A stretch of DNA of 34,892 bases from an uncultured Pelagibacteraceae bacterium (GTDB lineage: Bacteria > Pseudomonadota > Alphaproteobacteria > Pelagibacterales > Pelagibacteraceae): assembly GCA_902576045.1 (NCBI GenBank), contig CACGTU010000011.1, positions 1 through 34,892 of the forward strand, read 5' to 3'. Shown in pieces: positions 1 to 34,892 of the stretch (position 1 is the first letter of the stretch; each line of letters starts with the position of its first letter). The position numbers and the translations under genes were made by a program. The notes beneath the pieces were generated by a model, which was not told the DNA's origin, did not search any database, and worked only from the letters and a program-made list of their open reading frames with translations.

Positions 1-380
1 ATTGAATTTAAATTTGCAATTGGTCTTGCTCCCATCGTAAAAACATCTCTCATTATACCACCCACACCTGTTGCAGCACCTTGATATGGCTCAATAAATG
101 ATGGATGGTTATGACTTTCTATTTTAAAAACAATTGCATCCTCGTCTCCAATATCTATTACACCTGCATTTTCACCAGGTCCTTGTATGACTTGTTTGCC
201 TTTTGTATGAAGTTTTTTAAGATGTTTTCTTGATGATTTATATGAGCAATGCTCATTCCACATCGCAGAAAATATTGCAAGTTCAGTTATATTTGGAACT
301 CTTTTTAATAATTCACAGATTTTCTTATATTCATCTTTTTTTAATCCATGCTCAACAGCAATTTTTTCAGTAACTTCCAT
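1..380 (-). CDS. purL: Phosphoribosylformylglycinamidine synthase subunit PurL (partial, N-terminal part)
   Basis: Reading the minus strand from an ATG at 380-378 gives an open frame of about 126 codons that runs off the left edge. The protein shows the PurL signature segments [10 protein letters not shown] and KIESHNHPS, followed by a glycine-rich [12 protein letters not shown] stretch that belongs to the ATP/Mg-binding AIRS-like fold. PurL is the large synthetase subunit that converts FGAR to FGAM, using ammonia delivered by PurQ with PurS as bridge. Separate purS and purQ genes lie immediately upstream, so this is the three-subunit form and not the single long PurL of gammaproteobacteria. 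Its start codon shares one base with the purQ stop (TAATG), suggesting translational coupling. Only the N-terminal part is visible. Confidence 0.95.
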
Positions 381-1063
381 TAATTTAAGTTTCGTAATAA
401 ATTTTCAAAAAATAATGATCCATCCTCACCAGATAGATATTTATCAATCATTCTTTCAGGGTGGGGCATCATGCCTAAAACATTCTTTTTATTATTAAAT
501 ATTCCAGCTATATTTTTGATTGCCCCGTTAGGGTTATTTTCATTACTTTCATCTCCATTTTTATTGCAATATGTGACAGCAATTTGATTATTATCTTCCA
601 ATGATTTCATTTCGTCATTAGAGCAAAAATAATTACCTTCATTATGAGCTATATGAAGTTCAAGGATATTTTTTTTAATATCTTTAAAGTATTTATTTTG
701 TTTATCTTTAACTTTTACAAATACATTTCTACAAATAAAATTAAGATATTTATTTTGTTGAAGAATTCCAGGCAATAACCCTGTTTCAGTTAAAATTTGA
801 AATCCATTGCATATTCCTAAGACCAAACCACCTGAGTTTGCAAAATCTATTACTGATTTAATTATTTTTGATTTTGACGCTATACTTCCACACCTTAAAT
901 AATCACCATAAGAAAAACCACCAGGTAAAACAATTAAATCACTTTTTGGTATTGAATTATCATTATGCCAGATCATTTGGTTTTTAAAACCAAACTTTTT
1001 AAGTGCTACATCCATGTCTCTATCACAATTTGATCCTGGAAAAATTATAACTGAGGACTTCAT
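380..1063 (-). CDS. purQ: Phosphoribosylformylglycinamidine synthase subunit PurQ (glutaminase)
   Basis: Class I glutamine amidotransferase of 227 residues that hydrolyses glutamine and passes ammonia to PurL in purine synthesis. The nucleophile Cys85 sits in the elbow GICNGFQ, and the partner His201 and Glu203 are in the C-terminal HPER motif, so the triad is complete. [14 protein letters not shown] (46-59) is the typical PurQ oxyanion region. Length fits the stand-alone PurQ family. The gene lies between purS (6-nt gap) and purL (1-nt overlap) in a minus-strand operon, which fixes its identity against other class I amidotransferases. The ATG start at 1063 gives the expected beginning, with a beta strand directly followed by PGSNCDRD. 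Confidence 0.97.
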
Positions 1064-1069
1064 TTATAG

Positions 1070-1303
1070 CTAAAGTATTTTATAATCCTCAATAACAAGA
1101 TTAGCTAAAAGTTTTTTACACATATCTTCTACTTGTAATTTTGCTTTAGTTTCATCATTTTCATTTATATTTATTTCAAAAAATTTTCCCTGTCTAACAT
1201 CATCTACACTACTAAAATTCATTCCATTTAATGTTTGTTGTATAGCTTTACCTTGAGGATCAAGTACTCCATTTTTAAGAGTAACTACAACTTTAATTAT
1301 CAT
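1070..1303 (-). CDS. purS: Phosphoribosylformylglycinamidine synthase subunit PurS
   Basis: A 77-residue protein with the PurS pattern: an N-terminal strand (KVVVTLKNGVLDPQGKAI), then the VDDVRQGKFFEI segment and a C-terminal DYKIL ending. PurS is the small structural subunit that bridges PurL and PurQ and supports the ammonia channel. Its stop lies 6 nt before purQ and its start overlaps the purC stop by one base, as expected for a purC-purS-purQ-purL operon. No catalytic residues are expected in this subunit. Confidence 0.95.
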   Translation of the reverse strand: MIIKVVVTLKNGVLDPQGKAIQQTLNGMNFSSVDDVRQGKFFEININENDETKAKLQVEDMCKKLLANLVIEDYKIL

Positions 1304-2088
1304 TATTTTTTTTTAAACTTTACTGCTTTAGGTTTGCTATATTTTAATGGTCTAATGTTAGATTGTTCATGAAGTATATCCAATCTTCTAGCAACTTCTT
1401 GATAACCTTCAACTAAATTTCCTAAGTCTTTTCTAAATCTATCTTTGTCTAATTTCTTATCAGTGGTTGCATCCCACAATCTACAGGTGTCAGGACTAAT
1501 TTCATCTGCTAAAATAATTTCTTTTTTTCCATTTTTTTCTAATCTTCCAAATTCAACTTTAAAATCAACTAACTTAATTCCAACACCTCTGAACATACCT
1601 TGAAGAAAATCATTTATTCTTGCTAATTCATTGTTCACAAAATCAATTTCAAAATCATCCATCCACTTAAAAGCTAAGATATGCTCTTTGCTGATAATTG
1701 GATCACCAAGTTCATCGTTTTTTAGGCAATATTCAACTAGTGGATATTCAAGAACCGTTCCATCTTCTATGCCTAATCTTTTTGTTAAAGAACCCGTTGC
1801 AATGTTTCTTACTATAAATTCGATTGGTATAATCTCAACATGTTGAACGAGTTGTTCTCTCATATTAAGACGCTTAATTAAATGATTTTTAATACCAACC
1901 TGATTTAGATTTGTTAAAATATGCTCTGAAATTCTATTATTTAAAATTCCTTTACCATCAATGACATCTTTTTTCTGATTGTTAAAAGCTGTAGCATCAT
2001 CTTTAAAATGTTGAATGACTAAATTTTTATCATTTGTTGCAAAAACTATTTTTGCCTTACCTTCGTATATTTTTTTTCCTTTTTTCAT
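1303..2088 (-). CDS. purC: Phosphoribosylaminoimidazole-succinocarboxamide synthase (SAICAR synthetase)
   Basis: This 261-residue protein joins CAIR and aspartate with ATP to give SAICAR. It shows the N-terminal YEGKAKIVF segment (nucleotide-binding, residues 8-16), the IPIEFIVRNIATGS motif in the middle and the C-terminal signature LADEISPDTCRLWD, all diagnostic of PurC. Length is normal for the bacterial short form. The gene overlaps purB upstream and purS downstream by one base each (TAATG junctions), so the operon is probably translationally coupled. No anomalies seen. Confidence 0.97.
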   Translation of the reverse strand: MKKGKKIYEGKAKIVFATNDKNLVIQHFKDDATAFNNQKKDVIDGKGILNNRISEHILTNLNQVGIKNHLIKRLNMREQLVQHVEIIPIEFIVRNIATGSLTKRLGIEDGTVLEYPLVEYCLKNDELGDPIISKEHILAFKWMDDFEIDFVNNELARINDFLQGMFRGVGIKLVDFKVEFGRLEKNGKKEIILADEISPDTCRLWDATTDKKLDKDRFRKDLGNLVEGYQEVARRLDILHEQSNIRPLKYSKPKAVKFKKK

Positions 2089-3380
2089 TATTTTAATACT
2101 CTCTTAAATATATAATTAATATGTTTAAAGTGTTTAGAATACTTAAATATTTTTTTAATTTTTGTCTCAGAAATTTTTTCAGTAATTTTTTTGTCATTTT
2201 TAACAAGATCAATTAAATCCATATTTTTTGCAAAACTAGATTTTGTATGTCCTTGAACCAATCTGTAAGCCTTCTCTCTTTGCATACCAGATTTAGTCAA
2301 TTCAAGCATTAATTCTTGAGAAAACACCAACCCCTTTGTAAAGTTTAAATTTTCTAGCATTTTTTTGGGATAAACTATCATTTTATCTAAAATACTTGCC
2401 AATCTAACAAGAGCAAAATCTAGAGTTATATTTGCATCAGGTCCAATATTTCTTTCTACACTTGAGTGCGAAATATCTCTTTCATGCCATAGTGCTATAT
2501 TTTCTAAAGCTGGCACAACATAACTTCTAACCATTCTTGCAAGACCAGTTAAATTTTCACTTAATATTGGATTTTTTTTATGAGGCATTGCGGAAGAGCC
2601 TTTTTGATCTTTAGAAAAAAACTCCTGTAATTCATAAACCTCTGATCTTTGAAGATGGCGTATTTCTGTTGCAACTCTTTCAACTGAACCTGCAATGATA
2701 CCTAAAATTGCAAAATAATGTGCATGTCGATCTCTTGGTATAATCTGTGTTGATATAGGTTCAGGTTTAAGTTTTAATTTTTTTGCTACATAAATTTCTA
2801 TTTTTGGATCTATATTTGCAAATGTTCCAACAGCACCTGAAATAGCACAAGTTGAAACTTCCTCTACAGCATCTTTAAGTCTTTTTTTATTACGTTTAAA
2901 CTCCTCATAAAAAGATGCCAATTTAAGTCCAAAAGTTATTGGTTCGGCATGTATACCGTGACTTCTACCAATACAAGGTGTCATCTTATATTTTTTTGCC
3001 TGTTTTTTTAAAACTGATAAAATTTTATCTATATCTTTTAATAAGATATTTCCTGATTGAACTAATTGTATATTAAAACTTGTATCCAAAACATCGGATG
3101 AGGTCATTCCTTGATGAAGGTATCTAGCTTTAATACCAGCCTGTTCAGTAATTGATGTTAAAAAAGCAATAACATCATGTTTTACTTTAGTTTCAATATC
3201 ATGAATTCTTTTTACTTTAATTTTGCCTTTTTTCTTAACAATTGAAGCTACTCCTTTTGGAATTATTTTGTGTTTTTCCATAGCTTCAGCAGCTACAATT
3301 TCAACATCAAGCCAAATTTTATATTTATTTTCTTCTGACCAAATATTGACTAATTCTTTTCTTGAATATCTAGATATCAT
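2088..3380 (-). CDS. purB: Adenylosuccinate lyase
   Basis: Lyase of the fumarase/aspartase superfamily, 430 residues, acting twice in purine synthesis: SAICAR to AICAR plus fumarate, and adenylosuccinate to AMP plus fumarate. The superfamily signature loop GSSAMPHKKNP is at 261-271 and contains the catalytic serine. The conserved TSSD is at 93-96, and His141 in GRSHG is the likely catalytic histidine. Length matches the short PurB class found in Bacillus and alphaproteobacteria. It directly follows map (1-nt overlap) and precedes purC (1-nt overlap). The HKKNP loop with purC adjacent supports PurB over argininosuccinate lyase or fumarase. Confidence 0.97.
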   Translation of the reverse strand: MISRYSRKELVNIWSEENKYKIWLDVEIVAAEAMEKHKIIPKGVASIVKKKGKIKVKRIHDIETKVKHDVIAFLTSITEQAGIKARYLHQGMTSSDVLDTSFNIQLVQSGNILLKDIDKILSVLKKQAKKYKMTPCIGRSHGIHAEPITFGLKLASFYEEFKRNKKRLKDAVEEVSTCAISGAVGTFANIDPKIEIYVAKKLKLKPEPISTQIIPRDRHAHYFAILGIIAGSVERVATEIRHLQRSEVYELQEFFSKDQKGSSAMPHKKNPILSENLTGLARMVRSYVVPALENIALWHERDISHSSVERNIGPDANITLDFALVRLASILDKMIVYPKKMLENLNFTKGLVFSQELMLELTKSGMQREKAYRLVQGHTKSSFAKNMDLIDLVKNDKKITEKISETKIKKIFKYSKHFKHINYIFKRVLK

Positions 3381-4159
3381 TAAATTTTATATGGGGGTCC
3401 TTTATAACCTTTAACAGATTCTGTAAAAATTTCATAAGAATCCTCTGTAATTCCAATAGTATGTTCAAATTGTGCTGATAATGATTTATCTTTTGTTACA
3501 GCTGTCCAACCATCATTTAAAACTTTTACATCATATTTCCCATCATTAATCATTGGTTCTACTGTAAAAGTCATTCCAGGTCTGAGTTCAACTCCTGAAT
3601 TTTTTTTTCCATAATGTAAAATGTTAGGTGGTTCATGAAAAATATTACTTATTCCGTGACCACAGAAATCTCTAACAACTGAATAACCTTTTTCTTCAAC
3701 ATAAGATTGGATTTCGTAACCTATATCACCTAATCTCTTACCAGGTTTTAATATTTTAATTCCACGCATCATAGATTCGTATGTCGTATTGATTAAATTA
3801 GTTGCTTTTACAGATACATCTCCAATTACAAACATTCTACTGGTGTCGCCATAGTATTCATCTACAATTGCAGTAACATCAACATTGATTACATCACCTT
3901 CTTTTAAAATTCTATCTGAAGGAATTCCGTGACAAACAACGTGATTTAATGAGGTACATAATGATTTTTTAAAACCCCTATAAAATTGTGGAGCAGAATA
4001 ACCACCGTTATCTTTTATAAATTCATAACCTAAGGTATCAATTTTATCAGTTGATACACCTTCCTTTATTTCATTTGTTAGCATGTCTAAAGTTTTTGCC
4101 GCAAGATTTCCTGCAATTCTCATTTTTTCAAACTTTTCTGAATAATTATTTTGCATCAA
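3380..4159 (-). CDS. map: Methionine aminopeptidase, type I
   Basis: Removes the initiator methionine from nascent proteins. At 259 residues it is a single-domain type Ia enzyme. All expected metal and catalytic residues are visible: His77 (HGIP), Asp94, Asp105, His168 (GHGI), Glu201 (EPM) and Glu232. They lie at a nearly constant offset of 2-3 residues from the E. coli enzyme. Two successive ATGs (4159 and 4156) are possible starts; both overlap the end of sfsA, by 14 or 11 nt. The gene lies within the sfsA-map-purB run. Linkage of map and sfsA is familiar in alphaproteobacteria (from memory), whereas fusion to a purine operon probably reflects genome compaction. Confidence 0.96.
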   Translation of the reverse strand: MMQNNYSEKFEKMRIAGNLAAKTLDMLTNEIKEGVSTDKIDTLGYEFIKDNGGYSAPQFYRGFKKSLCTSLNHVVCHGIPSDRILKEGDVINVDVTAIVDEYYGDTSRMFVIGDVSVKATNLINTTYESMMRGIKILKPGKRLGDIGYEIQSYVEEKGYSVVRDFCGHGISNIFHEPPNILHYGKKNSGVELRPGMTFTVEPMINDGKYDVKVLNDGWTAVTKDKSLSAQFEHTIGITEDSYEIFTESVKGYKGPPYKI

Positions 4160-4835
4160 TTATTTTAATTTTTTTTTCAATTTTAATTTGTTTAGAATTT
4201 AAGGTGCATCTATATGCTAAAAATTTCACACCAGCTTTTCTCGCTTCGATATAACCCTCAAAATACTTAGGATCTATTTCTTTTGCGATTCTAAAATTAT
4301 TTATACCCTGAATTTGAGTTAAAAATAAGACATATGGTTTATAACCTTTTTTGATTGAATTAATTAACATTTTTAAATGTTTTAAACCTCTTTCAGTAAT
4401 AGCATCAGGAAATTCAGCAACCACATCATTAGTTATCAATGTAACATTTTTGACCTCCAATAAACTTTTATCGCACAAAAAATCAAATCTTGTGTCTGAT
4501 GAATATTTAAATTCTGGCTTAATACTTTTAGTATTTTTAAATTCAGATATTAATTTATTTTCTAAACCATGTTGAACAATTCTGTTTGCTCTATGCGTAT
4601 TTACACCAACTAATTTTTTTTTAACTTTTATTAATTCAAGTGTATATTTAAGTTTTCTTGAAGGATCATTTTGTGGTGAAATCCATACCTCATTTCCTTC
4701 ATCTAAAAGACCTTTCATAGAACCTGTATTTGGACAATGAGCTGTTACAATTTTATTATTTACTTCTATATCAGCAAAAAATCTTTTATATCTTTTTACT
4801 AATTTGCCTTTAATAAGTGTATTGGTAAAATTCAT
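4146..4835 (-). CDS. sfsA: Sugar fermentation stimulation protein homolog SfsA
   Basis: A 229-residue protein of the SfsA family. The N-terminal OB-like part carries RYKRFFADIE and AHCPNTGSMKGLL. The C-terminal part has the nuclease-like pattern TRFDFLCDKSLLEVKNV, followed by FPDAITERGLKHL. E. coli SfsA was first described as affecting maltose gene expression; its biochemical role is still unsettled, and a DNA-binding or nuclease role has been suggested from fold. It is the first gene of the minus-strand operon, so any promoter must lie in the 21-bp divergent gap or inside the start of the opposite gene. Confidence 0.92.
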   Translation of the reverse strand: MNFTNTLIKGKLVKRYKRFFADIEVNNKIVTAHCPNTGSMKGLLDEGNEVWISPQNDPSRKLKYTLELIKVKKKLVGVNTHRANRIVQHGLENKLISEFKNTKSIKPEFKYSSDTRFDFLCDKSLLEVKNVTLITNDVVAEFPDAITERGLKHLKMLINSIKKGYKPYVLFLTQIQGINNFRIAKEIDPKYFEGYIEARKAGVKFLAYRCTLNSKQIKIEKKIKIIDAK

Positions 4836-4856
4836 TAATTTTATTTATATTTGTAA

Positions 4857-5609
4857 ATGACTAATAAAAAAGAAATAAATGCTGGGATTTTAATTATTGG
4901 AAATGAGGTCCTATCTGGACGTACTAAAGATGTTAATACTAGCACCCTTGCAATATGGTTAAATTCATTAGGCATTAAGGTAAATGAGGTAAGAGTTATT
5001 CCTGATGACCAGGAAACAATTATCAATACTGTAAACGAATTAAGAAAAAAATATACTTATGTATTCACAACCGGCGGGATAGGTCCTACACATGACGACA
5101 TAACATCAGAATCTATATCGAAGCTATTTAATGTTGAATATAATTTTCACCCAGAAGCTTTTAAAATATTAGAGAGCTATTATAAACCAGGAGAATTCAC
5201 TGAAGGAAGACAGAAAATGGCTAAGATGCCAATAACATCAAAATTAATTTTAAATCCATCTAGTGGTGCTCCTGGATTTTATATAGAAAATGTATTTTGT
5301 TTACCAGGAGTCCCTTCGATAATGCAATCCATGTTGGGAGGAATAGAAAATGTTTTAATTGGGGGAGATCCAATATTAAGTTCTACTATTAATTTAAGAA
5401 CAGTCGAAAGTGAAATCGCAAAGTCATTAAGTAAAGTACAAGATAACAATAAAGATGTTGATATTGGTAGTTATCCTTTTTTTAAGGCAGGAAAACTTGG
5501 CGTTTCAATTGTATTAAGATGTACAGATCAAAATAAAATTAATCAATGTAATGATCAAATAATAAATTTTGTTAAAGAAAAAAAAATTGAAATTGTTGAG
5601 AAAGACTGA
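4857..5609 (+). CDS. MoaB/CinA-like molybdopterin-binding-fold protein (COG1058 type)
   Basis: A 250-residue protein with the MoCF-biosynthesis (MoaB/Mog) fold. ILIIGNEVLSGRTKDVNT is at 11-28 and the nucleotide-binding motif TTGGIGPTHDD is at 71-81. In the CinA family this domain acts as an ADP-ribose/NAD-related pyrophosphatase or competence-damage protein. The usual C-terminal nicotinamide-nucleotide amidase domain of full-length CinA is absent, so this is the short COG1058 form. That rules out calling it cinA proper. It begins a plus-strand run; its stop overlaps the next start by one base (TGATG). The substrate cannot be told from sequence. Confidence 0.85.
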   Translation: MTNKKEINAGILIIGNEVLSGRTKDVNTSTLAIWLNSLGIKVNEVRVIPDDQETIINTVNELRKKYTYVFTTGGIGPTHDDITSESISKLFNVEYNFHPEAFKILESYYKPGEFTEGRQKMAKMPITSKLILNPSSGAPGFYIENVFCLPGVPSIMQSMLGGIENVLIGGDPILSSTINLRTVESEIAKSLSKVQDNNKDVDIGSYPFFKAGKLGVSIVLRCTDQNKINQCNDQIINFVKEKKIEIVEKD

Positions 5610-6016
5610 TGCTTTACTTTGCATACGGAAGTAACCTTAACCATTTTCAAATGAAGAGAAGATGCAAAGATAGTATTTTTCTTAAAAAATATGAACTCAA
5701 AGGTTTTAGATTAAATTTTAGAAGCAAATACAGAGCTGCTGATATAGAGAAAAAAAATAATTCTTTAGTACCTGGTGCTTTGTTTGAAATATCTAAAAGT
5801 GATGAAAAAAAATTAGATCTCTATGAGGATTTCCCCATTCTATATAAAAAAATGTATTTTAAATATTACAAAAAAAAAGTGATGACTTACATTATGCCAA
5901 TAAAGTCAGAATTTAGATATCCAACAGAAAGATATCTAAATGTTATAAAGCGAGGATATAAAGACTGTAAATTAGATAAATCTTTTTTAGTTAAAGCTCT
6001 AAATCCACAAAAATAA
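5609..6016 (+). CDS. Gamma-glutamylcyclotransferase-like (AIG2/GGCT fold) protein
   Basis: A 135-residue protein starting with LYFAYGSNL, the hallmark phosphate/substrate loop of the gamma-glutamylcyclotransferase-like fold. The segment VPGALFEIS follows, and then LDLYEDF (69-75) with Glu73 as candidate catalytic acid, as in the usual LDxYEG pattern. Members cyclise gamma-glutamyl amino acids to 5-oxoproline or act on gamma-glutamylamines; the actual substrate here is unknown. The start is coupled to the preceding gene by a TGATG overlap, and azlC begins 3 nt after its stop. Confidence 0.8.
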   Translation: MLYFAYGSNLNHFQMKRRCKDSIFLKKYELKGFRLNFRSKYRAADIEKKNNSLVPGALFEISKSDEKKLDLYEDFPILYKKMYFKYYKKKVMTYIMPIKSEFRYPTERYLNVIKRGYKDCKLDKSFLVKALNPQK

Positions 6017-6019
6017 ATT

Positions 6020-6712
6020 ATGTCAAAAAAAACTGAGAATCTATTAAAGGGTTTTTATGATGTTTCTCCCTTACTGTTACCAGTAGTCCCTTTTGGAATA
6101 ATCTTTGGAGCAATTGGTATAGAATTAGGTTTTGGGCCGTATGTAACTTACGCTACATCTATAATAATTTTTAGTGGGGCTAGTCAGATCGTTTTTTTTC
6201 AACTTCTATCAAATGGCGCATCCTCCTTAATTGCAATAACATCATCCTCCGTTGTGAGTACTAGACATTTATTATACGGAGCGGTAGTTGCGCAATATTT
6301 GTCAAAATTATCTTTAATGTGGAAGATATTTTTATCATATTTGTTAACTGATCAAGCTTTTGCAGTTTCGCAAGAGTTTTTTAAAAAAAATTCAAACGAT
6401 GAATATAAACATTATCATTTACTTGGTGCTGGATTAACTCTGTGGATAGTATGGCAATTGACAACAGTTATTGGAATTTTACTTGGTTCTATTGTGCCGG
6501 AGGAATTAGGTTTATCATTTACTATACCACTTACATTCTTAGCTTTACTTATAAATTATTTTAGAAAAATAGATCATCTAATTGTAATTTTTTTATCAGG
6601 ACTATCTTCAATTTTATTTTACGAGGCTCCATTAAAATCTTATATTATATTATCTTGTGTAATCTCATTATTTATCATTTTTTTAATTAACAAATTTCAG
6701 AAAAAAATATGA
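6020..6712 (+). CDS. azlC: AzlC family branched-chain amino acid exporter, large subunit
   Basis: Integral membrane protein of 230 residues with about six or more hydrophobic segments. The N-terminal region has the AzlC pattern LLPVVPFGIIFGAIG, then SIIIFSGASQIVFFQLL, and SSVVSTRHLLYGAVV in the first half. The AzlC/AzlD (YgaZ/YgaH, LIV-E) family exports branched-chain amino acids or related compounds. A matching AzlD follows with a 4-nt ATGA overlap, so the two subunits are translationally coupled. No signal peptide is expected. The substrate is not readable from sequence. Confidence 0.9.
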   Translation: MSKKTENLLKGFYDVSPLLLPVVPFGIIFGAIGIELGFGPYVTYATSIIIFSGASQIVFFQLLSNGASSLIAITSSSVVSTRHLLYGAVVAQYLSKLSLMWKIFLSYLLTDQAFAVSQEFFKKNSNDEYKHYHLLGAGLTLWIVWQLTTVIGILLGSIVPEELGLSFTIPLTFLALLINYFRKIDHLIVIFLSGLSSILFYEAPLKSYIILSCVISLFIIFLINKFQKKI

Positions 6713-7023
6713 CTATTTGGATATCTATAGTGATAGCAGGGATTATTAATTACTTAACAAGATTGGGATCTATTTTATTAATTAAACCTGAAAGGTTAAG
6801 TGAAAGTACAAAAAAAATATTAGGATATGTACCATCCGCAGTATTCCCTGCAATAATCTTTCCTGCAGTATTTTTTAATGAAACAAATACAATTGTACAA
6901 ATTAATGATCCAAAAATTATTGGATTTTTTGTTGCTATTGTAATTGGGTATATAAGTAAAAATATTATTTTAACAATTATAGCTGGACTAATATCTTATT
7001 GGATAGTTATATTTTTATTTTAA
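6709..7023 (+). CDS. azlD: AzlD family transporter, small subunit
   Basis: A 104-residue membrane protein with roughly four transmembrane helices. The pattern WISIVIAGIINYLTRLGSI near the N-terminus and YVPSAVFPAIIFPAVFF in the middle are typical of AzlD. It partners AzlC in amino acid export. The start overlaps the azlC stop (ATGA), and the following oxidoreductase begins 2 nt after its stop. Confidence 0.88.
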   Translation: MTIWISIVIAGIINYLTRLGSILLIKPERLSESTKKILGYVPSAVFPAIIFPAVFFNETNTIVQINDPKIIGFFVAIVIGYISKNIILTIIAGLISYWIVIFLF

Positions 7024-7025
7024 AT

Positions 7026-8318
7026 ATGTATTTACACTCAAAACTTCAAAACAGATCTAAGCCTATTAAAATTGGATTTATAGGATGTGGTAAATTTGTT
7101 TCAATGTTTTTAGCTCAGTATAATCTATTAGAAAAAATTCAAATAGACTCAATTGTTGATGTGAATATAGAAAAAGCAAAAAAAAATTGTCTTAAAAGTG
7201 GTCTTAATGAAAAAACAATAAGTAATATAAATTTTACAAATTCATTAGATAATACTCTTGAAAGAGATATTGAAATTTACATTGAAGCAACAGGCAATCC
7301 AATAATTGGGACTGTGCATGCAACAAAAATAATTAATAATAAAAAACATATAATTTTAGTAAATGTTGAAGCAGATGTTACATGTGGAAAATTCTTATCA
7401 GATTTAGCAAATAAAAATAATGTTGTTTGTTCAATGGCTTATGGTGATCAACCATCTTTAATTATGGAACAAATAGAATGGGCAAGACTTAATGGATTTA
7501 AAGTCATTTGTGCTGGCAAAGGGACTAAATATCATCCTACATTTGAATATTCTACACCTGAAACTGTCTGGGGTCATTATGGACTAACAAAAGAAAGAGC
7601 TGAAAAAGAATCTGGAATGAATCCTAAAATGTTCAACAGTTTTTTGTGTGGAGATAAGTCAGCCATTGAAATGTGTGCTGTTAGTAATGCCGCAGACTTA
7701 AAATGTCCAAAAGATGGTTTAACATTCCCACCAGTAGGTGTTTATGATATTGCAAAAAAACTTATTCCAAAAGATGAAGGTGGTTTAATTGATCATAGTG
7801 GTCAAGTAGAAGTTATCTCTAGTATTGACCTTGATAAAAACGAAATTGAGAATGATTTACGCTGGGGTGTTTACATTGTTATTAAAGCACAAAATGAATA
7901 TGTTAAAAATTGTTTTAAAGATTATGGAATGGTAACAGACTCATCAGGAAATTATTCAGCCATATGGAGACCATATCATTATATAGGACTTGAATTAGCT
8001 CAATCAATTTATTCTATATCTCTAGATTTAAAACCAACTGGATTTACAAAAAATTATAATTCTGATGTCGCAGCTGTTGCAAAAAAAGATTTAAAAGTAG
8101 GCGAAAAACTTGATGGTGAAGGGGGTTTTTGCGCACGAGGTAAATTAATTAGTTCTCAAAAATCAAAAGAGGATGGCATCCTTCCACTTGGCTTAACAGA
8201 TAGCGCAATTGTTAAAAGAAATATTAAAAAAGATGAATTAATTAAACTTACTGATGTTGATCTTGATTTACCAAAAGAAGTTTTAGAGGCTAGGGAATAC
8301 CAATACAATTTAATTTAA
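7026..8318 (+). CDS. NAD(P)-binding homoserine-dehydrogenase-like oxidoreductase with SAF domain (COG4091 type)
   Basis: The N-terminal Rossmann motif GFIGCGKF (17-24) is followed by a homoserine-dehydrogenase-like nucleotide-binding region containing VNVEADVTCG. The C-terminal about 70 residues have the SAF-domain look (AVAKKDLKVGEKLDGEGG, later LPLGLTDSAIV), as in COG4091 proteins. The reaction is not established for most members; some appear in sugar or tetrol catabolic operons. I chose ATG 7026 (430 residues), 2 nt after the azlD stop. A longer frame from 6999 would overlap azlD and add a hydrophobic shadow. The 3' end overlaps the convergent TPR gene by 9 nt. Tight linkage to azlCD suggests a shared amino-acid or amino-alcohol metabolic role, which is inference. 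Confidence 0.85.
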   Translation: MYLHSKLQNRSKPIKIGFIGCGKFVSMFLAQYNLLEKIQIDSIVDVNIEKAKKNCLKSGLNEKTISNINFTNSLDNTLERDIEIYIEATGNPIIGTVHATKIINNKKHIILVNVEADVTCGKFLSDLANKNNVVCSMAYGDQPSLIMEQIEWARLNGFKVICAGKGTKYHPTFEYSTPETVWGHYGLTKERAEKESGMNPKMFNSFLCGDKSAIEMCAVSNAADLKCPKDGLTFPPVGVYDIAKKLIPKDEGGLIDHSGQVEVISSIDLDKNEIENDLRWGVYIVIKAQNEYVKNCFKDYGMVTDSSGNYSAIWRPYHYIGLELAQSIYSISLDLKPTGFTKNYNSDVAAVAKKDLKVGEKLDGEGGFCARGKLISSQKSKEDGILPLGLTDSAIVKRNIKKDELIKLTDVDLDLPKEVLEAREYQYNLI

Positions 8319-10010
8319 TTTTTTTTCTAATAGTTCATAAACTTCATTGTTTATAAAATCCCAATTGCAAAATTGTTTTTGATTAAAAAGTTTCAATTTA
8401 TTATAAGGATTAAACTTATTAAACTCACCCCATCTCCAGTCTGGATACAAACATAAAATTCCCCAAGTTTCTATATTTAATGATGATGCCAGATGAAGAA
8501 TGGATGTATCAGAAGAAATAACAAGATCTAACTTTGATATTAGAGAAGAAAGTTCATCTAACTTATAATTACCACAATCAATAAGGTTTGAAGATTTAAA
8601 ATATTCTAAATCTCTGTCCCATACCTCGTTTTGTAAAGCATAAAAATTAGCTTTTAAACTAAGAATTTTTCTAAAACAATATAATGGTATAGATCTATAA
8701 GGCTCATTAGGTCCTAAAAAAGAACCCGACCATACTAAACCAATATTTTTCTTTGAAAAATCAATTTTATTTTCTAGTTCAATTTTCTTTTTATGATTAA
8801 ATTCTATCAGACTTTCCTCAGGGTTAATTATTTCTTTATAAAAGAATTTAATGAGGGAACCCAAAGATATTTTAAAATCAAATGTTTGATTTTTACACTC
8901 GTTGTAGGTTTTAATATTAATATTTTTTAATTCTTTAAATAGATTTTTAATATTTTCTTGAACAACAAAAGTTATCTTATTTGAGACTTTTGATAATGGT
9001 AACAAATATTTTGAAAATTGAATTGAATCCCCCAAACCTTGTTCATTATAAACTACTATTGATTTATCTTTAATATTTGTTCCATCCCATTCACTAATAT
9101 CCTTAAAAAAATTAGATAATTTAGATTTTCTAAACTCATAATATTTCCATCCCTCGTCGAAATTTCCTTCGTATAAATATCTAATACCAAGATAGTTGTA
9201 AAAATCTGAATTATTTTTTAATATTTCCCTTGATTGATTTAATAATTCATTTCCTTTATTGCTTTGACCAGAATTAAAATAAAGTCTTATTAATGTTATT
9301 AAGAATTTTGTGATTCCTTTATTATTTTCTAATATTTTCTCAGCCTCTTGTAATTGATTTTTAAGAATTAAAAATTCTGCTTTGTTATGTAAAAATTCGG
9401 TATAATCACTATCTATAATTTCTGCTCTTTTAAAATATTCTTCAGCTTTATTTTCATCTCTAAGAGATAAATAGCAAAGCAAAATATTATTAATTAAAAT
9501 TTTATTATTACTATCTAGTTCTAATGCTTTAGAAAAATATTTTACTGAAGTTTTCGGTTTACCTTTTCTAAGAAATATATTGCCAATATTATTAAAGCCT
9601 CTTTTTTTATCACTACCGTCTGTATTAATATATTTTTCATAATATTTAATTGCTTCATCATAATTTTTATTTAATTCATTTGCGGATCCAATTTGAAAAA
9701 TATTTAATGGGTTTTTGCTATCTAAATAATATAATTTAGTTGAATAATTTAGTAATTCTTTGAATTTTTTAGTAATAGCATAAATAACACAAAGATTTCT
9801 TATTGAATCTTGAAATTTATCATCGATTGCGATTACCTTTAAAAAAAAATTCTCAGCTTCCGCTAAATTTTTTTTCATAAAATGAATAATACCAATAAAA
9901 TTATAAATTATTGACTTATCATTTGAATTTTCGTTTAATTTACAAAGCTCTAATGCTTTATCTAAATTTTTTTTTTTAATATTATCAGCAATAAGCTCTA
10001 AATCATTCAT
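8310..10010 (-). CDS. TPR-repeat protein with glycosyltransferase family 9-like C-terminal domain
   Basis: A 566-residue protein. Roughly residues 1-290 are tetratricopeptide-like helical repeats (for example AIKYYEKYINTDG and SVKYFSKALELDSNNK). The C-terminal half resembles the GT-B heptosyltransferase-like GT9 fold: VVYNEQGLGDSIQFSKYL starts it, IGLVWSGS follows, and LVISSDTSILHLASSL is the typical donor-site segment. Such TPR-GT9 fusions are common in alphaproteobacteria and are thought to modify surface glycans or proteins; the acceptor is unknown. It is the last gene of the minus-strand glucosylglycerate operon (34 nt after the phosphorylase gene), which may be only positional. It converges with the oxidoreductase gene with a 9-nt tail overlap. 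Confidence 0.83.
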   Translation of the reverse strand: MNDLELIADNIKKKNLDKALELCKLNENSNDKSIIYNFIGIIHFMKKNLAEAENFFLKVIAIDDKFQDSIRNLCVIYAITKKFKELLNYSTKLYYLDSKNPLNIFQIGSANELNKNYDEAIKYYEKYINTDGSDKKRGFNNIGNIFLRKGKPKTSVKYFSKALELDSNNKILINNILLCYLSLRDENKAEEYFKRAEIIDSDYTEFLHNKAEFLILKNQLQEAEKILENNKGITKFLITLIRLYFNSGQSNKGNELLNQSREILKNNSDFYNYLGIRYLYEGNFDEGWKYYEFRKSKLSNFFKDISEWDGTNIKDKSIVVYNEQGLGDSIQFSKYLLPLSKVSNKITFVVQENIKNLFKELKNINIKTYNECKNQTFDFKISLGSLIKFFYKEIINPEESLIEFNHKKKIELENKIDFSKKNIGLVWSGSFLGPNEPYRSIPLYCFRKILSLKANFYALQNEVWDRDLEYFKSSNLIDCGNYKLDELSSLISKLDLVISSDTSILHLASSLNIETWGILCLYPDWRWGEFNKFNPYNKLKLFNQKQFCNWDFINNEVYELLEKKLN

Positions 10011-10044
10011 ATAAATAGGATTTAATATTATTTAATAATAATGT

Positions 10045-11766
10045 TTATTTATTTGAAAGCCAAATTGTTTCAAAGGGTTTTAAATTAATAGAATTTAAAA
10101 TCTTAGGTTTTAAATTTGGATCTATTAAATTTTTAAATTTACTGAATTTTTTGTTTATTTTAGCATTTTGTATTTTTGAAGTTAGATTAGTTATACATAA
10201 AATAGTTTGTTTTTTATCTAAACTAACTCTTTTAATACAAAAAAAATTGTTACCTAGATTAATATTAGCTCTGTAGGCATTAGGGTGAAACGCTTTTTGT
10301 TTTTTTCTTATTTTAAGAAGGTATTTAAAAGTTTCAAATATGTAATACTCTTTTGAAGAATTGTTTTTAATTTTTTTTAAAATATTGAATTCGTTCCATT
10401 TAAATCTATTAACATCTCTATTATTTCCAGTAATTACATATCTAGCTTCATCATTTGATTTACCAAATAATGAATTAAAATATATAGCTGGCACACCCTC
10501 AAACGTAAACATAATTGCGTGTGCTGCTATATACCTTTGAAATTTGTATAAACCCTTTTTATCTTTATCTGAGACTTTTAATGCATCAAAAACTGTAATA
10601 TTTGACTCATAAACTTTCCTTTTATTGTTATTTACTTTTCTATAGGAAAATTTTGATCCATTTTTTTTTAATCTTAATAATAATTTTTTGATTGATCGAT
10701 TATTAATTATACCTTCAAGCGGTCTCATTCCTATGCCATCGTGAGAAGCAATAAAATTTAAATAAGAATTTCCTTTTTTGGTTTGTGGTAATTTTTTACA
10801 CCAAGCATTTAGGTACTTACCATTTTCGAATAATAAAGAATATATTAAGAGAGGTGGCAGAGTAAAATTATAAATCCAATTAGACTCATCATTATTTCCA
10901 AAATAGCTTAAATTTTCTTTTTCAGGTAGGTTTGTTTCAGTAACAATAATAGTTTGAATATTTAAAGAATTAGAGACAATTCTTAGAACTTTTACAATTT
11001 CGTGTGTCTGTTTTAAATTTATACATTTTGTACCACTTTCTTTCCAAAGATATGCAATTGCATCCAACCTGAAAATTGTTACTCCATTATTAATTAAATT
11101 TATCATTATTTTAATAAATCTTAATAAAACCTTTGGATTTTTGAAATTAAGATCTATTTGATCATCACTAAAAGTTCTCCATAGATATTCCTTTTTTTTA
11201 AATATATTGATTTCCTTCAGTAACTTATGATCTCTTGGTCTTACAACTTTTGAAGCATTGAATTTTGAATTAATTAATAAAAAATAATCTTTGCCAGGTT
11301 TTTTTTCTTTTAAAAAATTTTTAAACCATAAACCTCTAGCTGATGCGTGGTTTATAACCATGTCCGCCATAATATGTGCTTTTGAAGAGAAGTTTTTTAC
11401 ATTTAACCAATTACCAAATTTAGCATCTATTTTATAATGATCTTTAACTGCAAAACCACTGTCACTGCTAGATGGATAAAATGGAAGGAAATGTATAGTA
11501 TCAATAAACTTATTTAATTTATTATTATAAAATGCCTGAAACGTATTTAAATGTTTCTTATTTTTTGAATAAATACTATCACCATAACAAATCACCATCG
11601 TTGTTTTTTCTGAGACAAACCAATTTTTCTTTTTATTAATTCTATTATAATGATTGATTACTTGTGAGATTTCCTCCGCAATAAGATCAATCTCATTTTT
11701 GGGTAAAAAATTGTATATTTGATTTAATTTAAAACTAATTTTTCTTTTGTTTATCTGAGATAACAT
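10045..11766 (-). CDS. GH13_18 phosphorylase, probable glucosylglycerate phosphorylase
   Basis: A 573-residue alpha-amylase-superfamily enzyme. The motif IHFLPFYPSSSDSGFAVKDH (91-110) is the subfamily-18 mark shared with sucrose phosphorylase. Catalytic residues are in place: nucleophile Asp235 in FRLDA, acid/base Glu277 in TETN and transition-state Asp343 in SHDG. Subfamily members phosphorolyse sucrose, sucrose 6'-phosphate, glucosylglycerol or glucosylglycerate to glucose 1-phosphate plus acceptor. The adjacent glucosyl-3-phosphoglycerate synthase (1-nt overlap) and phosphatase argue for glucosylglycerate as substrate, letting the cell recover glycerate and glucose 1-phosphate. Sucrose or glucosylglycerol phosphorylase remain alternatives. 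No signal peptide, so cytoplasmic. Confidence 0.82.
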   Translation of the reverse strand: MLSQINKRKISFKLNQIYNFLPKNEIDLIAEEISQVINHYNRINKKKNWFVSEKTTMVICYGDSIYSKNKKHLNTFQAFYNNKLNKFIDTIHFLPFYPSSSDSGFAVKDHYKIDAKFGNWLNVKNFSSKAHIMADMVINHASARGLWFKNFLKEKKPGKDYFLLINSKFNASKVVRPRDHKLLKEINIFKKKEYLWRTFSDDQIDLNFKNPKVLLRFIKIMINLINNGVTIFRLDAIAYLWKESGTKCINLKQTHEIVKVLRIVSNSLNIQTIIVTETNLPEKENLSYFGNNDESNWIYNFTLPPLLIYSLLFENGKYLNAWCKKLPQTKKGNSYLNFIASHDGIGMRPLEGIINNRSIKKLLLRLKKNGSKFSYRKVNNNKRKVYESNITVFDALKVSDKDKKGLYKFQRYIAAHAIMFTFEGVPAIYFNSLFGKSNDEARYVITGNNRDVNRFKWNEFNILKKIKNNSSKEYYIFETFKYLLKIRKKQKAFHPNAYRANINLGNNFFCIKRVSLDKKQTILCITNLTSKIQNAKINKKFSKFKNLIDPNLKPKILNSINLKPFETIWLSNK

Positions 11767-12986
11767 TAACTATATTTTTTATTATCTTCATTTACTACTT
11801 CTTTTAATCTTATTAAAAAATCCGGAATAGCACTTTTAACTCTACTCCATGTTGGTATGAAAGGTGTATCCATAGGATTTAATATAAAAGCTTCACCTGC
11901 TTTCATAATATTTCTTGCAAATAACTCTACTGTCTTTTCCTCGGTATGTGTATCTAATTTTAAACCATTCATTTCAGCATCACTCCTGTATATATCAATC
12001 AAATCTAAGGCAGATCTGTAATATGTTGCCTTTAATGATCTAAATTTTTCTCTACTAAAGATATTTCCTTGTGTTGCTAATTTTTTAATAAAGGTCTTTA
12101 TTATATCAATAGACATTCTGGATAAACCTTTTGTTTCATCATCAATTGATAATATTTGATGTTTATGATCATATTTATCTGCAAGATCAACCTGACAAAT
12201 ATTTTGTGGAGAAAAACTTCTTTGCATCTCAGATAATATCCCTACCTCAATACCCCAATCAGATGATATTCTTAGTTCAGGTAAAACATTTCTTCTAAAT
12301 GAAAATTCTCCTGCTAGAGGGTATTTAAATGATTTCATAAATTCTAAATAATCACTTTTACCAATGGTTTTTTCTAAAGCTGTTAAAAGTGGAAAAACTA
12401 ATAATCTTGCAACACGTCCATTCATCTTATTTTCAGCAATTCTTGGATAATATCCTTTGCAAAATTCAAAATTAAAAGTTGGATTTACTACCGGATAAAA
12501 AAGTTTTGCAAGCATTCTTCTATCGTATGTCTTGATATCGCAATCATGTAATGCAACAGAACGTGCACTATCTCTTGCTATACACATTCCAAGACAGTAC
12601 CAAACATTTCTACCTTTACCGAGTTCATTTGGAGCTAAATCTTTTTTCTTTAATTCTTGATCTAGCTTTTTTAAATTTGGACCATCATTCCAAAGAATAG
12701 AGAAGGGCATATTTAATTTTTTAAAAAACTTCCATGCCTTCTTAGCTTGTTTTGAATTTGCTTTATCTAAACCAACAATTATATGATCTAAATATTCAGT
12801 TTTACTAATTTCTTTAACGATTTTTGGTAATGCAGTCCCTTCCAATTCAGAATATAGACATGGAAGAATTAATTCCATTTTTCTTAACTTTGAAAATGAA
12901 AGTAACTCTTTTTCAATTTCTGATGTGGTTTTAGTACCAAAATCATGCAGTGTTGAAATTATTCCATTTTGAGAAAAATCGCTCAT
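11766..12986 (-). CDS. gpgS: Glucosyl-3-phosphoglycerate synthase (GT81)
   Basis: A 406-residue GT-A glycosyltransferase that should transfer glucose from an NDP-glucose to 3-phosphoglycerate, giving glucosyl-3-phosphoglycerate. The start QNGIISTLHDFG is characteristic of bacterial GpgS. LPCLYSELEG (41-50) precedes the first Rossmann strand, and HDCDI (147-151) is the DxD-like metal/nucleotide motif. EFSFRRNVLP and SDWGIEVGILSEM match the acceptor-side region of the family. Its stop overlaps the phosphorylase start by one base, and the phosphatase gene ends 8 nt upstream, matching the two-step GpgS/GpgP pathway. A mannosyl-3-phosphoglycerate synthase is less likely because of the STLHDFG start and the GDP-mannose enzyme's different motifs (from memory). 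Confidence 0.88.
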   Translation of the reverse strand: MSDFSQNGIISTLHDFGTKTTSEIEKELLSFSKLRKMELILPCLYSELEGTALPKIVKEISKTEYLDHIIVGLDKANSKQAKKAWKFFKKLNMPFSILWNDGPNLKKLDQELKKKDLAPNELGKGRNVWYCLGMCIARDSARSVALHDCDIKTYDRRMLAKLFYPVVNPTFNFEFCKGYYPRIAENKMNGRVARLLVFPLLTALEKTIGKSDYLEFMKSFKYPLAGEFSFRRNVLPELRISSDWGIEVGILSEMQRSFSPQNICQVDLADKYDHKHQILSIDDETKGLSRMSIDIIKTFIKKLATQGNIFSREKFRSLKATYYRSALDLIDIYRSDAEMNGLKLDTHTEEKTVELFARNIMKAGEAFILNPMDTPFIPTWSRVKSAIPDFLIRLKEVVNEDNKKYS

Positions 12987-12994
12987 ACAAAATA

Positions 12995-13804
12995 CTAGAC
13001 ATTATAATCCAATTTAGCCAGCGCCATTTTAATCACATCAGCCCAGCCCTCAGGAGATGGATTGTTAGAAATTATTAAATTATCTATATCTATTTGATCC
13101 TCTTTAAATTGATCGTTAAATACAAGGCATGGAATATCACTATTTTTTAGCATATCTAAATCATTATAATTATCTCCAACAGCTATTACTTTAATACCAC
13201 TCTCTATTTTTCTGTAAATTTTCAAAACTCTGTTCATTGAGTTGACTTTATTTACATTATCACAAAGGTTTATCACACGACCTCCTTCCTGAATGGTTAA
13301 AGAGTTTTTTTTTAGTATTTTTGTTAAATCTTTTTTTTCATTTTTACTGCCCCCAAACAAAAAAGGTTCAGTGTATTTACGATTTAAAGCATTTTTTAGT
13401 TTTGTTTCACTTAAACCAAAAATATTAATTTGATCTTTTTTATTTAGATTTGTAATAAATTTGCATTTACTCTGTAAATTTTCTGATACATTATTTTTAA
13501 AAATTTCTACAAGCTCTTCTTTTTCTCTACTTAGAATTATCTTATTTGGAAAATTCGAATTTAATAAATTGAGATTATTTATAACCGAACCATTTTCTGA
13601 AATATAAGCTAAATTTTCACCTAGATCTTGGTTAAATTCAATTATCTCACTTTCTGTTTTGCTGGAATTTGGAATTATATGGACTCCTGAATTTATTAGT
13701 TTTTTTATGTAATCTTTAATTTGGTCAAATTTAAATGTATCTCTATGAAGGATTGATCCATCAAGATCAGTAAATATAACTATTTTATTTTTTTTTAATG
13801 TCAT
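12995..13804 (-). CDS. HAD-IIB phosphatase, probable glucosyl-3-phosphoglycerate phosphatase (MPGP-like)
   Basis: A 269-residue HAD hydrolase. Motif I is FTDLDGSIL (11-19) with nucleophile Asp13 and Asp15, a serine/threonine motif II lies near PNSSKTESE (45-53), and motif IV GDNYNDLDML is at 210-219. EPFLFGG (146-152) and GGRVINLC (174-181) resemble the cap region of mannosyl-3-phosphoglycerate phosphatases. It should remove phosphate from glucosyl-3-phosphoglycerate to give glucosylglycerate. It is the first gene of the operon; gpgS follows 8 nt later. Its start lies 87 bp from the divergent tRNA-Leu, and this gap must hold both promoters. Confidence 0.85.
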   Translation of the reverse strand: MTLKKNKIVIFTDLDGSILHRDTFKFDQIKDYIKKLINSGVHIIPNSSKTESEIIEFNQDLGENLAYISENGSVINNLNLLNSNFPNKIILSREKEELVEIFKNNVSENLQSKCKFITNLNKKDQINIFGLSETKLKNALNRKYTEPFLFGGSKNEKKDLTKILKKNSLTIQEGGRVINLCDNVNKVNSMNRVLKIYRKIESGIKVIAVGDNYNDLDMLKNSDIPCLVFNDQFKEDQIDIDNLIISNNPSPEGWADVIKMALAKLDYNV

Positions 13805-13844
13805 AAATTCATTTTATAAATACAAAAAAATTTACTTATTTATC

Positions 13845-13873
13845 TTGTTCAATTATATATATTATCATAAATA
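13845..13873 (+). promoter_or_regulatory. Putative sigma70-type promoter of tRNA-Leu
   Basis: TTGTTC at 13845-13850 and TAAATA at 13868-13873 are separated by 17 bp and lie 18 bp before the tRNA-Leu 5' end. The region is extremely AT-rich, so chance matches are likely. Position relative to the tRNA is the main support. Confidence 0.4.
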
Positions 13874-13891
13874 ATCATGAAAATTACAGAT

Positions 13892-13977
13892 GCCCTCGTG
13901 GTGAAATTGGTAGACACAAAGGACTTAAAATCCTTGCCCTTTTGGGAGTGCCAGTTCGAGTCTGGCCGAGGGCACCA
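13892..13977 (+). tRNA. tRNA-Leu (anticodon UAA)
   Basis: Acceptor GCCCTCG pairs with CGAGGGC, the D-arm has TGGTGAAATTGGTAGACA, the anticodon loop is CTTAAAA with anticodon TAA, a long variable arm follows as in class II tRNAs, and the T-loop is GTTCGAGTC. The CCA end is encoded at 13975-13977. Only 4 nt separate CCA from the GTG start of the NAD kinase gene. Confidence 0.97.
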
Positions 13978-13981
13978 CTAA

Positions 13982-14755
13982 GTGATTAAACCCCACATTC
14001 TTTTTGATAACAACAACCTCTCAATTAAGATTAAAAATTTTATTAAAAAAAAATTAGGTCATTACGCAATTGCAAAATCAGATTTGATAGTAGTCATTGG
14101 TGGTGACGGTTTTATGTTGGGATCACTTAAAAAATATTACAAATACAATAAAAAGTTTTATGGAATTAATTCTGGAAATTACGGTTTCCTAATGAATAAA
14201 TTTTCAACCAAACAGACTTTAAATAATCTATCTAAATCACTTAGAGTTGTAACAATTTCTCCATTGGAAATGATTGTAAGAACTAAATCAAATATAACTA
14301 AGAGATCTATTGCAATTAATGAGGTTTCAATTTTAAGACAAAGCAAACAAGCTGCATCATTATCAATTTCCAGTAATTCGAAAACTATTATTAAAAACTT
14401 AGTCTCGGATGGAGTTTTGGTATCTACTCCAGCAGGTAGCACAGCTTATAATTTGTCCGTTCATGGTCCGATATTAGATATCGACTCAAAAAAACTGGCT
14501 ATAAGTCCTATTAGTCCGTTTAGACCAAGAAGATGGAGGGGAAAGATAGTTGGAGATAAATCAAAAATAATTATTAAAAATATTAATCCCCTAAAAAGAC
14601 CAGTGAGCGCAGTTGCTGATAATGTTGAAGTAAGAAACGCAACTAATATTTCAATAAAAATAAATAAAAAAATAAAATTTAGCTTATTATATGACTCGAA
14701 TAGAAGTCTTCAAAAGAAAATTAAAATTGAACAAATTAGAAATGAAACAAATTAA
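13982..14755 (+). CDS. nadK: NAD kinase
   Basis: A 257-residue ATP-NAD kinase making NADP. IGGDGFML (39-46) holds the conserved GGDG with Asp42, AINEVSIL is the NE/D motif of the NAD site, and STPAGSTAYNLSVHGP is the substrate-binding signature. The start used is GTG at 13982, which places the GGDG motif near residue 40 as in short alphaproteobacterial NadKs. It leaves just 4 nt after the tRNA-Leu CCA, so no free ribosome-binding site exists outside the tRNA. Either the mRNA is translated leaderless after tRNA processing or the true start is a later codon. The next gene begins directly after the stop. Confidence 0.93.
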   Translation: MIKPHILFDNNNLSIKIKNFIKKKLGHYAIAKSDLIVVIGGDGFMLGSLKKYYKYNKKFYGINSGNYGFLMNKFSTKQTLNNLSKSLRVVTISPLEMIVRTKSNITKRSIAINEVSILRQSKQAASLSISSNSKTIIKNLVSDGVLVSTPAGSTAYNLSVHGPILDIDSKKLAISPISPFRPRRWRGKIVGDKSKIIIKNINPLKRPVSAVADNVEVRNATNISIKINKKIKFSLLYDSNRSLQKKIKIEQIRNETN

Positions 14756-15217
14756 ATGAGAAAATTTCTTTTATATATAATAATTAGTAATTTCATTTCG
14801 ATAAATGCAATTGCTACAAATATAAAAATTGATCATGAAATAAATACTTCTTTTAAGTGTAAATTTGATAAAATTATAATTAAAAATGCTGAATACAATT
14901 ACAAGGTTTTTACTTCAGACGAAATTGATAATGAGAATTTAGATAACTTTAAAATTGTCTCTAAAATACCAAAAGATTTAGCTATTAATGGGCTATCATC
15001 TTTCTTAAGTAATTCTGAAAATTTAGAAGTTAAAATTGTAAATACTGAAGTCGTTTTATTCAAAGGTTTTGATAAAACTAAAAATTATTCAGAGTCTGGA
15101 ATAATAAATAGAAAATCAGGAGAGCTAGTACACGAAATTACAAGAGATATAAATAGCGAAACATCGGAAAAAGATATTACTTTTTATAATTGTAAAGAAA
15201 CTAATAAAAACGTTTGA
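14756..15217 (+). CDS. Exported protein of unknown function
   Basis: A 153-residue protein I do not recognise. Residues 1-22 form a signal peptide (basic MRK, then a hydrophobic stretch, possible cleavage after AIA near residue 20). The mature part is hydrophilic and Lys/Asn/Glu-rich, with two cysteines, one near the start (FKCKF) and one near the end (FYNCKE), which could form a disulfide in the periplasm. The ATG directly follows the nadK stop codon, so the two are probably co-transcribed. The stop at 15215-15217 lies immediately before the island's left direct repeat, so the insertion has not damaged it. Confidence 0.75.
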   Translation: MRKFLLYIIISNFISINAIATNIKIDHEINTSFKCKFDKIIIKNAEYNYKVFTSDEIDNENLDNFKIVSKIPKDLAINGLSSFLSNSENLEVKIVNTEVVLFKGFDKTKNYSESGIINRKSGELVHEITRDINSETSEKDITFYNCKETNKNV

Positions 15218-15275
15218 AGATTTTAGTGGTGCCCCCGCACGGATTCGAACCGCGGACCTATTGATTACAAATCAA
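15218..15275. repeat. Left 58-bp direct repeat (att site) of genomic island
   Basis: A 58-bp segment identical to 21062-21119. It covers the 3' part of tRNA-Thr(UGU) on the minus strand (15227-15275: CCA end, acceptor 3' strand, T-arm, variable loop and anticodon arm down to the stem) plus 9 bp of downstream flank. The identity ends in the anticodon stem. It is the chromosomal half left behind, or duplicated, by site-specific integration. Confidence 0.9.
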
Positions 15276-15350
15276 AATAGTAATTAAAATATCCTTTCAT
15301 TAACGTTGATACTACTTACTTCTAGAGTCCCGTCAAGTTGGACCTTTAAA

Positions 15351-15371
15351 ATTCACCTTGTATTCACCTTG
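15351..15371. repeat. Paired ATTCACCTTG boxes, left arm
   Basis: Two copies of ATTCACCTTG at 15351-15360 and 15362-15371, 11-bp period (one helical turn), 75 bp inside the left att repeat. The same pair in the same orientation occurs near the right end. Candidate arm-type binding sites for a tyrosine integrase or its accessory factor. Confidence 0.6.
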
Positions 15372-15417
15372 CTTGGATATGTAGATTGAGTCATGCTTCC
15401 GAATTTGATATAAATTA

Positions 15418-15460
15418 TTTGTCCGTGATTTAGAAATAACTCTACTTGCTTCGGACATAA
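15418..15460. promoter_or_regulatory. Interrupted inverted repeat upstream of the 55-aa gene
   Basis: TGTCCG at 15420-15425 is mirrored by CGGACA at 15452-15457, and the flanks extend the symmetry imperfectly (TTAT / ATAA). The 26-bp spacer lies in the leader of the first island gene, where an operator or mRNA hairpin would be expected. Weak evidence. Confidence 0.3.
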
Positions 15461-15483
15461 AACAATAACGCTAAAGGAGAAAT

Positions 15484-15651
15484 ATGGCTACAATCTTAGA
15501 AGTCTATAAATTACTTAAACTTAAAAAAGAAAATGGTGAAGACATTGGGATGTTTGGAGAAAGCTTCATTGAAATGTGTGAAAAAGATGAAGAACCATCA
15601 ACAACAAGGGAAATTTCTTTAAGCTTTATTAAAAAAAATGATGGAGAATAA
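15484..15651 (+). CDS. Small hypothetical protein, 55 aa
   Basis: An open frame of 55 codons with a good ribosome-binding site, AGGAG at 15475-15479, four bases before ATG 15484. Such a clear site is unusual in this window and supports real translation. The product is acidic in its C-terminal half and Lys-rich near the N-terminus, with no cysteine cluster, membrane segment or signal peptide; predicted helix at residues 4-16. I do not recognise a family. As first gene of the island it could be a regulator or excisionase-sized accessory protein, but no DNA-binding motif is obvious. Confidence 0.55.
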   Translation: MATILEVYKLLKLKKENGEDIGMFGESFIEMCEKDEEPSTTREISLSFIKKNDGE

Positions 15652-15745
15652 CCTCGTTAAATCAAACTTTGAGGTAATTATAAAATACTTTTTTATGCTA
15701 TATTAGCTTTAATAATTTATATGATCGCTGTGAAAAAACAAATTT

Positions 15746-16498
15746 ATGTTTAGTAAAATCAAAAAATATTTCTCAGATAAAAAAGATGAAAAAGCTATTC
15801 TAAAAAGTCCTTTACACTTAAAAGCAATGAAAGCTGGACTCGCAGCAAATAAAGAATTGGGTTTAGATAAAATGGCAGAAAAATTTAGAACAATGCAGGG
15901 TGAGTATATTGGTGAGAGAGTAAACGAACTATTACTTGCACCAGACCAATTTAAATTGTTAAGAGAAATGATTACCAATGCTGTGTTAGAATTGAGTTCG
16001 TACGAAGTTTTAATTATTCAAAAAGACAAGAATGGATCACAAGGGCTATTAAAACATAAAGGAATAAGTGGAAAACTACATCAAGATTTGGACAAACTTT
16101 ATAAAAATGACAAAAAACTCAGAGAAAATCTTCATGGAACAAAAAATCCTGAAAAAATTACTACTAAATATTTATATACACTTACTAATGGTTTTTATAT
16201 CCATGCTGCATGGAAATTTACAGTCATTAACGCAATAAGAATTCATTTTAAAGACTACAATTCTAATATTGATAAAGACTGGATTACTCCATTTAGATAT
16301 TGCTCTTGTGTTTGGCACGAAGGTCAATATCGAAAGACTCTTAAATTAAAGCAGATAGTTAGCGATATAAATCGAATTCAGTATTCAACTTTTACAAATC
16401 TTGTATTAAATGGTGAAAAATATCCTGATTTAGAATTTTTAGAGGCTAATAAAGAAACTATAAAAGATAAGTCTTTATATTTTCCAAAAAAATGGTGA
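15746..16498 (+). CDS. Hypothetical protein, 250 aa, island cargo
   Basis: I do not recognise this protein. It is soluble, Lys-rich, without signal peptide or membrane segments. An N-terminal helical region (about 1-60) precedes a central region including FKLLREMITNAVLELSSYEV, then a tryptophan/histidine-bearing C-terminal part with FRYCSCVWHEGQYRKT near residues 193-208, where two cysteines and a histidine could matter. ATG 15746 has no strong ribosome-binding site. It sits 94 bp after the 55-aa gene and 49 bp before the nuclease-helicase gene in the same direction, so a functional link to that protein is plausible but unproven. Confidence 0.75.
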   Translation: MFSKIKKYFSDKKDEKAILKSPLHLKAMKAGLAANKELGLDKMAEKFRTMQGEYIGERVNELLLAPDQFKLLREMITNAVLELSSYEVLIIQKDKNGSQGLLKHKGISGKLHQDLDKLYKNDKKLRENLHGTKNPEKITTKYLYTLTNGFYIHAAWKFTVINAIRIHFKDYNSNIDKDWITPFRYCSCVWHEGQYRKTLKLKQIVSDINRIQYSTFTNLVLNGEKYPDLEFLEANKETIKDKSLYFPKKW

Positions 16499-16547
16499 TT
16501 AAAATAATATTACAAGATGATGAACTAAACAACTGAATCATTTTATA

Positions 16548-18821
16548 ATGATTGAAAGAAAGATAATAAACAAAGCAAAATCATTTAAAGATCTTGATAA
16601 AACACTTAAAAAACTAATTAAGAATAAGAAAGCAAAAATTGCTGGATCAATATTTGAATATTTAACCAAGCTATATCTAGAAGTTTCACCTGAATATAAA
16701 ACTAAGTTAAGTAAAGTTTATTTGCTTAATGAAGTTCCAACATCATTAAAGAAAAAATTAAGATTACCCAATACAGATGAAGGGATAGATTTAATAGCTG
16801 AAACATTTGATAATGAGTATTGGGCTATCCAATGTAAATATAGATCAGACAATACTGAAACCTTAAAGGTTAAAGGGGATCTTGCTACATTCAACAACCT
16901 AGCGTTTACAGTTTGTAAAAATATTTCTCATGGAATTGTTGCTGCAACAGTTAATAGACCACCCAAGAAAACTAAATTATTAAGTGTTGGATATATATTA
17001 CTTACTGAATGGTTGAATCTTGATAGAGATAATGGAGATTTATATAATCAAATCAAATTAAAAGCTGCAGGTAAAGTTAGTAGACCAAAACTTTTATCAC
17101 CAAGACCTCATCAAAAAGCAGCAATAGCAAAAACTATTTCATATTTTAAGTCTAATGAGCGAGGCAAAATGATTATGCCTTGTGGGACAGGTAAAAGCTT
17201 AACAGCATTTTGGATAGCTGAGAAAATGAGACCAAAATCTATTCTGGTTGCTGTTCCAAGTTTAGCGTTATTACAACAAACTCTCAAAGTATGGACTAGA
17301 GAATTTCTACTTCACAACATTCAACCTGATTGGCTATGTGTTTGCTCAGATGACACTGTTAAAGAAGAACAAGATGATTTTATAACCTTTTCAGCTGATC
17401 TTGGAATAAAAGTTGATACTGATCCAAGAACAATCAGAAACTTCCTAAGAAAGAAAACTAAAAAATTAAAGATAGTATTTACCACTTATCAATCAGGAAG
17501 AGCCACAGCAATTGGGTCAAAAGGATTTAATTATGATTTAGGTATTATGGATGAAGCCCATAAGACAGTTGGATCAGGTTCAAAGCCAATGGCCCATTTA
17601 CTTCATCAAAAGAATATTAAAATCAAAAAACGTTTATTTATGACTGCAACTGAAAGGTTATTCAGAGGTGATAGTGATGAATATATGTCTATGGATGATC
17701 CAAGAGACTATGGAGATTTAATTTATGAATTAAGTTTTAAAGAAGCAATAAATGCAAAACCACCAATTATATCTGACTATAAAATAATAACTTTTGGTAT
17801 TACTACCCCTGAAATAGAAAAGATTACTGAAGATAATAAGTATTTAGAGGTTAAAAAAGATCTTAAAGATATTACAGCAAGGGAACTTGCAACAGCTATT
17901 GCACTTAGAAAAGCAATTAAGAAATTAAAAATCAAAAATGCTATTTCATTTCACAGATCAATTAGAAGAGCTGATAATTTTAGAAAACAACAGGACTTAA
18001 TCTCAAAAGTTTACCCAACTTACGGAAAATTAAAAACCTTCCATGTAAAAGGAGATATGCCAACATCAGATAGAGCTTTAGAGATGCTGTCCTTTGAAGA
18101 GGAAAAAGGTTTAATGACTAATGCAAGATGTCTTACAGAAGGTGTTGATTTACCTGCAATTGATTGTGTTTGTTTTACAGACCCTAAAAGAAGTAAGGTT
18201 GATATTGTTCAAGCTGCAGGAAGAGCTTTACGTTTGTCAAAGGGTAAGAAGTTTGGATATATATTAATTCCAATATTTATCCCTGATGGAATGACCTTTG
18301 ATGAAGCTGCGGAGGAACAAGGTTTTGATGATGTATCCATAACAGTAAGAGCTTTAGCGACAACAGATAAAAGAATAGTTGAATATTTAAGAGCAATTTC
18401 AGAAGGTAAAAAACCTGGAGGTGGTAACCCAGTTGAAGGAATAACTTCTATTAATGAACTATATAAAGTTGAAGCTGAAAAGTTTAATAAAGCAGTTCAA
18501 TTAAAAATTTGGGACAAAGTTGGCTATGGTAATTGGAGAACATTTTTTGATGCTAGAGAATATGTCAGATCATTTAATCTTAAAAATCAAAATGAATGGT
18601 CTTTTTTTTGCAAGACAAAGAAACCAATAGATATTCCATCAAACCCTCAACTGGTTTATTCAGAGTTTAAAGGTTTAAATGATTTTATAGGTACAAAAAT
18701 TTTGTCAGGTCCTGCTAGGGCAAAAATGTTTGTTTCATTTTATGAGGCAAAAAAAATAGCTAGAGAAAACGATATTTGTCAAATTAAACAGTGGCATAAA
18801 TTTGTTAAAAAAAAACTATAA
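16548..18821 (+). CDS. Mrr-like nuclease plus SF2 helicase fusion, C-terminal repeats interrupted by frameshift
   Basis: A 757-residue product. Residues about 30-150 form a PD-(D/E)xK nuclease-like domain of the Mrr type: Glu37 (IFEYL), Asp81 in EGIDLIAE and Gln95-x-Lys97 in AIQCKY. The SF2 helicase core follows: Walker A MPCGTGKS (210-217), DEAH (335-338), motif III MTATER (365-370) and motif VI QAAGRALR (555-562). It resembles the predicted helicases of COG4889 and restriction-type translocases. From about 655 a repeat unit starts (WRTFFDAREYV, then NEWSFFCKT and IPSNPQLVY) that resembles phage-integrase repeat units. The frame stops at 18821 inside the second repeat, right after a run of nine A (18807-18815). 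Continuation is in the next frame. Possible roles are anti-phage defence or element maintenance. Confidence 0.85.
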   Translation: MIERKIINKAKSFKDLDKTLKKLIKNKKAKIAGSIFEYLTKLYLEVSPEYKTKLSKVYLLNEVPTSLKKKLRLPNTDEGIDLIAETFDNEYWAIQCKYRSDNTETLKVKGDLATFNNLAFTVCKNISHGIVAATVNRPPKKTKLLSVGYILLTEWLNLDRDNGDLYNQIKLKAAGKVSRPKLLSPRPHQKAAIAKTISYFKSNERGKMIMPCGTGKSLTAFWIAEKMRPKSILVAVPSLALLQQTLKVWTREFLLHNIQPDWLCVCSDDTVKEEQDDFITFSADLGIKVDTDPRTIRNFLRKKTKKLKIVFTTYQSGRATAIGSKGFNYDLGIMDEAHKTVGSGSKPMAHLLHQKNIKIKKRLFMTATERLFRGDSDEYMSMDDPRDYGDLIYELSFKEAINAKPPIISDYKIITFGITTPEIEKITEDNKYLEVKKDLKDITARELATAIALRKAIKKLKIKNAISFHRSIRRADNFRKQQDLISKVYPTYGKLKTFHVKGDMPTSDRALEMLSFEEEKGLMTNARCLTEGVDLPAIDCVCFTDPKRSKVDIVQAAGRALRLSKGKKFGYILIPIFIPDGMTFDEAAEEQGFDDVSITVRALATTDKRIVEYLRAISEGKKPGGGNPVEGITSINELYKVEAEKFNKAVQLKIWDKVGYGNWRTFFDAREYVRSFNLKNQNEWSFFCKTKKPIDIPSNPQLVYSEFKGLNDFIGTKILSGPARAKMFVSFYEAKKIARENDICQIKQWHKFVKKKL

Positions 18822-19002
18822 GCAAAATATACCTATGCATCCTGATAGAGCATATAAAAAAGAATTTGTTTCATTTGATGATTTTTTTGAGAATAGATTT
18901 ATTTCTATGAAAAATAGAACTTTTCTAGATTATGATAAAGCTAAAAAATCTATTCGTAAATTAAATATCAAAAATCATAAAGAATGGAAAAAAATTCATT
19001 AA
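18802..19002 (+). pseudogene. Frameshifted continuation of the nuclease-helicase, repeats 2-3
   Basis: In the +1 frame, reading begins inside the A9 tract and gives KKNYKQNIPMHPDRAY, which completes repeat 2 exactly where the helicase frame breaks off. A third unit follows up to HKEWKK. If the A9 run were A8, the protein would continue without interruption. The frame then hits a stop at 19000-19002 shortly after an A7 run (18988-18994). It is unlikely to be an independent gene: no ribosome-binding site is visible and the only early start is TTG. Confidence 0.7.
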
Positions 19003-19642
19003 TAGTAAAAATTTTCCTACAAACATTCCAAAAGCACCAGATCAATACTATAAAAATTTTGAAGGTTTTGAAATTTTTTGGGGCAAAGAAAAGTTTCCTT
19101 TTTTATCAGGAAAAGAACATTTAGATTTAGTTAAAAAACATAAAATAAAAACTCATGGAGAATGGAAAAAATTTGTTAAAAAAAATTCAAATAAATTAAG
19201 ATTATATATTCACTTAGAACGTTTAGATGCTTATAAAAAAGATCCAATATTTGAAAAAGCAAATTATTGGCAATTTGAAAAAGTAAAAAAATACATAAAA
19301 AAATTTAAATTTAAATCAATGTCACATTATAGGAAGTTTATTAAAAAAAATGATTTATCCAAAAAAATACCTCTATATCCTATTAGGGTATATAAAAATG
19401 ACTACACTAGTGCAGGTGATTATTTGTCCAATGGCTACATTGCACCACAAGATAGAGATTATCTAACTTTAGATAATTCAAAAAAAATTCTAAAAAGAAA
19501 AAAAATAACTTCTATTAATGATTTCATAAGCTTTACTAAAAAACCTGGATTTGAAAAATATAATATTCCAAAATCTCCTGAATATTTTTATAAGAAATCT
19601 AATGCTTGGAAAGGCTGGACTGATTTTTTAGGCAAGAAATGA
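18965..19642 (+). pseudogene. Second frameshifted continuation, repeats 3-6
   Basis: Removing one A from the A7 run at 18988-18994 joins EWKK to FINSKNFPTNIPKAPDQYY in a third frame, which stays open to the stop at 19640-19642. It encodes about three and a half further units of 50-60 residues, with recurring EW..F (HGEWKKFV), IP..P..VY (IPLYPIRVYK) and the terminal WKGWTDFLG, typical of the end of integrase-repeat arrays. The restored protein would be roughly 1,030 residues. An internal ATG at 19319 could make a 107-residue piece, but continuity of repeats across it argues for one broken or recoded gene. Confidence 0.7.
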
Positions 19643-19839
19643 AAAAGTTTTGAAATTTTGCAAAATTTTTTTAGGTCATGTTTCAAAACAAAAATATTTT
19701 TTTCAGGTCTAGCTGTCCAAACCTTTGTATATACTAGAACTATATGAGACTCCTAATTTGTAAAAAGGGGATGGGGGTCGGTTAACAAATCGAAAACTGA
19801 AATTGTCTTAGTATCTTTTTATTAATATAATGTTCGTTA
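19643..19839. other. 197-bp intergenic region with G-rich motif
   Basis: No gene seen. Contains the terminator-like palindrome, a G-rich patch (GGGGATGGGGGTCGG near 19767-19781) that stands out in this AT-rich DNA, and GTTAAC just after it. The likely promoter of the small-ORF operon lies here, possibly the TATAAT-like AT-rich stretch near 19825. Confidence 0.45.
19653..19672 (+). terminator. Possible intrinsic terminator after the helicase gene
   Basis: A palindrome AAATTTTGCAAAATTT (19653-19668) running into a T7 run (19666-19672), 11 bp after the stop. The stem is entirely A-T apart from the centre, so it is weak. Confidence 0.35.
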
Positions 19840-20106
19840 ATGAAAGATAAGAAACAAAGCACAATGGATAGAATTCTAAACTATATGTTTGAGAATAAAC
19901 TGAATACTTCCATTACTTGTATTGTTTATTTGTTGATATGTAAGGTTATTGATATGAACACAATCCAATGGTTTGGGGATGAAATCTTTATTGATCCAAG
20001 CAAAGGGAACATATTAGAATTTATTGTTGTTTATACATTCTTTGGATCCTGTGTAGTTGTTGGGATAGCAATTATAGTTGAGGCGCTAAAGGGGAAGTTA
20101 TTCTAA
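19840..20106 (+). CDS. Small membrane protein, 88 aa
   Basis: An unrecognised protein with two predicted membrane segments, about residues 22-39 (ITCIVYLLICKVI) and 57-82 (ILEFIVVYTFFGSCVVVGIAIIVEAL), separated by a polar loop. No signal peptide. It opens a chain of small ORFs in which each start overlaps the preceding stop; here TAATG joins it to the next gene. Location in the island and overlap structure suggest co-translation. Confidence 0.65.
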   Translation: MKDKKQSTMDRILNYMFENKLNTSITCIVYLLICKVIDMNTIQWFGDEIFIDPSKGNILEFIVVYTFFGSCVVVGIAIIVEALKGKLF

Positions 20107-20312
20107 TGGCCTGGTACAATCTAAATAGTTCAGATAAGATCACAAAAGAAATAGTTGAGAGACCACCACTTGGTAAATGTGGATTTTGTGGAAGTCATGA
20201 TGTTAAGATTAAAACTAGAATGAAGATCTACATATCAGAACATGAAATAGAAGATACCAATTGCTGCTACAGCTGCTATCACCAGAATAGTAAGAAAGCC
20301 ATTGCTACATGA
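20106..20312 (+). CDS. Small zinc-ribbon-like protein, 68 aa
   Basis: An unrecognised 68-residue protein with two cysteine pairs, KCGFCG near residues 23-28 and CCYSC near 53-57, spaced as in a zinc ribbon. The residues between them are mixed charged strand-like segments. It could bind nucleic acid or a partner protein. The start overlaps the preceding stop by one base and its end overlaps the next start by 4 nt (ATGA). Confidence 0.65.
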   Translation: MAWYNLNSSDKITKEIVERPPLGKCGFCGSHDVKIKTRMKIYISEHEIEDTNCCYSCYHQNSKKAIAT

Positions 20313-20644
20313 AGAAACTATTTTCAACTATTTTGTTTCTAGGTCTAATTTTAAGCGGGAATGTTTATGCAAAAGAGGATGTATTAAGATGTTCTATAAA
20401 ATTTTTATCCGAGCTAAAGGAACCTGATATAAGAATGGAAGTAGAGATTGATTTAGATAAAAAGAAAATGTGGGTAGATGGTGATAAGTTCAACATTAAA
20501 TTGATAGGTGAAAGAGCTATAAAAGCAGAAAATTCTACAGGTAATGTTAAGATTTCAATAGATAGGTTTGATGGTCATGTGACCATGGAAGCTCTTAGCT
20601 CTAGGTACGCTGGTTATTGTAAAAAATACAAAAAGATATTTTAA
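20309..20644 (+). CDS. Small exported protein, 111 aa
   Basis: An unrecognised protein with a clear signal peptide: MKK, a hydrophobic core and a likely cleavage after VYA at about residue 22. The mature part, about 89 residues, looks beta-rich (IRMEVEIDLDKKKMWVDGD, then VKISIDRFDGHVTME) and has one cysteine near each end that could pair in the periplasm. It overlaps neighbours on both sides (ATGA upstream, TAATG downstream). Confidence 0.68.
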   Translation: MKKLFSTILFLGLILSGNVYAKEDVLRCSIKFLSELKEPDIRMEVEIDLDKKKMWVDGDKFNIKLIGERAIKAENSTGNVKISIDRFDGHVTMEALSSRYAGYCKKYKKIF

Positions 20645-20877
20645 TGAAAAAAGTATCAATAATAATATTCTTATTACTACTTGCTGCTCCAGCATCAGCT
20701 GAAAAGGTCCAGATGTTGGCTAAGGAAACAACAGTCAGTGCATTAATTGAAAATGGTTGGCAGTTACATACTGTCAGTAGTAGTGATTATGTTATTACAT
20801 ATACATTAATTAGATTTGGTGAAGTGGTAACATGTAAGGTTGATTCTAAAGATAGAATAAAATGTTTTAAACCGTGA
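20644..20877 (+). CDS. Small exported protein, 77 aa
   Basis: An unrecognised protein with a signal peptide (MKKVSIIIFLLLLAAPASA, cleavage after ASA at residue 19). The mature part is about 58 residues and has two cysteines near the end (VVTCKV and IKCFKP) and a beta-strand pattern (DYVITYTLIRFGE). The start overlaps the preceding stop (TAATG) and the stop overlaps a further ATG (TGATG). Confidence 0.65.
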   Translation: MKKVSIIIFLLLLAAPASAEKVQMLAKETTVSALIENGWQLHTVSSSDYVITYTLIRFGEVVTCKVDSKDRIKCFKP

Positions 20878-20996
20878 TGTCTAAGAAACGCAAGTTAGAT
20901 AAAGATTTTTCTAAGAGAGATTATAATAAAAAAATATATCTTAAAAGATTCACCTTGGATTCACCTTGTTCATTTATCTCCCCATCCTTTCTATAG
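20877..20996 (+). CDS. Possible small basic peptide, 39 aa
   Basis: An ATG overlapping the previous stop in a TGATG junction opens 39 codons ending at TAG 20994-20996. The N-terminal 24 residues are very basic (SKKRKLDKDFSKRDY), and the C-terminal part is encoded by the right-arm ATTCACCTTG boxes. The coupling pattern of the four genes before it favours translation. It might alternatively be a decayed end of a longer gene, for example of a lost recombinase. Confidence 0.4.
   Translation: MSKKRKLDKDFSKRDYNKKIYLKRFTLDSPCSFISPSFL
20948..20968. repeat. Paired ATTCACCTTG boxes, right arm
   Basis: Copies at 20948-20957 and 20959-20968, 11-bp period, the same orientation and spacing as the left pair, ending 93 bp before the right att repeat. 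In a circularised element the two pairs would flank the core on both sides, as arm sites do. Confidence 0.6.
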
Positions 20997-21061
20997 CTTA
21001 ATACAACGATTTTTATTTTTAAAAAAAACTAAGTAAAATTTGAGTTTGTTGAAAATAAATG

Positions 21062-21119
21062 AGATTTTAGTGGTGCCCCCGCACGGATTCGAACCGCGGA
21101 CCTATTGATTACAAATCAA
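21062..21119. repeat. Right 58-bp direct repeat (att site)
   Basis: Identical to 15218-15275. It contains the 3' part of the intact tRNA-Thr plus 9 bp beyond CCA. The identity ends at the anticodon stem, the usual crossover neighbourhood for integrases that target the anticodon loop. Confidence 0.9.
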
Positions 21120-21146
21120 TTGCTCTACCAACTGAGCTACAAGGGC
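21071..21146 (-). tRNA. tRNA-Thr (anticodon UGU)
   Basis: On the minus strand the acceptor GCCCTTG pairs with CGGGGGC (two G-T pairs), the D-arm is AGCTCAGTTGGTAGAGC, the anticodon loop is TTTGTAA with anticodon TGT, and the T-arm is GCGGTTCGAATCCGTGC. CCA is encoded (21071-21073). It is the integration target of the island; its 3' half is duplicated at 15227-15275. Confidence 0.97.
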
Positions 21147-21179
21147 ATCTTGAGTTTTGTAATATCATTTTTTTTATTA

Positions 21180-21923
21180 TCAAGATATTTTTTTATGTTG
21201 ATTTATATGATGAAAAACTATGGCCGCACTATTAGAAATATTTAAACTTTCTACATTTTCATTGATTTTAATCTTTACTGAAAAATCTGTATATTTATTT
21301 GTATGATGTTTAATTCCAGAACCTTCAGAACCAAATAGTAAAATATTATTTCCCTCCCATTTAATATCTATAAAATCTTTATTGCTTTTCGAGTCAAACC
21401 CATAAACCCAAAAATTCTTATCTCTTAGAAATTTAAGGGTGGTATTTATATTTGACACTTCAAAGATATTAAGATGCTCAACACAGCCACTAGCAGATTT
21501 GTACATTAATTTGCTTTCTTTTGGAAAATGTCTTTCCTTAACAATTAATCCATCTATGTTAAAAGATGCAGCGCTTCTAATTAATGACCCTATATTTCTT
21601 GGATCAGTAACTTCATCTAAACATACAAATGTTAAATTATTTTTGTCTGATATAAATTCTTTTAACTCAATTTTTTCTAAATGTTCTATTTCTGCAACAT
21701 AGCCTTGATGAAGTATGCCTTCATTTTTAGAATATTTGTCTAATTCTTTCTTGGTTTTGAAATATATTTTGACATCCTTCAATAAATTTTTTTTAGGACT
21801 TAATCTGTGAATATTTTTTTTACTTTCCTCAGTTAAAAATACTTTTAAAATCTTCCTTTTTTCATTTTTTAAAGCCTCAAAAACAGCGTGTTTACCAACA
21901 ATAAAAAAAGATGATTTGTTCAT
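21180..21923 (-). CDS. rlmB: 23S rRNA (guanosine-2'-O-)-methyltransferase RlmB (SpoU/TrmH family)
   Basis: A 247-residue SPOUT methyltransferase. The N-terminal substrate-binding domain contains IVGKHAVFEAL (8-18) and the HQG turn (72-74). The knotted domain shows motif I DPRNIGSLIR (107-116), motif II LFGSEGSGI (196-204) and motif III ESLNISNSAAI (225-235). The family 2'-O-methylates G2251 in the peptidyl-transferase P-loop of 23S rRNA. Motif III has NSAA where many homologs have VSVA, a modest variation. It lies between tRNA-Thr and the tuf cluster, transcribed leftward, divergent from tRNA-Tyr. TrmH-family tRNA methylases are the alternative, but the N-terminal domain favours RlmB. Confidence 0.9.
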   Translation of the reverse strand: MNKSSFFIVGKHAVFEALKNEKRKILKVFLTEESKKNIHRLSPKKNLLKDVKIYFKTKKELDKYSKNEGILHQGYVAEIEHLEKIELKEFISDKNNLTFVCLDEVTDPRNIGSLIRSAASFNIDGLIVKERHFPKESKLMYKSASGCVEHLNIFEVSNINTTLKFLRDKNFWVYGFDSKSNKDFIDIKWEGNNILLFGSEGSGIKHHTNKYTDFSVKIKINENVESLNISNSAAIVFHHINQHKKIS

Positions 21924-21977
21924 GATAATTATTGATTTTTATAAGCTTTTTTAACTATTTTACCAATATTTCACCTA

Positions 21978-22005
21978 TTGCTTTTGTACAATAAAAATAT
22001 ATAAA
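21978..22005 (+). promoter_or_regulatory. Putative promoter of the tRNA-Tyr/tRNA-Gly/tuf operon
   Basis: TTGCTT (21978-21983) and TATAAA (22000-22005) with a 16-bp spacer, followed by ACGCG, a GC-rich discriminator unusual in this AT-rich DNA and typical of stringently controlled stable-RNA promoters. Confidence 0.5.
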
Positions 22006-22035
22006 ACGCGTGTTGTTTAAAGCTTTATTGAACAA

Positions 22036-22049
22036 GGGGACGCTTCCCC
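22036..22049. other. Small GC-rich hairpin upstream of tRNA-Tyr
   Basis: GGGGA (22036-22040) pairs with TCCCC (22045-22049) around a CGCT loop. No T-run follows. It may be part of the 5' leader removed by RNase P or protect the transcript start. Confidence 0.4.
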
Positions 22050-22058
22050 AACGATTTA

Positions 22059-22144
<86 letters not shown>

Positions 22145-22185
22145 TTCAATATAATTTTAAATAACTAGGAGTGTACTTGGGTGAT

Positions 22186-22259
22186 GCGGGTGTAGTTCAA
22201 TGGTAGAACGCTAGCCTTCCAAGCTGGATGTAAGGGTTCGATTCCCTTTACCCGCTCCA
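22186..22259 (+). tRNA. tRNA-Gly (anticodon UCC)
   Basis: Acceptor GCGGGTG pairs with the TACCCGC end, the D-arm is TAGTTCAATGGTAGA, the anticodon loop CTTCCAA has anticodon TCC, and the T-arm holds GGTTCGATTCC. CCA is encoded at 22257-22259; the tuf start is 43 bp further. Confidence 0.97.
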
Positions 22260-22302
22260 AAAATTTAAAATAAAATGTAAAGGAAAAAGAGGTAAACAAG
22301 TA

Positions 22303-23493
22303 ATGTCAAAAGAAAAGTTTGTAAGAAATAAACCGCACTGTAACATCGGTACAATCGGTCATGTCGATCACGGTAAAACTACGTTAACAGCTGCGATCAC
22401 AAAAGTTTTAGCTGAATCAGGCGGTGCGCAATTTACTGCTTATGATCAAATTGATAAAGCTCCTGAAGAAAAAGAGAGAGGAATTACAATTTCAACAGCA
22501 CACGTTGAATATGAAACTGCAAACAGACACTATGCTCACGTAGATTGTCCAGGTCACGCTGATTATGTAAAAAATATGATTACGGGTGCAGCTCAAATGG
22601 ATGGAGCAATTTTAGTTGTCAATGCTGCTGATGGTCCAATGCCTCAAACTAGAGAGCACATTCTTTTAGCAAGACAAGTAGGTGTACCTGCTATAGTTGT
22701 TTATTTAAACAAAGTTGATCAAGTTGATGATAAAGAAATGATCGATCTTGTTGAAGAAGAAATCAAAGATTTATTAACATCGTATAAATTCCCAGGTGAC
22801 AAGACACCAATCGTTAAAGGTTCTGCTCTTGCAGCTGTTGAAGGTAGAGATGATGAAATTGGAAAAAATTCTATTATGGATTTGATGAAAGCTGTAGATG
22901 AATTTATTCCACAACCAGATAGACCAAAAGATAAAGATTTCTTGATGCCTGTTGAGGACGTTTTCTCAATTTCTGGAAGAGGAACTGTAGTAACAGGTAG
23001 AGTAGAGTCTGGTATTATTAAGACTGGTGATGAAATTGAAATAGTAGGTATTAGAGAAACAAAGAAAACAGTTTGTACTGGAGTTGAAATGTTTAGAAAG
23101 CTTCTAGATTCTGGAGAAGCTGGAGATAACATTGGAGCTCTTTTAAGAGGTGTTGAAAGAACTGATGTTGAAAGAGGACAAGTTCTTTGTAAACCAGGAT
23201 CAATCACTCCACATACAAAATTTGAAGCTCAGGCTTATGTATTAAAAAAAGAGGAGGGTGGAAGACATACTCCTTTCTTTACAAAATATAGACCTCAGTT
23301 TTATTTTAGAACAACAGATGTAACTGGTGAAGTTGAGTTACCTGCTGGAACTGAGATGGTTATGCCTGGTGATGATGCCAAATTTACAGTTAAACTTATT
23401 ACACCGATTGCGATGAACGAGAAATTAAACTTTGCAATAAGAGAAGGTGGTAGAACAGTAGGAGCTGGAGTAGTAACTAAAATTATAGAGTAA
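22303..23493 (+). CDS. tuf: Elongation factor Tu
   Basis: The 396-residue GTPase that delivers aminoacyl-tRNA to the ribosome. GHVDHGKT (19-26) is the P-loop, DCPGH (81-85) is the G3 motif with catalytic His85, and NKVD is G4. Domains 2 and 3 are complete, ending in [11 protein letters not shown]. Length matches the family. An AGAGG-like ribosome-binding site lies about 10 bp before the ATG. It lies downstream of tRNA-Tyr and tRNA-Gly and upstream of tRNA-Trp and secE, the arrangement familiar from the E. coli tufB locus. Codon choice and GC are slightly higher than neighbours, as expected for a highly expressed gene. Confidence 0.99.
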
Positions 23494-23500
23494 ACTCCAT

Positions 23501-23576
23501 AGGAGTGTAGCTCAATTGGTAGAGCGCCGGTCTCCAAAACCGGAGGTTGGGGGTTCGATTCCCTCCGCTCCTGCCA
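23501..23576 (+). tRNA. tRNA-Trp (anticodon CCA)
   Basis: Acceptor AGGAGTG pairs with CGCTCCT, the D-arm is AGCTCAATTGGTAGAGC, the anticodon loop CTCCAAA has anticodon CCA, and the T-loop is GGTTCGATTCC. The 3' CCA is encoded at 23574-23576. It is placed 7 bp after tuf and 16 bp before secE, so it is probably processed out of a shared transcript. Confidence 0.97.
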
Positions 23577-23592
23577 AAAAGGTTACAGTATT

Positions 23593-23784
23593 ATGAAAAA
23601 CCCTTTAAAATTTATTCAAGATGTAAAGCAAGAGGCTTTTAAAGTTACTTGGCCTACAGGCAAAGAAACATTGCAAGGAGCTCTTATGGTTGTTGCAATG
23701 GCTATTATTGCATCTTTATTCTTCTTGTTGCTGGATCAAGTTTTGAAGTTTTTTTTAGAATTAATTCTAAAGGTAAGTTTATAA
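23593..23784 (+). CDS. secE: Preprotein translocase subunit SecE
   Basis: A 63-residue inner-membrane protein of the SecYEG channel. The amphipathic segment QEAFKVTWPTGKET is the SecE signature, followed by one transmembrane helix (about 32-58). Bacterial short SecE proteins have this size. Its stop overlaps the nusG start by one base (TAATG), the near-universal secE-nusG pairing. Confidence 0.96.
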   Translation: MKNPLKFIQDVKQEAFKVTWPTGKETLQGALMVVAMAIIASLFFLLLDQVLKFFLELILKVSL

Positions 23785-24314
23785 TGAAAAATTGGTATAT
23801 AGTTCAATCTCATTCTAGTTTTGAAAACAAAGTTGCTGGTTTAATTAAAGAGGAGGCTGAAAAAGCAAAAGTTTCCGATAAAATTGAAGAAATTATTGTA
23901 CCAACCCATGACATTACTGAAGTAAAAAGAGGGAAAAGAATTCAAAGAAAAAAGAAGTATTTTCCTGGCTATGTGCTTATAAAAAGTGAAATGGATAATA
24001 AACTTTATCATATGATTAAAGGCATTAAGAGAGTAAGTGGATTTTTAGGTTCAAAAGGAATGCCAATTCCAGTTTCAGATAAAGAAATTGAGAAAATTCT
24101 AGGTCAAATAAAAGATGGTGTAGCACAACCAAAATCTGCTATAGAGTACAGCGTTGGTGAAAAAGTTCAGGTAATTGATGGACCTTTTGCATCCTTTAGT
24201 GGTCTTGTAGAAGATATTGATGAAGAGAAGTTAAGACTTAAAGTATCAGTTTCAATTTTTGGTCGTCCAACACCTGTTGATTTAGAATTTAACCAAGTAG
24301 AGAAAGCAAGTTAA
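23784..24314 (+). CDS. nusG: Transcription termination/antitermination factor NusG
   Basis: A 176-residue protein with an N-terminal NGN domain ([16 protein letters not shown] near the start, then [13 protein letters not shown]) that binds RNA polymerase, and a C-terminal KOW domain ([19 protein letters not shown]). It couples transcription with Rho or ribosomes. ATG 23784 is chosen because the NGN domain starts there and it overlaps the secE stop; the longer upstream frame from 23649 reads through secE in another frame. It overlaps rplK by one base. Confidence 0.97.
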
Positions 24315-24742
24315 TGGCAAAAAAAGAAATAAGTGGATACATAAAGTTACAGATTAATGGTGGACAAGCAAATCCTGCGCCACCTGTTGGTCCTGCTTTG
24401 GGTCAGAGAGGAATTAATATCATGGAATTCTGTAAAGCATTTAATGAGAAAACAAAATCTTTTGCTGGAAAACCTGTACCAGTTATCATTACAGTATATA
24501 AAGACAAAAAATTTGACTTTGTTTTAAAGTCACCTCCAGCATCTCATTTTATTAAAGAAGCTGTAAAACTTAAAAGTGGTTCAAAAGAACCTGGGAGAAA
24601 TATAGTTGCATCAATTTCAAAAAAACAACTTGAAGAAATTGCTAAAAAGAAAATGGAAGACTTGAATGCACATGACTTAGAGGAAGCATCAAAAATTATT
24701 GCGGGATCAGCAAGATCAATGGGAATTGAGGTTAAGGAATAA
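24314..24742 (+). CDS. rplK: 50S ribosomal protein L11
   Basis: The 142-residue protein of the GTPase-associated centre. The N-terminal domain has the conserved proline-rich segment [20 protein letters not shown], and the C-terminal rRNA-binding domain holds [11 protein letters not shown]. Start and stop each overlap the neighbour by one base (TAATG), giving a coupled nusG-rplK-rplA run. Confidence 0.98.
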
Positions 24743-25431
24743 TGCCGTCAAAAAGATTTAAAAAATTACCAGAGAACACTAACACTCTACCATCAGAGAG
24801 CTTTGAGAAATTAGTATCATTAGTTAAACAGAATTGTACAACTAAATTCGATGAGTCTATTGATTTAAGTTTTCAAATTAATAACAAACAAAAAAAAAGT
24901 GAAATTAATATAAGAACTGCTGTTAATCTACCTGGTGGAACTGGAAAAACTGTAAAAGTTGCAGTTGTTTGTGAGGATAATAAATCTCAGGAAGCAAAAG
25001 ACGCCGGTGCAGATATTGTTGGAGGAGATGAGTTTGTAGAAAAAATTAAAGGTGGTGAATTAAATTTTGAAAAATTAATCTGTACCCCAGGCATGATGAT
25101 AAAACTATCGAAATTAGGTAAGGTTTTAGGTCCAAAAGGTTTAATGCCAAATCCTAAACTTGGTTCAGTAACAAATGATTTAGCAAAAGCTGTTTCTGAT
25201 GCAAAGTCTGGACAAGTGGAGATTAGAAACGATAAAGATGGAAATATTGGTGTCAGTATAGGAAAAAAATCTTTTGATGATGAAAAATTAGTTAAAAATT
25301 ATAATGCAATTATTGATGCATTAGAAAAAGAAAAAGCAAACAATACTCTTAAAGGTGATTTGGTTAAACAAGCATTTATAACATCATCTATGGGAGTTTC
25401 TTATAAAGTAAAATTAGGTAAGAGCATTTAA
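24742..25431 (+). CDS. rplA: 50S ribosomal protein L1
   Basis: A 229-residue L1-stalk protein. The signature CTPGMMIKLSKLGKVLGPKG and LMPNPKLGSVT are in the centre, and a C-terminal TSSMGVSYKV follows. In many bacteria L1 also represses the L11-L1 operon by binding its mRNA; a target stem-loop was not identified here, and the lack of a leader before rplK leaves little room. It overlaps rplK by one base, and rplJ starts 2 nt after its stop. Confidence 0.98.
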   Translation: MPSKRFKKLPENTNTLPSESFEKLVSLVKQNCTTKFDESIDLSFQINNKQKKSEINIRTAVNLPGGTGKTVKVAVVCEDNKSQEAKDAGADIVGGDEFVEKIKGGELNFEKLICTPGMMIKLSKLGKVLGPKGLMPNPKLGSVTNDLAKAVSDAKSGQVEIRNDKDGNIGVSIGKKSFDDEKLVKNYNAIIDALEKEKANNTLKGDLVKQAFITSSMGVSYKVKLGKSI

Positions 25432-25433
25432 TT

Positions 25434-25943
25434 ATGATGAATAAAGAGCAAAAGAAGCATTACATTAGTGATATGTCAACTCAGTTTGATAAATCTGAGG
25501 CTGTAATAGTTACTCATTATCAAGGTTTAACAGTTTCTCAGTTAGATGAATTAAGAAAACAAATGAGAGAACATGGTATTAAATTTAAAATAACTAATAA
25601 TAGAATTACAAAATTAGCTTTAGAAAAAACTAGATGTAAAGATTTATCAGATTTATTCAGTGGCCCAACAGCTGTAGCATTGTCTGAGGATGCAATTACA
25701 TCTGCTAAAATATTAACTAAGTTTTCTAAAGAGAATCAGAATTTAAAAATTTTAGGTGGTATAATGGGTTCTGACGTTTTAGATGTTGCAGGAGTTCAAA
25801 ATGTTGCGACATTACCATCTCTAGATGAAGCAAGAGCAAAAATAGTAGGTATTTTGAGGTCTCCAGCACAAAAAATTGCAAGTATTTTACTTGCGCCGGC
25901 GTCAAAAATCGCTATTTTAGCGCTCGAAAAATCAAAAAAATAA
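25434..25943 (+). CDS. rplJ: 50S ribosomal protein L10
   Basis: A 169-residue L10, the anchor of the L7/L12 stalk. [21 protein letters not shown] and [14 protein letters not shown] are typical N-terminal rRNA-binding segments, and the C-terminal helix that binds L7/L12 dimers follows [11 protein letters not shown]. Two ATGs (25434, 25437) are possible. Only 2 nt separate it from rplA, so the long leader that L10-L12 binds for autoregulation in E. coli cannot be present between these genes. Confidence 0.97.
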
Positions 25944-25962
25944 CCAGGGACATTATACTAAT

Positions 25963-26334
25963 ATGGCTGACTTAAATAAAATTATAGAAGATTTATCAAG
26001 TTTGACTGTTGTAGAAGCAGCTGAACTTTCAAAACAACTTGAAGAAAAATGGGGTGTAACAGCAGCAGCAGCAGTTGCGGCAGCACCAGCGGCAGCAGCA
26101 GGTGCGGCGCCAGCAGAAGAAAAAGACGATTTTACAATTATGCTTACAGCAGCAGGTGATAAAAAAATAAATGTAATTAAAGAAGTTAGAGCTATCACTG
26201 CACTAGGATTAAAAGAAGCTAAAGATTTAGTCGAAGGAGCACCTAAAGAAGTTAAATCAGGTGTTAACAAAAAAGAGGCTGAAGAGATCAAGCAAAAACT
26301 TGAAGCAGCCGGCGCAAAAGTAGAACTTAAGTAA
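25963..26334 (+). CDS. rplL: 50S ribosomal protein L7/L12
   Basis: A 123-residue stalk protein that recruits translational GTPases. An N-terminal dimerisation helix ([22 protein letters not shown]) is followed by an alanine-rich flexible hinge (about 30-50) and the C-terminal domain with [24 protein letters not shown]. The hinge codons form a local GC-rich GCA/GCG tract within otherwise AT-rich DNA. A ribosome-binding site of the AGGGA type precedes the ATG by about 14 bp, not ideal. Confidence 0.98.
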
Positions 26335-26352
26335 TTTAAACAGGATTTTTTG

Positions 26353-26375
26353 CTGATTTAAATTTTTTAAATCAG
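26353..26375 (+). promoter_or_regulatory. Perfect hairpin in the rplL-rpoB spacer
   Basis: CTGATTTAAA (26353-26362) and TTTAAATCAG (26366-26375) form a perfect 10-bp stem around TTT, ending 8 bp before the rpoB ATG and just ahead of its AGG ribosome-binding site. The same spacer in E. coli holds an attenuator and an RNase III site. A role in adjusting rpoBC against ribosomal protein output is inferred. Confidence 0.55.
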
Positions 26376-26383
26376 TAGGTGTG

Positions 26384-29300
26384 ATGCAACTATCTTTTAC
26401 TAAAAAGAAAAACATAAGAAAAAGTTTCGGTAAACTAAAAGAGAGTTTATCTATTCCAAATTTAATTGAGGTTCAAAAAAACTCTTACAAAGAATTAACA
26501 GAATTCAAACAAGATGTTGAACAACATTTAATTAAAGGCTTTGATAGAGTATTTAAAAGCATTTTTCCAATCGAGGATTTAAACGACAAAGCAACTCTAG
26601 AATATGTTTCATATAAATTAGAAAAACCAAAATTTGATGTTGAGGAATGTATTACAAGAGGTTTAACTTATTCTGCAGCTCTTAAATGCACATTAAGATT
26701 AGTTGTTTATGAAATAGATCAGGAAAATAATACAAAAGATATCTTATCAGCAAAAGAACAAGAAGTTTATATGGGTGAGGTTCCAATGATGACTAACAGC
26801 GGTACTTTCATAACCAATGGTGTTCAAAGAGTTGTTGTTAATCAAATGCACAGAAGCCCTGGCGTATTTTTTGATCATGATAAAGGTAAATCGCACGCAA
26901 GTGGAAAACTGTTATTTAATTGCAGAGTAATACCTAATAGAGGTTCTTGGTTAGATTTTGAATATGATGTTAAAGACTTTCTTTATTTTAGAATTGATAG
27001 AAAGAAGAAAATATTAGTATCAACTTTACTTCAGGCACTTGGATTTTCAAAGAACGATATAGTCAACGAGTTTTATGAAAAAGACATTTATAATTTTGAT
27101 GAAAAACTAAATAAATGGAAAACTAAATTTGATCCTGAAAATTACAAATCCAAAAATTTTTCTGAGGAAGTAATAGATGCCAAAAATAATAAAGTCATTG
27201 TCAAACAAGGTGAAAAAATTAATTTTTTAACTGCAAAAAAACTTTCAAACGATGGACTTAAAGAAATATTCGTATCAAGCGAGTCTTTGTTTGGAAAGTT
27301 CCTTCATAAAGACATCCAAATAGGTGAAGAAGTATTTAAAATAGGTACAGAGTTAAATGATACTATTGTTCAAAAAATAATTGAAGCAAACATTAAATCT
27401 ATCGAAATTTCCAAGACAAATTCTATTACAAAAGGACCATACCTATTATTAACTTTGTTAAATGATAAAAATGAAAACAAAAATGATGCTATCACTGAAA
27501 TTTATAAAGTTTTAAGACCAGGAGAGCCACCAACTATTGAGATTGCGACTCAAATTTTTAATAATCTATTTTTCAGCTCAGACAGGTATGATTTGTCAGA
27601 TGTTGGAAGAGTAAAAATGAATTCTAGATTAAATCTTAATTGTTCAGATAAAATAACAATTCTTAGAAACGACGACATATTAGCTATTGTCCAAAAAATG
27701 TTAGATTTAAGAGATGGAAAAGATGAAATTGACGATATTGATCATCTTGGCAACAGGAGAGTTAGGTCCGTTGGTGAATTAGTTGAAAATCAAGCTCGTA
27801 TTGGCGTTTACAGAATGGAAAGAGCGATTAAAGAAAAAATGACCACTTTAGATGTTGAGTCTGCAATGCCACAGGATCTAATAAATGCTAAACCCTTAAC
27901 GATTTCTTTAAAAGATTTTTTTGCAACTTCTCAACTTTCTCAATTTATGGACCAAACAAATCCGTTATCAGAAATTACTCATAAAAGAAGAGTTTCTGCT
28001 TTAGGACCTGGTGGCCTTACAAGAGAAAGAGCAGGATTTGAGGTTCGTGACGTTCATCCAACACATTATGGAAGGATCTGCCCAATTGAAACACCTGAGG
28101 GGCCAAACATTGGTTTAATTAATAGTCTTTCTACTTATTCAAAAATTAACAAATATGGTTTTATAGAAAGTCCATACAAGAAAGTAGAAAATGGAGTCGT
28201 TCAAGATAAAATTGAATATCTTTCTGCAATGGAAGAAACTAAATTTACAATTGCTCAAGCCAATTCTGTTATAGATAAAAACGGTAAATTTAAAGAAGAT
28301 CTTGTATCTTGTAGAGAAAACCTAAACTTTATTTTATCAAAACCAGAAAATATTGATTACATCGATGTATCGCCAAAACAATTAGTCTCAGTTGCTGCGT
28401 CTTTAATTCCATTTTTAGAAAATGATGATGCCAACAGAGCATTAATGGGATCAAACATGATGAGGCAGGCTGTACCTTTATTAAAACCTGAAGCACCACT
28501 AGTTGGAACTGGTATTGAAAGTGATGTAGCTTTAGATTCTGGTGTTACAATTGTTGCAAGAAGAGATGGAGTTGTTGATAAAATTGATGGAAAAAGAATT
28601 GTAATTAAAGCGTCAAATGAAAAAGATTATTCTCAATCAGGTGTTGATATTTATAACTTACAAAAATTTAAAAGATCAAATCAAAATACTTGTATTAATC
28701 AAAAGCCATTAGTTAGAGTCGGTGATAAAGTTAAATCAGGAGATATTATAGCAGATGGTCCATCAACTAAAATTGGTGAACTTGCTCTAGGTAAAAATGT
28801 TACTGTAGCGTTTATGCCATGGCAAGGTTACAATTTTGAAGACTCAATTCTTATTTCTGAGAGATGTGTAACTGATGATGTATTTACCTCGATACATATT
28901 GAGGAGTATGAAGTGATGGCGCGTGATACAAAATTAGGTGAAGAGGACATTACAAGAGATATACCTAACGTAAATGAAGAAGCTTTGAAAAATTTAGATG
29001 AATCCGGTATGGTTTATATAGGTGCGGAAGTAAAACCAGGAGATATACTAGTTGGAAAAGTAACTCCAAAAGGAGACTCAGCTTCAGGACCTGAAGAAAA
29101 GTTATTAAGATCAATATTTGGAGAAAAAGCAATCGATGTTACTGATACATCTTTAAAAATGCCTAGTGGAAGTGGAGGTATTGTTGTTGATGTAAGAGTT
29201 TTTAATAGACACGGTATAGAAAAAGACGAAAGATCAATTACAATTGAAAGGGCAGAGATAGAAAGCGTTCAAGAAGATAAAAAAGTTGAGGAAGAAATTT

Positions 29301-30466
29301 TAGAGAGAAGCATTAAACAAAGAGTAACATCGTTTTTAGCTGGCTCTTCACTAGATAAAAAAATAAAAGATTTAGATGCTGGAACTAAATTAGATGAGTA
29401 TAAAATTAATAGTTTATTAATTTCTGATTTATTTAAAGTAACTACAAATGATGCCAAAAATTCAGACTTATTATCACAACTTAAAGAGCAATATAATAGT
29501 GCAAAAAAAGATATTCAGGATCGTTTTGAAGATAAAGTGTTAAAAATCAGACAAGGTGATGATTTATTACCAAGCGTCATGAAAATGGTAAAAGTCTTTG
29601 TAGCTATTAAAAGAAGACTTAGACCAGGTGATAAAATGTCGGGAAGACATGGTAATAAAGGAGTAGTTAGTAAAATTGTTCCAGTAGAAGATATGCCGTA
29701 TAGAGAAAATGGAAAACCAGTTGATATAGTTTTAAATCCATTAGGAGTACCTAGTAGAATGAATGTAGGTCAAATTTTAGAAACTCATCTAGGGTGGTCT
29801 TGCACTGAACTTGGTGAAAAATTAAAAAATTTAGTTAATGAAAATCAGAAAAAGATTGAAAAAACAGAAAAAATGAAAACATTTTTAAAATCTGTTTATG
29901 GTGATGATGTTTATGAGGAAAACATCGATAAATTAACAAACACAGAATTTGAAGATCTATGTGATAACATTCAAAATGGTGTCCCAATAGCGACACCAGT
30001 TTTTGATGGCGCTAAAGAGCAGGATGTAACAAACATGCTAGATTTAGCTGAACTTCCAAACTCTGGACAAACAAATCTATGGGATGGAAGAACGGGTGAA
30101 AAATTTGATAGACCAGTAACTGTTGGAACAATTTATATGCTAAAGTTACATCACCTTGTTGAAGATAAAATCCATGCAAGATCAACTGGACCTTATAGTT
30201 TGGTTACTCAACAACCACTCGGTGGTAAAGCCCAATTAGGTGGACAGAGATTTGGTGAAATGGAAGTATGGGCATTAGAAGCATATGGTGCCTCATATAC
30301 TTTACAAGAAATACTGACAGTAAAATCAGATGATGTAGCTGGAAGAGTAAAAGTTTATGAAACGATAGTTAAAGGTGAAGAGAACTTTGAGTCTGGAATA
30401 CCAGAGTCGTTTAATGTTTTGGTAAAAGAAATAAAGTCATTAGCACTAAATGTGGAGTTAAATTAA
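26384..30466 (+). CDS. rpoB: DNA-directed RNA polymerase subunit beta
   Basis: About 1,360 residues, full length for a proteobacterial beta subunit. The rifampicin-pocket region near residues 513-550 ([11 protein letters not shown], then [14 protein letters not shown]) keeps the usual sensitive residues, so no resistance change is visible. [12 protein letters not shown] and the C-terminal [18 protein letters not shown] complete the catalytic-site and clamp segments. A GTG (26381) precedes the ATG (26384); the ATG with [17 protein letters not shown] matches the usual start. It is followed 1 nt later by rpoC. Confidence 0.99.
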
Positions 30467-30467
30467 T

Positions 30468-33400
30468 ATGAGTAAAGAATTAACAGATTTATTTAAAGGT
30501 TCCGAAATTTCAGAAGCTCAAAATTTTAATAGCATTAAGATTACATTAGCTAGCCCTGAAAAAATTAAATCCTGGACATATGGTGAGATAAAAAAACCTG
30601 AAACAATAAATTATAGAACATTTAGACCAGAAAAAGATGGCTTGTTCTGTGCAAGAATTTTCGGCCCAATAAAAGATTATGAGTGTTTGTGTGGAAAATA
30701 CAAACGAATGAAATTTAGAGGAATTATATGTGAGAAATGTGGTGTTGAAGTTACAAAATCAAATGTAAGAAGAGAAAGAATGGGACACATAAACCTTGCT
30801 ACCCCTGTTGCTCATATATGGTTTTTAAAGTCTCTACCTAGCAGAATATCATTGGCTATTGATATGAAACTTAAAGAGGTTGAGCGAGTTCTTTATTTTG
30901 AAAATTTTATAGTTATTGAACCTGGATTAACTGGACTAAAGAAAAATCAATTACTTGGTGAAGAGGAATTAATTAAATATCAAGATGAATATGGTGAAGA
31001 GTCTTTTACAGCGGGCATTGGCGCAGAGGCAATTCTTGAAATTTTAAAATCAATCAATCTTGAAGAGGAAAAAAATATTCTAATCAAAACAATAAAAGAG
31101 ACTAAATCAAAAGTATCAGAAGAAAGATCAATAAAAAGGTTAAAGCTAATTGAATCTTTTATAGAAACTGGAAATAAGCCGGAATGGATGATTTTAACAA
31201 CAATTCCTGTTATTCCTCCAGAATTAAGACCTCTAGTACCATTAGATGGCGGCAGATTTGCAACCTCAGATTTGAACGACCTATATAGAAGAGTAATAAA
31301 TCGAAATAACAGATTAAAGAGATTAATGGATCTTAAAGCTCCAGATATTATTGTCAGAAACGAGAAAAGAATGCTTCAAGAATCTGTTGATGCATTATTT
31401 GACAATGGAAGAAGAGGCAGAGTTATTACTGGGACAGGCAAAAGACCATTAAAATCTTTAGCTGAAATGTTAAAAGGTAAACAAGGAAGATTTAGACAAA
31501 ATTTATTAGGTAAAAGAGTAGATTACTCAGGGAGATCGGTAATAGTCGTTGGGCCAGATCTAAAACTACATGAATGTGGTCTTCCAAAAAAAATGGCGCT
31601 TGAATTATTCAAACCATTTTTATACGCAAGATTAAATAAGTTAGGCTTAGCATCAACAATTAAACAAGCAAAAAAATTAGTTGAAAGAGAGAGAAATGAA
31701 GTTTGGGATGCATTAGAGTTAATAGTTAGAGAACACCCGGTCATTTTAAATAGAGCTCCAACACTTCATAGATTGGGAGTACAAGCTTTTGAACCAAAAC
31801 TTATTGAAGGAAATGCCATAGAACTTCATCCATTAACTTGCGCTGCATTTAATGCTGACTTTGATGGTGATCAAATGGCTGTACACGTTCCACTAAGTTT
31901 AGAGGCACAATTAGAGGCAAGAGTACTAATGATGTCTACTAATAATATTTTAAGTCCATCTAATGGCAAACCGATAATTGTTCCTAGTCAGGACATGATT
32001 TTAGGAATTTATTACTTATCTCAGCCACCATATCAAAAAGATAGAGTAGAAGGCTATTTTGTTAACACATCCGAAATAGAACATGCGCTTGAAATTGGTC
32101 AAATCAAAGTCCACTCAAGAATAGTTTCAAGATTTAAAACTGTTGATGAGAAAGGAAATACTAAATTTGAAAAACACATTAGCACAGCAGGAAGATTTTT
32201 ATTATCAAATTTAATACCAAAAAATGTTAATAATAAATTTTCATTAGTAGATAGACTTCTACCTAAAAAAGTTGTTTCAGAAGTTATTGATCATGTTTTT
32301 AGGTTCTCAGGACAAAAAAGTACAGTAATATTCTGTGACAAGTTAAAAGATTTAGGTTTTAAACACGCGTTCAAAGCTGGAATTTCATTTGGTAAAGATG
32401 ATCTGGTTATACCGGATAATAAACAACAATTAATTGATGAGACAAAAAAATTAATTTCAGATTATGAAAACCAATATGCTGAAGGATTGATCACAAGAGG
32501 TGAAAAATATAACAAAGTCATCGATGCATGGTCAAAATGTACCGATAGAGTTGCGTCTGAGATGATGAAAAGGATTTCTGCTACTGAGGTTACTGAAGAT
32601 GGTCTTAAAATAAATTCAGTATTCATGATGGCAGATAGTGGTGCAAGAGGATCTGCTGCGCAAATGAAGCAATTAGCTGGAATGAGAGGTTTGATTGCGA
32701 AACCATCAGGTGAAATTATCGAGTCACCTATTACTTCAAATTTTAAAGAAGGTTTAACAGCTCTTGAATACTTTAATTCGACACACGGAGCTAGAAAAGG
32801 TTTAGCTGATACAGCTTTGAAAACTGCAAGTTCAGGATATTTAACACGAAGATTATGTGATGTTGCTCAAGATTTAACTATTACAAAACCCAAGTGTGAT
32901 ATGAAATGTGGATCTATTAAACTTACAGAAGTCTTAGAAGGTGGAAACATAATGGTAAGTTTATCCGAGAGAGCTCTTGGTAGAGTTGCAGCAAAAGATG
33001 TAAAAAATCCATTAACTGGTGATATTTTAATAAAGAAAAATGAAATGATAGATGAAGCAGGATGTGAAAAAATTGATGCGGCTGGAGTAAAAAGTATAAA
33101 TGTATACTCTGTAATGACATGTAAAGCAAAAGAGGGTGTTTGCGCAACCTCATATGGAAGAGACTTATCTAGAGGTAAAATGGTCCATGTTGGTGAAGCT
33201 ATTGGAATGATTTCTGCTCAATCAATTGGTGAACCAGGCACACAATTAACAATGAGAACGTTTCACGTTGGCGGAACTGCATCTGTAAAACAAGAATCAC
33301 AAATTGTATCGAGCTCAGATGGAATATTAAAAATTGTGAATACCAATTTATTAGAAGACTCAAAGAAAAATCAAATAGTTATGGGGAGAAATACTGAGCT

Positions 33401-34634
33401 TTCAATAGAAGATGGAAACGGATTACAAGTAGCTTCTTACAAAGTTCCTTATGGTTCAAAACTATTTTTTCAAAACGATGATAAAATTAAAAAAGGTGCA
33501 AAGATATGTGAATGGGACCCTTACACAACACCTGTAATTGCAGAAAAGGATGGAATTGCTAATTATGTTGATTTAATTGATGGAGTTTCGCTTGCTGAAA
33601 CCATTGATGATGCTACGGGAATTTCAACAAAAGCAGTTGTTGATTGGAAAACACAATCTAAAAATACTGATCTAAAACCAAGAATTACACTTAGAGATGC
33701 AAAAGGTAATGTAATTAAAAAAGCAGATGATAATGAAGCTAGATATTATTTAGTTCCAGACTCAATTTTATCTGTAAAAGATGGCCAAAAAATTTCAGCA
33801 GGTGACGTTATTGCAAGATTACCTAAAGAAACAACTAAAACAAAAGACATTACTGGAGGTTTACCAAGAGTAGCAGAATTATTTGAAGCAAGAAAAGCTA
33901 AAGACAGTGCGATAATTGCTGAAAATGATGGAAAAGTAATTTTTGGAAAAGAGGTAAGAGGCAAACAAAGAGTAACTATCGAGTCGGAGAATGGTGAAAC
34001 TTCTAGTTACTTAATTCCTAAAGGAAAACATATCAATTTTAATCAAGGTGAAAAAATTAAAAAAGGAGAATATCTATTAGACGGTCAACCATTGCCTCAT
34101 GATATTTTAAGAATTTTAGGTATTGAAGAATTGACTGAATACTTTGTTAATCAAGTTCAAGATGTTTATAGACTTCAAGGAGTAATAATTAACGATAAAC
34201 ACATTGAAGTAATTTTAAGACAAATGCTTAAAAAAATTGAGGTTAAAGAACCAGGTGATAGCAGCCTTTTACCTGGAGAGGTTATAGATAGAATTAAATT
34301 TGATCAACTTAATGAAAATTTAAAAGCTGACCGTAAAAACCCAGCAGTTGGTGAGAGAGTTTTGATGGGAATTACAAAAGCATCACTACAAACAGAGTCA
34401 TTTATATCTGCTGCATCATTCCAAGAAACAACAAGGGTATTAACTGATGCTGCAATAAAAGGTAAAGTTGATAAATTAGTTGGATTGAAAGAAAATGTTA
34501 TTGTTGGGCGACTAGTTCCTGCTGGTACAGGTTCAATTAAGAACAATTGGAATAGAAAAGCGCTAGATGATGATAAAAAATTCCTAACTGAACAAGAGAC
34601 CTCAGAACCATCAGAAGCTCAAATTAATCAATAA
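30468..34634 (+). CDS. rpoC: DNA-directed RNA polymerase subunit beta'
   Basis: 1,388 residues, complete. The N-terminal zinc site [20 protein letters not shown], the catalytic Mg-binding motif NADFDGDQ beginning at residue 462 and the second zinc site (CDMKCGSI with later [13 protein letters not shown]) are all visible. The trigger-loop region [14 protein letters not shown] is intact, and the C-terminal [19 protein letters not shown] follows. The start is 1 nt after the rpoB stop, so the two chains should be made in step. About 150 bp of non-coding sequence follows before rpsL. Confidence 0.99.
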
Positions 34635-34662
34635 AATTAGGCAAAATTTAACTGCTTTTAGT

Positions 34663-34690
34663 TTGACAAATACAATTTCTAATGTATTTT
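34663..34690 (+). promoter_or_regulatory. Putative sigma70-type promoter of rpsL (str operon)
   Basis: TTGACA (34663-34668), 16-bp spacer, TATTTT (34685-34690). The -35 hexamer is a perfect consensus match. Position between rpoC and rpsL would give a leader of about 90 nt. Confidence 0.6.
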
Positions 34691-34740
34691 GGCCATGTTT
34701 TTGGTTGGAATGTAGTGACTTGATCGCTAAACGCTGCCAC

Positions 34741-34760
34741 AAATAACCTGTCAGTTATTT
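34741..34760 (+). promoter_or_regulatory. Hairpin in the rpsL leader
   Basis: AAATAAC (34741-34747) and GTTATTT (34754-34760) form a 7-bp perfect stem around CTGTCA, about 28 bp before the rpsL ATG. No T-run follows, so it is more likely a leader structure than a terminator. Confidence 0.4.
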
Positions 34761-34787
34761 CATCAAAAATAAATAAAATATAAATTT

Positions 34788-34892
34788 ATGCCAACAATAA
34801 ACCAGTTGTTAAGAAAAAGTAGAACACGACCATTAGCAAGGAACAAAGTTCCAGCTTTACAAAAACAACCTTTAAAAAGAGGTGTGTGTGTT
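34788..34892 (+). CDS. rpsL: 30S ribosomal protein S12 (partial, N-terminal part)
   Basis: ATG 34788 opens a frame of 35 codons to the window edge, beginning PTINQLLRK and continuing with the S12 pattern [13 protein letters not shown]12 lies in the decoding centre and is the classical streptomycin target; the resistance-determining residues lie beyond the visible part. As first gene after rpoBC it begins the str operon (rpsL-rpsG-fusA order expected outside the window). Confidence 0.95.

What the first reader, a model, noticed from the sequence alone, without database searches (positions are those of the whole stretch)
15218..21119. Compact 5.9-kb island in tRNA-Thr bounded by perfect 58-bp repeats
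The 3' part of tRNA-Thr(UGU) is duplicated exactly at 15218-15275 and 21062-21119 on either side of accessory genes, with housekeeping genes on both outer sides. SAR11-type genomes are streamlined, so a small, cleanly bounded tRNA element is notable. Perfect identity of the repeats suggests recent insertion or continued mobility.
Basis: partly seen in the sequence, partly recalled or inferred. Interest (0 to 1): 0.75.

Follow-up and report, generated by a model that had tools for sequence, protein, structure and literature searches.

The report
Integrase-less gene cassette in SAR11 tRNA
A 5.8-kb block of genes sits in a threonine-tRNA gene of an ocean SAR11 bacterium; it belongs to a common family of small cassettes that carry all the DNA docking signals for site-specific insertion but no integrase of their own, so they probably move by borrowing the integrases of phage satellites.

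Summary
A 58-bp exact direct repeat (3' 49 nt of tRNA-Thr(UGU) plus 9 nt) bounds a 5.8-kb element between nadK and rlmB. The element encodes no integrase, but 77 and 94 bp inside the two ends it carries the same tandem motif, TTCACCTTGNATTCACCTTG, in the same orientation: arm-type sites. Five relatives have an empty site.

Following this outward, the same tRNA-Thr is a hotspot in SAR11. About 85 of 399 genus genomes hold two or more copies of the tRNA 3' half (up to five). I extracted 37 elements (0.76-5.8 kb). None has an integrase; nearly all have 11-bp-period arm pairs at both ends. Left and right arms match within an element far better than between elements (0 of 20,000 shuffles). Elements homologous to this one carry three different arm sequences, each the same at both ends. 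Integrase-bearing elements with the same core and arm layout exist, including a satellite contig with a small terminase gene. One cassette is 100% identical in two hosts whose rlmB region is 78% identical.

Best reading: non-autonomous integrative cassettes moved in trans by arm-binding tyrosine integrases. The parts are shown; movement is inferred. The helper for this element's own arm sequence was not found.

The parts
13982..14755 (+). nadK, left housekeeping flank
   Evidence: ORF; in five empty-site genomes nadK ends a few bp from tRNA-Thr
14756..15217 (+). exported 153-aa protein gene outside the left repeat; absent from the empty sites, 93% identical in AG-360-M22
15218..15275 (+). left copy of the 58-bp direct repeat (displaced tRNA-Thr 3' half, att site)
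15352..15371 (+). left arm pair TTCACCTTG-TA-TTCACCTTG (11-bp period), 77 bp from the repeat
   Evidence: unique pair in own genome; absent from 396 other genomes of the order
15484..15651 (+). 55-aa ORF, 100% identical in AG-360-M22
15746..16498 (+). 250-aa ORF, no confident family
   Evidence: 99% identical in AG-360-M22
16548..18821 (+). Mrr-type nuclease domain + DEAD/ResIII helicase, 757 aa (N-terminal part of a ~950-1110 aa protein in relatives)
   Evidence: Mrr_cat_2, ResIII, Helicase_C; intact relatives in L003, L130-L137
18802..19642 (+). C-terminal repeat region of the same protein, in two further frames (frame breaks at two A-runs near 18807-18815 and 18986-18993)
   Evidence: integrase-repeat-like (INT_rpt, weak) in the intact homologue
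19840..20106 (+). 88-aa membrane-like ORF
20106..20312 (+). 68-aa Cys-rich ORF
20309..20644 (+). 111-aa exported ORF
20644..20877 (+). 77-aa exported ORF
20949..20968 (+). right arm pair TTCACCTTG-GA-TTCACCTTG, 94 bp from the repeat, same orientation as the left pair; homology to AG-360-M22 resumes here
21062..21119 (+). right copy of the 58-bp direct repeat (within the functional tRNA-Thr)
21071..21146 (-). tRNA-Thr(UGU), integration target
21180..21923 (-). rlmB, right housekeeping flank

Best explanation
The island is a non-autonomous integrative element. It carries a complete attachment system (tRNA-Thr 3'-half core plus a pair of 11-bp-spaced arm sites on each side) and cargo, but no integrase. 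An arm-binding tyrosine integrase supplied in trans by an incoming phage satellite or temperate phage would recombine the circularised element with the tRNA gene (insertion) or the two flanking copies with each other (excision); the element's own core restores the tRNA. Each new insertion lands next to the tRNA, so elements stack into cassette arrays. The arm sequence decides which integrase can move which cassette, so both arms of an element change together. Shown: att repeats, arm pairs, their left-right matching, empty sites, absence of integrase, integrase-bearing elements with the same core and layout, identical cassettes in divergent hosts. Inferred: that the tandem motifs are integrase arm sites, that movement is in trans, and the vehicle. 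Cargo here (Mrr-helicase plus small exported proteins) is probably anti-phage or surface-related; that is inference.
For: Repeats and tRNA. Paired arms at both ends, expected 0.01 matches per window, only two in the whole genome. No integrase in the island; the only PF00589 hit in the 83%-complete genome is a Xer-like recombinase on another contig. Empty sites in 5 relatives. 37 elements at the same tRNA (36 in relatives), tandem arrays up to 5 copies; no integrase homologue in any, none among 76 cassette ORFs by Pfam, no PF00589 hit in these intervals in 25 genomes. Right ends 36/36 and left ends 29/36 have best tandem period 11. Own left vs own right arms 12.8 against 8.0 shuffled, 0/20,000; reverse-complement, core-adjacent and interior windows give no excess. 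Homologous helicase elements have conserved ends but three arm sequences, each the same at both ends: W/L130, L132/L133, L134/L136. Integrase-bearing elements with this core: L086 (328-aa int, Terminase_2, primase-like AAA) and L108 (int 73% identical, next to nadK and the tRNA-Thr core). The integrase model has N-terminal beta-beta-beta-alpha and best PDB matches to full-length lambda integrase. L086 arms share ATCTGTCCGCACTAT with a chromosomal cassette. The G649 hotspot holds a truncated integrase with only about the N-terminal 74 residues matched. A cassette is 100% identical over 822 bp between hosts with 77.6% identical rlmB region; a second pair 100% over 617 bp at 78%.
Against: No integrase with TTCACCTTG arms was found in viral contigs, phages or 397 order genomes. 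No excised circle of such a cassette was seen: the core pattern hits only two IMG/VR contigs. This island's helicase has two frame breaks, and the island is shared by descent with AG-360-M22, so it may be static. Arm function rests on position, pairing and covariation; no binding data.
Confidence: 0.74

Rival explanations
1. A static relic: a former satellite or phage that lost its integrase in place (a decayed CIME) and is now only inherited vertically, with cargo changed by homologous recombination between shared ends.
For: No integrase, frame breaks in the helicase, same island at the same site in AG-360-M22, cargo replacement with a breakpoint at the right arm; truncated integrase in the G649 hotspot shows that such decay happens; the same helicase lies in a satellite-like contig with a TerS fragment and, by eye, an integrase C-terminus.
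Against: Both arm pairs stay intact, identical and in register, and across the homologous elements both ends switch arm sequence together, which decay does not predict; other integrase-less cassettes have clearly moved recently between divergent hosts. These do not show that this particular island still moves.
Confidence: 0.2
2. The resident ~317-325 aa Xer-like recombinase, present once in most SAR11 genomes checked, moves the cassettes, integron-fashion.
For: It is the only PF00589 protein in most of these genomes.
Against: Its SAM-like core-binding domain starts near the N-terminus and its best NCBIfam matches are Xer, so there is no room for an arm-binding domain; paired arm sites with changing sequence do not fit one conserved simple recombinase; dedicated arm-binding integrases with this core exist.
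Confidence: 0.04
3. The 58-bp repeat is an assembly duplication or contamination.
For: The genome is an 83%-complete draft in 51 contigs.
Against: The same structure with different cargo is found in independent genomes and on a 1.46-Mb contig of a 99%-complete genome, G067.
Confidence: 0.01

Closest known systems
CIME (cis-mobilizable element; definition in PMC5704250)
   Same: Retains attL and attR, lacks integration genes, occurs in tandem accretions at the end of a target gene
   Different: Known CIMEs are described as decayed ICEs/IMEs moved in cis with a neighbouring integrative element; here no conjugation genes are involved, elements are 0.8-5.8 kb, stand without an integrative neighbour, and both arms covary by class
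Additive flexible genomic islands with tRNA-bounded cassettes (Ca. Actinomarinales, PMC7771536; Methylopumilus fGI-2, PMC10872708)
   Same: Small gene cassettes at tRNA genes of streamlined marine/freshwater bacteria, marked by direct repeats of the tRNA end
   Different: The passages read here report the repeats but no arm sites, no arm covariation, and no matching integrase donors
CALIN (integron cassette arrays without integrase; described in PMC11389934)
   Same: Integrase-less cassette arrays that depend on an integrase in trans
   Different: Recombination site is a tRNA half with arm pairs and a phage-type integrase, not attC with IntI
Phage satellites (PICI/PICMI, VEIMEs, tycheposons; PMC11389934)
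   Same: L086, L003 and L138 look like such satellites (integrase, primase-like AAA or large replication protein, small terminase in two of them); same att core and related cargo genes in L086
   Different: The window island has no integrase, primase or terminase gene

Membership tests
CIME | retains both att sites | tested here: met
   58-bp repeats and arm pairs at both ends
CIME | lacks integrase and transfer genes | tested here: met
   no integrase, relaxase or transfer family in island ORFs
CIME | derived from an ICE or IME and mobilised in cis with it | tested here: inconclusive
   relatives found are satellite-like, not conjugative; origin of this island unknown
additive tRNA cassette island | cassette bounded by a tRNA gene and a repeat of its end, variable content in relatives | tested here: met
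phage satellite | own integrase | tested here: not met
phage satellite | packaging or replication genes (small terminase, primase) | tested here: not met
   none among island ORFs
phage satellite | induction and packaging by a helper phage | not testable with these tools
   needs cultures or virion DNA
tycheposon | tRNA-integrated element with its own tyrosine recombinase | tested here: not met
   no recombinase in the island; defining paper not held, definition taken from PMC10872708
integron/CALIN | attC sites, IntI | not tested
   no attC search was run; the boundary is a tRNA half, and the single recombinase of the genome scores far below the integron integrase cut-off
arm-binding-domain tyrosine integrase (for the donor L086 protein) | N-terminal three-strand plus helix arm-binding domain, core-binding and catalytic domains | tested here: met
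   model E2-7 E10-15 E23-27 H30-45, mean pLDDT 87; lambda integrase full length top hits; PF00589

The most novel reading that the evidence does not exclude
SAR11 runs an integron-like economy at a tRNA gene without an integron: a shared pool of integrase-less cassettes, sorted into compatibility classes by covarying arm sites, that circulates between species whenever a satellite or phage with the matching integrase passes through.
Probability: 0.5. Interest if true: 0.82.

Novelty: new variant of a known kind. Interest (0 to 1): 0.68.

Why it matters
SAR11 bacteria are among the most abundant cells in the ocean and have streamlined genomes with few recognised mobile elements. A widespread set of tiny cassettes that carry only docking sites and cargo would explain how such genomes gain and swap defence and surface genes at almost no cost, and would make phage satellites the providers of recombination. 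The covarying arm pairs give a readable code that predicts which integrase moves which cassette, which can be tested directly.

Tried and rejected
Exact arm pattern in viral contigs: three hits, two inside a phage protein-coding gene and one at the end of a differently composed contig; treated as chance. Arms CGACTACAAATCGACTACA in viral contigs: none. The left-arm region against 50,697 phages: only chance matches. tRNA-Thr against phages: ordinary phage tRNAs in the rows listed. The 27 viral contigs with the 5' half of tRNA-Thr are a different integration class and were set aside. Relatives of the L086 integrase in IMG/VR: only itself. Padloc hits of the helicase (IIG, PbeA) share the Mrr/helicase core and are no proof of a named system. 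The overlap of the L124 arms with cassette arms was not above the reversed-window control. Perfect repeat identity as a clock: rejected, because the insertion is older than the split from AG-360-M22.
Full report
WHAT IS THERE. The two 58-nt copies at 15218-15275 and 21062-21119 are identical. One intact tRNA-Thr(UGU) lies at 21071-21146 on the minus strand; the repeat covers its positions 28-76 and 9 nt downstream, so the left copy is a displaced 3' half. Between the copies there are a 55-aa ORF, a 250-aa ORF, a 757-aa protein with an Mrr-type nuclease domain and a DEAD/ResIII helicase, the remains of its C-terminal repeat region in two further frames, and four small ORFs, two with likely export signals. 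There is no integrase, terminase or replication-initiation gene. The genome (1.14 Mb, 51 contigs, 83% complete) has one PF00589 protein, on another contig, whose best matches are Xer recombinases.

ARM SITES. A second repeat lies inside each end: TTCACCTTGTATTCACCTTG at 15352-15371 and TTCACCTTGGATTCACCTTG at 20949-20968, same orientation, 77 and 94 bp from the 58-bp copies. Dinucleotide-shuffled windows give 0.01 such matches; the genome has exactly these two; 396 other genomes of the order have none. Position, direct orientation and pairing are those of integrase arm-type sites.

EMPTY AND OCCUPIED SITES. In five genus relatives nadK ends a few bp from a single tRNA-Thr (L039, L040, L041, L054, L055). 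The exported gene 14756-15217 is missing there. In other relatives the nadK-tRNA-Thr interval holds other elements, often in tandem, each ending in a copy of the tRNA 3' half: three copies in L066 and L072, five in G467 (L087). Of 399 genus genomes 268 have the exact 45-nt half pattern and about 85 (counted by hand from the table) have two or more copies.

THE FAMILY. I extracted 37 elements between consecutive copies: 0.76 to 5.84 kb, median 1.5 kb, the window island being the largest. No element contains anything similar to 17 SAR11 arm-type integrases, the L086 integrase or the Xer-like protein; none of 76 ORFs matches an integrase family, while restriction-type nucleases (DpnI, PvuII, SRA, NucS), Mom, GIY-YIG, prepilins and others occur. 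For 25 genomes the PF00589 hits all lie outside this interval; a truncated integrase was found later in the G649 hotspot, which was not among those 25. At 90-130 bp from the ends almost all elements carry a tandem motif with period 11 (right 36/36, left 29/36). The motif differs between elements (for example GTCACACTAGCGTCACAGTG, GACAACAATCTGACAACA, CGACACACGTACGACACA), but left and right agree within an element: mean local score 12.8 against 8.0 for shuffled partners, 0 of 20,000. Reverse-complemented, core-adjacent and interior windows show no excess, and the result holds with one element per genome and without the window island.

THE WINDOW ISLAND AND ITS NEAREST KIN. The helicase has eight relatives in GTDB genomes, all Pelagibacteraceae; six sit at the same tRNA-Thr. 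AG-360-M22 (L130) has the same island: left half 95% identical, both arm pairs identical, an unbroken helicase of about 1040 aa, but different genes from about window 18520 to 20942; homology returns exactly at the right arm. So the insertion is older than the split of the two and the cargo has been exchanged since. In L132/L133 and L134/L136/L137 the conserved end sequences are homologous to the window's, but the arm pair is AAAAAGACTAC or AAATCGACTAC instead of ATTCACCTTGT, and wherever both ends are available (all but L137, which has only the right end) the change is at both ends. That is what matching to a trans-acting protein predicts. The helicase of the window is broken at two A-runs (near 18807-18815 and 18986-18993); intact copies exist in relatives; whether the breaks are real or sequencing errors is open.

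DONORS. The core scan of IMG/VR found two contigs. L085 is a phage with a whole tRNA-Thr. L086 (8.9 kb) has the 3' half without an intact tRNA, arm pairs TCCGCAATCTGTCCGCAA and GTCCGCACTATGTCCGCAA on the two sides, a 328-aa tyrosine recombinase starting right after the second pair, a Terminase_2 small subunit and a primase-like AAA protein: the make-up of a phage satellite. A 73% identical integrase lies in G563 (L108), directly after nadK and the tRNA-Thr core, with arms CTGCAACACTACTGCAACA. Its arm motif recurs in three integrase-less cassettes, and the L086 arm shares a 15-mer with one cassette of G467; both comparisons exceed the reversed-window control, the first only narrowly. The G649 hotspot holds what looks like a decay product: arms, core and only the first 74 or so integrase residues. 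The integrase model has a beta-beta-beta-alpha N-terminal domain (mean pLDDT 87) and its best PDB matches are full-length lambda integrase, consistent with the arm-binding class described in PMC8138268. The helicase relative L003 (84% identical) is in a 6.5-kb viral contig with a TerS N-terminus, a primase-like AAA protein and what reads as an integrase C-terminus at its edge (the last by eye).

MOVEMENT. One cassette is 100% identical over its 822-bp interior in G467 and G560, whose rlmB regions are 77.6% identical, and lies at different places of the two arrays; a second pair is 100% over 617 bp with 78% hosts. These cassettes have no integrase, so something else moved them. For the window island itself such evidence is missing: its helicase part is 82-84% identical to the L132-L136 elements while hosts are 74-80%.

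MECHANISM (inferred beyond the parts). An incoming satellite or phage supplies the integrase; its arm-binding domain selects cassettes with matching arms; recombination occurs in the shared tRNA core; the incoming core restores the tRNA, so arrays grow next to the tRNA. In many cassettes the first start codon lies about 15-40 bp after the left arm pair, where int starts in L086, so integrase binding might also regulate the cargo. How the DNA travels between cells (satellite or phage particles, vesicles, natural uptake) is unknown.

KNOWN OR NEW. tRNA-bounded cassettes in additive islands of streamlined bacteria are known (PMC7771536, PMC10872708), as are CIMEs (PMC5704250) and integrase-less integron arrays (PMC11389934). 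I found no report, in the open library searched, of covarying arm pairs that tie integrase-less tRNA cassettes to satellite integrases, nor of this array in SAR11. The key papers on tycheposons and VEIMEs were not held, so this negative is limited. I rate it a new variant of a known kind.

Noticed in passing
L004-L030 (IMG/VR contigs): 27 viral contigs carry the 5' half of tRNA-Thr (GATTACAAATCAATTGCTCTACCAACTGAGCTACAAGGGC) without the 3' half, mostly followed by a conserved cttatata: a second class of elements that seems to integrate on the other side of the same tRNA.
   Followed up: partly
L080:6577-13018 (G019): A 6.4-kb insert between tRNA-Thr and rlmB with a second 5'-half copy beside rlmB, fitting the 5'-side class; several other genomes (L042, L044, L045, L046 and others) have no tRNA-Thr within 1.5 kb of rlmB.
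   Followed up: no
L066, L072, L074, L133: A dmdA-like (GcvT family, by eye) gene lies between nadK and the cassette array in some genomes, in the place of the window's exported gene.
   Followed up: no
L087:1846-5849 (G467): A 4-kb cassette with a run of similar-sized ORFs, several probably prepilin-like (8 N_methyl matches in the cassette set).
   Followed up: no
L138:8277-14780 (G077): A probably intact ~6.4-kb satellite at tRNA-Asn with an integrase 76% identical to that of L086 and arms GGTCGCACTATGGTCGCAA.
   Followed up: partly
L110, L111, L113, L115, L119: Integrases of the same family directly beside tRNA-Met(CAT) genes with arm pairs TTGTCACAAGCCTGTCACA, so the arm layout is general in SAR11 integrases.
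   Followed up: no
window 18807-18815 and 18986-18993: Two A-runs where the helicase frame breaks; relatives are intact. Sequencing error, pseudogene or slippage cannot be told apart here.
   Followed up: partly
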